DNA of 64,000 bases from Thiobacillus sp. SCUT-2 (GTDB lineage Bacteria; Pseudomonadota; Gammaproteobacteria; Burkholderiales; Thiobacillaceae). Positions 1 through 64,000 of the stretch are shown here, piece after piece (the stretch's first letter is position 1; every line of letters starts with the position of its first letter). Position numbers and translations under genes: made by a program. Under the pieces are notes generated by a model. The model had not been told where the DNA came from. It did no database searches and was given only the letters and a program-made list of their open reading frames with translations. The DNA lies in NCBI RefSeq assembly GCF_035621355.1, contig NZ_CP141769.1:1674001-1738000 (forward strand), written 5' to 3'.

Positions 1-25
1 CGCTACCAGGCTGCGCTACGCCCCG
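1..25 (-). tRNA. tRNA-Pro, 5' part only (cut by window start)
   Basis: Read on the minus strand, the first 25 bases give CGGGGCG, then TA, then GCGC and AGCCTGGTAGCG. This is the acceptor 5' strand, the D stem and the D loop of a bacterial proline tRNA. The anticodon lies outside the window, so the isoacceptor cannot be read. A tRNA-Pro just downstream of ihfA and a MerR-type gene is a common betaproteobacterial arrangement. The assignment rests on the characteristic 5' half alone. Confidence 0.8.
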
Positions 26-106
26 ACGAAGCCCAAGATTCTAACAGAGGAGCCACGCCCGGCGGAAGCCCTTCGGTGCCTGTTCGCGCTATTTTTCGTC
101 TGCGCG

Positions 107-499
107 CTAACCGAGTATTTTCAGGATCGCGGCGATTTCCGCGCGCAGCTTGCCGACGTCGAGCGCGCTCGCAGGGGTGGCTGCCGGGGCAGCCTCCTCG
201 GAAGCGGGTGCCGATTCGGCGTCGTGCTCGAGGCGCTGGCGCGCGCCGCTGATCGTGAAGCCCTCCTCGTACAGCAATTCGCGGATGCGGCGGATCAGCA
301 GGACTTCATGGTGCTGGTAGTAGCGGCGGTTGCCGCGCCGCTTGACCGGGCGCAGCTGGGTGAATTCCTGCTCCCAGTAGCGCAGCACGTGCGGCTTGAC
401 CGCGCAGAGCTCGGAGACCTCACCGATGGTGAAGTAGCGCTTGGCCGGAATCGGCGGCAGTTCACTCCGCGCTGGGCGTTCCAACTTGGGCGCCTTCAA
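107..499 (-). CDS. MerR-family transcriptional regulator
   Basis: 130 residues. Residues 22-46 ([19 protein letters not shown] and following) are the MerR winged helix-turn-helix, followed by the [18 protein letters not shown] second DNA-contact region and a short helix. The C-terminal third is Ala/Pro-rich and lacks the cysteines of metal-sensing MerR proteins, so the effector is unknown. The start overlaps the 3' end of ihfA by 38 bases, so the two are probably co-transcribed and coupled. This small regulator next to ihfA is conserved in Beta- and Gammaproteobacteria. Its target genes cannot be seen from the sequence. Confidence 0.9.
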
Positions 500-773
500 C
501 CTGGGACTTGAGCTTCTGGCTCGCGTGGAACGTGACCACGCGGCGCGCGGAGATCGGCATTTCCTCGCCGGTCTTGGGATTTCGGCCCGGGCGTTGGGGC
601 TTTTCGCGGCACTGGAAGTTGCCGAAGCCGGACAGCTTGACGATGTCGCCCTTTTCGAGCGCCAAGCGGATTTCGTCGAAGAACGACTCGACGACGTCCT
701 TCGCCTCGCGCTTGTTCAAACCTACTTTTTCGAACAGCAGTTCGGCCAGATCAGCTTTGGTCAGGGTGCTCAT
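462..773 (-). CDS. ihfA: integration host factor subunit alpha
   Basis: 103 residues, the normal IHF-alpha length. It is a DNABII-family protein that pairs with IHF-beta to bend DNA in the nucleoid and at regulated promoters. The start ([20 protein letters not shown]), the FGNF motif and the beta-arm [20 protein letters not shown], which carries the DNA-intercalating proline, are all present. The position directly downstream of pheT is the classic pheST-ihfA order and supports the alpha rather than the beta subunit. The 65-base gap to pheT carries a 12-base palindrome. Confidence 0.97.
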
Positions 774-819
774 GGTCGTATTGGCAGGAATGGCTTATGG
801 GAACTGCGTCATGCACGCG

Positions 820-831
820 CCCTATATAGGG
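820..831. repeat. 12-base palindrome between pheT and ihfA
   Basis: CCCTATATAGGG is a perfect palindrome inside the 65-base gap between the pheT stop and the ihfA start. It has no T-run, so it is not a terminator. It could be an operator or chance. Nothing else in this gap is recognisable. Confidence 0.35.
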
Positions 832-838
832 TTATTGC

Positions 839-3184
839 TCAGGCACGCAGACTGGCATTGCACTGACGAAGCGCGGCATCGACCAGTTTCTGCACTGCAT
901 CTTCCACTTCCTGATCCGTCAATGTGCGTTCAGTATCTTGCATAACTACCCGGATTGCAAGGCTTTTTTGGTTTTCCGGCACGCCCTTTCCGCGGTATTC
1001 GTCGAACACGTCGATGGTGCGCACCCAGCTTGCCGCGGCCTCGCGCAGGACGTCGACCAGCTCGCCCGCCGGCGTGTGCGCATCCAGCACGAACGCGAGG
1101 TCGCGCCGCACTTGCGGGAAGCGCGACAGCCCGCCATGGCGCGGCAGCGCACGGCGGGTGACGGCCTCGCTGTCGAGCTCGAACAGCACCGGCGCCGCCG
1201 GCAGGTCGAATGCCTGCACCAGACGCGGGTGCAGCGTGCCGACCCAGCCGACGGCGCGGCCGCCCGCGCACACCTCGGCGCATTGGCCCGGATGCAGCGC
1301 GGGATGAGCGCCGCGACGCACGTCGAGCGCACGGCCGAACAGGCGTTCGAGATCGCCCTTCACGTCGAAGAAATCGACGCGGCGCGCCTTCGTGCCCCAC
1401 TGCTCCGGCGCGGCGTCGCCGTAGGCCAGGCCGCCGAGCTTCAGCGGCTGCGCGTCGAGCGATGCGTAGACGCGGCCCAGCTCGAAGACGCGCACGCGAT
1501 CCTGCTGGCGATTCAGGTTGTGGCGCAGCGTCTCGATCAACCCGCCCCACAGCGTGGTGCGCATCGCGGAGAGCTGGCTGGCGATCGGGTTGGCGAGCGG
1601 CAGCGGGCATGCCGCGGGGTCGAGCGCGGTCTCCCACGCCGGGTCGACGAAGCTGTAGGTGACGACTTCCTGATAGTCGAGATCGACCAGCGTCTGCCGC
1701 AGCGCATCCTCCGCGACCACCTTCTCGTCCTGCGGCAGCATGCGCGACGGCGCCGCCGGCGGCTGCGCGGGGATGTTGTCGTAGCCGAACAGGCGCACCG
1801 CCTCCTCGATCAGGTCCTCCTCGATCGCGAGGTCAAAGCGGAAGCTCGGCGGGGTGACGATCAGATTGTCGTCGCGGCGCTCGACTGCCGCGCCCAGCGC
1901 CGCCAGGCCCGCCGCCACCTGGCCGGCGTCGAGCTCGACGCCGGCGACGCGCGTGAGGCGCGCCAGGCGCAGGGTGATCGGCTCGCGCTTCGGCAGGTCG
2001 GCCACGGCTTCGGTGACGGGTCCGGGCTGGCCGCCGCAGATGTCGACGAGCAACTGCGTCGCGCGCTCCATCGCCTGGCGGGTGGCGCCGAAGTCGACGC
2101 CGCGCTCGAAGCGGTGCGAGGAATCGGTCGACAGGCCGAGCCGGCGGGCACGGCCGGCGATCGCCGCCGGCGCGAAGAACGCGGCCTCCAGCATGAGGTC
2201 GACGGTGAATTTCTCGACGCTGGTCGGCTGCCCGCCCATGATGCCGGCGAGCGCGACCGGGCCGGTGGCGTCGGCGATCACCAGCATGTCGGGCGCGAGC
2301 TCGGCGGTCTGGCCGTTCAGCAATTCGAGCGTCTCGCCGGCGCGCGCCAGGCGCACCTCGATGCCGCCGTCGAGGCGCGACAATGCGAAGGCATGCATCG
2401 GCTGGCCGAGTTCGAGCAGCACGTAATTGGTGATGTCGACCGGCGCGAGCAAGGGGCGGATGCCGCTGCGCTCCAGGCGTTCGGCCATCCAGCGCGGCGT
2501 CTGCGCCTGCGCGTCGATGCCGCGCACCACGCGGGCGAGATAGCGCGGACAGGCGTCGGGAGCCGCGACCTGCACGGCGACCGTGTCGCCGATCGTCGGC
2601 GCGACCTCGGCGATCTGCGGCAGATGCACCGGCGCGCCGGTGATCGCACCGATCTCGCGCGCGAGGCCGGCGAGCGACAGGCAGTCGGCGCGGTTGGGCG
2701 TGAGCTTCAACGTGATCAGGGTGTCGTCGAGGCTGAGCCAGCTGCGGAAATCCTCGCCCACGGGTGCGTCGTCCGGCAGCACCATCAAGCCGTCGGCGGC
2801 GCCTTCCAGGCCCAGCTCCTTGGTCGAGCACAGCATGCCGAAGGACTCGACGCCGCGCACCTTGGCGACCTTGATCTCGATGCCGGGCAGCTTCGCCCCC
2901 GGGCGGGCGCACGGCACCTTGAGGCCGGCCGCGGCATTGGGTGCACCGCACACGATGGTGACCGGCGCGGCCTCGCCGACGTCGACCTGGCAGACACGCA
3001 GGCGGTCGGCGTCGGGATGCTTCTCGGCCGAGAGGATCTCGGCCACCACGACGTTGTTGAACGGCGGCGCGGCCGGGGCCAGCGCCTCGACCTCGAGCCC
3101 CGCCATGGTCACGGCGTGGGCGAGCTGGGCGGTATCGAGCGCAGGGTTGACCAGGCTGCGCAGCCAGGCTTCGGAGAATTGCAT
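839..3184 (-). CDS. pheT: phenylalanine-tRNA ligase subunit beta
   Basis: 781 residues, close to the usual ~790. It forms the alpha2-beta2 enzyme with PheS that charges tRNA-Phe. The N-terminal EMAP/tRNA-binding domain starts near residue 46 (VVVAEILSAEKHPDADRLRV). The B3/B4 editing domain follows, then B5, a class II-like core, and the C-terminal FDX-ACB anticodon-binding domain (SRFPQVRRDLAFVLD). The start is a clear ATG 17 bases downstream of the pheS stop, so the two genes form one operon. No internal damage is visible. Confidence 0.97.
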   Translation of the reverse strand: MQFSEAWLRSLVNPALDTAQLAHAVTMAGLEVEALAPAAPPFNNVVVAEILSAEKHPDADRLRVCQVDVGEAAPVTIVCGAPNAAAGLKVPCARPGAKLPGIEIKVAKVRGVESFGMLCSTKELGLEGAADGLMVLPDDAPVGEDFRSWLSLDDTLITLKLTPNRADCLSLAGLAREIGAITGAPVHLPQIAEVAPTIGDTVAVQVAAPDACPRYLARVVRGIDAQAQTPRWMAERLERSGIRPLLAPVDITNYVLLELGQPMHAFALSRLDGGIEVRLARAGETLELLNGQTAELAPDMLVIADATGPVALAGIMGGQPTSVEKFTVDLMLEAAFFAPAAIAGRARRLGLSTDSSHRFERGVDFGATRQAMERATQLLVDICGGQPGPVTEAVADLPKREPITLRLARLTRVAGVELDAGQVAAGLAALGAAVERRDDNLIVTPPSFRFDLAIEEDLIEEAVRLFGYDNIPAQPPAAPSRMLPQDEKVVAEDALRQTLVDLDYQEVVTYSFVDPAWETALDPAACPLPLANPIASQLSAMRTTLWGGLIETLRHNLNRQQDRVRVFELGRVYASLDAQPLKLGGLAYGDAAPEQWGTKARRVDFFDVKGDLERLFGRALDVRRGAHPALHPGQCAEVCAGGRAVGWVGTLHPRLVQAFDLPAAPVLFELDSEAVTRRALPRHGGLSRFPQVRRDLAFVLDAHTPAGELVDVLREAAASWVRTIDVFDEYRGKGVPENQKSLAIRVVMQDTERTLTDQEVEDAVQKLVDAALRQCNASLRA

Positions 3185-3200
3185 GATCTAGGCGCCCTGA

Positions 3201-4322
<1,122 letters not shown>

Positions 4323-4337
4323 TCAAATTCCACCAAC

Positions 4338-4360
4338 AAAAAAAGGCCTTGCGGCCTTTT
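4338..4360 (-). terminator. rho-independent terminator/attenuator after rplT
   Basis: On the minus strand AAAAGGCC, loop GCAA and GGCCTTTTTTT form an 8-base-pair stem followed by an uninterrupted T-run. It starts about 20 bases after the rplT stop and precedes pheS. In enterobacteria an attenuator occupies the same place. No Phe-rich leader peptide is seen here, so whether it responds to Phe-tRNA is unknown. Confidence 0.85.
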
Positions 4361-4379
4361 CTTGTTGCTCCGGTGCCGC

Positions 4380-4739
4380 TTATGCAGCGAGCTTGGCCTT
4401 GACCTGATCGACGATCTTGGCGAAGGCATCCTTGTCGAAGATCGCGATGTCGGACAGCACCTTGCGGTCCAGCGCGATCTCGGCACGGTTCAGCCCGTTC
4501 ATGAACACGCTGTAGGTCAGGCCGTGCGAGCGGGCCGCCGCGTTGATACGGGCGATCCACAGGGCACGGAACTGGCGCTTGCGCTGACGGCGGTCGCGGT
4601 AGGCATACTGGCCCGCCTTCATCACCGCCTCGTTGGCGATGCGGAAGACGTTCTTGCGGCGGCCGCGATAGCCCTTGGCGGCGTCGAGGATCTTCTTGTG
4701 GCTGGCGCGGGCGGTTACGCCCCGTTTGACGCGTGGCAT
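4380..4739 (-). CDS. rplT: 50S ribosomal protein L20
   Basis: 119 residues, full family length. L20 binds 23S rRNA early in 50S assembly. The basic N-terminus ([19 protein letters not shown]) and the [20 protein letters not shown] segment are diagnostic. The AGGAGAG ribosome-binding site lies just upstream. It follows rpmI by 12 bases, and a strong terminator follows it. In other bacteria L20 represses the rpmI-rplT mRNA; no pseudoknot operator could be confirmed by eye. Confidence 0.98.
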
Positions 4740-4751
4740 GCTTTCTCTCCT

Positions 4752-4949
4752 TTATGCGTAGGGCAACATGCGCGCAACCGCTTTGTGGTTGCTGGCATTG
4801 ACGGTTTCCATGCCGCGCAACTGGCGCTTACGCTTGGTGCTCTTCTTGGTGAGAATGTGGCGCATGAACGCGTGCGAGCGCTTGAAACCGCCGCCGCCCA
4901 GCGCGCGGAACCGCTTGGCGGCGCCGCTCTTGCTCTTCATCTTAGGCAT
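4752..4949 (-). CDS. rpmI: 50S ribosomal protein L35
   Basis: 65 residues, normal for L35. The sequence [20 protein letters not shown] and the [16 protein letters not shown] tail are characteristic. It is a small basic protein of the large ribosomal subunit. It is the middle gene of infC-rpmI-rplT. A 125-base gap separates it from infC and could hold translational control sequences; no clear hairpin terminator is seen there. Confidence 0.98.
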
Positions 4950-5074
4950 GATGCTTCCTTCGTTTATCTCATGCGGCCAGGTGACCCCGCGACGCGGAAT
5001 GCTTCAACTACCCGACTGCACGTATGGTGGCGTTGTTTGGCCCGGGGGCCGGAGACACGCCTGTCTCGCAAACC

Positions 5075-5596
<522 letters not shown>

Positions 5597-5663
5597 GAGC
5601 CGTTCTCCAAATCCAAAACCCGGCGCGGGGCGCCCGGGCAAAAAGGTCAAACAACAAACAAAG

Positions 5664-5690
5664 AAGGCGCGGGATTCATCCCGGCGCCTT
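5664..5690 (-). terminator. hairpin after thrS, in the infC leader
   Basis: On the minus strand an 11-pair stem (AAGGCGC and GGGA paired with TCCC and GCGCCTT, one bulge) is followed by a T-rich but broken tract ending in TTTTT. A second outer pairing, GGTCAAAC with GTTTGACC, could extend it. It begins 12 bases after the thrS stop. It probably terminates part of the thrS transcript while allowing some read-through into infC. Confidence 0.65.
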
Positions 5691-5702
5691 GTTTGACCGC
5701 GC

Positions 5703-7616
5703 TTACTGGCGCGCCAGCGTTTCCGCTTTCACGCGCGCAATGAAGTCTTCCAAACCGAGCTGCCCCAGGTCCTGGTTGCCGCGGGCGCGCACTGCGGCCG
5801 CACCGGCTTCCATTTCCTTGTCGCCGACGACGACCAGATAAGGCAGCTTCTGCAAGCTATGTTCTCGAATTTTATAGGTAATTTTGTTATTGCTCAAGTC
5901 CGATGCCGCGCGGATGCCGGCTGCGCGCAGTGCCTGGGTCACCTGCTGCGCATAGGCCTCCTGGCGCTCGCTGATGTTCATCACCATGACCTGCACCGGC
6001 GCCAGCCACAGCGGGAAGTTACCGGCGTGGTGCTCGATCAGGATGCCGATGAAGCGCTCCATCGAGCCGAGGATGGCGCGGTGCAGCATGACCGGGATCT
6101 TGCGGCTGTTGTCCTCGGCGACGAACTCGGCGCCGAGGCGCACCGGCAGGTTGAAGTCGAGCTGGATCGTGCCGCACTGCCACAGGCGGCCGAGCGTGTC
6201 CTTGAGCGTGAACTCGATCTTGGGGCCATAGAATGCGCCTTCGCCCGGCTGCAGGTCGAAGGGCAGATTGTTCTTCTCGAGCGCGGCGGCGAGCGCGGCC
6301 TCGGCGCGGTCCCAGCTCTCGTCCGAGCCGACGCGCTTCTCCGGCCGGGTGGAGAGCTTGACCAGCACGTCGTGGAAGCCGAAGTCGGCGTAGACCTTCT
6401 GCAGCATCACGATGAAATCCGCCACCTCCTGCTCGACCTGCTCTTCCATGCAGAAGATGTGGGCGTCGTCCTGCGTGAAGCCGCGCACGCGCATGATGCC
6501 GTGCAGCGCGCCCGAGGGCTCGTTGCGATGGCAGGAGCCGAATTCGGCCAGGCGCAGCGGCAGCTCGCGGTAGGAATGCAGGCCGCTGTTGAAGATCTGC
6601 ACGTGGCCCGGGCAGTTCATCGGTTTCACCGCGTAGTCGCGGTTCTCCGACGCCGTCGTGAACATGTTGTCGCGGTAGTTGTCCCAGTGGCCCGACTTCT
6701 CCCAAAGCGTGCGGTCCATCACCGCCGGGGTGCGCACTTCCTGGTAGCCGTATTCGACGAACTTCTGCCGCATGTACTGCTCGATCTGCTGCCACACGAT
6801 CCAGCCCTTGGGATGCCAGAAAACCATGCCCGGCGCCTCGTCCTGCATGTGCAGGAGGTCGAGCTGCTTCGCCAACCGGCGGTGGTCGCGCTTCTCGGCC
6901 TCTTCCAGCCGGTGCAGGTAGGCCTCGAGGTCCTCCTTCTTCGCCCACGCGGTGCCATAGATGCGCTGCAGCATCGCGTTCTTCGAATCGCCGCGCCAGT
7001 AGGCGCCGGCCAGCTTCATCAGCTTGAACGCGCGCGGCAGCTTGCCGGTGGAGGGAAGATGCGGGCCACGGCAGACGTCGAACCACTCGCCCTGGCGGTA
7101 GATCGAGAGCTCCTCGCCCTTGGGAATCACCTCGTCGATGATCTGCACCTTGTAGGTTTCGCCGAGTTCGGCAAACACCCTCATCGCCTCCTCGCGCTCC
7201 CACACCTCGCGCTGGATCGGCAGGTCGCGCTTGACGATCTCGTCCATGCGCTTCTCGATCTTCTCCAGGTCTTCCGGGGTGAAGGGCGTAGCGCGCGCGA
7301 AGTCGTAGTAGAAGCCGTCCTCGATCGCCGGGCCGATCGTCACCTGGGTGCCCGGATAGAGTTCCTGCACCGCCTGCGCCATCACGTGGGCCGCGTCATG
7401 GCGGATCAGGTCGAGCGCCTCGGCATCCTTGGCGGTAACGATGGCGAGCTGCACGTCGCGGTCGATCAGGTGGCTGGTGTCGACCAGCTTGCCGTCGACC
7501 TTGCCGGCGAGCGCGGCCTTGGCAAGACCGGCACCGATGCTCGCCGCGACCTGCGCGACCGTGACGGGGCCCTCGAATGGGCGGACCGAACCATCGGGAA
7601 GCGTGACGTTGACCAT
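5703..7616 (-). CDS. thrS: threonine-tRNA ligase
   Basis: 637 residues, full length. It is a class II synthetase that charges tRNA-Thr and edits Ser-tRNA-Thr. The order is a TGS domain (residues 1-60), the editing domain with [10 protein letters not shown], the catalytic core with [10 protein letters not shown] and the [11 protein letters not shown] motif, and a C-terminal anticodon-binding domain ([20 protein letters not shown]). It starts 24 bases inside a leader that begins after a terminator, and leads into infC. Operator-like control by ThrRS itself is known in E. coli but was not identified here. Confidence 0.98.
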
Positions 7617-7639
7617 ATTCTTTTCAGTCTCCGGAAACG

Positions 7640-7666
7640 AAAAAAGCGCGGACCGGCCGCGCTTTT
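7640..7666 (-). terminator. rho-independent terminator between tRNA-Val and thrS
   Basis: A perfect 10-pair stem, AAAAGCGCGG with CCGCGCTTTT around a 5-base loop, is followed on the minus strand by a run of six T. It lies 130 bases downstream of tRNA-Val and 24 bases before thrS. It would end the tRNA transcript or attenuate thrS. Confidence 0.85.
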
Positions 7667-7795
7667 CGGGTACTACAGGTTGGAAGATTGCAGATGTCTG
7701 CGAACAGCTGTGCGCCGGGTTTTATCCTTTGACAGCCTTGCTAGTTCGCGGTGACATTTCGCAACCCCCAGAGGTCATCCCGACCCAATGAATAT

Positions 7796-7872
7796 TGGTA
7801 GGCGCGATTGGACTCGAACCAACGACCCCCACCATGTCAAGGTGGTGCTCTAACCAGCTGAGCTACGCGCCT
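7796..7872 (-). tRNA. tRNA-Val (anticodon GAC), CCA encoded
   Basis: The minus strand folds as a full cloverleaf: acceptor AGGCGCG/CGCGCCT, D arm GCTC-AGCTGGTTA-GAGC, anticodon stem CCACC/GGTGG with loop TTGACAT (anticodon GAC), and T arm GTTCGAGTC. The discriminator A is followed by an encoded CCA. Length is 77 with CCA. It lies upstream of the thrS terminator. Confidence 0.96.
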
Positions 7873-7957
7873 AAAGAGGTGCGCATTCTATACAGGACGG
7901 CCGCCCCCGGCAACTGTTATTTGCGTTTCGCCGGACTGACGCGTTCGCCGCCCGCGA

Positions 7958-8515
7958 TCAGGCCAGCGGCCAGCGCCGGAGCACCTCGTAATGCGCACCT
8001 TCGGGGTCGGTGACGGAGCGCACCAGCACGAAGTCCGCGACGGACCAGCGCACCGGCTCGCAGTTCGGCACGTCGCCACCGCGTGAATTGCGCAGCAAGG
8101 TCACGTGCGGAACGTGCGGGCGCGGGTCGACGGAAAAATCGCTCGCCCGCAGCGCGGCGTTCAGCGCCTCGACCAGTTCGACATGCTGCGTCGGGGTCTG
8201 GCTGGCGCCCAGCCAGCCGATGCGGTTGTGCCGCCAGTAGCCGGCCTGGTCGAGGACCAGCTCGAAGCGCCCGGCGGCGACGGCGTCGCCGCAGGCGAGG
8301 AGCGCGTCCAGCTGGCCGGTCGGCGTGCTGCCGAGAAAAGCGAGCGTGATGTGCAGCGTGTCGGCCCGCGTGCGCCGGCCACCCCAGTGCTGGTGCAGCC
8401 ATTTCCCCGCACGGTTGAGCGCGTCGCGCGTGACCTCGTCCGGCCACAGGGCGAAGAAAAGCCGCAGCGTCTCGCGGCGTTCGGGTGGCGGCGCGCCCGG
8501 TTCGGGCTCAGCCAC
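7958..8515 (-). CDS. thpR: RNA 2',3'-cyclic phosphodiesterase
   Basis: 185 residues, the size of the LigT/ThpR branch of the 2H phosphoesterase superfamily. The two catalytic HxTx motifs are visible as HITLAFLG and HVTLLRN. The start [17 protein letters not shown] is typical. Family members hydrolyse 2',3'-cyclic phosphates or ligate tRNA halves in vitro; the physiological role is unclear. It overlaps ispF by 8 bases at the end of a four-gene operon with ftsK, ispD and ispF. Confidence 0.92.
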
Positions 8516-8990
8516 GCTCGATCAGGCACACGGCCTCGGCCGCGATGCCTTCCCCGCGCCCGGTAAAGCCGAGTTTCTCGGTGGTGGTCGCCTTGACGTT
8601 GACGCGGTCGAACGCAATGCCGAGATCGTCGGCGATGTGCGCGGTCATGCGGGCGATGTGCGGCGCCATCCTGGGTGCCTGCGCGATGATCGTGGCGTCG
8701 ACGTTGGCGGCCTGCCAGCCCCGTTCGCGCAGCTGTTCGGCCACGCGCCGCAGCAGGATGCGGCTGTCGATGCCCGCGAACGCCATGTCGGTGTCGGGGA
8801 AATGGCGACCGATGTCGCCCAGCCCGGCGGCGCCGAGCAGCGCGTCGCAGATGGCATGCAGCAGCACGTCGGCATCCGAATGACCGGCCAGCCCCCGCTC
8901 GTAGGGAATCTCGACGCCCCCGACGATGAGCTTGCGGTTCGCGGCGAACGCGTGCACGTCGAAGCCGTGCCCGACTCGGATGTCAGCCAT
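8508..8990 (-). CDS. ispF: 2-C-methyl-D-erythritol 2,4-cyclodiphosphate synthase
   Basis: 160 residues, normal length. It cyclises CDP-methylerythritol 2-phosphate in the MEP isoprenoid pathway. The metal-binding GHGFDVHAF and [19 protein letters not shown] motifs and the IGRHFPDTD segment are intact. It overlaps ispD by 8 bases and thpR by 8 bases. The adjacent ispD supplies an earlier step of the same pathway. Confidence 0.97.
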
Positions 8991-9671
8991 TCAGGTGCTC
9001 CAGGATGAGGCTCGCCAGGCGCAGGTCCTGGGGATAGGTCACTTTGAGGTTGCGGCTGTCGCATTCGACCAGGCGCGGGCGCAGGCCGAGCTGCTCGATC
9101 GCGGACGCCTCGTCGGTCATGTCGGCGCCGGCCTGCCGCAGCGCGTCGCGCAGCTGCGCGTGGCGGAACATCTGCGGAGTCTGCGCCTGCCACAGGCCGG
9201 CGCGCGGCACCGTCGCCGCCACCCGCGATTCGCTGTCGGCACGCTTGAGCGTGTCGGCGACCGGCACCGCCAGCAGGCCGCCGACCGGATCGTGTGCCGC
9301 GCTGTCGATGAGGCGGCCGAGCGCCCCGGCCGGCAGGCAGGGCCGTGCCGCGTCGTGCACCAGCACCCAATCGTCGGCGCCGCACCAGCCGGCGATCGCC
9401 TCCAGTCCGTTCAGCACGGTCTCCGCGCGGGTCGCTCCGCCGCAGCGCAGCACCTGCAGCCGTTCTCCCCACGACGACCAGTCGCAGGTCTCCCACCATT
9501 CATCGCCCGGCGACAGCACGACGACCAGGCGGTCGACGCGGCTGTCGCGCGCGAGCGCGGCCAGTGCATGCGCGATCACGGGTCGGCCGTTCAGCTCGAG
9601 ATATTGCTTGGGGCGGGCGCTGCCCATGCGCGATCCGCTGCCGGCGGCCGGGACGAGGGCGTGGAAGCGGC

Positions 9672-9675
<4 letters not shown>
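8983..9675 (-). CDS. ispD: 2-C-methyl-D-erythritol 4-phosphate cytidylyltransferase
   Basis: 230 residues. It transfers CMP from CTP to MEP in the non-mevalonate isoprenoid pathway. The nucleotide-binding loop [19 protein letters not shown], the [10 protein letters not shown] metal site and the late [10 protein letters not shown] segment are all present. The ATG overlaps the ftsK stop by 4 bases and the stop overlaps the ispF start by 8 bases, so translation is probably coupled along ftsK-ispD-ispF-thpR. Confidence 0.97.
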
Positions 9676-11945
<2,270 letters not shown>

Positions 11946-11971
11946 GGAAATCCGGGGAGCAAAAGTGGTCC

Positions 11972-11988
11972 GATTATCCCGGATAATC
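11972..11988. promoter_or_regulatory. 17-base palindrome upstream of ftsK
   Basis: GATTATCC-C-GGATAATC is a perfect 8-base inverted repeat around one base. It starts 27 bases upstream of the ftsK ATG, in the ftsK-trxB divergent region. The symmetry suggests an operator, but no known regulator consensus was matched. Confidence 0.35.
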
Positions 11989-12098
11989 CACGGGGAGGCG
12001 AGACAGGGCAGCGAACCGCGTCGGGCGGGGGTTTGCCCGTCGGTTCGGGATGAATACCGGGCCGGCAGCATGGAAATGCGGCCGCCAGGATTGGTTAG

Positions 12099-13094
<996 letters not shown>

Positions 13095-13102
13095 TCTGAG
13101 CC

Positions 13103-13762
13103 ATGAAGCGCAGCCGCAGCGCGCTCGCGCCTGCCTCGTTCGAGGCGCTGGCGCGCGTGCGCCGCACGCTGCGCGAGGCGGCCGCGCAGCCCGCCGCATC
13201 GCACGCGCCGCCACACAAACCGCACCCGCCTGTCGACGGTCCGCTGCTGTTCCGCCGCGCCGTCGCCGACGCGATTCCCCTGCCGCCGTCCGGCCGCGCC
13301 GAGCTTGCACGCCCGCGCCCCCAACCCGTCGCGCGGCAGCGGCGCGCCGACGAGCGGCAGGTGCTGGTCGACGTGCTCGCCGACCCGTGGGACTGGGAGG
13401 CCGCCGTCTCCACCGGCGAGGAGCTCTTCTTCGCCCGTCCCGGCGTGCCCACTGCAGCCGTCCGCAAGCTCCGGCGCGGCGGCTGGGTCATCCGCGGCGA
13501 ACTCGACCTGCACGGCCACACGGGGGAAGAGGCGCGCATCGCGCTGGCGACCTTTCTCAACCGCTGCATGATCGAGGACCGCCGCTGCGTGCGCATCATC
13601 CACGGCAAGGGACTCGGCTCGAAGAACCGCCTTCCGGTGCTGAAAAACAAGGTGCGCCACTGGCTGATGCAGCGCGAGGACGTGCTCGCCTTCTGCCAGG
13701 CGCGCGCCGTCGACGGCGGCAGCGGTGCCGTCATCGTGCTGCTGAAATCCTCAACCCGTTAA
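13103..13762 (+). CDS. Smr-domain protein
   Basis: 219 residues. The N-terminal half is basic, Ala/Pro-rich and probably flexible. The C-terminal Smr domain (about 130-217) has the LDLHGHTGEEAR motif and the RIIHGKGLGS motif that define this nuclease-like fold, best known from MutS2. Stand-alone Smr proteins of this layout resemble E. coli SmrA/SmrB; SmrB cleaves mRNA at collided ribosomes. Assignment to a specific subgroup is uncertain. It starts 8 bases after trxB. Confidence 0.88.
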   Translation: MKRSRSALAPASFEALARVRRTLREAAAQPAASHAPPHKPHPPVDGPLLFRRAVADAIPLPPSGRAELARPRPQPVARQRRADERQVLVDVLADPWDWEAAVSTGEELFFARPGVPTAAVRKLRRGGWVIRGELDLHGHTGEEARIALATFLNRCMIEDRRCVRIIHGKGLGSKNRLPVLKNKVRHWLMQREDVLAFCQARAVDGGSGAVIVLLKSSTR

Positions 13763-13782
13763 CAAGAAAAGAAAGGCCCGCC

Positions 13783-14238
13783 ATGAGCGAACCCGTCATC
13801 ACCGATTTCGAACTGCCGTCGACCGGCAACACCACCTTCAAGCTTTCCGCCCAGCGCGGCAAGAACGTCGTCGTGTATTTCTATCCCAAGGACAACACCT
13901 CCGGCTGCACGCTCGAAGGCCAGGAATTCCGCGACCTTTACCCCGACTTCGGCAAGGCGAACACGATCGTCGTCGGCGTCTCGCGCGACAGCCTGAAGTC
14001 ACACGAAGGCTTCAAGGCTGCCCACGGCTTTCCCTTCGAACTGCTCGCCGACACCGACGAGACGGCTTGCGAACTGTTCAAGGTGATGAAGCTGAAGAAC
14101 ATGTACGGCAAGCAGGTGCGCGGCATCGAGCGCAGCACCTTCGTGTTCGACAAGGACGGGAAGCTGGTGAAAAGCTGGCGCGGCCTGAAGGCGCCGGGAC
14201 ATGCGGCCGAGGTGCTGGCGTTCGTGCAGACGCTTTGA
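13783..14238 (+). CDS. bcp: Bcp-type peroxiredoxin
   Basis: 151 residues from the ATG preceded by AGAAAGG. It is a thiol peroxidase that reduces H2O2 and organic hydroperoxides, using thioredoxin. The peroxidatic cysteine is C42 in YPKDNTSGCTLEGQEFRDL. E. coli Bcp has a second cysteine five residues later; here that place is a glutamine/glutamate stretch, so it is a 1-Cys or distant 2-Cys form, with another cysteine at TACELF. Its place two genes after trxB fits a shared redox role. Confidence 0.93.
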   Translation: MSEPVITDFELPSTGNTTFKLSAQRGKNVVVYFYPKDNTSGCTLEGQEFRDLYPDFGKANTIVVGVSRDSLKSHEGFKAAHGFPFELLADTDETACELFKVMKLKNMYGKQVRGIERSTFVFDKDGKLVKSWRGLKAPGHAAEVLAFVQTL

Positions 14239-14252
14239 GCGTTGGCTTAACC

Positions 14253-14356
14253 ACCGTTCGCCCTGAGCCTGTCGAAGGGCCTGCCCCCGCACCGTTCGCG
14301 CTGAGCCTGTCGAAGCGCCTGCCCCCGCACCGTTCGCGCTGAGCTTGTCGAAGCGC
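14253..14356 (+). repeat. three direct copies of a dispersed repeat, 38-base period
   Basis: Copies start at 14253, 14291 and 14329, exactly 38 bases apart. Each is ACCGTTCGC(C/G)CTGAGC(C/T)TGTCGAAG(G/C)GC, joined by CTGCCCCCGC linkers. The core ends resemble each other as an imperfect inverted repeat (CGTTCG and CGAAGG). This motif is widely dispersed in proteobacterial genomes. It follows the Bcp gene and precedes the convergent helicase gene. Confidence 0.85.
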
Positions 14357-14389
14357 TGTCAACAGTAGTGAAGGATTTCGCGGGACTGC

Positions 14390-14424
14390 TGACCGTTGGC
14401 CGGGCTGCCCCCGGCCAACGGTCA
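14390..14424. repeat. perfect 15-base inverted repeat (hairpin)
   Basis: TGACCGTTGGCCGGG (14390-14404) pairs perfectly with 14410-14424 around a 5-base loop. There is no T-run on either side. It sits between convergent genes, where it may act as a weak bidirectional stop or an mRNA 3'-end stabiliser. Confidence 0.6.
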
Positions 14425-14456
14425 GTGGTTCTGAGAAGAATCCGACTATGCCAACG

Positions 14457-14484
14457 GCGCTTCGACAAGCTCAGCGCGAACGGT
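14457..14484 (-). repeat. fourth, inverted copy of the dispersed repeat
   Basis: Read on the minus strand this is ACCGTTCGCGCTGAGCTTGT followed by CGAAGCGC, the same unit as the third copy in the 14253-14356 cluster but inverted. Together with the third copy it brackets the 15-base hairpin. Confidence 0.85.
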
Positions 14485-14507
14485 GCTCAAGCAAACCGCC
14501 GTGCGCC

Positions 14508-16475
14508 CTATTTCCCCCCAGCGGGCGCAGCCACCCGCCCCTTCCGCTCCGCCGCAAAGAACCGCTCCACCACCTCCAGCTTCCTCGTCCGCGTCATCGC
14601 CGGCAGCGCATTCAGCAACAAGCGCCCATACGGCTTGTCCGCCAGCCGGGTGTCGCAGATCATCAAGACGCCGCGGTCGGTCTCGGTGCGGATCAGCCGC
14701 CCGGCGCCCTGTTTGAGCGTGATCGCGGCATGCGGCAGCTGGTAGTCCATGAAGGGCTTGCCGCCGCTCTTCTCCAGATGCGCGATGCGCGCGGCGACGA
14801 CGGGGTCATCCGGCGGCTGGAACGGCAGCTTGTCGATGATGACCACCGACAGCGCATCGCCGGGCACGTCGACGCCTTCCCAGAAGCTCTGGCTGCCGAG
14901 CAGCACGGCGTTGCCGGCCTGCTGGAAGCGGGCGAGCAGCTCGTTCTTCGGCGCCTCGCCCTGCACCAGAAGCGGGTAGTCCCAGCCGCGGAACTTGAAC
15001 GCGGCTTCGAGCAGGTCGCGGGCCTTGTCGAGCGCACGCAGGCTGGTGAAGAGGATGAAGGCGCGGCCCCGGCTGATTTCCAGCACCGGCAGCGCGGCAT
15101 TCACGACCGCCTCGGTGAATTCGGGCGTGTTGGGCGCGGGCAGCCCCTGCGGCACGTAGAGCACGCCCTGGCGCGGGTAGTCGAAGGGGCTGTCGACGCA
15201 GAGCGTGGCGGCCTCCTCGATGCCGAGCCGCGTCTTCAGGTGGGTGAAGTCGCCGCCTACCGCAAGCGTGGCCGAGGTCAGGACCCACGCCTGCGCGCGC
15301 TCGGTGAGCTTGGCGCCGAACATCGCGCCGACCGACAGCGGCGTGGCGTGCAGCAGCAGCGAGCTTGGCGTCGTTTCGAGCCAGCGCACGCGCGGATGGT
15401 CGGGTTCGTCGTCGCGCTGCCAGCTGGCCAGTGTCGCCTGCACGTTCTGGGCGCGCTCGAAGCAGTTCTTCAGGTCGGCGTCGCGCTCGGCCTGCGTCTC
15501 CAGCAGCTTCGCCAGGTCGTCGAGCGCCGCGCGCATGTGCTTCAGGGCATCCGGCCATTTTTCGTAGCGCGCCAGGTCCGCCGCGGTCGCCTTGAGCGGA
15601 TTCTGCGGGAACACCAGGCGCAGGTCGCGCGCGGCTCTGGCCAGGTCCTCGGCGGCGCGGCGCAAGGCCGGGAAGTCGCCCGCCTTCACCGCCGCGACGC
15701 GCTTGCTGTCACCGGCCAGATCGAGCAACTGTCCGACCGACACCGTCTCGCCGAAAAACTGCGCCGCAGTCTCGGCAAGCTGGTGCGCCTCGTCGAGGAC
15801 CACGGTGTTGCACGCGGGCAGCAACTCGGCGACCCCTTCGTCCTTCAGCCACAGGTCGGCGAAGAACAGGTGATGGTTGACCACGACGACCTCGGCGTCG
15901 AGCGCGTTCTTGCGCGCCTGCATCACGAAGCAGTCCTTGAAGTGGCTGCACTCGCTGCCGAGACAGGTGTCGCGGCTCGATACCGCGTAATGCCAGGCGT
16001 TGGCGTCCTCGGGAATCCCCTCGGCTTCGGCACGATCGCCGCTCGAGCTGGTCTCGGCGAAGCGCGCGATCTTCTGCAGCCAGGCCGCGTCGTCGCGCTG
16101 GGTGAAGCGGCCGTCGGCGAGGTTGCGCTGCAGGTGATGGTGACAGACGTAATTGGCGCGCCCCTTCAGCAGCGCGACCTTGACCGGCGACTTCAGGGCG
16201 CGGCGCGCCGCCGGCAGGTCGCGGTGGAAGAGCTGGTCCTGCAGCGCCTTGGTTCCGGTCGAGATGACGACCTTGCCGCCCGAGAGCAGCGCCGGAATCA
16301 GGTAGGCCAGGGTCTTGCCGGTGCCGGTGCCCGCCTCGGCGAGCAGCACCTGCCTGTCCGCGACCGCCCGTTCGACCGCCTCGGCCATGGCCAGCTGCTG
16401 CGGCCGCGCGCGCCAGCCCGGCAAGGCCGCGGCGCACGGCCCCTCAGGCGAGAAGAGGTGTTTCAGGTCGACCAT
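14508..16475 (-). CDS. DinG/YoaA-type iron-sulfur DNA helicase
   Basis: 655 residues. It is an XPD-like superfamily 2 helicase, 5'-3' direction in this family. Walker A is AEAGTGTGKT (46-55) and Walker B is DEAH (228-231). Four cysteines that fit an Fe-S cluster are C111, C171, C176 and C182. Late helicase motifs include LLGSQSFWEGVDVPGDAL and GAGRLIRTETDRGVL. Length and motifs fit YoaA/DinG of Proteobacteria, which act in repair and R-loop or stalled-fork processing. I cannot separate DinG from YoaA by eye. Confidence 0.92.
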   Translation of the reverse strand: MVDLKHLFSPEGPCAAALPGWRARPQQLAMAEAVERAVADRQVLLAEAGTGTGKTLAYLIPALLSGGKVVISTGTKALQDQLFHRDLPAARRALKSPVKVALLKGRANYVCHHHLQRNLADGRFTQRDDAAWLQKIARFAETSSSGDRAEAEGIPEDANAWHYAVSSRDTCLGSECSHFKDCFVMQARKNALDAEVVVVNHHLFFADLWLKDEGVAELLPACNTVVLDEAHQLAETAAQFFGETVSVGQLLDLAGDSKRVAAVKAGDFPALRRAAEDLARAARDLRLVFPQNPLKATAADLARYEKWPDALKHMRAALDDLAKLLETQAERDADLKNCFERAQNVQATLASWQRDDEPDHPRVRWLETTPSSLLLHATPLSVGAMFGAKLTERAQAWVLTSATLAVGGDFTHLKTRLGIEEAATLCVDSPFDYPRQGVLYVPQGLPAPNTPEFTEAVVNAALPVLEISRGRAFILFTSLRALDKARDLLEAAFKFRGWDYPLLVQGEAPKNELLARFQQAGNAVLLGSQSFWEGVDVPGDALSVVIIDKLPFQPPDDPVVAARIAHLEKSGGKPFMDYQLPHAAITLKQGAGRLIRTETDRGVLMICDTRLADKPYGRLLLNALPAMTRTRKLEVVERFFAAERKGRVAAPAGGK

Positions 16476-16594
16476 GTCCAGGCTGCATCCGGGCGGCAGT
16501 GTAACATCCGGGCTGGCGCGGCGCCGTCGTTCCGGCTTCAGTTTCGCCCCGATGCTGCCGTTAGGAAATTGGACCTTGCCCCCCTGCTTTCGTC

Positions 16595-17446
16595 ATGCGC
16601 CTCCTCCTGCTCACCCTGCTGCTGTCGGTATTGCCGGTCACCACCCACGCAGCCATCGTCCGGCAGGACATGCGGCCGGGGATTCCCGCGACGGCCGAAT
16701 ACCTGATCGGCGAGCGCAGCAAGCCCGCCGTGCTGCTGCTGCACGGTTTCCTGCAGACCCGCGAGTTCGCCACCGTCGCCACGCTGTCACGAAGCCTCCA
16801 GGATGCGGGCTACACCGTCCTGCTGCCGACGCTCAGCCTCAACATTCCGAACCGCTCGCAAAGCCTCGCGTGCGAGGCGGTGCACAAGCACAGCCTGGAC
16901 GATGACCTGGCGGAGATCGACCGCTGGGTGAGCTGGCTGAAGATGCACGGCCAGCGCAACATCGTGCTGGTCGGGCACAGTTTCGGCAGCCTGCAGCTGC
17001 TGATGTACCTGAATAGCCACCCGGACCCTGCCATCAAGGGCTATATCGGCGCATCGCTGATCGAGGCCCAGGTGCCTGTCCCCCGCGCGGACCTGATTTC
17101 CGGGCTCGAGGCCGCGATCGCCGCCGGACAGCACCGACTCGTGACCGGTTCGCTCTCCTTCTGCCGGCACTATGCCTCCACGCCGGAGGGGCTGCTGTCC
17201 TACGTACGCATCGACCAGCCGCGGCTGCTGGCTGCCCTGAAGCAGGCGCCGGTCCGCACCCTGCTCATCATGGGCGACGGCGACACCATCATCGGGCGCG
17301 GCTGGCTGAAAGCCCTGCAGCACATCCGGACGCCGATGGTCATCGTCCGCGGCGCAAGCCATTTCATGGACGGCGAGCACGAGTTCGACCTGCAGGACAA
17401 CGTGCTCGCATTTCTCGCCACGCTGTCGCAGGCACCCGCCCGATGA
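16595..17446 (+). CDS. exported alpha/beta hydrolase
   Basis: 283 residues with a clear signal peptide (MRLLLLTLLLSVLPVTTHA). The alpha/beta-hydrolase fold shows LLLHGFLQTREFA (oxyanion region), the nucleophile elbow GHSFG with S129, a likely acid at GDGDTI near 218, and a histidine at GASHFMDG near 254. The substrate is unknown; a periplasmic esterase or lipase-like role is inferred. The last 4 bases overlap the start of the GGDEF-EAL gene, so the two are translationally coupled and may belong to one sensory or envelope pathway. Confidence 0.8.
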   Translation: MRLLLLTLLLSVLPVTTHAAIVRQDMRPGIPATAEYLIGERSKPAVLLLHGFLQTREFATVATLSRSLQDAGYTVLLPTLSLNIPNRSQSLACEAVHKHSLDDDLAEIDRWVSWLKMHGQRNIVLVGHSFGSLQLLMYLNSHPDPAIKGYIGASLIEAQVPVPRADLISGLEAAIAAGQHRLVTGSLSFCRHYASTPEGLLSYVRIDQPRLLAALKQAPVRTLLIMGDGDTIIGRGWLKALQHIRTPMVIVRGASHFMDGEHEFDLQDNVLAFLATLSQAPAR

Positions 17447-19713
17447 AGTGGCCCGGCACCCTCTCCATCAAGCAGATCGCGCTCGGCTTCATCACCGGCC
17501 TGATGGTGCTGGTGAGCCTGATCGGAGGTTTCGCCGCCTACCAGACGCGCGCGGTCACCCGCAGCCTGGAATTGCACGACGAGAACGCGGCCTACGCCGA
17601 ACTCAAGGCCGCGGCCCAGCGCCTGCTGAGCCAGGCCGAGAAGCAGGCCGCCAGCCTGGCCGACTGGGACGAGACCCGGCAGCAGCTGGTCCTGCCCGAG
17701 TACTACAGCTACTGGCGCGACCAGCGGGTCTACGAAAGCGGCATGCTGTCGGGACGTTACGTCCGGGCCGCGCTGTATACGACTGCCGGCCTGCCGCTGG
17801 GCCCGGCTCCGGCCAACGTCCACCTGCCGGCGCGACTGCCGTTCCGGCTGCCGCTGAAGGCGCCCACAAGCTGGCTGGCCGGAGAATCCGGCGGGCCGGT
17901 GCTGTATCGCGTCTTCCCCATCTTCATCGAGGCACGGCAGCCGACGCCGCTCGGCTACGGGCTGATCCGGCTGGAGTTCATGCCCGCGCTGCGGCACCAG
18001 ACCTTTCAGTTCACCGATGTCGCCAGCGTCGCCCTGACGCTCAAGCCCGGCGAAACCTTGCGTGCGGACGCGCTGCCGGCAAGGCTGACGTTCCGCGCGC
18101 TTCCGGATCCCGACCGCCTGCGCTTCCAGACCATCCTGTCCCGCACGCTGCTGGCCTTCCTCGTGCTGCTGCTGGCGACGGCGCTGATCGGCTTCGTCGC
18201 CTACAGCCGCCTGCTCGTGCGTCCGCTGCGACGGCTTTCCGCGGATATCGATGCCATGCAGCAGGGGCGCTTCAGCCCGGATCACATACGCGCGCAAGGC
18301 ATGCGCATCAGCGAGCTCGAGAACGTCCGTCGCTCGCTGTACGACTACCAGCTGCAGCTGCGCGCGCTGCACGGTTCGCTGGAAAGCCAGAATCGCGAGT
18401 TCCATTCCCAGGCGCGCCGGGACGCACTCACCGGCTGCCACAATCGGCGCGCCTACGAGGAGGACTGGGAAAGCTTCCGCGAGGAGGTCCGGAAGACGCC
18501 GCAGGATGTTGCCTACCTGCTGTTCGATTGCGACCGCTTCAAGGCAATCAACGACACCTACGGCCACGCCAAGGGCGACCGCGTGCTGACCATCATCGCC
18601 AGCGCGCTGGTGATGGCGCTGCGCGCCAACGACCGGCTGTACCGCCTGGGCGGCGACGAATTCGCCACCTTCCTGTCGCGCGCCACGCCCGCGCAGGCCA
18701 AGCAGATCGCGCAGCGCTGCCAGAACCTTCTCGACGCCGCCGCCTTCAGCGATCTCGGGATCAACGAGCCGGTCGGCATCAGCATCGGCATCGCGTTCTG
18801 CGGGGCGGACGCGCTGAATCAGGTCGACGAGCTGCCCAAGCAGGCCGACATCGCCATGTATACGGCCAAGCAACCGGGCCGCAACCGCATCGCGGTCTAC
18901 GGCGAGGATACCGAGCGCGCCTCGCAAACGCTGGTCGCCAGCCGCGAGACCAGCGCGCTGTTCCAGGCGCTGGCCGCCCCGGGCATGATCGAGATGCACT
19001 ATCAGTCCGTCCACGCCCTGCCCGGCCGCCAGGTCGCCTATTACGAAGCCCTGGCGCGGATCCGCTACCACGGCGACCTGATCATGCCGTCGGCCTTCCT
19101 GCCGGTCGTCAACAGCCGGCGGCTCGAGGCCGAGTTCGATCGCGCCGTGCTGCGGCAGGTCGACGCCGACCTTGCCTCGCAGCAGCTGGCGCCGGGCGTC
19201 GGCCTGTCGATCAATCTGTCGGCGCAGAGCATTTCGCATCCGGAAGTCGTCTCGCAACTGCTGGAGCTGTCGCGGCACAACGCCCGCCACCCCCTGATGC
19301 TCGAAATCACCGAGACCTCGCTCATCACGCAGATGGTCGAGGTAAGCACCTATCTCGACCTGCTGCGCACGGTGCGCTACCGCATCGCAATGGACGATTT
19401 CGGAACCGGCTACTCCCCGCTGCGCTACCTGGTCGACCTCCCCGTCGACGTGGTCAAGTTCGACATATCGCTGGTGAACAAGCTGGCCCAGGACAACCGC
19501 GCCGGCCGCGTGGTGGCCGATTTCGCGCGCATGATGATCGACGCCGGCTACTCGCTGGTGGCCGAAGGCGTCGAGAGCGATGCCATTCTGGAAAAGGTCG
19601 AAGCGCTCGGCATCGCGCATGTGCAGGGCTACCTGCTCAGCCGGCCGCTCCCGCTGGCGGAAGCCGCCGCCCGCCTCGCCGGCCAGGACACCGGCGCACC
19701 CTGCACCGCGTGA
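17443..19713 (+). CDS. membrane GGDEF-EAL c-di-GMP enzyme with CHASE4-like sensor
   Basis: 756 residues. Membrane segments at about 10-32 and 228-250 enclose a periplasmic domain with an ASLADWDETRQQ motif of the CHASE4 type. The GGDEF domain has GGDEF intact at 403-407 and an inhibitory RxxD (RAND) five residues before it. The EAL domain keeps E535 (EALARI), the catalytic ITETS and DDFGTGYS motifs, VKFD and VAEGVES. Both halves look competent, so the direction cannot be predicted. Coupling to the exported hydrolase suggests the periplasmic domain senses something linked to it. Confidence 0.92.
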   Translation: MKWPGTLSIKQIALGFITGLMVLVSLIGGFAAYQTRAVTRSLELHDENAAYAELKAAAQRLLSQAEKQAASLADWDETRQQLVLPEYYSYWRDQRVYESGMLSGRYVRAALYTTAGLPLGPAPANVHLPARLPFRLPLKAPTSWLAGESGGPVLYRVFPIFIEARQPTPLGYGLIRLEFMPALRHQTFQFTDVASVALTLKPGETLRADALPARLTFRALPDPDRLRFQTILSRTLLAFLVLLLATALIGFVAYSRLLVRPLRRLSADIDAMQQGRFSPDHIRAQGMRISELENVRRSLYDYQLQLRALHGSLESQNREFHSQARRDALTGCHNRRAYEEDWESFREEVRKTPQDVAYLLFDCDRFKAINDTYGHAKGDRVLTIIASALVMALRANDRLYRLGGDEFATFLSRATPAQAKQIAQRCQNLLDAAAFSDLGINEPVGISIGIAFCGADALNQVDELPKQADIAMYTAKQPGRNRIAVYGEDTERASQTLVASRETSALFQALAAPGMIEMHYQSVHALPGRQVAYYEALARIRYHGDLIMPSAFLPVVNSRRLEAEFDRAVLRQVDADLASQQLAPGVGLSINLSAQSISHPEVVSQLLELSRHNARHPLMLEITETSLITQMVEVSTYLDLLRTVRYRIAMDDFGTGYSPLRYLVDLPVDVVKFDISLVNKLAQDNRAGRVVADFARMMIDAGYSLVAEGVESDAILEKVEALGIAHVQGYLLSRPLPLAEAAARLAGQDTGAPCTA

Positions 19714-19720
19714 GCGGGCG

Positions 19721-21400
19721 TCAGTGCTTGCCCGACCGCCAGATCGAGAAGATGATCCAGAGGCTGTTCAGGAACGCGATCATGAACCCCAGCAGGCCGA
19801 AGAAGGGCAGCCCGAACAGCTGAGGCCCGCCTTTCACCGTCATGATGATGCTGGAGCCGACGACGAGCGACGCGGTCAGGATGCCCATCGTCAGCCGGTT
19901 GCTGGCACGGTCGAGCTGCTGCCCGAAGTGATCCAGCCGCTTCAGGTCGAGATCGACGCGGACCCGCCCGCGCCGCACGTCCCTCAGCAGATGGCGCAGG
20001 TCGCGCGGCAGGTCGGCGAGGACTTCGAGCGTCTCCCGCACGCTCTTGCGCCCCCGCGCCAGCAGGGCCTGCGGCGTATAGCGCTGCTGGATGACGCGCT
20101 CGACGAAGGGCGTCACGTGGTCGATCATGTGGAATTCCGGATCGAGCTGCTGCCCCAGGCCTTCGAGCGTGATCAGCGTCTTGAAGAGCAGCGTCAGGTC
20201 CGCCGGGAGGACCAGGTTGTTGTCCCGCATCAAGGCCGTGATGTCGTTCAGCAGCGCACCGATCTTGACGTCCTTGAGCTGCAGGTCGTCGTAGCTCTGC
20301 AGCAGCTCCGCCACGTCGTACGCCAGCCGGTCCTCGTCGCCCACCGTATCGCCGCTCCAGTCGAGCAGCACCTGCAGCAGCGCCTGCTCGTCCTTGCGCG
20401 TCAGCGCGTGCAGCAGGTCGACGATCTGGTTGCGGCGGCGATGGGTGAGCATCCCGACCATGCCGAAGTCGATCATGCCGATGCGGTTGTCCGGCAGGAA
20501 CAGCACGTTGCCGGGATGCGGGTCGGCATGGAAGTAGCCGTGCTCCAGCACCATGCGCAGCACGGCGTCGGCGCCGCGCGCCGCCAGCAGCTTCGGATCG
20601 AGGCCCTGCGCGCGCAGCTTGTCGGGCGCCACGCCGGTGACGCCGTCGATCTCCTCCTGCACGTTGACGCGGTCGTTGGTGAATTCCCAATAGACGCGGG
20701 GAATCTTGACCAGGGGTTCGCTGGCGAAGTGGCGGGCGAACTGGTCGATGTTGCGGGCCTCCTTCACGAGGTCGAGCTCGCGGTTCAGCGAGCGGCGGAA
20801 CTGCGACACGATCTGCACCGGACCGTAGCGCCGCGAATCCGGCACCTCGCTCTCGAGCAGGCGGGCGGCATGCTCCATGATGCGCAGGTCGGCGCGGATC
20901 ACGTTCTCGATGCCAGGACGGCGGGCCTTGACGACGACGCGCGTGCCGTCCTTGAGGCGCGCGCGATGCACCTGCGCGATCGACGCCGCCGCAAGCGGAA
21001 CCGCCTCGAACTCGGCGAACACCGCCGCTGGTTCGCCGCCGAACGCGGCCACGAGGTCGGCGTGCAGGCTCTCGTAGGGCACCGCAGGAACGTGGCTGTG
21101 AAGCTTCTCGAATTCCGCGATCCAGTGCGGCGGAAACATGTCGACGCGCGTCGACAGCACCTGCCCGAGCTTGACGAAGGTCGGGCCCAGTTCCTCCAGC
21201 GCGCGCCGGATGCGGACCGGCGCCTCCAGCTGGCTGATTTCGCTGGTGCTTTGCCAGTGCAGCACCCGACCCGCACGCTCGAGCACGCCGCTGATCCCCA
21301 GCAGGCGCACCAGGTCGCCCCAGCCGTAGCGGATCATCACCGTGGCGATTTCATGCAGGCGCGGCAGGTCGCGCATGACCGAGATGGTTTCCCAGAGCAT
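19721..21400 (-). CDS. ABC1/UbiB-family atypical kinase
   Basis: 559 residues. Diagnostic features are the KxGQ motif (VKLGQVLSTRVDMFPP), the Ala-rich loop AAASIAQVHRA, the Lys-bearing VVVKARRPG, HADPHPGNVLFL and the metal-binding IDFGMVG. Two C-terminal membrane helices follow (LTASLVVGSSIIMTV and FGLLGFMIAFLNSLWIIF). UbiB supports ubiquinone synthesis as an ATPase. The N-terminus (IATVMIRYGWGDLVRLLG) differs from canonical UbiB and no ubi genes are adjacent, so this may be a paralogue with another lipid role. Confidence 0.88.
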   Translation of the reverse strand: MLWETISVMRDLPRLHEIATVMIRYGWGDLVRLLGISGVLERAGRVLHWQSTSEISQLEAPVRIRRALEELGPTFVKLGQVLSTRVDMFPPHWIAEFEKLHSHVPAVPYESLHADLVAAFGGEPAAVFAEFEAVPLAAASIAQVHRARLKDGTRVVVKARRPGIENVIRADLRIMEHAARLLESEVPDSRRYGPVQIVSQFRRSLNRELDLVKEARNIDQFARHFASEPLVKIPRVYWEFTNDRVNVQEEIDGVTGVAPDKLRAQGLDPKLLAARGADAVLRMVLEHGYFHADPHPGNVLFLPDNRIGMIDFGMVGMLTHRRRNQIVDLLHALTRKDEQALLQVLLDWSGDTVGDEDRLAYDVAELLQSYDDLQLKDVKIGALLNDITALMRDNNLVLPADLTLLFKTLITLEGLGQQLDPEFHMIDHVTPFVERVIQQRYTPQALLARGRKSVRETLEVLADLPRDLRHLLRDVRRGRVRVDLDLKRLDHFGQQLDRASNRLTMGILTASLVVGSSIIMTVKGGPQLFGLPFFGLLGFMIAFLNSLWIIFSIWRSGKH

Positions 21401-21482
21401 CGTGGATTCTTGGAATCAGGAATTCCGAGAGTCTAGCCGAAGCGGCGCGCCGGCAGCATGTCCGCGGCCGGAAGGAGGAAGA

Positions 21483-22169
21483 TCAGTGGCGAAGGCGTTC
21501 GCTCTGGCGCTTGAGGGCATCGGACAAGGCGTCCAGGATGCCGCTCGCCACCTGGGACAGCCGCTCGGTCGCCGCACCGGCCGACTCGCCCAGCCCCGCG
21601 CGTCCGGCGGCGCCGCTCGCCTTGACGCCGCTCGCCAGGCGCTGCAGCGCCTCGCGCACCTGTTCGCCGGTGCGGGTGCCGCTGTGCTTCAGATGATCGC
21701 TGAGGTGGCCGAGCTCTTCCTTGAGCTTGCCGCCCGACTGGCTGGCCGTCTGCCTGAGCGTGTCGACGATCTGCGTCTCGAGATCGCGCAGTTGCTCGAG
21801 GCTTGCCTTCAGCTCGTTGTCCTTGAATGCCCGCCCCTGCTCGACGGCCTCCTTCAGCGTGTAGGACGCCGCCTGCGCCGCGCTGCCCACCGCCTCGTCC
21901 AGGCCGGAAACGGCCTGCCTGAGACCCTCCTTGATCTCGCCGCCGCGCGCGCTCAGGCCGTCGCCCACGCCGGACGCGATCGCCTCGACGAGCGCGCGGA
22001 TATCGTTGAGCGCCACACGCCGCTCGTGCAACGCACGCGCCGTCAGGTCGCGCACCCGCTCATGCAGGTCGGGCGCCGTCGCCGCCGCGGCCGCTTCCTC
22101 GCGCAATTGCGCCAGCTGGGCATTTTCAGGGATACTGGACTCGGAAACTGGGGGGTGCGCATCGCTCAT
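21483..22169 (-). CDS. helical hypothetical protein (DUF6781-like)
   Basis: 228 residues, no cysteine and no signal peptide. It is almost wholly predicted helix, with heptad-like Ala/Leu patterns (LHERVRDLTARALHERRVAL; VREALQRLASGVKAS) and repeated Ala/Gly-Ser stretches, like apolipoprotein or phasin-type amphipathic proteins. I believe it belongs to the DUF6781 group but cannot confirm that here. No function can be assigned. It has its own upstream gap and diverges from the NlpC/P60 gene. Confidence 0.75.
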   Translation of the reverse strand: MSDAHPPVSESSIPENAQLAQLREEAAAAATAPDLHERVRDLTARALHERRVALNDIRALVEAIASGVGDGLSARGGEIKEGLRQAVSGLDEAVGSAAQAASYTLKEAVEQGRAFKDNELKASLEQLRDLETQIVDTLRQTASQSGGKLKEELGHLSDHLKHSGTRTGEQVREALQRLASGVKASGAAGRAGLGESAGAATERLSQVASGILDALSDALKRQSERLRH

Positions 22170-22246
22170 GGTTTTTCCTCCTCGAAATCAAGATTGATGC
22201 CGTTTTGGCCGTCATTTCACTCCAACTATAGAGCAGATTGCTATCG

Positions 22247-22732
22247 ATGAAGCCCGCCCTGCTGTGCTCGATGCTGGCCGTGCTGCTGGGACAGCCGGCC
22301 CAGGCCGCGCCGTCCGTCGACGTCTCGATGTACGCCGTGAGCCTCGTCGGCAGCCCCTATCGGCTGGGCGGAAGCACGCCCGACAGCGGCCTCGACTGCA
22401 GCGGCTTCGTCGACCACGTCTACGAGCAGGTCGCCGGCATCAGGCTGCCGCGCGACAGCCTGGCGATCAGCGAAGCGACGCAGCCGCTCGACCCCGCCGA
22501 CCTTCAGCCCGGCGACCTGGTCTTCTTCAATACGCTCCACCGCGCCTACTCGCATGTCGGCATCTACCTGGGCGAGGATCGCTTCGTCCATGCGACGAGC
22601 AGCCGCACCGGCTCGGTCATGGTGTCGAGCCTCGCCGCGCCCTACTGGCGCGCGCACTTCGACGGCGCCCGCCGGGTCGTCCTGCCGCAAGGCGCAGCGC
22701 CGGACACCGCCGCCGTCGAAGCGTCGCGTTGA
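22247..22732 (+). CDS. exported NlpC/P60 (C40) peptidase
   Basis: 161 residues from the ATG at 22247. A TTG 9 bases upstream is less likely. A signal peptide (MKPALLCSMLAVLLGQPAQA) leads to a single NlpC/P60 domain. The catalytic cysteine is in GLDCSGFVDHV, the histidine in YSHVGIYLGE, and the third polar residue near FVHATSS. These enzymes cut peptide stems of peptidoglycan in the periplasm. There is no SH3 or LysM targeting domain, as in small proteobacterial members. A TATAGA box about 20 bases upstream may be its -10. Confidence 0.9.
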   Translation: MKPALLCSMLAVLLGQPAQAAPSVDVSMYAVSLVGSPYRLGGSTPDSGLDCSGFVDHVYEQVAGIRLPRDSLAISEATQPLDPADLQPGDLVFFNTLHRAYSHVGIYLGEDRFVHATSSRTGSVMVSSLAAPYWRAHFDGARRVVLPQGAAPDTAAVEASR

Positions 22733-22807
22733 GCCCCGTCGCAGCACCGCCCGCCGCGGGAACCCCCGCCCGCGCGCAACGATGAATCCGGCCAACCCGC
22801 CCAAGTC

Positions 22808-25348
<2,541 letters not shown>

Positions 25349-25397
25349 CTCGGCGGGAACGGCGCGTAGGATTAAAATGGATTTCTGGAGCTTTGCC

Positions 25398-26102
25398 ATG
25401 ATGCGCCTCTCTGCCTTTGCCATTGCCGCCCTGTGCGCCATGCCGGTGCTCGCCGCCGAGCCACCGGCAGCCGCTGCGTCGCCGGCGGCGGATGGCTGGA
25501 TCAACGCCACGCCGACGCCGTACGGCCCGCTGCTGATCCAGCAGGCCCCCCCGCCGCCCCACCGCGACTACCAGATGAACCGGGTGCTGACGCCGGAGGA
25601 GAAGAAGCGCTGGTTCGACATGGCGATGCCGGGTATCGCCAGCCTGATGCAGATGGACGCGCGCGAGGCGATGAACTACTTCGCCGTCAAGTACAAGGTC
25701 CGCCCCGGGCTGTCCTTCGACCAGGTGGTCGAATCGATGATGCTGCGCGCCAACCGGGACAATCTGAAGCTGGTGGGCTCGAACCTGATCTGGAAGGAAT
25801 TCCGCGCCACGCTGCACGACGAAACGGCGCCGCGCGTCGAGGTTTACAGCTTCTGCGACATCGCCGTCGGCCGCGAACTCATGAAGCTCGTCCCCGAAAT
25901 CGTCGTCTTCCTGCCCTGCCGCATCGCCGTGATGGAGGATGCCGACAAGAATATCTGGGTGCTCACGCTGGACTGGGACGCCACCTGGCTCGACCAGGCC
26001 GGCCGGCAGACGGGCATCACGCCGGAATTGCGCAAGGGAGTGATGGAAATTCGCGACAAGCTCGACGACGTGATGCGCGCCGCGGCCAACGGCGAGCTAT
26101 AA
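25398..26102 (+). CDS. exported DUF302-domain protein
   Basis: 234 residues from the ATG at 25398, chosen because GGAG lies 7 bases before it and the product starts with a signal peptide (MMRLSAFAIAALCAMPVLA). Residues about 110-205 match the DUF302 fold: PGLSFDQVVESM, EVYSFCDIAVGRELM and IVVFLPCRIAVMED. DUF302 proteins are small, often periplasmic and of unknown function. Two cysteines, one in each motif, are conserved-looking. It may be co-transcribed with the next gene. Confidence 0.8.
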   Translation: MMRLSAFAIAALCAMPVLAAEPPAAAASPAADGWINATPTPYGPLLIQQAPPPPHRDYQMNRVLTPEEKKRWFDMAMPGIASLMQMDAREAMNYFAVKYKVRPGLSFDQVVESMMLRANRDNLKLVGSNLIWKEFRATLHDETAPRVEVYSFCDIAVGRELMKLVPEIVVFLPCRIAVMEDADKNIWVLTLDWDATWLDQAGRQTGITPELRKGVMEIRDKLDDVMRAAANGEL

Positions 26103-26152
26103 ATCCGAGCCTCACCCCGAAAAAAAACCTGAATGACGCCGGCGGCGGCGGG

Positions 26153-27253
26153 ATGGCACCATACGCCATCGTCCCCGCTGCGCCGCGCCGCATGCCACTG
26201 CCGACCTCTCCCTTCGCCTCGCTCGACAGGCTACAGCAGGATTTCGCCGACGGGCTGGCCGCCATGCTGGCCCGCCATCGCGGCCTGGGCGTCTATATCC
26301 TCGCGCTGGCGAACGCCGCCTACGACCGTGATCTATGGACACGGCTTGCGCCCGCCCTGGCGGCGCGCCACGCCGAACTTGCCGATGCGCTCGCCGAGTC
26401 CCTGCGCGGGGGGCGGACGCCCGCCGAGCCGGACGACGACGTCATGGTCTTCCTCAAGCTGAACCTGATCGGCTTCGACCGCCTCGGCCGCATGGAAAGC
26501 CGTCGCGCCGGCCCCTGGCACGTGATGTTCAACCCGATCCGCGCCCTGCGCCCGCCGCGCATCAGCGGCCAGACGTTCGCGGGCCTGCTGCACCCCTTCG
26601 ATCGCGCGGGCTTCCACTTCAACAAACCCTTCCTCGCCCGCGAAATGCTGTGGGAGGGCACGCTTGCCGGCAAGCCGGCGCGCCTCCTCTACAACAAGTT
26701 TCCGTTCGCCCGCCTGCACGGGCTGCTGGTGCCCGAGCCGGCGCGCGAGCTTCCGCAATATCTGACCCCCGAACTGCATGGCTGGGCCTGGCATCTGTGC
26801 GCCCACGCCGGCACCCCGGGCCTCTGCCTGGGCTACAACAGCGCGGGGGCGGGTGCCTCGGTCAACCACCTGCATTTCCAGAGCTTCGTCCAGAGCGACG
26901 CGCTGCCGGCGCAGGACCCGCGATTCACCCACAACGGCGGCGACGTCCCCTACCCGCTGCCCTGCCGGCGCTTCACCCAGCCCGCGGACGCCTGGATCGA
27001 ACTCGACCGCCTGCACGAGGACGGTACGCCCTACAACGCCATCTACAGCCGCAACTGCCTCCACCTGATCGCGCGTCTGCCGCACGACAGCGGCGCACTC
27101 GAGCCTGACTGCCGCGGCTACGGCTGGAGCGAGATGGCGGGCGCGGTCACGCTGTTCAGCCGGCCGGCCTTCGAGGCGCTCGCGGCCGGCGCGTTCGAGG
27201 CATCCCTGGCGACGTTTGCGCCGGTGCCCCTGGCCGCCTCCGCTAGAGCGTAA
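26153..27253 (+). CDS. HIT-superfamily phosphorylase/nucleotidylyltransferase-like
   Basis: 366 residues. The central motif VNHLHFQSF matches the HxHxQ active site of the GalT/GDP-hexose phosphorylase branch of the HIT superfamily. LLYNKFPFARLHGLLVP is the expected upstream substrate-binding strand. Resemblance is to GDP-hexose phosphorylase (VTC2/GDPGP1)-like proteins; substrate and direction are unknown. The start is the ATG after GGCGGCGGGG; an ATG 13 codons later is possible. Its 3' end overlaps the convergent gene by 11 bases. Confidence 0.72.
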   Translation: MAPYAIVPAAPRRMPLPTSPFASLDRLQQDFADGLAAMLARHRGLGVYILALANAAYDRDLWTRLAPALAARHAELADALAESLRGGRTPAEPDDDVMVFLKLNLIGFDRLGRMESRRAGPWHVMFNPIRALRPPRISGQTFAGLLHPFDRAGFHFNKPFLAREMLWEGTLAGKPARLLYNKFPFARLHGLLVPEPARELPQYLTPELHGWAWHLCAHAGTPGLCLGYNSAGAGASVNHLHFQSFVQSDALPAQDPRFTHNGGDVPYPLPCRRFTQPADAWIELDRLHEDGTPYNAIYSRNCLHLIARLPHDSGALEPDCRGYGWSEMAGAVTLFSRPAFEALAAGAFEASLATFAPVPLAASARA

Positions 27254-28007
27254 TCACCTGTCCCTGCATCAGCGCCTCGACGCCCCAGCCGGGCGCCGCC
27301 GTGCGCACCTCGTTCATGATCGCCGCCTCGTTGCCCGGCTTGAGATGGGTGATCCACACTTCCGGCGCGACACGCAGCGCCTGCAGTTCGGCCGCCAGCG
27401 ACTCCGGCCAGTGATGCTTCGCCAGGATGGCGATGTCCTTCAGTTCGTTCTCGAACGAGGTCTCGATGATCAGATGGCGCAAGTCCGGAATGGCGTTGAG
27501 CGCAGCAATGAGGGCATCGCTGTGCCCGGTGTCGCCGCTGAACGCAAGGCTGCCCGCCGCCGTCGCCACGTGGTAGCCGCAGGCCGGCACGACGTGATGC
27601 GCCGGCAGCGGCCGGAAGACACGGCCATCGAGCGTCAGCGCCCCGTCCGCTGCCAGTGCCTCGAAGCGCAGCCACGGCGCCTCCGCGTTCGGGATCCTGC
27701 GGAAATCCGGCCACAGCTTCCAGTTGAACAGGTGCTCGGAAAGCACCTCCAGCACTTCGGGCAGCGCATGCACCGTCACCGGCGCGCCGCGCAGGTCGCC
27801 GACGCTGTCGAGCAGCAGGGGCAGGCCGAGCACGTGGTCGAGGTGCGCGTGGGTCAGGAAGACGTGGTCGATCTTCACCAGCTGCTCGAAATCGAGCGCA
27901 GTGAGGCCGCTGCCGGCGTCGATCAGCACGTCGTCGTCGACCAGCAGGCAGGTCGTCTGGCGGCCGCTGCCGATGCCGCCGCTGCAGCCCAATACGGTCA
28001 GTTTCAT
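27243..28007 (-). CDS. MBL-fold hydrolase, class II cAMP phosphodiesterase-like
   Basis: 254 residues. The metal-binding motif is HAHLDH at 53-58, continuing as VLGLPLLLDS. This fits the class II cyclic nucleotide phosphodiesterase signature (HxHLDH followed by a hydrophobic stretch and Ser) better than generic glyoxalase II. Later ligands are in FSGDTGHSD and WITHLKPGN. The stop of the adenylate cyclase lies one base beyond its start, so the two are co-transcribed. I infer that it hydrolyses the cAMP made by its neighbour, but a tRNase Z-like or other activity is possible. Confidence 0.78.
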   Translation of the reverse strand: MKLTVLGCSGGIGSGRQTTCLLVDDDVLIDAGSGLTALDFEQLVKIDHVFLTHAHLDHVLGLPLLLDSVGDLRGAPVTVHALPEVLEVLSEHLFNWKLWPDFRRIPNAEAPWLRFEALAADGALTLDGRVFRPLPAHHVVPACGYHVATAAGSLAFSGDTGHSDALIAALNAIPDLRHLIIETSFENELKDIAILAKHHWPESLAAELQALRVAPEVWITHLKPGNEAAIMNEVRTAAPGWGVEALMQGQVITL

Positions 28008-28008
28008 G

Positions 28009-30225
28009 CTATTTCGTCGTGTAGACGAACACCCCGTCCCACCCTGCCGGCGGCGGTTGTGTCCGGAAGTGCGCGATGCGCTCAAGGTAGATATCGTACA
28101 ACGCCCGCGGGGCACGGCGGTTGAGCGCCCGCAGCGCCGCCTCGGCGGCATCCCAGTCCTGCTTCTGGTAGGCGGCGAACGCGGCCGCGAACGCAGCCGC
28201 GTCCTCGCGCACCGCTTCGGCGAGCGTGGCCATGGGCCCGAGTGGCTCGTAGATCGCGACCGGCGTCTCCTTGCCCTTGACGCGGACGACGTCGACTTTC
28301 ATGAAGGCATGCACCGGGTCGGCGTCGACCGTCGGCTGGGTGACGAGGATGCCGACGCCATATTGCTTCGTGATGCCTTCGAGGCGCGAGCCGAGGTTCA
28401 CCGCGTCGCCCATCACCGTGTACGACATGCGGAATTCCGAACCCATGTTGCCGACGCTCATGCGGCCGGTGTTGACGCCGATGCCGATCTTCAGCTCGGG
28501 CCAGCCGCGCGCGGCGAACTCGCGGTTCAGCTGCGGCAGCGCGGCCTGCATCGCGAGCGCGGTAGCGACCGCGCGGGTGGCGTGGTCGGCGAGGTCGACC
28601 GGCGCGTTCCAGAAGGCCATGATGGCGTCGCCGATGTACTTGTCGATGGTGCCGCGCTGCTCCTGGACGATGCGCGTCATCGTCGACAGGTAGGCGTTCA
28701 GCACCTCGGCGAGCTCGGTCGGCGGCAGCTTCTCGGAAAAATTCGTGAAGCCGCGGATATCGGAGAACAGCACGGTCATGTCGCGCGACTGTCCTTCCAT
28801 GGTGTAGTGCCCGGGGTCGCGGCTCATTTCGTCCGCCAGCTCCGGCGGCACGTACTGCCCGAACAGCCGGGTGATCTGGCGCTTGCTGCGTGTCGCCGCA
28901 AAGAAGCCATACGCGGTGTTGAGTCCGTACAGCCCGAAGACCGCAAGCATCGGAGCCGCCATCGGCACCACCCAGGACTTCGACCACGCCGCGGCGTAGG
29001 CCGCCAGCAGCAGCGCGAGCAGGGCGACCGTCGCGAGCAGGCCGACGATCGGCCCGACGCGCAGCAATACCAGCGTCAGCAGCGTGCCGAGCACGAGCAC
29101 CGCCAGCAGCCGCGCATCGCGTGCCCACGGCGGGGTGCTGCGGGTGGTGCCGTCGAGCATGCCCGCGATCAGATGGGCGTGGATCTCGACGCCGGGGAAG
29201 GCGTTGGAAAACGGCGTCACGCGCAGATCGGCGAGCCCCGGCGCGGTCGAGCCGACGAGCACGATGCGGTTTTCCAGCTGCGCCGGCGCCACCTTGCCCG
29301 CCAGCACCTGCGCGGCCGAAACATACGGGAACGGCGCGCCGGCGCGGTACGGCACGTACACGCTGCCGTCGCCGCTCAGCGGCACGCGGATGCCGCCGAC
29401 CTCGATCCACGGCGTCCGAAACGCACGACCGAGCAGCGACTCGCGCTCGACGCCGGCGCGCACCGCATCGCCGCCGAATGCGACCCGCAAGGTCGACGGC
29501 GCCAGCGCCAGGTAGTAGCCGGCGCCGAAGGGACTCAGCAGCGGCATCCGGCGCGCCGTGCCGTCCGGATCGGCGCGCATGTTGAAGAAGCCGGCACCTT
29601 CGGCGGCGCGCTGGAAGGCTGCCAGGTTGGCGCCATAGCCGGTCGGCGCCGGCAGTCCGGGGCGCAGCGGCGCGAACGCATCGGCGGGCAGTGCGGGGGC
29701 CGGCAGGGTGCCGGTCCGTTCGGTGCCGTAGCCCTGCGGCAGGAAGTAGTAGCCGAGCGACACCGGTCTACCGGCCAGGCTTTGGGCAAAGCGCGCGTCG
29801 AAGTCGAGGCGCGGCGCGAGCCGTCCGAAGGCTGCCTGGAATTCGCGGTTCCCTGCAAGATCGCGCCGTGCCAGCCGCCGGAGCGCATCGAGACCGGAGC
29901 TCGTGTCGGGCTCGGCGAACACCACGTCGAACCCCACCGCCGCGACGCCGTAGCGGTCGAACAGCTGGTTCATCAGGGCACTCATGGTGTCGCGGCTCCA
30001 GGGCCAGCGTCCGACCGCTTTCAGGCTCGCCTCGTCGATGTCGAGGATGGCCACGCGATCGTCGCTGCCGCCGGGCGCCGTGCGCTTGAGCCAGGCGTCA
30101 TACAGCCAGGCCTCCGCCCGCTGCAGCGGCGCGATGTCGATGGCGCCGGCGACATGCGCCGCGACCAGCATGACCAGCAGCGCAGACAGCCCCGCCTGCA
30201 CCAGCCGGGACGAAACGCGTCTCAC
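28009..30225 (-). CDS. CHASE2-domain class III adenylate cyclase
   Basis: 738 residues. An N-terminal helix and a large extracytoplasmic CHASE2 domain (about 45-345) are followed by three membrane helices and a C-terminal cyclase domain. The metal aspartates are D489 (LFSDIRGF) and D533 (YIGDAIMAF). The purine-selecting pair is K529 and T603 (SYTVMGDAVN), a Lys/Thr pattern of class IIIb adenylate cyclases, so cAMP rather than cGMP is predicted. It overlaps the M48 protease gene by 4 bases and abuts the MBL phosphodiesterase-like gene. Confidence 0.92.
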   Translation of the reverse strand: MRRVSSRLVQAGLSALLVMLVAAHVAGAIDIAPLQRAEAWLYDAWLKRTAPGGSDDRVAILDIDEASLKAVGRWPWSRDTMSALMNQLFDRYGVAAVGFDVVFAEPDTSSGLDALRRLARRDLAGNREFQAAFGRLAPRLDFDARFAQSLAGRPVSLGYYFLPQGYGTERTGTLPAPALPADAFAPLRPGLPAPTGYGANLAAFQRAAEGAGFFNMRADPDGTARRMPLLSPFGAGYYLALAPSTLRVAFGGDAVRAGVERESLLGRAFRTPWIEVGGIRVPLSGDGSVYVPYRAGAPFPYVSAAQVLAGKVAPAQLENRIVLVGSTAPGLADLRVTPFSNAFPGVEIHAHLIAGMLDGTTRSTPPWARDARLLAVLVLGTLLTLVLLRVGPIVGLLATVALLALLLAAYAAAWSKSWVVPMAAPMLAVFGLYGLNTAYGFFAATRSKRQITRLFGQYVPPELADEMSRDPGHYTMEGQSRDMTVLFSDIRGFTNFSEKLPPTELAEVLNAYLSTMTRIVQEQRGTIDKYIGDAIMAFWNAPVDLADHATRAVATALAMQAALPQLNREFAARGWPELKIGIGVNTGRMSVGNMGSEFRMSYTVMGDAVNLGSRLEGITKQYGVGILVTQPTVDADPVHAFMKVDVVRVKGKETPVAIYEPLGPMATLAEAVREDAAAFAAAFAAYQKQDWDAAEAALRALNRRAPRALYDIYLERIAHFRTQPPPAGWDGVFVYTTK

Positions 30226-31136
30226 CGGATGCGGTAGAAGCGGCCCGCCACGTCCTTGCCGTGGACGTCATCGAGACGGCTGCCGACGGCTTCGCCGAGC
30301 GCTGCCAGCCGGTCGGCCGGCAACGGATGCGTCTTGAACAGGAGACTGGTCCGGCTGTCCTTGGGCGGCAGGCCGGCAAGGTCCTGCAAGACGTCGGGCA
30401 GCCCCCAGGGGTCGTAGCCGGCGCGCGCGGCGAGCACGATGCCGAGGCGGTCGGCTTCGAACTCGGCGTTCTTGTCGAGGCTGCGCGCCATGATCTCGGC
30501 GCCGTTGCCGATGAGGTTCTGCACCACCTGGTCGCTGCCCTTCGCCTTGCTGCTCGCCGCCTGTCCGAGGGCGCCGATCAGGCTGGACTGCTTGAGCACC
30601 TTGAGGTGATGCTTCTTCGTCACGTGGGCGATTTCATGCGCCAGCACGCCGGCGAGTTCCGCCTCGTTGTCGAGGCGGCGGTACAAGCCCTTGGTGACGA
30701 AGACGTAGCCGCCCGGCGCGGCGAACGCGTTGATGTCCTCGGTGTCGAGCACGCCGAAGTGCCAGGTGATGTCCTTGCGTCCGCTCTGCAGGGCAACCCA
30801 CTCGCCGACCTGGTTGACGTAGCGCTGCAGCCTGTCGTCGTGCACCAGCGGCACGGCACCCAGCAGGTTGCCCGCGATCTGCCTGCCGATGCGCGTCTCC
30901 TCCTCGGGCGAGTAATCGCCGAACAGCGCGAAGCCGAGCTGCCCCGCGTCGATCTTCTGCTTGGCGGGCGGCTGGGTGGCGGCGCTCTGCGCGGCATCGG
31001 GTGCCGTCTGCGCCGGCTTCTTCTTGTTCAGTTCCTGGTTGATGCCTTCCTCGAGCAGCTTGCCGAAATCGAACGCCGCCGCCGTCCCGCTAACAGCCAC
31101 CAGTGCGGCGGCCAGAATCATCGGTCCGAATTTCAT
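30222..31136 (-). CDS. exported M48-family metalloprotease
   Basis: 304 residues. It has a signal peptide (MKFGPMILAAALVAVSGTAAA) and no lipobox. The zinc motif is HEIAH at 167-171 in LAGVLAHEIAHVTKKHH, and a later EFEADRLG supplies the third ligand. It resembles BepA/YcaL/LoiP-type periplasmic proteases that work on outer-membrane proteins. It lacks a TPR domain, so it is not full BepA. It overlaps the SH3 gene upstream and the adenylate cyclase downstream by 4 bases each, so all are coupled. Confidence 0.92.
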   Translation of the reverse strand: MKFGPMILAAALVAVSGTAAAFDFGKLLEEGINQELNKKKPAQTAPDAAQSAATQPPAKQKIDAGQLGFALFGDYSPEEETRIGRQIAGNLLGAVPLVHDDRLQRYVNQVGEWVALQSGRKDITWHFGVLDTEDINAFAAPGGYVFVTKGLYRRLDNEAELAGVLAHEIAHVTKKHHLKVLKQSSLIGALGQAASSKAKGSDQVVQNLIGNGAEIMARSLDKNAEFEADRLGIVLAARAGYDPWGLPDVLQDLAGLPPKDSRTSLLFKTHPLPADRLAALGEAVGSRLDDVHGKDVAGRFYRIR

Positions 31137-31663
31137 TCGTTGCCTCCCCACGGCGAACTCGATTGTGCCGGCTGCGGCGCGGGCAGCTCCCCGACCTTGG
31201 CCGTCTTCAGTCCCGCCTGCGCCGCGAAGCTGCGGGCGGCGGCAGGCGTTTCCTGCCACGCAGCCAGCCGCGCCAGCTCTTCGGCGTTGAATTTCGCCTG
31301 CTTCAGATCCTCGTCGTCGAGGCCGCGCAGGCCTGCCACGGCCACCACCCGGCTGGGGTCGGACTTCCTCGTCGCGGCGCCCACCACGTCGCCGAGGCCG
31401 GCGCCGCCGAGCCCGCCCGCCCCCGCACGCACCGAGAGCAGCCGGATCCAGCCCGTCGAACGGCCGGCACTCACGCGCAGCCAGCCCCCCTGCTTGGCGA
31501 GGATATTCACGCTGGTTCCCTTGGCGACGCTGCCCGCGAGCGGGGAGGCCGCATTGGGCTGGCTGTAGAGCTTGTCGTTGCGCAGGACCGTGCCGGGGGC
31601 CGCAAGCGCGGACGCAGCCGCGCCGAGCGCGAGCACCGCGACCAGAGTCTTGAATCGTTTCAT
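31133..31663 (-). CDS. exported SH3-like domain protein
   Basis: 176 residues from an ATG with AAGGAGA upstream. A signal peptide (MKRFKTLVAVLALGAAASALA) leads to a bacterial SH3 domain at about 25-80 (GTSVNILAKQGGWLRVSA). A Gly-rich linker and a helical tail follow. The SH3 domain may bind peptidoglycan or a partner protein. It is the first gene of the SH3-M48-cyclase-phosphodiesterase operon and shares a 99-base divergent region with the MCE operon. Confidence 0.85.
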   Translation of the reverse strand: MKRFKTLVAVLALGAAASALAAPGTVLRNDKLYSQPNAASPLAGSVAKGTSVNILAKQGGWLRVSAGRSTGWIRLLSVRAGAGGLGGAGLGDVVGAATRKSDPSRVVAVAGLRGLDDEDLKQAKFNAEELARLAAWQETPAAARSFAAQAGLKTAKVGELPAPQPAQSSSPWGGNE

Positions 31664-31762
31664 CGTGTGTCGTCTCCTTCTGTCGGCGAAACTGTAGGCC
31701 CTGCCCTGCGGCCGCGCAAGCGCGCCGTGGCACGGGACCGATGATGGCGTTAAGATGCCGCG

Positions 31763-32557
31763 ATGACTCTGCTCGCGACATCGATCGAATCGCTCGGCGC
31801 CAAGGTCGTCGGCTGGTTCACCGTCGGCTACGGCATGTTCGCCTTCCTGGCCCGGGCCGCGCTGCTGCTGCTGGATCGCTCGACCTGGAACCGCGCCACC
31901 TTCGACGTCGTGGTGAAGCAGGTCTACTTTACCGCCGTGCAGATCCTGCATGTGTTCCTCGGCTACGCGCTGGTCATCTCCTGGCTCCTCATCAGCATCA
32001 TCCTCTCCACCGCGCGCGACTTCGGCCTCACCGAATTCGCCAGCGAGATGACGATCCGCACGCTGGTGCTGGAACTGCTGCCCTTCCTGACCGCGCTGTT
32101 CGTCGCCCTGCGCTCCGGCAGCGCGATCAACACCGAGGTCGCGCTGATGCAGGTCAACAACGAGTTGGATGCACTGGCGCACTGCAAGGTTCCGCCGCTG
32201 CAGTTCGAGTTCCTGCCGCGCCTGATCGGCGGCGTCGTCTCGGTCGTCACCCTGTCCGGGCTGGCCGGCCTGCTGGCCCTGCTGATCGGCTACCTTGCGA
32301 TCTACGGAACCAACGTCGCCGGCTTCGAACCCTATACCGCGACCATCGCGAAGATCTTCGACTTCCGGATCATGGCGGGGCTGCTCGTGAAATGCGCGCT
32401 GTTCGGGCTGGCCGTCACGCTGATCCCGGTCACCGCGGGGCTGGAGACGCCGAAGAAGCTCTTCATGGTGCCGGTCTCGGTGCTGCGCGGCATGATGCGG
32501 GTGTTTTTCGCCATCGTGGCGATCGAGGTGGTGTCATTAGCGCTCAAATACGTCTGA
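31763..32557 (+). CDS. MlaE-type ABC permease
   Basis: 264 residues with five to six membrane helices. It fits the MlaE/YrbE permease family, which moves lipids between inner and outer membranes together with MCE proteins. The N-terminal amphipathic helix (LATSIESLGAKVVGWF), the VKQVYFTAVQILHV region and the C-terminal RGMMRVFFAIVAIEVV helix are typical. It heads a four-gene operon with a degenerate ATPase-like protein, an MCE protein and a lipoprotein. No canonical ATPase gene is present in the window for it. Confidence 0.9.
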   Translation: MTLLATSIESLGAKVVGWFTVGYGMFAFLARAALLLLDRSTWNRATFDVVVKQVYFTAVQILHVFLGYALVISWLLISIILSTARDFGLTEFASEMTIRTLVLELLPFLTALFVALRSGSAINTEVALMQVNNELDALAHCKVPPLQFEFLPRLIGGVVSVVTLSGLAGLLALLIGYLAIYGTNVAGFEPYTATIAKIFDFRIMAGLLVKCALFGLAVTLIPVTAGLETPKKLFMVPVSVLRGMMRVFFAIVAIEVVSLALKYV

Positions 32558-32991
32558 TCGCATTCGACGACCGCGCCAGCCTGATGGCGGAGGTCGCGGC
32601 CCTGCCGGACGACGTCGCGCGCGTGGCGCTCGACCTGCCGTTGCGGGCCAACCTGTCGGCGCTCGACAACATCGCGCTGATCCCGATCTACCAGCGCCAT
32701 TCCGGCGTCGAGGAATCGAACCGGCAGGCGGAGCTGCTGCTGGAGCAACTCGGACATGCCGACATCGCGGCGCTGCGCGACCCGGACATGACGCCGGCCC
32801 AGCGCTTCGCCGCCAAGCTGGCGCGCGCGCTGATCCTCAGGCGGCCGCGCCTGGTCATCGACCGCCCCGGGGCCATGCTCTACGATGTGCCGTATCCGGC
32901 TTTCATCCGGGAACTCGCCGCACAGGCCGGGATGACGGGCACCTGGGAGATTTTCGACTTCCGCTGGAACCAGCCACTCTACGAAGCATGA
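32536..32991 (+). CDS. degenerate ABC ATPase-like protein lacking Walker A
   Basis: About 151 residues. The sequence resembles the second half of an MlaF-type ATPase. LPLRANLSALDNIALIPIY fits the region after the Q-loop, MTPAQRFAAKLARALILRR replaces LSGGQ and its helix, and RLVIDRP replaces Walker B with Arg at the catalytic Glu. There is no Walker A, and no room for it, since the permease ends at 32557. No ATG, GTG or TTG precedes 32584. Codon use shows coding from at least 32554, and GAGGTG lies 5 bases before an ATT at 32536, so the start is uncertain. It overlaps the MCE gene by 4 bases. Confidence 0.75.
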   Translation: MSAQIRLIAFDDRASLMAEVAALPDDVARVALDLPLRANLSALDNIALIPIYQRHSGVEESNRQAELLLEQLGHADIAALRDPDMTPAQRFAAKLARALILRRPRLVIDRPGAMLYDVPYPAFIRELAAQAGMTGTWEIFDFRWNQPLYEA

Positions 32992-33914
32992 ACAAACTGC
33001 ATTTCAAGGTCGGGCTGTTCGCCGTCGCCTCGCTGCTGCTGGCCGCCACATTCATCGTCTACCTGCTGCACGCGCGCGGCTTCTTCGAGAAGACCTTCCA
33101 CCTGCAGCTGGCGGCGTCCAGCGCGGACGGCGTCGCGCCGGGCGTTCCCGTGGTGTTTTCCGGCATCGAGATCGGCCGCGTCACCACGCTGGGCCTGAAC
33201 GATAACGGCGGCATCGTCATCCAGACCGAGTTCTCCGCGCGCAATGCGAAGTGGCTCAAGGAAAACAGCAGCTTCACGCTCGACAAGCCCATCGTCGGCG
33301 GCGCCAAGATCCGCGTGGATTCGCCCGACCTCGGCGCGCCCGCCCTGCCCGATCACGCCACCATGCTGCTGCTGAGTTCCGACATCACCAAGGAGCTTCC
33401 GGGGCTGGTCGAGCGCGTGCAGGCGATTCTCGCCAACCTCGAGCGCCTGACCCGCAAGGACGGTGAACTCGACGCCACGCTGGCCAATGCGAAGACGGTG
33501 ACGGGGCGCATGACCGGCGAGTACGGCATGCTAGAGGGCCTGCTCGGCAGCCCGGAAAAGGCGCGCACGGTCACGGACTCGCTCGCGCAGACCCGCGCCC
33601 TCATGACCCGGCTCGACAGCATGGCCGCCAAGACCGACCAGTGGCTGTTCGCAAACCAGGGCGTGGCCGAACAGACGCGCGAATCGCTGTCGCAGATCCG
33701 CCAGCTGCTGGCCGACGCCCAGTCGAGCCTGAAGAAGGCCGATACCGTCATGGCGAATGCCGTGGCCATTTCCGCCAACGTCAAGGACGGCACCCAGGAC
33801 CTCGCCCGCCTGCGCACCGAAATCGACGACGCCGTGCGCAAGGCGAACGCGCTCGTCAACGAGATCAACAGGAAATGGCCCTTTGCCCGCGAACCCGAGG
33901 TGAAGCTGCCGTGA
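32988..33914 (+). CDS. MCE/MlaD-family lipid-binding protein
   Basis: 308 residues. One N-terminal membrane anchor (about 6-27) precedes an MCE domain at about 38-120 (GVPVVFSGIEIGRVTTLGL). A long helical tail follows (DSLAQTRALMTRLDSMAAK; LRTEIDDAVRKANALVNEI). The periplasmic MCE domain carries lipids for the permease. The tail is longer than in E. coli MlaD and could form a helical bundle or tube across the periplasm. It overlaps its neighbours on both sides by 4 bases. Confidence 0.92.
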   Translation: MNKLHFKVGLFAVASLLLAATFIVYLLHARGFFEKTFHLQLAASSADGVAPGVPVVFSGIEIGRVTTLGLNDNGGIVIQTEFSARNAKWLKENSSFTLDKPIVGGAKIRVDSPDLGAPALPDHATMLLLSSDITKELPGLVERVQAILANLERLTRKDGELDATLANAKTVTGRMTGEYGMLEGLLGSPEKARTVTDSLAQTRALMTRLDSMAAKTDQWLFANQGVAEQTRESLSQIRQLLADAQSSLKKADTVMANAVAISANVKDGTQDLARLRTEIDDAVRKANALVNEINRKWPFAREPEVKLP

Positions 33915-34582
33915 GAGCCCTGCTCGCTGTCGCTTCCCTGCTCCTGGCCGCCTGCGGGACCGGCGGCCCGCCGCCGCCGGACTGGAAGAGCGATGCCGCC
34001 GATCTGGTCGAGCGCTACCAGAAGCACGCCCTGCTGGGCGAGAACACCCTCGCCGAGCGCTACTTCCAGCAGGCGGTCGCCGCGACCGGAGGCGCGGGCC
34101 GCATCGGCGAGACCGCCCGCCTGTGGCTGGTGCACTGCGCCACCCGCCGCGCCATGCTGATCGACGATGCCTGCACGGAGTACGCGGAGCTTGCCGCCGC
34201 CGCCCCCGACGCGGCCGACGACGCCTACTTCCGCTTCCTGACCCTGCGGTGGCAAGGACTCGACCCCGCCCGGCTGCCGCCCCAGCATCGCGAACTGCTG
34301 CGCGCACCGCCGGATGCGCGCAACCTGGCCCTCGATGCGGTCACCGATCCGCTCGCGCGCCTGCTGGACGCCAGCCTGCTGGTCATGCGCGGCGAAGCCG
34401 ACCGCGCCACCCTGTCGCTCGCCACGGAAACGGCATCGGCCCAGGGCTGGCGCCAGCCCCTGCTGACCTACCTGAAGCTCCAACGGAGGCAGGCCGATGC
34501 CAGCGGCGACGCCACCGCCCGGGCCCGGCTCGACCGGCGCATCCGGCTGGTGGAAGAGGCCCTGTCGGCGGCAGCCCGATAA
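33911..34582 (+). CDS. lipoprotein of the MCE operon
   Basis: 223 residues from a GTG that overlaps the MCE stop (GTGA). The lipobox is LLAAC with the lipidated C15, and the next residue is Gly, which favours outer-membrane sorting. The rest is helical with paired repeats like TPR (DLVERYQKHALLGENTLAER; ETARLWLVHCATRRAML). It lacks the ABC_trans_aux (PqiC-like) signature common in MCE operons. A role as the outer-membrane end of the transport path is inferred from position only. Confidence 0.8.
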   Translation: MRALLAVASLLLAACGTGGPPPPDWKSDAADLVERYQKHALLGENTLAERYFQQAVAATGGAGRIGETARLWLVHCATRRAMLIDDACTEYAELAAAAPDAADDAYFRFLTLRWQGLDPARLPPQHRELLRAPPDARNLALDAVTDPLARLLDASLLVMRGEADRATLSLATETASAQGWRQPLLTYLKLQRRQADASGDATARARLDRRIRLVEEALSAAAR

Positions 34583-34633
34583 CGGCGGCGCCGGGCGCCA
34601 CGCCCCGTCCCGGCGAACGGACGTGCAGGCTCA

Positions 34634-34662
34634 TTGACAAGCCCGCACGCGATGATTACCGT
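34634..34662 (+). promoter_or_regulatory. possible promoter for the SCP2-like gene
   Basis: A perfect TTGACA lies at 34634-34639. At a 17-base spacing there is only a weak TACCGT -10. The 152-base gap after the MCE operon otherwise holds the AGGAGGAG ribosome-binding site at its end. The call rests mainly on the -35 box. Confidence 0.4.
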
Positions 34663-34734
34663 GCTGCCTCGGAGATCAAATTCTTCGCAAAAAACAAGCT
34701 GTAACCCCGCATATTCAAATAGGAGGAGTGCCCC

Positions 34735-35244
34735 ATGAAATACGCTTCGATCGCGCTGGCCGCCCTGGCCGCATTTGCATCTGCCGCCCACGCTGCGCCG
34801 GCCATGATGTCCCCCGAGTGGACCGCCCAGGCGTGCGACGCCTGGAACAAGGATGCCACGCTGGCCAACGGCCTCGGCGAAAAGTGGATCAAGAACGACA
34901 AGGGCCGCGGCTACAAGATCATCCACCTCTACCGCACCGACTGCGGCGAAGCGACCCAGACCGAACTGAAGATCGTGGCCAAGGAAGGCAAGGCCATCTG
35001 CGTCTACGGCGGCGCGGTGCAGAACCCGCGGATGGACTACGCCGTCGACTACACGATGCACGCCACCACCGATCGCTGGGACGAAATGGGCGCCGGCGAG
35101 TATGGCCCGATGAAGGCCATGATGTTCGGCCGCCTCAAGTTCACCGGCCCGAAGATGGAAGCGATGAGCGTGATGGGCCCGTTCGAGGCCTTCCTCCGCC
35201 TGCCGGGCAAGATCCCCGGCGACAAGGCCTGCCCCGCCAAGTAA
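34735..35244 (+). CDS. exported SCP2-like sterol/lipid-binding domain protein
   Basis: 169 residues with a strong AGGAGGAG site and a signal peptide (MKYASIALAALAAFASAAHA). The middle resembles an SCP2 fold: MDYAVDYTMHATTDRWDEM, then YGPMKAMMFGRLKFTG, where the 'GKLK(F/I)xG' strand is typical. SCP2 domains hold hydrophobic ligands. A periplasmic form next to an MCE lipid transporter suggests a lipid role, but it has its own promoter-like region and terminator, so it is probably a separate unit. Two pairs of cysteines may form disulfides. Confidence 0.75.
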   Translation: MKYASIALAALAAFASAAHAAPAMMSPEWTAQACDAWNKDATLANGLGEKWIKNDKGRGYKIIHLYRTDCGEATQTELKIVAKEGKAICVYGGAVQNPRMDYAVDYTMHATTDRWDEMGAGEYGPMKAMMFGRLKFTGPKMEAMSVMGPFEAFLRLPGKIPGDKACPAK

Positions 35245-35259
35245 GCCGCGCACTGCATG

Positions 35260-35288
35260 AAAAAGCCGGGATCGCTCCCGGCTTTTTT
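35260..35288. terminator. bidirectional rho-independent terminator
   Basis: AAAAAGCCGGG and CCCGGCTTTTT form a perfect 11-pair stem around ATCGCT, ending in TTTTTT on the plus strand and a matching A-run for the minus strand. It lies 15 bases after the SCP2-like gene and 24 bases before the stop of the convergent FKBP gene, so it serves both. Confidence 0.9.
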
Positions 35289-35311
35289 GTTGCCTCGGCG
35301 CGTTGCGTGCT

Positions 35312-35797
35312 TCAGTGCAGCGTCGTCGGCACCGGGTCGAGCGGCCGGCCATTGCGGATTTCCTCGGGGGTGGCATCGCGGATATCCGTGACGTTCACCA
35401 GGCAGGTCACGCTCTGCCCTGCCAGCGAGGGATTGCCATCCACGGTCACCTTGCCGTCCTCGATCTTGGTGACATAGAAAGGCTTGGTCTCGCCCGCCTC
35501 GTTCTCGAACAGGACCTCGGCGCCGACGCGGCGGAATTGCGGCGGCACGTTCTCGATGTCGTCGACGAACACCAGGCTCTCGTCGCGCTCGCCGTAGCCT
35601 TCCTCGGGCGACAGGGCGATCTCGACGCGGTCACCCACCTTGCAGCCCGCCACCGCGGCCTCGATTGCCGGCAGGATGCCGCTGTTGGCGCCGTGCACGT
35701 AGCCGACCGGGATGTCGTGCTGCTCGACGACCATGCCGCGCGCGTCGAGGATGGAGTAGGTGATGTATACGAGTTTGTTACGCGTCACGGTGGTCAT
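35312..35797 (-). CDS. FKBP-type peptidyl-prolyl isomerase, SlyD-like
   Basis: 161 residues from the ATG at 35797 (MTTVTRNKLVYITYSILDAR). The FKBP fold with inserted IF domain is visible: GYVHGANSGILPAIEAAVAG, then VGDRVEIALSPEEGYGERD. It lacks the His-rich metal-binding tail of E. coli SlyD, so it is closer to the FkpB/SlpA or short SlyD type. It acts as a cytoplasmic folding helper. It shares a 108-base divergent region with pgi. Confidence 0.9.
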   Translation of the reverse strand: MTTVTRNKLVYITYSILDARGMVVEQHDIPVGYVHGANSGILPAIEAAVAGCKVGDRVEIALSPEEGYGERDESLVFVDDIENVPPQFRRVGAEVLFENEAGETKPFYVTKIEDGKVTVDGNPSLAGQSVTCLVNVTDIRDATPEEIRNGRPLDPVPTTLH

Positions 35798-35905
35798 GCT
35801 GTCTGATCCTGATTCTTCGAAGAAGGCACCGCGCCCGCCATCAAGCCTGCGCCGGTCCCGTCCGCTTATGATACCTTCGAAGCCCGTGCCACACACCGTT
35901 TGCCC

Positions 35906-37558
35906 ATGAAACCGCTCAAGCACCTGCCTGCCTGGAAGACGCTGGAACAGCATCACAAGGCCATGCGCGATTTCGACATGCGTGCCGCGTTCCGCGAGGA
36001 CGCCCAGCGCTTCGACAACCTCTCCCTGCGCTGCGGCAACCTGCTGCTCGACTTCTCGAAGAATCGCGTCACCACCGAGACGATGCAGCACCTGATGCAG
36101 CTGGCACGCGAGTCGGACCTGGAAGCGATGCGCGCGGCGATGTGCCGTGGCGAGCGCATCAACTTCACCGAGAAGCGCGCGGTCCTGCACGTCGCCCTGC
36201 GCGCCCCGGTGCGCCCGCCGCTGGTCGTCGAGGGCGTCGACGTGGAGGCCGGGGTGGCCAAGGTGCTGGGCCGCATGCAGCACTTCGTCGAGTCCATCCA
36301 CAACGGCAGCTGGCTCGGCCATACCGGCAAGCCGATCCGTGACGTGGTGAACATCGGCATCGGCGGCTCCGACCTCGGCCCGGCGATGGTGTGCCATGCG
36401 CTCGACCACTACGCGGTGGAAAACCTGCGCGTGCACTTCGTCTCCAACCTCGATCCCGCGCATCTGGCGAGCACGCTGAAGTCGCTCGATCCCGAGACCA
36501 CGCTCTTCATCGTCGCCTCGAAGACCTTCACCACGCTGGAGACGCTCGCCAACGCCAACTCGGCCAAGGCCTGGCTGCTCGCCGCGCTGCGCGCGCCGGC
36601 CGCGGTGGCGCGCCATTTCGTCGCGCTGTCGACGAACCAGCCGGCAGTCGAGGCCTTCGGCATCGACCCGGACAACATGTTCATCTTCTGGGACTGGGTC
36701 GGCGGCCGCTATTCGCTGTGGTCGGCGATCGGCCTGTCGATCGCGCTGCAGATCGGCTGGGGCAACTTCCAGGCGCTGCTCGCCGGCGCGCACGCGATGG
36801 ACGTGCATTTCAAGGAAGCGCCGCTGGAAGCCAACATGCCGGTGATCCTCGGCATGCTCGGCATCTGGTACGCCAACTTCTGGGGTACCGACACCTACGG
36901 CGTGTTCCCCTACGACCAGCGCCTGCGCCTGCTGGTGCCCTTCCTGCAGCAGCTCGACATGGAGTCGAACGGCAAGAACGTCAACCGCGCCAACAAGCTG
37001 GTCAACTACAACACCGGTCCGATCGTCTGGGGTGCGCCGGGCACCAACGGCCAGCACGCCTTCTTCGAGCTGGTCCACCAGGGCACGCGGCTGATCCCGA
37101 CCGATTTCCTGGTCGCCGCGGTCAACCACACACCGCTCGCCGACCAGCACGAATGGCTGCTCGCCAACTGCCTGGCGCAGACCGAGGCGCTGCTGAAGGG
37201 CAAGTCGCGCGCCGTCATCGAGGCCGAGCTGATCGCGCAGGGCATGAGCCGCGAGGAAGCGAAGGCGCTCGCGCCGCACAAGGTCTTCCCCGGCAACCGT
37301 CCCAGCAACACCCTGCTCTACCAGAAGCTCGACCCGCATACGCTGGGCATGCTGATCGCACTCTACGAGCACAAGGTGTTCGTGCAGGGCGTGATCTGGC
37401 AGATCAACAGCTTCGACCAGTGGGGCGTCGAGCTCGGCAAGCAGCTGGCGCCGCCGATCCGCGCCGCGCTGAGTTCGGTACGTGTGATCGGCGAGCACGA
37501 CGGCTCGACGCTCGGCCTGATTGCCGACATCCGCCGGCGGCGCGGGCTCAGTACGTGA
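35906..37558 (+). CDS. pgi: glucose-6-phosphate isomerase
   Basis: 550 residues from the ATG; a TTG 6 bases upstream is possible. It interconverts glucose-6-P and fructose-6-P. The signatures NIGIGGSDLGPAMV, the GGRYSLWSAIGLSIAL segment and the C-terminal GVIWQINSFDQWGVELGKQL are intact. Length is normal. It stands alone and its last 11 bases overlap the end of the convergent DUF4139 gene. Confidence 0.97.
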   Translation: MKPLKHLPAWKTLEQHHKAMRDFDMRAAFREDAQRFDNLSLRCGNLLLDFSKNRVTTETMQHLMQLARESDLEAMRAAMCRGERINFTEKRAVLHVALRAPVRPPLVVEGVDVEAGVAKVLGRMQHFVESIHNGSWLGHTGKPIRDVVNIGIGGSDLGPAMVCHALDHYAVENLRVHFVSNLDPAHLASTLKSLDPETTLFIVASKTFTTLETLANANSAKAWLLAALRAPAAVARHFVALSTNQPAVEAFGIDPDNMFIFWDWVGGRYSLWSAIGLSIALQIGWGNFQALLAGAHAMDVHFKEAPLEANMPVILGMLGIWYANFWGTDTYGVFPYDQRLRLLVPFLQQLDMESNGKNVNRANKLVNYNTGPIVWGAPGTNGQHAFFELVHQGTRLIPTDFLVAAVNHTPLADQHEWLLANCLAQTEALLKGKSRAVIEAELIAQGMSREEAKALAPHKVFPGNRPSNTLLYQKLDPHTLGMLIALYEHKVFVQGVIWQINSFDQWGVELGKQLAPPIRAALSSVRVIGEHDGSTLGLIADIRRRRGLST

Positions 37559-38990
37559 CGCGTACCCGATAGGTCAGCGTGGCGCTGCCCTCCGCGGGTA
37601 CAGGTACCGTCCACTCGGCCGTCCCGGACGCGACCTTGGCGTGCGGTCGCGACTCCGAAACCATGACCCAGTCGCCTGGCACCGGCTCGCGCACCGTGAC
37701 CGTCACCGCTTCGGTCTTGGCATTCTTCAGCACGATCTCGTAGGCCGACTCGAACGCGTTGTCGTTCCGGCCGCTTCCCGCAAGCCTCCGGAAATCGGTC
37801 TGTTTCCTGATTGCGGTCACGTCGAAGGCCGCGCCCAGCTTCAGGCGCACGGTCGCGTTCTTCGGCGCATGGCCGATGCGGTCCTCGCCGACGAACTGCG
37901 CATGGCCCTCCCGGTCTCGCTTGTAGACCCGGACCACGCCGCCGGGCAAGGGCCTGCCCAGGCCCTTGCCCTGGTTGTCGAACTCGATGAAGACGCCCAC
38001 CCTGGCCGGCTCGCCGACGCCGCCACGCGGCGCGGCGTAGTAGTCGCTGCCGCCCTCCAGCAGGAACTGCTTACGAACCGGCACCCGCTCGGCCGTCATC
38101 AGCGCGACCTGCTTGGTCTGGTTGTTGGCCAGCGACGTCGCGCCGGGCAGCGTGTAAAGGTGGTACTCGAACAGCGCTTCCTGCGCCGCGCCGGCTTCGT
38201 CCGCGGCTTTCGCCGCCACTGTCGCCATCGCACGCGGAAGCGGACGCCCCTCGCGCACCCGATTGACCTCGCCGGCCACGAGCTGAACGCGGGCGTCCGG
38301 GTAGTCCGCGCCGCTCTGGTTCGTGAGGGTCACCCAGCCATCGAGCACGAGACGGTCCTCGGCGGCATTCAACCGCGCGACGTAATCCGCGCGCCACGTC
38401 AGCCCGCCGGTAAGGTACGAGAGCTCGAGTTCCTGCGGCCCTGCGGCCGCATCGAGGAGCGAAACGCGCAGCGTGGGCGCGGCGTGCAGCGTGTCGGGCA
38501 CGCCGGGGAACGCGAGCCGCCCGGGCACGCCGGCCTCGACCCGGTCGGCGTAGCGGAGCACGACGCCGCCGGTGGTCGACAGCACGGTCGCCTTTTCGCG
38601 GGTTTCCGCGCCGCTGGACGGATTCACCGTGATCACCGTGACCTCGCGCCCGACGTAGGCGTCGAGCAGCGTTTGCGGCGTCAGCGCCTCGAATTCGAAC
38701 TGCTGTTCGTGCACCCGCCATGCCGTGGCATTCGAGATGCCGCGCAGTTGCGCCGTTTCGGGCTGCATCTGCGCCGCCACGTCGCGCCAGACCAACTGGC
38801 TCGCGCCCCGGGCAAGCCCGATCCGCCGCGTATCCCCGACCAGTGCGACATTGTCGGCATAGAGGGTCACGGCCATGCTGCGGCGGTCGGCTGCCGTGCT
38901 CACGACCGCGTCACGCGATGCCGCCCAGGCGCCCTGCCCGACGAGCGCCAGGCTCGCAAGCAGGGCGCTGGCCAAGATGCCTTTCATCAT
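37548..38990 (-). CDS. exported DUF4139-domain protein
   Basis: About 480 residues from the ATG at 38990, chosen because GGGGAGG lies 5 bases upstream and the product starts with a signal peptide (MKGILASALLASLALVGQGA). The body has the mucoidy-inhibitor-like/DUF4139 beta-rich pattern: YLTGGLTWRADYVARL, later VFIEFDNQGKGLGRPLPGGV and EIVLKNAKTEAVTVTVREP. Such proteins are periplasmic or surface-exposed and of unknown function. No partner gene is evident. Confidence 0.82.
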   Translation of the reverse strand: MMKGILASALLASLALVGQGAWAASRDAVVSTAADRRSMAVTLYADNVALVGDTRRIGLARGASQLVWRDVAAQMQPETAQLRGISNATAWRVHEQQFEFEALTPQTLLDAYVGREVTVITVNPSSGAETREKATVLSTTGGVVLRYADRVEAGVPGRLAFPGVPDTLHAAPTLRVSLLDAAAGPQELELSYLTGGLTWRADYVARLNAAEDRLVLDGWVTLTNQSGADYPDARVQLVAGEVNRVREGRPLPRAMATVAAKAADEAGAAQEALFEYHLYTLPGATSLANNQTKQVALMTAERVPVRKQFLLEGGSDYYAAPRGGVGEPARVGVFIEFDNQGKGLGRPLPGGVVRVYKRDREGHAQFVGEDRIGHAPKNATVRLKLGAAFDVTAIRKQTDFRRLAGSGRNDNAFESAYEIVLKNAKTEAVTVTVREPVPGDWVMVSESRPHAKVASGTAEWTVPVPAEGSATLTYRVRVTY

Positions 38991-39092
38991 TCGAACCTCC
39001 CCGGACGTTTCGACAGGCTGCCATGATGACCGAAGCAGGCGAAAAATGCTGGGGAGCGCTAGAATGACGCCACGGAGCACGCAGCAAACGAC

Positions 39093-40385
39093 ATGACCTC
39101 AGACGACCCCCATCCCTCGCGCATCGTCGGCGGCGGCATCAATACCAGCGAATACGAACAGCCCGTGGTCGTCACGCAGATGCTGGGAATCGACAGCAAT
39201 GCGCCGGTCCGCGAAGAGGCGCTGCGGGCGCGCTTTCTGTCGTTCGATCCCCTGTTCGACGCCGGCTCCAGCCTGGTCGCCCACCAGCTGGTCCTGCGCG
39301 GCCGTTCGACCCCGGCCGACGCGCCGCCGGAAATCCTGCGGATGGAGGAAGACATGCTGCTGACCGGCCTGTATTCCCTCGCCCAGGACGGTCTCACCGG
39401 CAAGCTGCCGCTCCTGATCAAGATCGGCTCGAGCGTGCTGTTCAGCGACATTCCGCAGCAGCTCGACCACCCGCGGCTGATCTGGTGCGTCGCCATCGAC
39501 AACGAGCAGCAGCTTGCGCGCGCGCTCGCCCTGCAGGATGCCGGGCTGACGTTCTGCGTCACGCTCAACCGCAGCAACCCCGTCGTCTACGACAGCGCGT
39601 CGGCGTGGCCGTATCTGTCATGCCATGCCGACGAGCGGCCGCCGGCGGGCGCGCGCCATCTGGTCGTGGAAGGGGTGCGCCACGGAGATGCGCAGATACG
39701 CTGGCCGAACGATGCCTGGTTCCGCGGCAGCTACTTCTCGGGCGACACCCAGCCCGCGTCCGTCAGCCCGGAACACGCGGTGCAACTTGACTTGCTGGCG
39801 CTGGCGCTGCGCGAGTCGGTGGAAACGCTGGTGCAGTTCTTCCGCCTGAACCCCGACATGTCGCCGCGCCTGCTCGCCATCGCCAACTCCCGGGTCGGCG
39901 GCCTCAGTCGCCCCGCCGAATCCACCGCGCACGCGCTCATCATGCTGGGGCCGCAGCGCGCGAGCCGGGTGGCGGCGCTGCTCGCGCTGGCCGGCAAGCA
40001 GCCCAGCGAGACGTCCCGGCACTACGCCATAACCGCGCTCACGCGTGCCCTTTTCATGGGCAAGCTCACCCGCCTTGGCGCGCCCGCCGAGAGCGCCGCA
40101 GCGGCGTTCCAGGTTGGCCTGCTCTCGACCGCCGCGCCCGCGCTGTCGCTGCCGGTGGAAAAGCTGATTCGCAAGCTGGGGCTCTCGGCCACCACGGCGC
40201 GCGCCCTCAGCGCGCATCCGTCGCCCGAGGGCGCCATGCTGCAGATGACCCACGCCTGCGAGAACAACGATGTCGACGCGCTCGCCGCGTACGCGGAGAA
40301 GCTGGACATCCCCCTGCACCAGATTTCCGTCGCCTACCTCGACGCACTGATCGCCGCTTCGGAACTCGACGCCGCCCTGCAGTGA
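39093..40385 (+). CDS. YuxH-like EAL-HDOD signalling protein
   Basis: 430 residues. The N-terminal half resembles an EAL fold (FDAGSSLVAHQLVLRG; late WFRGSYFSGDT in place of the usual lid motif) but lacks the EAL, ITE and DDFG catalytic motifs, so it should not cleave c-di-GMP. The C-terminal half is an HDOD domain (LDLLALALRESVETLVQFFR; VAALLALAGKQP). Proteins with this layout are regulatory; no enzymatic role is expected. It stands 35 bases upstream of the exonuclease gene. Confidence 0.82.
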   Translation: MTSDDPHPSRIVGGGINTSEYEQPVVVTQMLGIDSNAPVREEALRARFLSFDPLFDAGSSLVAHQLVLRGRSTPADAPPEILRMEEDMLLTGLYSLAQDGLTGKLPLLIKIGSSVLFSDIPQQLDHPRLIWCVAIDNEQQLARALALQDAGLTFCVTLNRSNPVVYDSASAWPYLSCHADERPPAGARHLVVEGVRHGDAQIRWPNDAWFRGSYFSGDTQPASVSPEHAVQLDLLALALRESVETLVQFFRLNPDMSPRLLAIANSRVGGLSRPAESTAHALIMLGPQRASRVAALLALAGKQPSETSRHYAITALTRALFMGKLTRLGAPAESAAAAFQVGLLSTAAPALSLPVEKLIRKLGLSATTARALSAHPSPEGAMLQMTHACENNDVDALAAYAEKLDIPLHQISVAYLDALIAASELDAALQ

Positions 40386-40420
40386 CGGCGTAAAATGGCG
40401 GTTTTTGCCGTCTCCGTGCC

Positions 40421-41197
40421 ATGCAGCCCACCCTGGTCTTCGACATTGAAACCATCCCGGATCTCGCCGGGTTCGCCGCCGTCAACGGCATCGCCGAAAC
40501 GGCGCTGCCGCAGGCCGAACTCGCCGAAATGGCGCTGCTCGCGCGCCGCCAGAAGACCGGCAGCGACTTCATGCCGCATCACCTGCACCGCATCGTCGCC
40601 ATCTCCTGCGTGCTCCGGAGCGGCGACCAGCTCAAGGTCTGGTCGCTCGGCGAGCCCGGCTGCAGCGAGGCCGAGCTGATCCAGCGCTTCTACGACGGCA
40701 TCGAGCGCTACACCCCGCAGCTGGTGTCGTGGAACGGCGGCGGCTTCGACCTGCCGGTACTGCATTACCGCAGTCTGATCCACGGCGTCACCGCTGCGCG
40801 CTACTGGGACTGGGGCGACGACGACAAGGAGTTCAAGTGGAACAACTACCTGTCGCGCTACCACACCCGCCATCTCGACCTGATGGACGTGCTCGCCATG
40901 TACCAGCCGCGTGCCAACGCGCCGCTCGATGACATGGCGAAGCTGTGCGGCTTCCCCGGCAAGCTGGGGATGGACGGCTCGAAGGTGCTGGAAGCGTTCC
41001 AGGCCGGCCAGATCGACGCCATCCGCAACTACTGCGAGACCGACGTCATGAACACGTGGCTCGTCTACCTGCGCTTCCAGAAGATGCGCGGCACGCTGAC
41101 CGACGCCGCCTACGCTGCCGAGATCGAACTCGCGCGCAGCACCGTCGCGTCCCACCCGGTCCCGCACTGGCAGGAATTCCTGGCGGCCTGGAAATGA
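40421..41197 (+). CDS. PolB-like 3'-5' exonuclease
   Basis: 258 residues. DEDD exonuclease motifs are clear: Exo I D8-I-E10 ([11 protein letters not shown]), Exo II in [16 protein letters not shown], and Exo III in [15 protein letters not shown]. It fits the stand-alone exonuclease family related to DNA polymerase B. The substrate (DNA or RNA) is unknown. Its stop overlaps the rlmD start (ATGA), so they are coupled, hinting at a nucleic-acid maintenance unit. Confidence 0.88.
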
Positions 41198-42492
41198 GCC
41201 TGGTCGTCGACATCCTCTCCCTCGACCACGAGGGCCACGGCGTCGCACGCCTCGACGGCAAGGTCACCTTCGTCGACGGCGCGCTGGCCGGCGAGCGCGC
41301 GGAAATCGCGATCTATCGCAAGCACGCCAAGTACAACTCGGCCAATGCGGTCGCGATTCTCGCGGCGAGCGCGCAGCGCGCAGAACCGCGTTGCCGCTAT
41401 TTCGGCCGCTGCGGCGGCTGCTCGATGCAGCATCTCGAACCGAGCGCCCAGGTCGCGGCCAAGCAGCGCGTGCTGGAGGAAAACCTCGCGCGCATCGGCA
41501 AGGTGAAACCCGACGTCATCCTGCGTCCGCTGCACGGCCCGACCTGGGGCTACCGCCACCGCGCGCGGCTCTCGGTGCGGCGCGTCGACAAGAAGGGCGG
41601 CGTGCTGGTCGGCTTCCACGAGAAGCGCTCGAGCTTCATCGCCGACATGAACCAGTGCGAAGTGCTGACGCCGGCCGTGTCGGCGCTGATCCGGCCGCTG
41701 CGCGCGCTGATCACCGAGCTCTCGAATTCCGACCGCATTCCGCAGATCGAGATCGCGGTCGGCGAGCACGTCACCGTGCTGGTGTTCCGCCTGCTCGAAC
41801 CGTGGACCGACGACGATGCCGCGAGGGTGCGCACCTTCGCCGACGCGCATGGCGTTCAGGTCTGGGAACAGAGGAAGGGGCCCGAGACGGCACGCCCGTT
41901 CTGGCCCGACATCGCGCCCGAGCTTGCCTACAGCCTGCCCGAATTCGGCCTCGTCATGCCGTTCCGGCCGACCGAATTCACCCAGGTCAACGCCGCGATC
42001 AACCGCGCGCTGGTGAGCCGCGCGCTGCGTCTGCTCGATCCGCAGCCAGGGGAGCGCATCGCGGACCTGTTCTGCGGTCTGGGCAACTTCACCCTGCCGA
42101 TCGCCCGCAGCGGGGCCGAGGTGCTCGGCATCGAGGGCAGCGCCGAGCTCGTCGCCCGCGCGCGCGAGAACGCCCTGCGCAACGGGCTGCCCAACGCGCG
42201 ATTCGAGGTCGACAACCTGTTCGAGATGACGCCGGAGAAATTCGCCGCGCTCGGCGATCTCGACAAGCTGCTGATCGACCCGCCGCGCTCGGGCGCGATC
42301 GAGGTCGTGAAGTCGCTGCCGGAAGCCGGCGCGCCCCGGCGCATCGTCTACGTCTCCTGCGACCCCGCGACGCTGGCGCGCGACGCCGAGGTGCTGGTCC
42401 ACGTCAAGGGCTACCGGCTGCGCGCCGCGGGGGTCGCCAACATGTTTCCGCACACGGCCCACGTCGAGTCGATCGCGCTTTTCGAGCGGTAA
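41194..42492 (+). CDS. rlmD: 23S rRNA (uracil-1939-C5)-methyltransferase
   Basis: 432 residues. An N-terminal TRAM-type region precedes the Fe-S cysteines C67, C73 and C76 ([10 protein letters not shown]) and probably C152 (NQCEVL). The SAM site is [12 protein letters not shown], and the catalytic cysteine is in [15 protein letters not shown]. It methylates U1939 of 23S rRNA. Length and motifs favour RlmD over RlmC or TrmA. Translation is coupled to the exonuclease gene. Confidence 0.94.
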
Positions 42493-42515
42493 TCCCTTAA
42501 AATCCCCGGTTTCAG

Positions 42516-42536
42516 TCCCTAGCCCCTAGTTCCTAG
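42516..42536 (+). repeat. three tandem heptamers upstream of lysC
   Basis: TCCCTAG, CCCCTAG and TTCCTAG follow one another without gaps, then CCCATAA. They end 8 bases before the lysC ATG, in the position where a ribosome-binding site would be. The same heptamers form the larger element at 46886-47011. Confidence 0.8.
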
Positions 42537-42544
42537 CCCATAAC

Positions 42545-43774
42545 ATGGCCCTCATCGTACAAAAATACGGCGGCACCTCGGTCGCCAACGTCGAACGCAT
42601 CCGCGCGGTCGCGGAGCGCGTCGCCAAATTCAAGATGCTCGGCCATCAGGTCGTCGTCGTGCTCTCCGCCATGTCGGGCGAGACCAACCGCCTGATCGGC
42701 CTGGCGAAGGAAATCCAGGCGCAGCCCGACCCGCGCGAGCTCGACATGCTGGTATCGACCGGCGAACAGGTCACCATCGCGCTGCTGGCGATGGCCCTGA
42801 AGGACCTGGGTCTCAAGGCGAAGAGCTACACGGGCAGCCAGGTTCGCATCCTGACCGACAACGCCTTCACCAAGGCGCGCATCCTCAGCATCGACGAAGC
42901 CAACATGCGGCGCGACCTCGATTCCGGCCACGTCGTCGTGGTCGCCGGCTTCCAGGGCGTCGACGCCGACGGCAACATCACCACGCTGGGGCGCGGCGGC
43001 TCCGACACCACCGGGGTGGCGCTTGCCGCGGCGCTCACGGCCGACGAATGCCAGATCTACACCGACGTGGACGGCGTCTACACCACCGACCCGCGCATCG
43101 TGCCCGAGGCGCGCCGCCTGAAGACCATCACCTTCGAGGAGATGCTGGAGATGGCGAGCCTCGGCTCCAAGGTGCTGCAGATCCGCTCGGTCGAGTTCGC
43201 CGGCAAGTACAAGGTCAAACTGCGGGTGCTGTCCAGCTTTCAGGACGAAGGCGACGGCACGCTCATCACATTCGAGGAAAACGACAGCATGGAACAACCC
43301 GTCATCTCCGGCATCGCCTTCAACCGCGACGAAGCGAAAATCACCGTGGTCGGCGTGCCCGACCAGCCCGGCGTGGCTTACAAGATCCTCGGCCCGGTCG
43401 CCGACGCCAACATCGACGTCGACATGATCGTGCAGAACGTCGGCCATGCGAACACCACCGACTTCACCTTCACCGTCCATCGCAACGACTTCAGCAAGGC
43501 CCTCGACATCGTGAAGGCCCACGCCACCGCCATTGGCGCGCGCGAGGTCACCGGCGACGACAGGATCGCCAAGGTCTCGATCGTCGGCGTCGGCATGCGC
43601 TCCCACGTCGGCGTGGCACGCAAGATGTTCGAGACCCTGTCGAAGGAGAACATCAACCTGCAGATGATCTCGACCTCCGAGATCAAGATCTCCGTCGTCG
43701 TCGAGGACAAGTACATGGAACTCGCGGTGCGCGCGCTGCACCAGGCGTTCGAACTCGACAAGGCCAGCGCCTGA
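42545..43774 (+). CDS. lysC: aspartate kinase
   Basis: 409 residues. It phosphorylates aspartate, the first step to Lys, Met, Thr and diaminopimelate. KYGGTSVANVERIRAVAERV, the GRGGSDTTGVALAAAL nucleotide region and two C-terminal ACT domains (EAKITVVGVPDQPGVAYKIL; IVGVGMRSHVGVARKMF) are intact, so it is the feedback-controlled monofunctional type, and an internal second start for a beta subunit is possible. No typical ribosome-binding site precedes it; heptamer repeats occupy the leader. Confidence 0.97.
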   Translation: MALIVQKYGGTSVANVERIRAVAERVAKFKMLGHQVVVVLSAMSGETNRLIGLAKEIQAQPDPRELDMLVSTGEQVTIALLAMALKDLGLKAKSYTGSQVRILTDNAFTKARILSIDEANMRRDLDSGHVVVVAGFQGVDADGNITTLGRGGSDTTGVALAAALTADECQIYTDVDGVYTTDPRIVPEARRLKTITFEEMLEMASLGSKVLQIRSVEFAGKYKVKLRVLSSFQDEGDGTLITFEENDSMEQPVISGIAFNRDEAKITVVGVPDQPGVAYKILGPVADANIDVDMIVQNVGHANTTDFTFTVHRNDFSKALDIVKAHATAIGAREVTGDDRIAKVSIVGVGMRSHVGVARKMFETLSKENINLQMISTSEIKISVVVEDKYMELAVRALHQAFELDKASA

Positions 43775-43828
43775 AGCCCGTTCCGGGTGGCTTTCCGCCG
43801 CGCATTCCGATACAATGCGCGGCGGTTC

Positions 43829-43922
43829 GGAGACGTGGCCGAGAGGTTGAAGGTACTCCCCTGCTAAGGGAGCATACGGGCTTAAACCTGTATCGAGGGT
43901 TCGAATCCCTCCGTCTCCGCCA
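43829..43922 (+). tRNA. tRNA-Ser (anticodon GCT), CCA encoded
   Basis: The acceptor GGAGACG/CGTCTCC, anticodon loop CTGCTAA (GCT), a long variable arm (CATACGGGCTTAAACCTGTATC) and the T arm with GGTTCGAATCC identify serine. Discriminator G is followed by encoded CCA. A TACAAT -10 lies at 43811-43816. Confidence 0.97.
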
Positions 43923-43971
43923 AATTCTGATCGCAGGCAGATGACATCTGTCCAAGATCGCCAAAACTGCG

Positions 43972-43977
43972 TATAAT
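43972..43977 (+). promoter_or_regulatory. -10 box of the tRNA-Arg promoter
   Basis: A perfect TATAAT lies 15 bases before the tRNA-Arg 5' end. A weak TGTCCA at a 17-base spacing is the best -35. The following GCGCAACC is a typical G/C-rich discriminator of a stable RNA promoter. Confidence 0.7.
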
Positions 43978-43991
43978 GCGCAACCTTCTAA

Positions 43992-44068
43992 GCGCCCGTA
44001 GCTCAGCTGGATAGAGTACTTGGCTACGAACCAAGGGGTCAGGAGTTCGAATCTCTTCGGGCGCGCCA
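43992..44068 (+). tRNA. tRNA-Arg (anticodon ACG), CCA encoded
   Basis: Acceptor GCGCCCG/CGGGCGC, D arm GCTC with AGCTGGATA, anticodon loop CTACGAA (ACG, read as ICG after deamination) and T arm AGTTCGAATCT form a complete cloverleaf. The discriminator G is followed by CCA. Confidence 0.97.
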
Positions 44069-44073
44069 AACAC

Positions 44074-44105
44074 GACAAGGGGCCGGCTTATGCCGGCCCC
44101 TTGTC
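44074..44105 (+). terminator. strong hairpin after tRNA-Arg
   Basis: GACAAGGGGCCGGC and GCCGGCCCCTTGTC form a perfect 14-pair stem around TTAT, 5 bases after the tRNA CCA. No T-run follows on either strand, so it may be an L-shaped terminator or a processing or stability element. Confidence 0.65.
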
Positions 44106-44197
44106 ACGTCCGGCACCCACGCCAACCGCACCCCCTTTCCCAGGCGCGACGCCCCGCCTCGCAAAAATAAGCGTTGCCAAGCTGACATAATGTCAGT

Positions 44198-44216
44198 AAT
44201 AATGATTCTCATTTGA
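44198..44216. promoter_or_regulatory. Fur box upstream of the barrel-like protein gene
   Basis: AATAATGATTCTCATTTGA agrees with the 19-base Fur consensus GATAATGATAATCATTATC at 13 positions, including the ATAATGAT and TCATT half-sites. It lies 22 bases before the ATG, where Fur-iron would block transcription. The surrounding AT-rich stretch contrasts with the GC-rich neighbourhood. Confidence 0.75.
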
Positions 44217-44237
44217 ATCATAAGGGAGTGCAACAGA

Positions 44238-45014
44238 ATGAATCCACGAGCGCTTGCCCGCCGACTGGCGATGATGGCCATGTTGGGCGTCGTGCCGCCG
44301 GGCGCCCACGCCGCGCCGGATGAAATCCAGGTCTATACGGAAGAGATGGACGACCCGGGAGCGTTCGGCCTGGAACTGCACGTCAATTACGTCCCCGACG
44401 GCAAGCGCGAACCGAGCTATCCGGGCGAAATGCTGTCCAATCACCGGCTGCAGGTCACGCCCGAGTTTTCCTACGGCGTGACCAAGAGCCTGGAAGCCGG
44501 GCTCTACCTCCCCGTCGCGATGAGCGGCGACGGCGAGCTTTACGCAAACGGCCTGCGCCTGCGCCTGAAATACATCGCCCCGCGCGCCGAAGACGCGCAC
44601 TTCTTCTGGGGGATGAACGTCGAGCTGGGGTATTCCTCGCACCGGGTTTCGGAAAGCGCGATGGCGCTCGAACTGCGGCCGATCATCGGGTACCGCGACG
44701 AGCGCTGGCTGCTCAGCTTCAACCCGATTCTCGATACGGACCTGTCCACCAACGTCAGCCGGAAGTCCAACTTCGAGCCGGCGTTGAAAGTGACGCACAG
44801 CGTCATTCCCGGCATCCGCGCCGGGTTCGAATACTATGGCGAATACGGACCGATCGACCGCCTCCTGCCCGCGCCGGGCCTCACCCATACCCTCTATGGC
44901 GTGATGGACGTGGACTTGAACGGCCTGGACGTCAACTTCGGCATCGGGCACGGACTGCAGAACGCGGAGGATCAATGGATCGCGAAAGCGATCATCGCGT
45001 TTCCCTTCAAATGA
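44238..45014 (+). CDS. exported beta-barrel-like protein, probably Fur-regulated
   Basis: 258 residues. A signal peptide (about 1-26, ending GAHA) is followed by alternating strands with aromatic girdles (FGLELHVNYVPDG; LRLRLKYIAPRA; MNVELGYSSHRV) and a C-terminal KAIIAFPFK ending in an aromatic-Lys, consistent with a small outer-membrane barrel. It resembles the conserved 'outer membrane protein' group with phenol-degradation MetA-like folds, but I do not recognise a family. The ribosome-binding site is AAGGGAGT. The Fur box suggests induction in iron limitation. Confidence 0.7.
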   Translation: MNPRALARRLAMMAMLGVVPPGAHAAPDEIQVYTEEMDDPGAFGLELHVNYVPDGKREPSYPGEMLSNHRLQVTPEFSYGVTKSLEAGLYLPVAMSGDGELYANGLRLRLKYIAPRAEDAHFFWGMNVELGYSSHRVSESAMALELRPIIGYRDERWLLSFNPILDTDLSTNVSRKSNFEPALKVTHSVIPGIRAGFEYYGEYGPIDRLLPAPGLTHTLYGVMDVDLNGLDVNFGIGHGLQNAEDQWIAKAIIAFPFK

Positions 45015-45272
45015 CGCGGCGAGGCCGGGAATTCCCGATGCCACGTGATGGCCGCGGATTGTTGCCGCAGTCCATCGCCCGCTGCTGCGCGAGTCGGCAC
45101 GCGATCGGAAGCTCGCCTTCAGCACGGCTCCGGGAAAAGCTTCGATTCCGTCGCGGGCGTTTTGTTCTACACTGCTTAGCCTCATCGGATCCCGTCCGGA
45201 CGCACCGACTGCCTCAGGCCGGCGCGGACAGACGCATCGGCATCCGCGCGAAAATTTTGGGTGGATCTGCGA
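45015..45272. other. gap without a recognised feature
   Basis: This 258-base stretch has no supportable reading frame, RNA or hairpin that I can see. Base composition becomes more even towards 45170, where a promoter for the next gene could lie, for example around TTCTACAC. Confidence 0.5.
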
Positions 45273-45635
45273 ATGGAAGCTGAACGAAGCATGGGTGCAT
45301 CTGACCGAACCCTCACCGGAAGACATCTTGTCGCGCTGCTGTTCCCCCTCGTATTGGGCGGCTGTGCAAGCAATCTGATCGAGGTGCGGAAGGGATCCGA
45401 ACAGGTCGCCGTTGCCGAGGCGAACGCCGTGGATCAATGCAAGCGGGTGGGAACGACGACGGTCAGCGTGCTCGCCGAAGTCGGCTTCATCAGTCGCGGC
45501 GTCGCCAACGTCGATGCCAACCTGCTGCAACTGGCACGCAACGAGGCGGTGAGCCAGGGCGGGGACACGATCGTGCCGGGCGCCCGTCCCGAGATCGGCA
45601 AGCGCACGTTTGCGATCTACAAATGCCGCCCCTGA
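45273..45635 (+). CDS. small lipoprotein, DUF4156-like
   Basis: 120 residues from the ATG at 45273; an ATG 18 bases later and a GTG 12 bases earlier are alternatives. The lipobox PLVLGGC gives lipidated C31. The mature part (SVLAEVGFISRGVANVDANL and NEAVSQGGDTIV, ending FAIYKC) matches small DUF4156 lipoproteins of unknown role. Three further cysteines could form a disulfide. It is probably anchored in the outer membrane. Confidence 0.75.
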   Translation: MEAERSMGASDRTLTGRHLVALLFPLVLGGCASNLIEVRKGSEQVAVAEANAVDQCKRVGTTTVSVLAEVGFISRGVANVDANLLQLARNEAVSQGGDTIVPGARPEIGKRTFAIYKCRP

Positions 45636-45784
45636 AGGCGGCATGGACCCGCGCCCTGATTGGCGCCGCGGCCGAGCTGCATCGTTGACCCGAACGCAGC
45701 TTGATTCCGGGAAGAACCATGCAGCCGGCAGTCGGGGCGCCGACCGGCCGCTTTGCCATCGAGTCGAATGACGGGGAGTTCGCG

Positions 45785-46270
45785 ATGAGAACAATCGGCC
45801 TGCTTTTCCTTCTGGCCTCGCTGCCGGCCGCTGCAGAATCGGAAATCTCGGGAACGGCCCACGTCATCGACGGCAACACGATCGAGATCGGCGCACACGG
45901 GCATGCGGCTGTGCTGCGCCTGGCGGGCATCGCGGCGCCGGAGGCGGGGCAGCCGGGCGCCGACGACGCCGCAGCCTTTCTCGAGCAATACGCGGAATCG
46001 GAACCCGTGCACTGCACACTCGACGGCGCCCAATACCGGGACCACGCACTGGCCACGTGCTACCTGGCCGGGCGCGATATCGCCGCCGCCCTCGTCAGGG
46101 CCGGACTTGCGCGCGATTGCCCCGCCTTCTCGAATGGCAGGTATTGGGCGATCGAACGGCCCGAGGCGCAGAAGCTTCCGCTGCCGAGGGACTGCGAAGG
46201 CGGCGAATCGTCGAGGCAGGTACAAGTCCCCACCCTCTCTTCGCCTCGACGCTCGACGCGTCGTCAATAG
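45785..46270 (+). CDS. exported nuclease-fold (SNase/TNase) protein, probably inactive
   Basis: 161 residues from the ATG with GGGGAG upstream; signal peptide MRTIGLLFLLASLPAAA. The fold is that of staphylococcal nuclease: GTAHVIDGNTIEIG, LRLAGIAAPEAGQ, then QYRDHALATCYLAGRDIAAALVRAGLA split by family spacing. The Ca-ligand aspartates of IDGDT and GIDAPE are Asn and Ala here, although the Arg of RLAGI and the Glu of APE remain. Loss of two metal ligands suggests no nuclease activity. Four cysteines may form disulfides. Confidence 0.78.
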   Translation: MRTIGLLFLLASLPAAAESEISGTAHVIDGNTIEIGAHGHAAVLRLAGIAAPEAGQPGADDAAAFLEQYAESEPVHCTLDGAQYRDHALATCYLAGRDIAAALVRAGLARDCPAFSNGRYWAIERPEAQKLPLPRDCEGGESSRQVQVPTLSSPRRSTRRQ

Positions 46271-46324
46271 CCGGGCACCGCGCCTGCAAGACGCGACCGC
46301 TTCAACCAGCAACAGGCCCTGCTG

Positions 46325-46876
46325 TCAGACGTGCGGCGTGACAGGTGGCAGAACCGATGCAGGCGCCGCTTCGACGGTGACGATCTCGAACTGCATCGAG
46401 GCGAGGTCGGCCATGATGTAGGTAGGCGGCGCGCCGACGCCGCCGACGGTGCCCGGGTTGATCAGCCAGGTGTGGCCGCCCCTGACGTTGGCGACCTGGG
46501 AAATGCTCGACTTGTGGTCGTGCCCGCAGCAGACGAGGTCATAGTCGCCCGTGCACGCCAGCGCGTGCGCATAGTGCGGGTAGTGCACCAGGAACAGGTT
46601 GCGGTCGGCCAGGGTGAAGGCCGCGTCCTGGCCGTGGTAGCGGATCACGCTGTTGGGCTCGGCGGCGAGCCGCGTCATGTTGTAGAGGTCGCCGGTGTTG
46701 TTGCCGTGGATCACGTGCACCGGCAGCTCATACTTTTGCAGCACGCGCAGCGTGGTCGGCGCGACCACGTCGCCGCAGTGCAACACCGCCTCCGCCCCGT
46801 GCGCCTTGGCGTGCTCGACCGCCGCACCGAGCAGGCGGCGGTTATCGTGGGAGTCGGAGAGGATGCAGACTTTCAT
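46325..46876 (-). CDS. YfcE-type metallophosphoesterase
   Basis: 183 residues. Calcineurin-like motifs are clear: LSDSHDN, HCGDVV, GNNTGD, and CCGHDH near residue 118, with a closing NPGTVGG. YfcE enzymes hydrolyse phosphodiesters in vitro and their natural substrate is unknown. It starts next to the heptamer-repeat element and points the same way as ppa, 132 bases apart. Confidence 0.92.
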   Translation of the reverse strand: MKVCILSDSHDNRRLLGAAVEHAKAHGAEAVLHCGDVVAPTTLRVLQKYELPVHVIHGNNTGDLYNMTRLAAEPNSVIRYHGQDAAFTLADRNLFLVHYPHYAHALACTGDYDLVCCGHDHKSSISQVANVRGGHTWLINPGTVGGVGAPPTYIMADLASMQFEIVTVEAAPASVLPPVTPHV

Positions 46877-46885
46877 GTGTTTGCT

Positions 46886-47011
46886 CTAGGTGTTAGGGGC
46901 CAGGAGCTAGGAATTAGGGGCCTTGTGCGGCTTCGCCGCATTTCATGAATTCACGAGGCGCGGCGAAGCCGCTCATCCCCTAGTCCCTGAATCCTAGCCC
47001 CTAGATCCTAG
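46886..47011. repeat. 126-base inverted element of heptamers around a hairpin
   Basis: Left arm 46886-46920: five gapless heptamers CTAGGTG, TTAGGGG, CCAGGAG, CTAGGAA, TTAGGGG. Right arm 46977-47011: CCCCTAG, TCCCTGA, ATCCTAG, CCCCTAG, ATCCTAG, the reverse complement type. Inside, GCGGCTTCGCCGC (46927-46939) and its perfect inverse (46960-46972) form a 13-pair stem around CATGAATTCACG. The element runs into the end of ppa and supplies its stop codon. The same heptamer occurs before lysC. Confidence 0.85.
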
Positions 47012-47556
47012 AAAGCAGGCTTGTCCGCGGCGTTGCGGTAGCGCTCGACCCCGGCGAGGATTTCGGCGCGGGCTTCCTCGACGCCAGTCCAGCCCTCGAC
47101 CTTGACCCATTTGCCCTTCTCGAGATCCTTGTAGTGCTCGAAGAAGTGGGCGATCTGCTGCAGCAGCAGAGGCTGCAGGTCTTCCGGCTTGTCGACGCCC
47201 TTGTACAGGCCGCACAGCTTGTCCACGGGCACCGCCAGCAGCTTGGCGTCGACGCCGGCTTCGTCGGTCATTTTCAGCATGCCCACGGGGCGGCAGCGCA
47301 CCACCACGCCGGTGATCAACGGAATCGGGGTGATGACCAGCACGTCGACCGGGTCGCCGTCCTCCGACAGGGTGTGCGGGATGTAGCCGTAGTTGCAGGG
47401 ATAGTGCATCGCGGTCGACATGAAGCGGTCGACGAACATGGCGCCCGACTCCTTGTCCACTTCGTACTTGATCGGTTCGCCGTGGGCGGGAATTTCGATG
47501 ATGACATTGAAGTCGTCCGGCAGGTTGCGGCCGGAGCTGACGCGATCGAGGCTCAT
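47008..47556 (-). CDS. ppa: inorganic pyrophosphatase, family I
   Basis: 182 residues, normal length. It hydrolyses PPi and pulls biosynthetic reactions forward. The metal-binding [16 protein letters not shown] (D66, D68, D71), YKxD-equivalent YEVDKESG and the late [14 protein letters not shown] are intact. The stop codon lies inside the last heptamer of the repeat element. It shares a 121-base divergent region with mfd. Confidence 0.97.
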
Positions 47557-47677
47557 AGCAATTCGGGGATCAAAACGGAAAGCCGGCCATTATACCTGTG
47601 CTCCCCACCCCACGCGCCGCCCCGGACGCCGCCCGGGTGCGCCGGCCCGCCGTTTCTAGGATAATTCGACTTTTTGC

Positions 47678-50600
47678 ATGTTGTTTTCCCCCGCCACCCC
47701 CTCCTCCGGCGACCGGCAGTCCGGGCTTGCCGGCGCCGCCGACGCGCTCTATCTGGCCGAACTGGCGCGCGGCGCCGCGCCGCTGGCGGTGGTGTGCGCA
47801 AGCGCGTGGGATGCCAACCGTCTCGCCGAGGAGCTGCGCTGGTTCGATCCCGGCCTTCGGGTGTGCGCCTTCCCGGACTGGGAGACCCTGCCCTACGATG
47901 CCTTCTCGCCGCATCCCGACCTGATTTCCGAGCGGCTCGCGACGCTCTACCAGATTTCGCGGGGCGAGTTCGACATCGCCGTCGTCGCGCTGTCCACCGC
48001 GCTCTACCGGCTGGCGCCACCATCCTTCCTCGCCGCCCATACCTTCTTCCTCAAGCAGAAGGACCGCCTCGACGAAGCCGCCTTCCGCGCGCAAATGGCG
48101 CTCGGCGGCTACGCCCACGTGAGCCAGGTCTACGCGCCGGGCGAGTTTTCGTTCCGCGGCGGGCTGATCGACCTCTTCCCGATGGGCAGCGCGGTGCCCT
48201 ACCGCATCGACCTGTTCGACAACGAGATCGAGACGATCCGTGCCTTCGACGTCGACACGCAGCGCAGCATCTACCCGGTGAACGAGGTGCGGCTGCTGCC
48301 GGCACGCGAGTTCCCGCTCGACGAGGCCGGCATCACGCGCTTCCGCCAGAATTTCCGCGAGCGTTTCGAGGGCGACCCCTCGAAGTCGAAGCTTTACAAG
48401 GATGTCAGCAACGGCCTCGCACCGGCCGGCATCGAGTACTACCTGCCGCTGTTCTTCGAAGAAACGGCGACGCTGTTCGACTATCTGCCGAAAGCCACCC
48501 GGCTGGTCGCCCACGGCGCGCTCGACCCCGCCGGCCAGGCCTTCTGGGCCGACGCGCAAGGCCGCCATCGTCTGCTGTCCGGCGACAAGGACCGCCCGCT
48601 GCTGCCGCCGGCCGACCTGTTCCTGCCGACGGATGCGTTCTTCGTCCTTGCCAAGAGCTACGACCGGCTCGAGGTCCAGCAGACCGGCGAGGGACTGGCC
48701 CGCCCGGTGCCGCCGATCGCCGTCGACCGCCGCGAGGCGCACCCGGTAGCCAAGCTCCAGTCCTTCGTCGACGGCTTCGCCGGCAAGGTCTTGATCATCG
48801 CCCCCTCGGCCGGGCGCCGCGAGACGCTGCACGAATACCTCGCCGAGCATGGCCTCGACGCCCGGCTCGTCGACAGCTGGGCCGACGCGCTGCCAAGCGG
48901 CGAGCGCATCCTGCCGAGCCGCGTTCTATTGACCCACGGCCCGCTCGCCGAAGGCTTCGTCACCACCGACGGCACCCTCGCCGTCGTCACCGAGACCGAG
49001 CTCTACGCGATCCCGCCGAAGACGCGGCGCGCGCGCGAGGCCCGCGCCACGCAGATCGACAGCCTGCTGCGCGATCTCTCCGAACTCAAGCCCGGCGATC
49101 CCGTGGTGCACGCCCAGTACGGCGTCGGCCAGTACCTCGGCCTCGTCAGCATGGACCTCGGCGACGGCGACACCGAATTCCTGCAGCTCGAATACGCCAA
49201 GGGCGACAAGCTCTACGTGCCGGTCGCCAACCTGCACCTGATCTCGCGCTATTCCGGCGCAGGCGAAGGCGAGGTCGCCTTGCACCGCCTCGGCACCGAC
49301 CAGTGGGACAAGGCGCGCCGCCGCGCCATGCAGGCGGCGCGCGATACCGCTGCCGAGCTGCTGAACCTGTACGCGCTGCGCGCGGCACGCGAGGGGCATG
49401 CGTTCAAGTTCTCGCCGCACGACTACGAGGCCTTCGCCGAAGGCTTCGGCTTCGAGGAAACACCCGACCAGGCCGCGGCAATCGCCGCGGTCATGGCCGA
49501 CATGCAGTCGGGCAGGCCGATGGACCGCCTGGTGTGCGGCGACGTCGGCTTCGGCAAGACCGAGGTCGCACTGCGCGCCGCCTTCATGGCAGTGATGGGC
49601 GGCTACCAGGTCGCGGTGCTGGTGCCGACCACGCTTCTCGCCGAGCAGCACTTCAACAACTTCTCCGACCGCTTTTCCCAATGGCCGGTCAAGCTCGCCG
49701 AGCTGTCGCGCTTCAGGACGGCGAAGGAGCAGGCGGCGGCGCTCGAGGCCTTGAAGGATGGCAGGATCGACATCGTCATCGGCACCCACCGGCTGATCCA
49801 GAAGGACGTCAAGTTCGCCCGCCTGGGTCTCGTCATCCTCGACGAGGAGCACCGCTTCGGCGTGCGGCAGAAGGAGCAGCTGAAGGCGCTGCGCGCCGAG
49901 GTCGACGTGCTGACGCTGACCGCGACGCCGATCCCGCGCACGCTGGCGATGTCGCTCGAGGGCATCCGCGACTTCTCGGTCATCGCCACGGCGCCGCAGA
50001 AGCGGCTCGCGGTGAAGACTTTCGTTCAGCCCTTCTCAGGCGGTCTGATCCGCGAGGCCGTGCTGCGGGAACTCAAGCGCGGCGGCCAGGTGTACTTCCT
50101 GCACAACGAGGTCAGCACCATCGAGAACATGCGCGAGCGGCTGGAGAAGCTGCTCCCCGAAGCACGCATCCGCGTCGGCCACGGGCAGATGAGCGAACGC
50201 GAGCTTGAGCAGGTGATGCGGGACTTCTACCAGCAGCGCTACGACATCCTCCTGTGCACCACCATCATCGAGACCGGCATCGACATCCCGACCGCCAACA
50301 CCATCCTCATCAACCGCGCCGACAAGTTCGGCCTGGCACAGCTGCACCAGCTGCGCGGCCGCGTCGGCCGCTCGCACCACCAGGCCTTCGCCTACCTGCT
50401 GGTCGAGGAGGACCGCACGCTGACGCCGCAGGCGAAGAAGCGGCTGGAAGCCATTCAATTGATGGAGGAGCTGGGCTCCGGCTTCCACCTCGCCCGCCAC
50501 GACCTCGAGATCCGCGGCGCTGGCGAAGTGCTCGGCGAGAAACAGAGCGGCGAGATCCTCGAGGTCGGCTTCTCGCTCTACAACGACATGCTGGCCGACG

Positions 50601-51100
50601 CCGTGGCGAGCCTGAAGGCTGGGAAGGAGCCCGACATGAGCCAGCCGCTCGGCGTCGTCTCCGAAATCAACCTGCACCTGCCCGCCCTGCTGCCGGCCGA
50701 CTACTGTCCCGACGTGCACGAGCGGCTGGTGCTGTACAAGCGGCTCGCCAACGCCCACACGGCGGAGGACCTTACCCTGCTGCAGGAGGAACTGATCGAC
50801 CGCTACGGCGCCCTGCCCGACCCGGCACGCGCGCTCCTCGACACCCACCGCCTGCGGCTCGCCGCCAGGCCGCTGGGCATCCTCAAGGTCGACGCGACCG
50901 GCGACAGCATCCTGCTGCAGTTCGTGCCGCAGCCGCCGATCGACCCCGGCCGCATCATCGAGCTCATCCAGACCCGACGCGACATCAAGCTCGCGGGCGA
51001 GAACCGCCTGCGCTGGCAGGTCGCTTCTTCGCGGAGCGCCGGCGCGGCGGTCGAAGCGCGCGCGGCCAATGTGATTACCCTGTTCAACTTGTTGAAGTAA
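47678..51100 (+). CDS. mfd: transcription-repair coupling factor
   Basis: 1140 residues, full length. It removes stalled RNA polymerase and recruits UvrA. Order: UvrB-like domains, the RNA-polymerase-interacting domain (PGDPVVHAQYGVGQYLGL), the translocase with Walker A GDVGFGKT (621-628) and DEEH (722-725), a TRG motif region (GRVGRSHHQAFAYLL) and a C-terminal regulatory domain. All are intact. It is followed by serB after 9 bases. Confidence 0.97.
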   Translation: MLFSPATPSSGDRQSGLAGAADALYLAELARGAAPLAVVCASAWDANRLAEELRWFDPGLRVCAFPDWETLPYDAFSPHPDLISERLATLYQISRGEFDIAVVALSTALYRLAPPSFLAAHTFFLKQKDRLDEAAFRAQMALGGYAHVSQVYAPGEFSFRGGLIDLFPMGSAVPYRIDLFDNEIETIRAFDVDTQRSIYPVNEVRLLPAREFPLDEAGITRFRQNFRERFEGDPSKSKLYKDVSNGLAPAGIEYYLPLFFEETATLFDYLPKATRLVAHGALDPAGQAFWADAQGRHRLLSGDKDRPLLPPADLFLPTDAFFVLAKSYDRLEVQQTGEGLARPVPPIAVDRREAHPVAKLQSFVDGFAGKVLIIAPSAGRRETLHEYLAEHGLDARLVDSWADALPSGERILPSRVLLTHGPLAEGFVTTDGTLAVVTETELYAIPPKTRRAREARATQIDSLLRDLSELKPGDPVVHAQYGVGQYLGLVSMDLGDGDTEFLQLEYAKGDKLYVPVANLHLISRYSGAGEGEVALHRLGTDQWDKARRRAMQAARDTAAELLNLYALRAAREGHAFKFSPHDYEAFAEGFGFEETPDQAAAIAAVMADMQSGRPMDRLVCGDVGFGKTEVALRAAFMAVMGGYQVAVLVPTTLLAEQHFNNFSDRFSQWPVKLAELSRFRTAKEQAAALEALKDGRIDIVIGTHRLIQKDVKFARLGLVILDEEHRFGVRQKEQLKALRAEVDVLTLTATPIPRTLAMSLEGIRDFSVIATAPQKRLAVKTFVQPFSGGLIREAVLRELKRGGQVYFLHNEVSTIENMRERLEKLLPEARIRVGHGQMSERELEQVMRDFYQQRYDILLCTTIIETGIDIPTANTILINRADKFGLAQLHQLRGRVGRSHHQAFAYLLVEEDRTLTPQAKKRLEAIQLMEELGSGFHLARHDLEIRGAGEVLGEKQSGEILEVGFSLYNDMLADAVASLKAGKEPDMSQPLGVVSEINLHLPALLPADYCPDVHERLVLYKRLANAHTAEDLTLLQEELIDRYGALPDPARALLDTHRLRLAARPLGILKVDATGDSILLQFVPQPPIDPGRIIELIQTRRDIKLAGENRLRWQVASSRSAGAAVEARAANVITLFNLLK

Positions 51101-51109
51101 GCGATTGAA

Positions 51110-51946
51110 ATGAATCTTATTGTCCAAGGGAACGACATCCCCACGCCGCACCTCAAGGCGCTTGCCAAGCTGACCGGCGCCGCCGCGATCGAAGCGGTGT
51201 CGCGCACCGCGTTCCGGCTGGTGGCCGCGAACGACGGGCCGCGCGCCGAAGTCGCGGCGTTCTGCGAAGCGAACGCCCTGGACCACGGCTGGGTGCCGGC
51301 CGAGCGCCGCATCCGCGACTTCGGCCTGCTGGTGATGGATATGGATTCGACCCTGATCACCATCGAGTGCATCGACGAAATCGCCGACATGCAAGGGCTG
51401 AAGCCACAGGTTGCGGCGATCACCGAGGCGGCGATGCGCGGCGAGATCGATTTCGCCGAAAGCCTGCGCCGGCGCGTGTCGCTGCTGGAGGGGCTCGACC
51501 AGTCGGCCCTGCAGCGCGTTTACGACGAACGTCTGCAGCTCTCGCCGGGGGCCGAGTTCCTGCTGGCCGCGGCGCGCGCCGCGGGCATCCGGACCCTGCT
51601 GGTATCGGGCGGCTTCACCTTCTTCACCGAACGGCTGAAGCCGCGGCTGGGGCTGGACTTCACCGCGGCCAACACCCTCGAGGTGGCCGGAGGCCGGTTG
51701 ACCGGCCGCGTCCTCGGCACTATCGTCGACGCGCAGGGCAAGGCGGACTGGCTCAACCGCGTGCGCGAGCAGCTTGGCCTGCGCCCGGAGCAGGTCATCG
51801 CCATGGGCGACGGCGCCAACGACCTCAAGATGATGGCGCAAGCCGGCATCAGCATCGCCTACCGGGCCAAGCCGGTGGTCAGGACACAGGCGAGCTATGC
51901 ACTGAACCATGTCGGCCTCGACGGGGTCATTCCACTGCTCGGCTGA
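51110..51946 (+). CDS. serB: phosphoserine phosphatase
   Basis: 278 residues. It makes serine from phosphoserine, a HAD phosphatase. The nucleophile motif is DMDSTLI (D77, acid D79), motif II is LLVSGGFTF and motif III-IV are GDGANDLKMMAQAGISIAY. An N-terminal ACT-like domain of about 70 residues precedes the core, as in proteobacterial SerB. It lies 9 bases after mfd, so it is probably part of that transcript. Confidence 0.95.
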   Translation: MNLIVQGNDIPTPHLKALAKLTGAAAIEAVSRTAFRLVAANDGPRAEVAAFCEANALDHGWVPAERRIRDFGLLVMDMDSTLITIECIDEIADMQGLKPQVAAITEAAMRGEIDFAESLRRRVSLLEGLDQSALQRVYDERLQLSPGAEFLLAAARAAGIRTLLVSGGFTFFTERLKPRLGLDFTAANTLEVAGGRLTGRVLGTIVDAQGKADWLNRVREQLGLRPEQVIAMGDGANDLKMMAQAGISIAYRAKPVVRTQASYALNHVGLDGVIPLLG

Positions 51947-51961
51947 GCCGGCGCAACGGGC

Positions 51962-51988
51962 TAAAGAATGCGCGCGGGATGCCGATAA
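51962..51988 (+). promoter_or_regulatory. sigma-28 (FliA) promoter of flgM
   Basis: TAAAGAAT, an 11-base spacer and GCCGATAA. This matches the FliA consensus TAAAGTTT-N11-GCCGATAA at 14 of 16 positions, with the exact spacing. It is 55 bases upstream of the flgM ATG and about 15 after the serB stop. FliA control of flgM is a known feedback: FlgM is the anti-FliA factor. Confidence 0.88.
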
Positions 51989-52042
51989 ACCATTAAGCCC
52001 AGAAAGCGTCAAGAACTCGAACAACCGCGACCAGGATTCCCC

Positions 52043-52351
52043 GTGAAAATCGACAAGCGCATCACCCCTCCCGCCTCCGCCAAAGTCTCCTCCGCCAAGG
52101 GCAAGGGGGCGGGCAAAGCGTCCGCTCCCGCCGCCGGCGGCGGCGATTCCTTGACGCTGACCGAATCGAGCTCCCGCATCCGCACCCTGGAGTCGCAGTT
52201 GGCCTCGGTCGACGTGACCGATGCCGGCAAGGTCGAGTCGGTCAAGGCTGCGCTCGCCAATGGCACCTTCGCCGTCGACGCGGAGGTGGTGGCCGACCGC
52301 CTGATCGACCACACCAAGGAGGCCCTGCGCAAGCGCCCGCGCAAGAAGTAA
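52043..52351 (+). CDS. flgM: anti-sigma-28 factor FlgM
   Basis: 102 residues, the family length. The N-terminal half is low-complexity and Ser/Ala/Gly/Lys-rich, expected to be disordered. The C-terminal helices (RIRTLESQLASVDVTDAGKV; VKAALANGTFAVDAEVVADR) carry the FliA-binding FlgM pattern, including the 'VxxVKxALxxGxFxVD' motif. FlgM holds FliA inactive until it is exported through the flagellum. It stands alone here, without flgA or flgN; flagellar genes must lie elsewhere. Confidence 0.9.
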   Translation: MKIDKRITPPASAKVSSAKGKGAGKASAPAAGGGDSLTLTESSSRIRTLESQLASVDVTDAGKVESVKAALANGTFAVDAEVVADRLIDHTKEALRKRPRKK

Positions 52352-52373
52352 GGTTTTTCCGAGCATACCCGAG

Positions 52374-52406
52374 GCCCGCGGCTCATGCCCGCGGGCTTTT
52401 GTTTTT
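52374..52406 (+). terminator. rho-independent terminator after flgM
   Basis: GCCCGCGG and CCGCGGGC form an 8-pair stem with a 7-base loop. It is followed by TTTTGTTTTT. It lies 22 bases after the flgM stop. Confidence 0.88.
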
Positions 52407-52449
52407 CAGCTGGAATAGAATTGGGGCTGAAACGAGCGAGGTGCCCCAA

Positions 52450-52659
52450 ATGAGCGAAATCGTCCTTACCGTAACCGGCATGACCTGCGGCGGCTGCGTC
52501 AACAGCGTGCATCGCGTGCTGACCGCGCTGCCCGGCGTGCAGCACGCCGACGTCACCCTGACGCCCGGACAGGCGCGCGTGACCTACGATCCCGCCCGGG
52601 TCGACCGGGCCGCGATGGCGAAGGCCATCGTCGACGCCGGCTTCGGCGTAGGCGACTGA
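52450..52659 (+). CDS. heavy-metal-associated (CopZ-like) protein
   Basis: 69 residues from an ATG with GAGG upstream; a longer frame upstream is not plausible. The single HMA domain carries GMTCGGC (C13 and C16) in a betaalphabetabetaalphabeta fold. Such proteins ferry copper or other soft metals to P-type ATPases; no transporter is adjacent, so the metal partner is unknown. It has its own short leader after the flgM terminator. The convergent GGDEF-EAL gene ends 11 bases beyond it. Confidence 0.93.
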   Translation: MSEIVLTVTGMTCGGCVNSVHRVLTALPGVQHADVTLTPGQARVTYDPARVDRAAMAKAIVDAGFGVGD

Positions 52660-52669
52660 GGCCTCGGCC

Positions 52670-54763
52670 TCAGGGCTCCTGGCAGAGGGCCTCCAATGGC
52701 TGCGGCTGATGAATGCCGCTGCCCTGGACATAGTCCACGCCGATCTCGCGCAACAGGGCCAGAACCTGGTCCGACTCGACATACTCGGCCACGGTCTTCA
52801 GTCCCATCTGGTGACCGATCCGGTGAATCGCGTCGACCATCGAGCGGTCGACGGGATTGACCGCGATATCCCGCACGAACGCGCCATCGATCTTGAGGTA
52901 GTCGACCTTCAGATTCTTCAGGTAGGTGAAGGATGACAGTCCGCTGCCGAAATCGTCCAGCGCGAAGCGGCAGCCGAATGCCCGCATGGCCTCGATGAAC
53001 TCGTTGACGACGGCCAGGTTGCCGATCGCCGCCGTCTCGGTGATCTCGAAGCACAGATGGGGTCCCAGCGCCGGATTGTCTTCCAGGCTCGTCAGCAGCA
53101 TGCGGCGGAATGCCGGGTCCTTCAGCGACGCGCCCGACAGGTTGACGGCAAACAGGCAGTTCCGTTCGCGCCTTGCCGCCAGATAGCGCCGACACAGGCG
53201 CAGCGTCTCCTCGATCACCCAGCTGTCCAGCGCGGGCATGATGGAATAGCGCTCGGCGGCAGGAATGAACGCCATCGGCAGGATCTCGCCGCCGTCTTCG
53301 TCGATCATCCGCAGCAGCAGTTCCACGTGGCGCACCGCCTCCGCGGCGCCGTCGGCGCGGCGGATGTCCTGCCACGACAGACGCAGCCGCTGTTCCTCGA
53401 GTGCCCGCTGGATGCGCGTCACCCACTGCATCTCGCCACGATGGCGGGCAAGATCGGAGTCGCGGCTCTCGTACACGTGAATCTGGTTGCGGCCGTGGTC
53501 CTTCGCCACGTAGCACGCCGCATCGGCGGCCGACATCAGGCTCGCCGCCGTGCCGCTTTCCGCGTTGATCGCCACCATGCCGACGCTCATGCCGACCGAA
53601 AAGATGCGGTCGCCCCATTTGAAGCGGAAGCGCTGCACTTCGGCCCGGAAGACGTCCGCCACCTCGAGCGCGTCGGCGAGGCTGCAGTTCTCCAGCAGCA
53701 GCGCGAATTCGTCGCCGCCCAGCCGGGCCAGGGTGTCCCGCTCGCGCAGGTTGCTCTTCAGGAGCAGCGCCAGCTGGCGCAGCAGCTCGTCGCCTGCCGC
53801 GTGGCCGCAGGAATCGTTGATCACCTTGAACTGGTCGAGGTCCATGTAGCAGAGCGCATGCTCGCGCCCCTGCTGCAGCGCCGACAGCAGCGTGCGCTCG
53901 AGGCGCTGCTCGAATTCGCGGCGATTGATGAGCCCGGTGAGTGCGTCGTGGCTGGCCTGGTAGACCAGCCGGGCCGTGGCGCGGTCGATCTTTTCCTGCA
54001 TCTGGTCCTGCATCGTCTGCAGGTGGGCCGCCATATGGTTGACGCCGCGCTGCAGCACGCCCAGTTCGGCCTGTCCGGTCGCCTCCACGCGCTCGTCGAG
54101 ATGGCCTTCGCCGATGCGGCTCACCGTATGGGTCAGCGCGAGGATCGGACGGGTGATCTGGCGCCCGATGCGCCAGGCCAGGGTGAGGCTGACGCCGAGG
54201 CCGGCCAGCAGGACGGCCAGGCTGCGCACGATCGCCTCGCGCTGGCTGCGGATCGTCGCGCTGCGCGACACGTCCAGGCCGACCCAGCCGAGCAGGTGGC
54301 TCTGCGAAGCCGGCCTTTCCACGGTGGCCCCCGCCGGATTGAAGTCGTCGACCGCCACCTCGGTGCGGGTGATCGGTGCGTAGTACACCAGGCGATCGGG
54401 GTATTCGGCCTGATAGATGCGGTCGGCCGGCATCCCTGCCTCCTGCGGGTTGGTCCACGTTCCGAGCCCGACCTGTGCCAGCCAGCGGCCGTCGCTGGCG
54501 AAGACCGCCACCCCCCGCACGTCAGGCTCGATGGCGGCCTTCTCGAGCAGGTTCTGCAGCACCTCGACGTTGCCGGACGCGACGCCGTATTCCGTCGCCG
54601 GCGCCAGCTGGCGCGCGATCGCGATGGCCCGGGTGTGCAGCGACTGGTCGAGGTCGTCGATCTTGCCCCTGATGAGCAGGAACATCAGCAGGATGCCGAT
54701 GATCGCCACGGGCACCATGGCCAGGCCGATGACGCGTCCGCGTATCCCCAGCGACTTCGCCAT
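52670..54763 (-). CDS. membrane GGDEF-EAL c-di-GMP enzyme with HAMP
   Basis: 697 residues. Two membrane helices (about 8-30 and 165-185) enclose a periplasmic domain (ASDGRWLAQVGLGTWTNPQE). A HAMP segment (GRQITRPILALTHTVSRIG) leads to GGDEF, intact at 349-353, with a RERD inhibitory site five residues before it. The EAL domain has ELLLR with E481 in place of EAL but keeps ITETA, DDFGSG, LKIDG and VAEYVES, so it is probably active. Its ATG shares one base with the stop of the periplasmic binding protein gene, so the two are coupled as a sensor pair. Confidence 0.9.
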   Translation of the reverse strand: MAKSLGIRGRVIGLAMVPVAIIGILLMFLLIRGKIDDLDQSLHTRAIAIARQLAPATEYGVASGNVEVLQNLLEKAAIEPDVRGVAVFASDGRWLAQVGLGTWTNPQEAGMPADRIYQAEYPDRLVYYAPITRTEVAVDDFNPAGATVERPASQSHLLGWVGLDVSRSATIRSQREAIVRSLAVLLAGLGVSLTLAWRIGRQITRPILALTHTVSRIGEGHLDERVEATGQAELGVLQRGVNHMAAHLQTMQDQMQEKIDRATARLVYQASHDALTGLINRREFEQRLERTLLSALQQGREHALCYMDLDQFKVINDSCGHAAGDELLRQLALLLKSNLRERDTLARLGGDEFALLLENCSLADALEVADVFRAEVQRFRFKWGDRIFSVGMSVGMVAINAESGTAASLMSAADAACYVAKDHGRNQIHVYESRDSDLARHRGEMQWVTRIQRALEEQRLRLSWQDIRRADGAAEAVRHVELLLRMIDEDGGEILPMAFIPAAERYSIMPALDSWVIEETLRLCRRYLAARRERNCLFAVNLSGASLKDPAFRRMLLTSLEDNPALGPHLCFEITETAAIGNLAVVNEFIEAMRAFGCRFALDDFGSGLSSFTYLKNLKVDYLKIDGAFVRDIAVNPVDRSMVDAIHRIGHQMGLKTVAEYVESDQVLALLREIGVDYVQGSGIHQPQPLEALCQEP

Positions 54764-55719
54764 CAGCCCCCTCCCCCCAAACTTTTCTCCAGTTCAGCCA
54801 CGGAAGGCAGCGCGATCCCGAGCGAGCGTGCCACCTGCTCGTTGATCGAAATGCTGAAGTACGCCGGATAGGCCGGGGGCGGCAGATGCACGCTGCCGCC
54901 CTGCAGGGCCGCGCTCACCCATTCGGCCGCCTGGCGGCCGATCTGCGCCGGACTCGAGTGCAGCGACAGCAGCGCGCCCGCACGCGTGAGCGAGCGCGAA
55001 TAGCCCAATACCGGATCGCGGTAGCGGTAGGACGTCAGGAACAGGCTTTGCGCCGTGTTGCGGTTGAAAATCTGCGGATCGGGGAGCGCCAGCAGGAGAT
55101 CGGCATCCGCGAGCACCGATTCCAGCGGCACGATCAGGCGCTCGTCCCGCCCCACCGTGGCGTACACCAGGCCGATACGCTGCGCCCGCAGCGCCCCCTC
55201 GAGCTCCGCCACCACGCCGCTTTGCTCCGTGCCCAGCAGCACCCCCACCTTGCGCACGTCGGGGAAGGCCAGCCGGATCAGCAGCGCCTGGCGTTCGAAG
55301 GGCTGATCGAGATAGATGGCGGACACCGAGCGCCGCGCCCCTGCCGCGAGAAGGCTGCGCCCCGCCCGCAGATACCAGGCCCGCGGCACCAAAATCGCAA
55401 GCACCGGCGGCCGATCCGGCAACGCGGCCAGGGACTCGGCCGCGCGGACGCCGACCGCCACGGCCAGCCGCGCGTCGCCGAGCGCGGCCGGCGTCAAGGC
55501 ATCGGCGTAAAGCCGCACGGCGTCGTGAGGCGTATCGTCGAGATACGCCCGCATCACCTGATACACCTCCTGATAGGGCCCCGAGTCCTCGCTCAGCACC
55601 ACGGCCACGCGTGCGGCCCAGGCGTGCATCGACGCGAGCAGCAGGCCGGCGCAGATCAGCCCCATGCTGGCGATCCGCCGGAAAGCCGCGCATCCGGTCC
55701 GCCCACGGAAAGCGGTCAA
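54763..55719 (-). CDS. periplasmic ABC_sub_bind-type binding protein
   Basis: 318 residues. A signal peptide (about 17-34, ICAGLLLASMHAWAA) leads to an ABC_sub_bind domain: two lobes with RVAVVLSEDSGPYQEVYQVM and, in the second lobe, KVGVLLGTEQSGVVAELEGA. The late KxGxxA-like segment GRQAAEWVSAALQGG fits the family. There is no permease or ATPase gene nearby; instead it is joined to the GGDEF-EAL gene by a one-base overlap. It probably delivers a ligand signal to that enzyme. It overlaps the end of dnaQ by 4 bases. Confidence 0.82.
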   Translation of the reverse strand: MTAFRGRTGCAAFRRIASMGLICAGLLLASMHAWAARVAVVLSEDSGPYQEVYQVMRAYLDDTPHDAVRLYADALTPAALGDARLAVAVGVRAAESLAALPDRPPVLAILVPRAWYLRAGRSLLAAGARRSVSAIYLDQPFERQALLIRLAFPDVRKVGVLLGTEQSGVVAELEGALRAQRIGLVYATVGRDERLIVPLESVLADADLLLALPDPQIFNRNTAQSLFLTSYRYRDPVLGYSRSLTRAGALLSLHSSPAQIGRQAAEWVSAALQGGSVHLPPPAYPAYFSISINEQVARSLGIALPSVAELEKSLGGGG

Positions 55720-56420
55720 TTGGCCTCCTGCTCCTCAGCCCACAGGCAAGCGCCCTTGCTTTCCTTGGCGATCGCGTGCAGCAGGCTCGCGTGCGCCGCC
55801 AGTTCCTCCGGGCTCGCGCGCCGCACGACGGGGCGGGGGCGCACGCGAGCGGCGTCGCGCTCAGTCTCCGTGCCGCGCGCTTCGAGCCCGATCGACAGGC
55901 TTTCCTGGCCACGTGTCAGCGCCAGATACACGGCTGCAAGCAGTTCGCAGTCGAGCAGCGCGCCGTGCAGCGTGCGCGCGGTGTTGTCGACGCCGTAGCG
56001 CTTGCAGAGTGCGTCGAGGTTGTTGCGCTGGCCCGGATGCAGCGCCTTCGCCATCGCCAGCGTGTCGGTCACGCCCTCGCACCAGTTGGACAGCTGCGGC
56101 ATGTCCAGCAGGCGCAGCTCCATGTTGAGAAAGCCGACGTCGAACGGGGCATTGTGGATGATCAGCTCGGCCCCACGGATGAAGTCGACGAACTCCTGCG
56201 CGATGTCCGCGAAGCGTGGCTTGTCCTGGAGAAAGTCGCTGGTGATGCCGTGCACCTGCATCGCGCCGGCGTCGATCTCGCGGTCCGGATTGACATAGCG
56301 GTGCAGGTGGTTGCCGGTGAGCCGGCGGTTGACCATCTCGACCGCCGCCACTTCGATGATGCGATGCCCCTGGTTGGGATCGAGACCGGTGGTCTCGGTA
56401 TCCAGAATGATTTGCCGCAT
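55716..56420 (-). CDS. dnaQ: DNA polymerase III subunit epsilon
   Basis: 234 residues. It is the proofreading 3'-5' exonuclease of replication. Exo I is ILDTETTGLDP (D7, E9), Exo II is IIHNAPFDVGFLNMEL, and Exo III is LHGALLDCELLAAVYLAL. A C-terminal alpha-binding tail with SPEELAAHASLLHAI follows. The rnhA-dnaQ order and an 8-base gap match other proteobacteria. An earlier in-frame upstream extension lacks family likeness. Confidence 0.96.
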   Translation of the reverse strand: MRQIILDTETTGLDPNQGHRIIEVAAVEMVNRRLTGNHLHRYVNPDREIDAGAMQVHGITSDFLQDKPRFADIAQEFVDFIRGAELIIHNAPFDVGFLNMELRLLDMPQLSNWCEGVTDTLAMAKALHPGQRNNLDALCKRYGVDNTARTLHGALLDCELLAAVYLALTRGQESLSIGLEARGTETERDAARVRPRPVVRRASPEELAAHASLLHAIAKESKGACLWAEEQEAN

Positions 56421-56428
56421 GTTCCGTA

Positions 56429-56875
56429 TCAGTGTCGGTGCGCCTGCAGCACACCCTGGTTGGCAAGCTGGTCGGCGCGTTCGTTTTCCGGGTGGCCGGC
56501 ATGGCCGCGCACCCATATCCATTCGATGCGGTGCTGCTGCGCAAGCGCATCCAGCCGCTCCCACAGATCCTGGTTCTTCACCGGCTTGCCGTCGGCCGTG
56601 CGCCAATTGCGCCGCTTCCAGCCCGGCAGCCATTCGCTGATGCCCTTCTGCACGTACTGGGAATCCGTGTGGACCTCGACCGTCGACGGCCGCTTCAGCA
56701 GCTCCAGCGCGCGGATGACCGCGGTCATTTCCATGCGATTGTTGGTGGTGTTGGGCTCGCCGCCATGGATTTCCTTGCGGTGCCCGCCCGCCACCAGCAG
56801 CGCGCCCCAGCCGCCCGCCCCCGGGTTGCCCTTGCAGGCGCCATCGCTGTAGATGTAAATGGTGTCAGCGCTCAC
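56429..56875 (-). CDS. rnhA: ribonuclease HI
   Basis: 148 residues. It cuts the RNA of RNA-DNA hybrids. The catalytic DEDD set is visible: D11 ([17 protein letters not shown]), E51 (NRMEMTAVI), D71 (VHTDSQYV), and the histidine and aspartate in [17 protein letters not shown]. It overlaps the upstream methyltransferase gene by 11 bases. Length is normal. Confidence 0.97.
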
Positions 56876-57602
56876 GATGCATGCGATAGTGCTTGAGGTT
56901 GATGACCTTGGCCGCGGGCGACAGCAGGCGCTGCGTCACCGGCGTGGTCCATTGCGGCTGGATGATGTTCATGCCCTGCACGCGCTTCACCGCCTGCAGG
57001 AAATAGACGCCGCCGCCCATGGCCCACCAGCGGTCGCCAGCCGGCTCCATGAAGCGCAGGCGCCGCAGCCAGTTCTCGCGATTGACCGGCGGCCGATAGC
57101 AGCACATGCTGCCGGCCGCCACCTCGAGCCCCAGCAGCACCATCCAGTCCTTCACCCGCGAGATATTCAGGAAATTGCCGTTCCACGGATAGCCGCGCTC
57201 GCCGCCCTGCAGCTTGCGCGCGAGCCCCCACAGGCTGCGCGGGTTGAAGCCGGCCATCACCAGACGGCCTTCCGGCCGCAGCACCCGCTCGGCCTCGCGC
57301 AGCACCTGGTGCGGATTGGCGCTGAATTCCAGCACGTGCGGCAGCAGCAGCAGGTCGAGCGACTGGCTCTCGAACGGCAGGAACATCGGGTCTGCCCGCA
57401 CGTTCCCCGGCGCCTCGACGGCACAGGTCACGCGCAGCGGAATCCGGCTGTTGCGCAGGAAGTCGATCTGCGGCAGCCCGACCTGCACCGCGTTGAAGCC
57501 GAACACGTCGGACACCGCGTGGTCGAAGTAGCGGCGCTCGCGAAACACCAGGTGGCGCCCCAGGGGCGTCTCGAACCATTCAGCGTTCAGCTTGGATAAC
57601 AT
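56865..57602 (-). CDS. class I SAM methyltransferase-like protein
   Basis: 245 residues. Methyltransf_11-like features are [20 protein letters not shown] and [20 protein letters not shown]. The usual GxGxG SAM loop is not recognisable, so binding may be altered. This gene upstream of rnhA and divergent from gloB is conserved in many betaproteobacteria, but its substrate is unknown. The ATG is 30 bases from the gloB start. Confidence 0.8.
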
Positions 57603-57632
57603 AGCCCGACCTCCTGTCCGTCCGTTCCCACC

Positions 57633-58403
57633 ATGTTGACACTGATTCCCCTGCCCGCGTTCGACGACAACTACATCTGGGCGTGGCACGACGGCCGCCA
57701 CGCCATCGCCGTCGACCCCGGCGATCCCGCGCCGCTGATCGCGTTTCTCGACGCCAGCGGGCTGAGCCTGACCGCAGTGCTGATCACCCACCACCACCGC
57801 GACCATACTGGCGGCAACGTCCTGCTGCGTCAACGCTACGGCTGTGCCATCCATGCACCCGACAACCCGCGCATTCCCGGCGTCACCCATGTCGTGCGCG
57901 GCGGCGATTCGATCGAGCTCACCGAGCCGCCGCTGCGCCTGCGCGTACTCGCGACACCCGGCCATACCCTCGACCATGTGAGCTACCTCGGAGAGGGCGT
58001 CCTGTTCTGCGGCGACACCGTGTTCGGATGCGGCTGCGGCAAGCTGTTCGAAGGCGACGCGGAAACGATGACGGCCAGCCTCGAGGCCATACTCGCCTTG
58101 CCGGATGCTACCCGAGTCTGCTGCGCGCATGAATACACCCTGAGCAATATCGCGTTCGCGAAAACGGTGGATGGTGCCAATCCGGCACTGCTCGCACGGG
58201 AAAGCGCCGACGGGGCATTGCGCGCACGGAATGCGCCGACGCTTCCCTCGACCCTTGCGCTCGAGAAGGCGACCAACCCGTTTCTGCGTTTCCACGAACC
58301 GGAGATGAAGGCCTTCGCCAGCCGCTATCTCAAGCGGCCGGATCCGACCCCCGCCGAGGTGTTCGGCGCGATCCGCGCCGCCAAGGACGCCTGGGACGGT
58401 TGA
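57633..58403 (+). CDS. gloB: hydroxyacylglutathione hydrolase (glyoxalase II)
   Basis: 256 residues. It hydrolyses S-lactoylglutathione in methylglyoxal detoxification. The two-metal motif THHHRDHTGG (H53, H55, D57, H58), later GHTLDHVSY, FCGDTVFGCGCG and CCAHEYTLSNIAFA are intact. Length is normal for GloB. It leads towards mltD, 54 bases downstream. Confidence 0.96.
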   Translation: MLTLIPLPAFDDNYIWAWHDGRHAIAVDPGDPAPLIAFLDASGLSLTAVLITHHHRDHTGGNVLLRQRYGCAIHAPDNPRIPGVTHVVRGGDSIELTEPPLRLRVLATPGHTLDHVSYLGEGVLFCGDTVFGCGCGKLFEGDAETMTASLEAILALPDATRVCCAHEYTLSNIAFAKTVDGANPALLARESADGALRARNAPTLPSTLALEKATNPFLRFHEPEMKAFASRYLKRPDPTPAEVFGAIRAAKDAWDG

Positions 58404-58457
58404 CCATCCCCGCGCATCCCCTTAGCATGACGGGGTTATTGAGTACGGGAGACCGTC

Positions 58458-60029
58458 TTGCCCGGAATCAACAAGGCCCCGTGCCGGTTCCCGCTGCTGA
58501 GCCTGGCCATCCTTGCCGTCCTCTCCATTCAGCCGATTCATGCGGCGGCCGGCGATGCCGGCATCCGAACCCTGCAATGGAACGATGACGGCGCCGGTGC
58601 CGACCCTGCGCCGAGCGCCGACGCCGGTGACGCCGATGTCTGGCAGCGGATCCGCAACGGCTTCAAGATCGACGACGACGCCAGCGAGAACCCCCTGGTT
58701 TCGATGCATGAAGCCTGGTATGCGGCGCGGCCGGACTACGTCCGGCGCATGATCGAGCGTTCGCGCCGCTACCTCTTCCACATCGTCCAGGAGGTCGACC
58801 GGCGCGCCATGCCGATGGAAATCGCCCTGCTGCCGATGGTCGAAAGTGCATTCAATCCGACCGCGGAATCGCCGGCTGCCGCCTCCGGGATCTGGCAGTT
58901 CATGCCCGCGACCGCGCGCCTCTACGGACTCAAGCAGGACAACTGGTACGACGGCCGGCGCGACGTGACGGCAGCCACCGAGGCGGCGCTCGATTATCTG
59001 GGCAAGCTCTATCTCGACTTCGGCGACTGGGAACTCGCGCTCGCGGCCTACAACTGCGGCGAGGGCTGCGTCACCCGCGCGATCGAGAAGAATGTCCAGC
59101 AAGGCCTGCCGACCGACTACGCGAGCCTGCCGCTGCCCGCCGAGACCCGGAACTACGTCCCGAAGCTGCTCGCGATCAAGGATCTGGTGAACAACCCCGA
59201 CCGCTACGGAATCGCCATCGACACGCTGCCCAATCAGCCCTACTTCAAGCAGGTCACGGTGCGTGCGAGCATGGACATCCGTTCGGCCGCGCGCCTGGCA
59301 GGCATGAGCAGCGACGATTTCATCGCGCTGAATCCCGCGTTTCCCCGCAAGCTGATCCGCTCCGACGCGCCGGTGAACCTGCTGGTTCCGGTCGACAAGA
59401 CCGACACCTTCCAGCGCAATCTCGAAACGGGAAGCTGGGACTCCTGGCAGCCTTACAGGGCGCACAAGGGCGATCGCCCGCAGACCATCGCCGAGCGCTT
59501 CGATGTCAGCGTCGCACGCCTCGAGGAACTCAACCCATTCCACCTGAAGCGCGGCCGCCTGGTGCGCGACCAGGTCATCCTCGTGCCCGTGCGCAAGCGC
59601 GGCACGAACGCCGCGCAAGACGACGCGCCCGTGGCACCGGCGCCACCGGCCGCCCCGCGCCAGGCGCGGATCGACGTGCAGCAGGGCGACACCCTGTTCA
59701 GCCTCGCCCGCCGCTACGGCGTGACGGTGGCCGATCTCGACGCCGCCAACCCCGGGCTCAACGGCCGCCTCCAGGCCGGACAGCGTCTGCGCCTGCCGGA
59801 CGGCGCCGCACCGGCCTCGGATGCGCCGGCAATCCGGCATGCCAGCCTCGCCGCGCCCGTCGACACGTCCTCGCGGCCGTCGCGCTACACCGTGCGGCAC
59901 GGCGACACCCTGAGCGCCATCGCCGATCGGTTCGACGCCAGCGTCGCGGACCTCAAGGCGTGGAACCCGGGCTTCAGGAAGCACAGCCGCATCCGCGCCG
60001 GTCAGACGCTCGTCGTGCGGCGCCCCTGA
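58458..60029 (+). CDS. mltD: membrane-bound lytic transglycosylase D
   Basis: 523 residues from a TTG with GGGAGA upstream. A signal peptide (about 1-30) is followed by the SLT domain, with the catalytic E129 in LPMVESAFNP and the later ASGIWQFMPATARLYGL and AYNCGEGCV motifs. Then come a degenerate LysM-like segment (ARLAGMSSDDFIALNP) and three LysM domains (RPQTIAERFDVSVARLEELN; DTLFSLARRYGVTVADLDAA; DTLSAIADRFDASVADLKAW). It cuts peptidoglycan to give anhydromuropeptides. No lipobox cysteine is seen, unlike E. coli MltD. Confidence 0.93.
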   Translation: MPGINKAPCRFPLLSLAILAVLSIQPIHAAAGDAGIRTLQWNDDGAGADPAPSADAGDADVWQRIRNGFKIDDDASENPLVSMHEAWYAARPDYVRRMIERSRRYLFHIVQEVDRRAMPMEIALLPMVESAFNPTAESPAAASGIWQFMPATARLYGLKQDNWYDGRRDVTAATEAALDYLGKLYLDFGDWELALAAYNCGEGCVTRAIEKNVQQGLPTDYASLPLPAETRNYVPKLLAIKDLVNNPDRYGIAIDTLPNQPYFKQVTVRASMDIRSAARLAGMSSDDFIALNPAFPRKLIRSDAPVNLLVPVDKTDTFQRNLETGSWDSWQPYRAHKGDRPQTIAERFDVSVARLEELNPFHLKRGRLVRDQVILVPVRKRGTNAAQDDAPVAPAPPAAPRQARIDVQQGDTLFSLARRYGVTVADLDAANPGLNGRLQAGQRLRLPDGAAPASDAPAIRHASLAAPVDTSSRPSRYTVRHGDTLSAIADRFDASVADLKAWNPGFRKHSRIRAGQTLVVRRP

Positions 60030-60041
60030 TCCGCTGCGGCC

Positions 60042-60239
60042 TCAGTCCGAGGCCGGCGGCTCGCCCGACTTATCCGACATCAGCAGCGCCATCCCCGCTG
60101 CCGCCAGCACCATCCACAGCACCACGGCCCAGATGCCGAGCGCCTCGGACAATTGCCCCATGAAGAACAAGGCGAGCATGGCGATCGCGAGGATGCCGTT
60201 GCCGAGCCAGAAATTCCGGCTGTGTCTTTCGTTGTTCAA
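60042..60239 (-). CDS. small membrane protein
   Basis: 65 residues from a TTG with GGAG 6 bases upstream (NNERHSRNFWLGNGILAIAM). Two predicted membrane helices (about 12-28 and 32-50) and a short charged tail are seen. I recognise no family. It lies 23 bases after the stop of the peptide-transporter ATPase and could be the last gene of that operon. Confidence 0.65.
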   Translation of the reverse strand: MNNERHSRNFWLGNGILAIAMLALFFMGQLSEALGIWAVVLWMVLAAAGMALLMSDKSGEPPASD

Positions 60240-60262
60240 TCGATGCTCCGTCTTGAAGACAT

Positions 60263-62227
60263 TCAAAGCGTGCCCGCCACCCAGTGGCAGCGCACCCAGT
60301 GTCCGCCGCCGAGAACGGTCGGCTCGGGGTAGCGGACCCGGCACGCGGCGCCCGCATGCGGGCAGCGCGGATGGAAGTGGCAGCCGCCCGGTGGCGCGAG
60401 CGGGGACGGCTGGTCACCCTCGAGCCGCATGATCGCCGGCCGGGGCGTCGGACCGATGTGCGGGACGGCGCTCACCAGCGCCTGCGCGTAGGGGTGGCGC
60501 GGCGTGCGCAGCAGCGCCCCGGCCGGCCCCTGCTCGACGATGCGACCGAGATACATGACCGCCACGTCGTGCGCCAGATAGTCGACCACGGCGAGATTGT
60601 GCGTGATGAAGAGATAGGCGAGGCCCAGCTCGTCCTGCAGGTCCTTCAGCAGGTTGAGGATCTGCGCCTGCACCGACACGTCGAGCGCGCTGGTGGGTTC
60701 GTCGCAGACCACCAGCCGGGGCGACACCGCCAGCGCGCGCGCAATGGCGATGCGCTGGCGCTGGCCGCCGGAAAACGCGTGCGGATAGCGCGCGCCGGCG
60801 TCATCCGGCAAGCCGACTTGACGCAGCAGCCTTTCCACCGCGTCGCGCCGCTCGGCAGCGGCCCCGACGCCGAGGGCGTCCATGCCCTCGAGCAGGATGT
60901 CCGCGACCCGCATGCGCGGATTCAGCGAACTAAACGGGTCCTGGAAGACCATCTGCGCCTGCCGCCGCAGCGAGGCCGCATTGCTCGCGCTGACGGCTTC
61001 GCCCGCCAGGGCCACCCGCCCCGCGGTGGGCTCGATCAGCCGCAGCAGCGCCTTGCCCACCGTCGTCTTGCCGCAGCCCGATTCGCCGACCAATGCGAGC
61101 GTGCGGCCCGCGTGGATCGACAGCGCCACGTCGTCGACGGCGCGCACGTGGCCGACGGTGCGCTGGATCAGGCCGCGCCGCACGGGAAAGTGAACCTTCA
61201 GCCCCTCGACTTCCAGCAGGGGCTGCGGGGAAGCCACCGCCCGCAGGGACGGGATCGGCACCGGCACACGCCCCTGCGGCAGGGAGCCTGCCAGATGACA
61301 GCGCACGCGCAGCCCGGCGTGTTCCTGCCAGTCCGGCGCCTCGGTGCGGCAGCGGGCCACGGCAAAGGGACAGCGCGGCGCGAAGCGGCAGCCGGCGAGC
61401 GAGCCGTCGAGCCGCGGCACCTGGCCCGCGATCGTCGCCAGCCGGCCGCCTTCGCCGGGACGCGGCAAGGCTTCGAACAGCATGCGACTGTAGGGATGCT
61501 GAGGCGCGCTGAAATAGTCGTCCCGCCTGCCCTCCTCAACCAGTTCGCCGGCATACATTACGCCGACGCGGTCGGCGTTCTCCGCGACCACGCCGAGGTC
61601 GTGGGTGATCAGCAGCATCCCCATGCGCCGTTCGACGCGCAGGCGACGCAGCAGGTCGAGCACCTGCGCCTGGATCGTCACGTCGAGCGCCGTCGTCGGC
61701 TCGTCGGCGATCAGCAGCTCCGGTTCCCCCGCCAGCGCCATCGCGATCATGATCCGCTGGCGCAGGCCGCCGGAGAGCTCGAACGGATAGGCGTCGAGCC
61801 GCCGTGCCGCATCGGGCACGCCCACGGCGTCGAGCAGTTCACGCGCCGCGTCGCGCCCCGCGCGCCCGCCGACCCGCCGATGCAGCGCGAGCGCCTCGCC
61901 GATCTGCGCGCCGACCTTGACGACGGGATTCAGCGCGAGCATCGGTTCCTGGAAGATCATCGCCATCCGCCCGCCGCGCACGCGCCGCATGTCGCGCTCG
62001 GCCAGCGCCCGGATATCCGTCTCGCCGAGCCGCATCGCGCCCGAGGCAATGCGCCCGCCGTCCGGAAGCAGGCGCATCAGCGACAGTGCCGTCATCGACT
62101 TGCCGCATCCCGACTCGCCCAGCAAGGCGTAGGTTTCGCCGGCGGCGACGTGGAAGGACACGCCGTCGACGACGCGCGTGGCGCCGATGTCGGTGACCAG
62201 GCGGTCGACCTGCAGCAGCGGCTTCAC
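60263..62227 (-). CDS. peptide ABC transporter, fused double ATPase (YejF/DppDF-like)
   Basis: 654 residues from a GTG that overlaps the permease stop (GTGA), with GGAGGG 6 bases upstream. Two complete ABC domains in tandem have Walker A GESGCGKS at 37-44 and a second GESGCGKT near 375, signatures LSGGLRQR and FSGGQRQR, and Walker [13 protein letters not shown] and [12 protein letters not shown]. The first half ends with the oligo_HPY tail ([12 protein letters not shown]). Such fusions power dipeptide, oligopeptide or nickel uptake. The substrate depends on a binding protein outside the window. Confidence 0.94.
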
Positions 62228-63630
62228 CGCCGGCCCTCCAGACGGGGATCGAAGGCGTCGCGCACGCCGTCCGCGAACAGGTTGGCCGCCAGCACCAGCG
62301 CGAACATGAGCGTGAAGGCGGCGCCGAGCTGCCACCAGACGACGGGCTCGCGGGCAAGCTCGAGACGCGCGCCGTTGATCATGTTGCCCCAGCTGTACAT
62401 GGTGGGGTCGACGCCCACGCCGACATAGGACAGCACCGCCTCGGCCAGCACCAGGCCCGAAAAGTCGAGGACGATCGAGATCAGAACCAGGTGGAACACG
62501 TTGGGGAAAATGTGGCGGGAAAGGATGCGCACGTGCGATACGCCGAAAGCCCGCGCGGCTTCGACGTAGTCGAGGGTGCGCAGCTTGAGCGCCTCGCCGC
62601 GCAGCAGGCGCGCCAGGCCCGTCCAGCTCGTCATGCCCATGATCAGGCAGAGCGCCAGCAGGCGGACGTCGGCGCGCGCCGCCGCGGTGTCGAACACGCC
62701 CGGATGCGCTTCGATGGCAACCTGCACGATGAGGATCGCGGCGGCGATCAGGAGCACGCCGGGGATCGAGTTCAGCACCGTGTAGACGTACTGGATCACG
62801 TCGTCGATCCAGCCGCGAAAGTACCCCGCCGCGATGCCGAGCCCGATCGCGAGCGGGAGCGTGACGAGCGTGGTGAGCGTGCCGATCATGAGGCCGGTGC
62901 GGATGCTCTTGAGGCTGATATAGAGCACGTCCTGTCCCACCTTGTCGGTGCCGAAGACGTGGTAGCCCATCGCCAGCTGGTGCGTCACCGCCCCCAGCGC
63001 GAGGAGCAGCGCACCCGTCAGCACCAGCGTCCGCGCAGGCCAGCCGAGCACCCCCGTCTTCCAGGCGCGCAACCAGGCCCGCCCCCCCATCCGACGCCGG
63101 CGCGCCCCCCACGCTGCCAGCAGCGCGAACAGCAGCAGGCTCGCCAAGCCCCCCTCGACAAGGCCCACGACAACCCGGCGCACGATGTCCGGCACGCGAT
63201 CGGCTGCGTCGGTGAGGTGCGCGCCGCCGTACCGGAGGCGCGGATAATCCCGCACGGTGACGCCGCCGCGGTCGACGAACTCCTTCGAATAGAGCTGCAT
63301 CGCCAGCGGCGCGGAGTAGGTCTTTTCCTGCTGGGTCCGCAGGCGCCCCACCAGCGCGTCGAACACGGACAGCACCTCGACCGAGTATTGCGGCTTGCCG
63401 GCCGGGCTGTCGTCCAGCTGCGCGCGGTAATGCAGCGAATCGAGCAGGCCGATGCATACGAACACGGCAAGCACCAGCGCGGCGGCCATGGCCATGGGGC
63501 GCCGCGCAACCGCGGCCCATGGCGCGCGCAGATGAGGCTGGCACCGGATGAACCAGGCGAGCGCCAGCAGTGCCGCCACGAGCGCGAAGATCAGCGCATC
63601 GGTCCAGAGGACGACGGGCTGGACGCTCAT
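62224..63630 (-). CDS. peptide ABC transporter permease, long form (YejE/DppC-like)
   Basis: 468 residues, longer than the usual ~300. An N-terminal helix and a second helix (MAMAAALVLAVFVCIGLLD) precede an inserted periplasmic region of about 110 residues (KTYSAPLAMQLYSKEFVDRG). Then the DppC core has the EAA loop (EAARAFGVSHVRILSRHIFP) and five helices. It pairs with the upstream permease and the fused ATPase. The insert is typical of Yej-type permeases. Confidence 0.93.
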   Translation of the reverse strand: MSVQPVVLWTDALIFALVAALLALAWFIRCQPHLRAPWAAVARRPMAMAAALVLAVFVCIGLLDSLHYRAQLDDSPAGKPQYSVEVLSVFDALVGRLRTQQEKTYSAPLAMQLYSKEFVDRGGVTVRDYPRLRYGGAHLTDAADRVPDIVRRVVVGLVEGGLASLLLFALLAAWGARRRRMGGRAWLRAWKTGVLGWPARTLVLTGALLLALGAVTHQLAMGYHVFGTDKVGQDVLYISLKSIRTGLMIGTLTTLVTLPLAIGLGIAAGYFRGWIDDVIQYVYTVLNSIPGVLLIAAAILIVQVAIEAHPGVFDTAAARADVRLLALCLIMGMTSWTGLARLLRGEALKLRTLDYVEAARAFGVSHVRILSRHIFPNVFHLVLISIVLDFSGLVLAEAVLSYVGVGVDPTMYSWGNMINGARLELAREPVVWWQLGAAFTLMFALVLAANLFADGVRDAFDPRLEGRR

Positions 63631-64000
63631 TGCAGCCGCACCCGCGGGTCCACCCAGGAATACGAGATGTCGGTCAGGACGAGGCCGACGATGTAGAGCA
63701 CCGAGCCCAGGAACACCATCGCGCGCACCACGGCGAAGTCCTGCGCCTGGATCGCGTCGATGGTGTAGCTGCCGAGCCCGGGAATGCCGAAGAAGGACTC
63801 GGTGATGAGGCTGCCCATGAAGAGGAGCGGCAGCACCACCACCGCGCCGGTCAGGATCGGGATCATCCCGTTCTTCAGCACGTGGCGGAACAGCACGCGC
63901 GCTTCGCCGAGGCCCTTGGCGCGCGCCGTGCGCACGTAGTCCTTGCCGATCTCCTCGAGGAAGATGGTGCGATACCAGCGTGCGCCGCTGCCCAGGCCCG
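63627..64000 (-). CDS. peptide ABC transporter permease (YejB/DppB-like), 5' part cut off
   Basis: The frame stays open to the window end, so the start lies beyond it. About 124 residues of the C-terminal end are seen: the EAA loop (RTARAKGLGEARVLFRHVLK), three helices (MIPILTGAVVVLPLLFMGSL; RAMVFLGSVLYIVGLVLTDI) and the ITESFFGIPGLG motif of DppB-type permeases. Its stop overlaps the next permease start by 4 bases. The binding protein (Yej/DppA-like) is probably upstream. Confidence 0.93.
   Translation of the reverse strand, partial: GLGSGARWYRTIFLEEIGKDYVRTARAKGLGEARVLFRHVLKNGMIPILTGAVVVLPLLFMGSLITESFFGIPGLGSYTIDAIQAQDFAVVRAMVFLGSVLYIVGLVLTDISYSWVDPRVRLQ

Follow-up and report, generated by a model that had tools for sequence, protein, structure and literature searches.

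Several MCE systems that share features with the locus studied here have been described. In Brucella, the Mpc system (MpcEFDA) is a four-gene operon that encodes MpcA in addition to a permease, an ATPase and a long MCE protein, where the ATPase is described as a complete MlaF-type enzyme and the permease as carrying a STAS domain (PMC12436622). MlaFEDB of E. coli combines a single-MCE-domain protein with the MlaE permease, the coupling helix of which is described as gripping MlaF (PMC7790496). PqiABC is reported to consist of an MCE protein, an outer-membrane lipoprotein and an inner-membrane partner without an ATPase domain (PMC12436622, PMC10897342), and the mycobacterial Mce1 and Mce4 transporters are reported to have one ATPase in common, MceG, a working enzyme needed for transport (PMC9947336). 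A survey used MlaDE clusters beside MlaDEF, and the passages that give the reason name uncertain MlaF annotation and describe neither a pseudo-ATPase nor the loss of a motor (PMC10665443). Whether MCE transporters depend on ATP, and what sets the direction of intermembrane lipid flow, are in our judgement questions that envelope biology has yet to answer. In this study, we analysed a window of 64,000 nucleotides (the whole stretch of DNA under analysis) from a Thiobacillus-like genome, and describe an operon in which a pseudo-ATPase, psF, occupies the ATPase slot.

Layout of the operon

The preliminary description placed four overlapping or abutting genes here, and this is borne out, successive overlaps of MlaE3, psF, MCE3 and Lip3 being 22, 4 and 4 nt. 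All four reading frames were confirmed at the following positions of the window, on the forward strand.

31763..32557, + strand: MlaE3, MlaE-family permease, 264 aa (PF02405, 134.8 bits; cut-off 22.5)
32132..32191, + strand: coupling helix segment of MlaE3, residues 124-143 (alignment to MlaE1 and MlaE2; role as described in PMC7790496)
32450..32509, + strand: putative cytoplasmic TM4-TM5 segment of MlaE3, residues 230-249 (topology inferred from PMC7790496)
32525..32531, + strand: GAGGTGG, Shine-Dalgarno-like, within mlaE3 (sequence)
32536..32991, + strand: psF, pseudo-ATPase (MlaF derivative), 151 aa, ATT start (sequence, profile, fold)
32791..32802, + strand: TPAQ at the ABC signature position of psF (sequence, alignment)
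32848..32868, + strand: RLVIDRP, Walker B of psF, with Arg for the catalytic Glu (sequence, alignment)
32988..33914, + strand: MCE3, one MCE domain and a long helical tail, 308 aa (PF02470, 32.4 bits; cut-off 25.1)
33911..34582, + strand: Lip3, lipoprotein with LAAC lipobox, 223 aa, GTG start (sequence; no Pfam family over cut-off)
34735..35244, + strand: SCP2-domain protein, signal peptide by eye (PF02036, E 9.9e-8)

MlaE3 forms a clade of its own, apart from the two other MlaE proteins of the genome (support 100/100), and PF02405 is its only Pfam match at E <= 1, with no STAS domain. Cys15 of Lip3 is the same in all 24 aligned sequences, for which there was no sequence match worth naming and no PqiC-type family (best E for any family 0.027). 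The SCP2-domain protein, a possible lipid carrier, is a conserved neighbour, being found near the operon in 51 of 64 named psF loci.

psF as a derivative of ABC ATPases

By profile and predicted fold, psF descends from ABC ATPases. A PDB search with its family profile finds ABC ATPases (E 2.3e-9), and hhalign gave 92.5% against an MlaF-type alignment (A4, the orphan MlaF clade). PF00005 is found at E 0.1 or better in 10 of 28 psF homologues (best 5.9e-4), and psF of the window lies below the curated cut-off (14.2 bits against 25, E 0.069). The best of five AlphaFold models, the only confident one, has a pLDDT of 89.6 (55.4-69.7 for the other four), and Foldseek with the psF model recovered ABC ATPases (E 2.4e-8) including the MlaF chain 6xgz_E (E 9.1e-6). 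psF may be a compact MlaF remnant in which the helical subdomain is retained along with the latter half of the core.

The residues used for ATP binding and hydrolysis are missing. Walker A (GxxxxGKS/T) is missing from psF in 32/32 genomes and in 64/64 named loci (the two sets overlap), and the position of the catalytic Glu is Arg (61) or His (3) in all 64 loci. In the window, TPAQ replaces the LSGGQ signature, and when psF is aligned with the MlaF-like proteins of the same genome, neither the Q-loop Gln nor the switch His is retained. The preliminary description was correct on Walker A, TPAQ and Arg; of its claim that a Q-loop-to-Walker-B stretch is retained, the ABC likeness stands by profile and fold, and the Q-loop Gln itself does not. 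Its suggestion of a distinct class of MCE transporter with a non-catalytic adaptor is supported: psF is an MlaF derivative without catalytic residues, and the class of MCE operon that encodes it is conserved.

Of 35 genomes from the same genus, 31 encode psF in full and one more has it cut at a contig end, with 72-84% identity across the genus. There are 18 invariant positions among 28 diverse sequences, and no strong-scoring match in the same-genus and order searches has an internal stop. A frameshifted MlaF, or one removed by sequencing error, is ruled out by this conservation across genus and order. An N-terminal ATPase half encoded just upstream was also considered and rejected, the frame 5' of the ATT lying inside mlaE3 without a Walker A.

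Distribution of the operon and conservation of the coupling helix

The preliminary description proposed that the same gene order be sought in other genomes, and a conserved class of psF operons was indeed found within the order. In a sample of 399 order genomes, from which the psF and MlaE3 counts were apparently both drawn, psF is present in 32, all of which carry MlaE3 at 311 bits or more, and MlaE3 (E <= 1e-60) is present without psF in 25. The order MlaE3-MCE-lipoprotein, with no ATPase between, is found in 25/25 of these psF-less neighbourhoods and in four weaker ones. Neither psF nor psF-less loci encode a catalytic ATPase with the permease. The only ABC ATPase gene near the operon among 77 psF loci is 2.6 kb upstream in L121; by eye it reads as an exporter-type fusion. 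Near psF-less loci the only one is in L230, directly upstream of mlaE3 and adjoining the end of a permease-like frame; we take the two to be a nitrate/taurine-type pair unrelated to the operon.

MlaE3 does not adjoin psF in 5 of 64 named loci. The search of these split loci covered three of the five genomes (all but those of L129 and L134), and loss of MlaE3 was ruled out for all three (G164, G354 and G235), where it is kept elsewhere in the genome. In a phylum sample of 398 genomes only two psF matches score 190 bits or more, both from the same order, the remaining matches reaching no more than 54 bits, within frames of at least 231 aa. Likewise, MlaE3 was found at E 1e-30 in 10 of 299 phylum genomes, all 10 from the same order, and plasmids gave no match for psF or psF-less MlaE3.

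The ratio of coupling-helix identity to identity in the rest of the permease is 1.12 in MlaE1 (n = 19) and 1.24 in MlaE2 (n = 12). In MlaE3 it is 1.08 with psF (n = 16), against 0.57 without psF (n = 29; rank 191 of 196 residue windows), so that the helix, conserved in psF-bearing MlaE3, has lost its conservation in psF-less relatives. As a group the psF-less permeases have diverged further (identity in the rest of the permease 0.47, against 0.55 with psF), and the drop keeps its direction at matched divergence. The largest drops fall in two places: the TM4-TM5 segment (residues 230-249), where the drop is greatest, and the coupling helix, the 20-residue window of which by itself ranks 21 of 196. 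Both segments are cytoplasmic by the published topology (PMC7790496). As judged from these alignments, two segments predicted to face the cytoplasm lose conservation selectively where psF is missing.

In free trees the psF-less branch is nested among psF-bearing permeases, with long branches present, and AU tests do not reject the psF-bearing permeases as a single clade (p 0.09 and 0.43). Both loss and gain of psF are compatible with these tree tests.

Proposed working and comparison with known systems

Starting from the observed gene order, missing residues, co-occurrence and coupling-helix decay, we infer the contacts, assembly, ATP independence and transport direction of the MlaE3 system along the following lines. 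Two MlaE3 would form an inner-membrane lipid gate, MCE3 a ring with a helical stalk spanning the periplasm, and Lip3 would dock MCE3 at the outer membrane. psF probably clasps the MlaE3 coupling helix non-catalytically, in a structural role or to stabilise the gate. Lipids would move without ATP hydrolysis at MlaE3, either down a gradient or driven by the acceptor. In the large related branch without psF, where coupling-helix conservation is gone, the remaining three proteins would suffice. A pseudo-ATPase without ATP-binding residues, together with relatives lacking even this protein, suggests ATP-free working, and the MlaE3 branch of MCE transporters probably runs without a dedicated ATPase. 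We lean towards the view that MlaE3-psF-MCE3-Lip3 is an ATP-free MCE lipid transporter derived from an MlaE-MlaF-MCE-lipoprotein ancestor, its motor having decayed to a structural clasp. The fuller history, to which we would give even chances, is that an entire betaproteobacterial branch of MlaE-type ABC permeases became ATP-free. Its ATPase would first have shrunk to a clasp of the coupling helix that is blind to nucleotide and later been lost, followed by decay of the helix itself, so that what is left of the former ABC transporter is a trans-envelope lipid conduit of three proteins, passive or driven by a gradient.

The preliminary description also raised the possibility that an ATPase from another locus takes the part of MlaF. 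Three full MlaF-like ATPases are encoded in the genome: MlaF1 and MlaF2, each with its own MlaE, and, as had been anticipated, one unlinked to the operon, an orphan without adjacent MlaE (C1:1521849-1522574). With six candidates scored per genome, the orphan clade is found in 16 of 57 MlaE3 genomes, 11 of 32 psF genomes and 31 of 342 other order genomes (at least one of the latter, G055, having a weaker MlaE3), which rejects it as an obligate partner of MlaE3. Moreover, an MlaF acting in trans on psF-less MlaE3 would be expected to keep the coupling helix conserved, so the decay of the helix argues against this proposal. It is not supported as the main reading, and the other option of the preliminary description, working without ATP hydrolysis, fits these sequence data better.

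Since psF is ABC-like in fold and the coupling helix of psF-bearing MlaE3 is intact, a genuine MlaF might yet sit on MlaE3 alongside psF, one helix of the dimer holding psF and the other MlaF1, MlaF2 or the orphan. The sharing of MceG by Mce1 and Mce4 (PMC9947336) is a precedent for such a mixed motor. However, the orphan clade is missing from most psF genomes, and the helix has decayed without psF even though 7/7 psF-less genomes tested encode MlaF1 and the MlaE that goes with it. In addition, psF has no P-loop, which the ATP sandwich dimer of ABC ATPases needs. We regard a mixed motor as unlikely.

Still less probable is that psF regulates MlaE3 or assists its assembly, like MlaB in Mla, rather than serving as a fixed subunit, with its AUU start and the 22-nt overlap keeping it scarce and its translation tied to MlaE3. 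psF has no ATG, GTG or TTG start and begins at the ATT at 32536, as it does in 53 of the 59 named loci where the two genes are linked; this ATT sits in a Leu codon of mlaE3 that is TTA in 48 of the 59, whereas TTA makes up 29 of the 2345 other Leu codons of these genes, and AUU starts are described as rare and discriminated against by IF3 (PMC9410913). However, NTG followed by A would create TGA in the mlaE3 frame, so the gene overlap also accounts for the AUU start, and a regulator explains the coupling-helix result no better than a clasp. That psF is a functionless, decaying pseudogene, as its absence from related genomes with the same core operon might suggest, is disfavoured to the point of being hardly credible by its sequence conservation, the lack of internal stops and its retention in three genomes after separation from MlaE3.

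If the clasp reading is true, this would be a rare instance of an ABC transporter that became a non-ABC conduit while the intermediate survives, and does so in environmental bacteria open to direct study. The natural series of permease with ATPase, with pseudo-ATPase and with nothing separates the role of the motor from those of the permease and the MCE ring.

Among known systems, the MlaE3 operon resembles Mpc in its four genes but has psF in the ATPase slot and no match to STAS on its permease; it is the genome's second MCE system (C1:330701), with STAS-MlaE, MlaF2, MCE and a PqiC-like lipoprotein (named by eye), that looks like Mpc. With MlaFEDB it shares an MlaE permease with a coupling helix and a single MCE domain, but it is without catalytic MlaF and MlaB, and has the long helical tail of MCE3 and a lipoprotein. 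The gene for MceG lies outside the operons that it serves, Mce1 and Mce4, whereas no conserved trans ATPase was found for MlaE3. PqiABC, of which kind LetAB is another system, likewise joins an MCE protein to a lipoprotein and an ATPase-free partner, but PqiA is, to our knowledge, not an MlaE-family protein, whereas MlaE3 is a PF02405 permease and its Lip3 partners are of no PqiC-type family. In contrast to PqiABC, it is an ABC-type permease that seems to have become ATPase-free in the MlaE3 branch.

The operon and the fold of psF

The four genes overlap or abut as the preliminary description had claimed, and their placement was confirmed as follows:

31763..32557 (+): MlaE3, permease of the MlaE family (PF02405, 134.8 bits)
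32536..32991 (+): psF, 151-residue pseudo-ATPase derived from MlaF
32988..33914 (+): MCE3, single MCE domain (PF02470, 32.4 bits) with a long helical tail
33911..34582 (+): Lip3, lipoprotein, family matches all below cut-off

The genome is a single contig of 3.01 Mb, and its closest named relatives are Thiobacillus. Residues 36-146 of psF align on residues 98-209 of a third, orphan MlaF of this genome (hhalign against an MlaF-type alignment, 92.5%, E 4.9e-7), the matched stretch running from immediately past the Q-loop up to the switch region. Searched against the PDB, a psF profile built from 28 sequences hits ABC ATPases (best E 2.3e-9). The best of five AlphaFold models has a pTM of 0.87 and a pLDDT of 89.6 (55.4-69.7 in the remaining four), and in Foldseek it matches ABC ATPases (E 2.4e-8, TM 0.70 by query), including MlaF itself (chain 6xgz_E, E 9.1e-6), which bears out the kinship proposed in the preliminary description. 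The modelled elements run strand-helix-strand, helical part, strand-helix-strand-helix, an order that reads as a P-loop unit rebuilt with the loop itself missing, not merely cut away. Walker A is missing from a set of 32 genomes (32/32) and from 64/64 loci of named genomes, two sets that overlap. At the named loci the Walker B acid is followed by Arg in 61 cases and by His in the other 3.

Among 399 genomes of the order, psF scores split cleanly: 32 genomes score at least 119 bits, and the rest of the matches listed no more than 43.2. In a phylum sample (n=398) only two genomes, both of the same order, reached at least 190 bits, the others scoring at most 54. Within the genus, psF is whole in 31 of 35 genomes and cut by a contig end in one more; it was not found in three (81, 84, and 90% complete). 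The 64 named loci come from one non-exhaustive scan with a single peptide pattern, and their hosts include Thiobacillus, Sulfuriferula, Parasulfuritortus, Tepidiphilus, Hydrogenophilus, and Gallionellaceae MAGs. MCE3 accompanies psF in 64/64 and Lip3 in 63/64 (the sole miss, L125, is close to a contig end), and MlaE3 is adjacent to psF in 59/64. Of the five loci lacking adjacent MlaE3, the three other than L129 and L134 correspond to genomes (G235, G164, and G354) that carry it elsewhere, adjoining SH3 and M48 genes resembling those of the window. At L168, L169, L170/L171, L121, L136, and L142, an insertion or rearrangement parts MlaE3 from psF-MCE-Lip, both being retained in each genome.

Divergent conserved neighbours at 28009-31660 (-) encode an SH3-domain protein (47/64 named loci), an M48 peptidase (45/64), and a CHASE2 adenylate/guanylate cyclase (50/64). 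Shortly downstream of the operon, 34735-35244 (+) encodes an SCP2-domain protein with a signal peptide (judged by eye), a possible periplasmic lipid carrier, present in 51/64 named loci; among the psF-less and split loci inspected for it, it was seen in L129 only, most of these stretches holding little downstream sequence.

psF starts with ATT, 22 nt before the mlaE3 end (32536-32538), in 32/32 same-genus loci and in 53 of the 59 named loci with linked MlaE3. The other six have an ATG nearby, four of them 4 nt before the mlaE3 end and two 4 nt past it. The codon at -4 in six of the 53 is CTA, ATA, or GTA, which are not usual starts. The overlap offers a simple reason for the AUU start, because an NTG start followed by A would be read as TGA by mlaE3. 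The codon of mlaE3 that overlaps the start is TTA in 48/59 loci, and elsewhere in these genes TTA makes up 29 of 2345 Leu codons (1.2%). According to an excerpt of PMC9410913, AUU starts are known for two E. coli genes only, and that of the IF3 gene is discriminated against by IF3 itself.

Permeases with and without psF

MlaE3 profile matches at E 1e-60 occur in 57 of the 399 order genomes (apparently the same draw as for psF, with the same handles). Every one of the 32 psF genomes is among them, scoring at least 311 bits; the other 25 lack psF, and of these G275 scores 323 bits and the remaining 24 score 207-304. All 25 psF-less neighbourhoods (16 + 9) and four weaker ones read MlaE3-MCE-Lip, with neither ATPase nor psF in between (29/29), and no complete ATPase gene was found within the MlaE3 operon at the named psF loci or in these neighbourhoods. 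The MCE3 C-terminus (33870-33911), ending N.KWPF...E.KLP, is kept in most listed homologues, with or without psF.

MlaE3 forms a single clade against the genome's other MlaE permeases, MlaE1 and MlaE2 (support 100/100). In the free tree psF-less permeases are nested within psF+ ones (enclosing node 98/98). With two cytoplasmic segments masked, the starred branches still need more than one change, and the psF+ permease L075 falls among the psF-less group. AU tests, however, did not reject psF+ permeases as one clade (p 0.09; 0.43 minus the long-branched L071), the program warning of long branches. The operon order common to MlaE-MlaF-MCE-lipoprotein systems also favours loss of psF, which is not proven.

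The MlaF contact in MlaFEDB is made through a coupling helix that lies in the cytoplasm between TM2 and TM3 (PMC7790496, in part). Mean pairwise identity over the corresponding 20 residues of MlaE3 (124-143), divided by that of the remaining core, is 1.12 for MlaE1 (n=19), 1.24 for MlaE2 (n=12), and 1.08 for psF+ MlaE3 (n=16, near-copy L072 left out), whereas it is 0.57 for psF-less MlaE3 (n=29; 0.68 with the first 16 sequences), where the helix ranks 191 of 196 windows. Among pairs matched for overall identity (0.45-0.55), the identity of the helix is 0.56 in the 45 pairs with psF, against 0.28 in the 47 psF-less pairs. From psF+ to psF-less, identity falls most in six windows that all lie within residues 118-142 or 229-251; in the helix window the drop is 0.33 (median 0.10), which places it 21st of 196. 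The published topology would make residues 230-249 the second cytoplasmic turn, TM4-TM5. A drop at both surfaces is expected if psF is their partner and has no substitute when absent.

ATPases elsewhere and the role of psF

The genome encodes three MlaE proteins and three close MlaF-like ATPases (at least 190 bits with MlaF2 as query; next ABC ATPase 124). MlaF1 sits in a canonical-looking mla operon, and the MlaF2 operon reads STAS-MlaE, MlaF, MCE, PqiC-like (both named by eye). An unlinked MlaF, as the preliminary description envisaged, does exist: the orphan (C1:1521849-1522574 of the genome contig; L275 4772-5596, minus) adjoins a gene reading as 2-oxoglutarate dehydrogenase E2, with no MlaE within 11 kb around it; its six relatives have none in their 1.5-kb flanking stretches. 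In all seven, Tyr replaces the switch His (VVTYD in the orphan). At E 1e-138 its clade occurs in 47/399 order genomes (four scores borderline, 463-468 bits), 16/57 with MlaE3 and 31/342 without; it is enriched in MlaE3 genomes, not obligatory, and kinship alone may account for the enrichment.

psF probably serves MlaE3 as a structural clasp within a motorless MCE system. A mixed motor, in which psF works with MlaF supplied in trans, has the orphan as a candidate and its patchy co-occurrence with MlaE3 to reckon with; it is rather unlikely. A regulatory role for psF is more doubtful still. psF retains 18 invariant positions of its own (alignment of 28 sequences) and so, to go by its sequence, seems selected for a role other than ATP; that it is a relic is very improbable.

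In titles and abstract openings of the open-access literature, neither an MCE operon with a pseudo-ATPase nor an MlaE system free of any ATPase was found described. MlaDE clusters have been used beside MlaDEF, the reason stated in the part of PMC10665443 seen here being uncertain MlaF annotation. Among known systems, an excerpt of PMC12436622 describes a well-conserved ATPase in MpcEFDA and the absence of an ATPase domain in PqiA.
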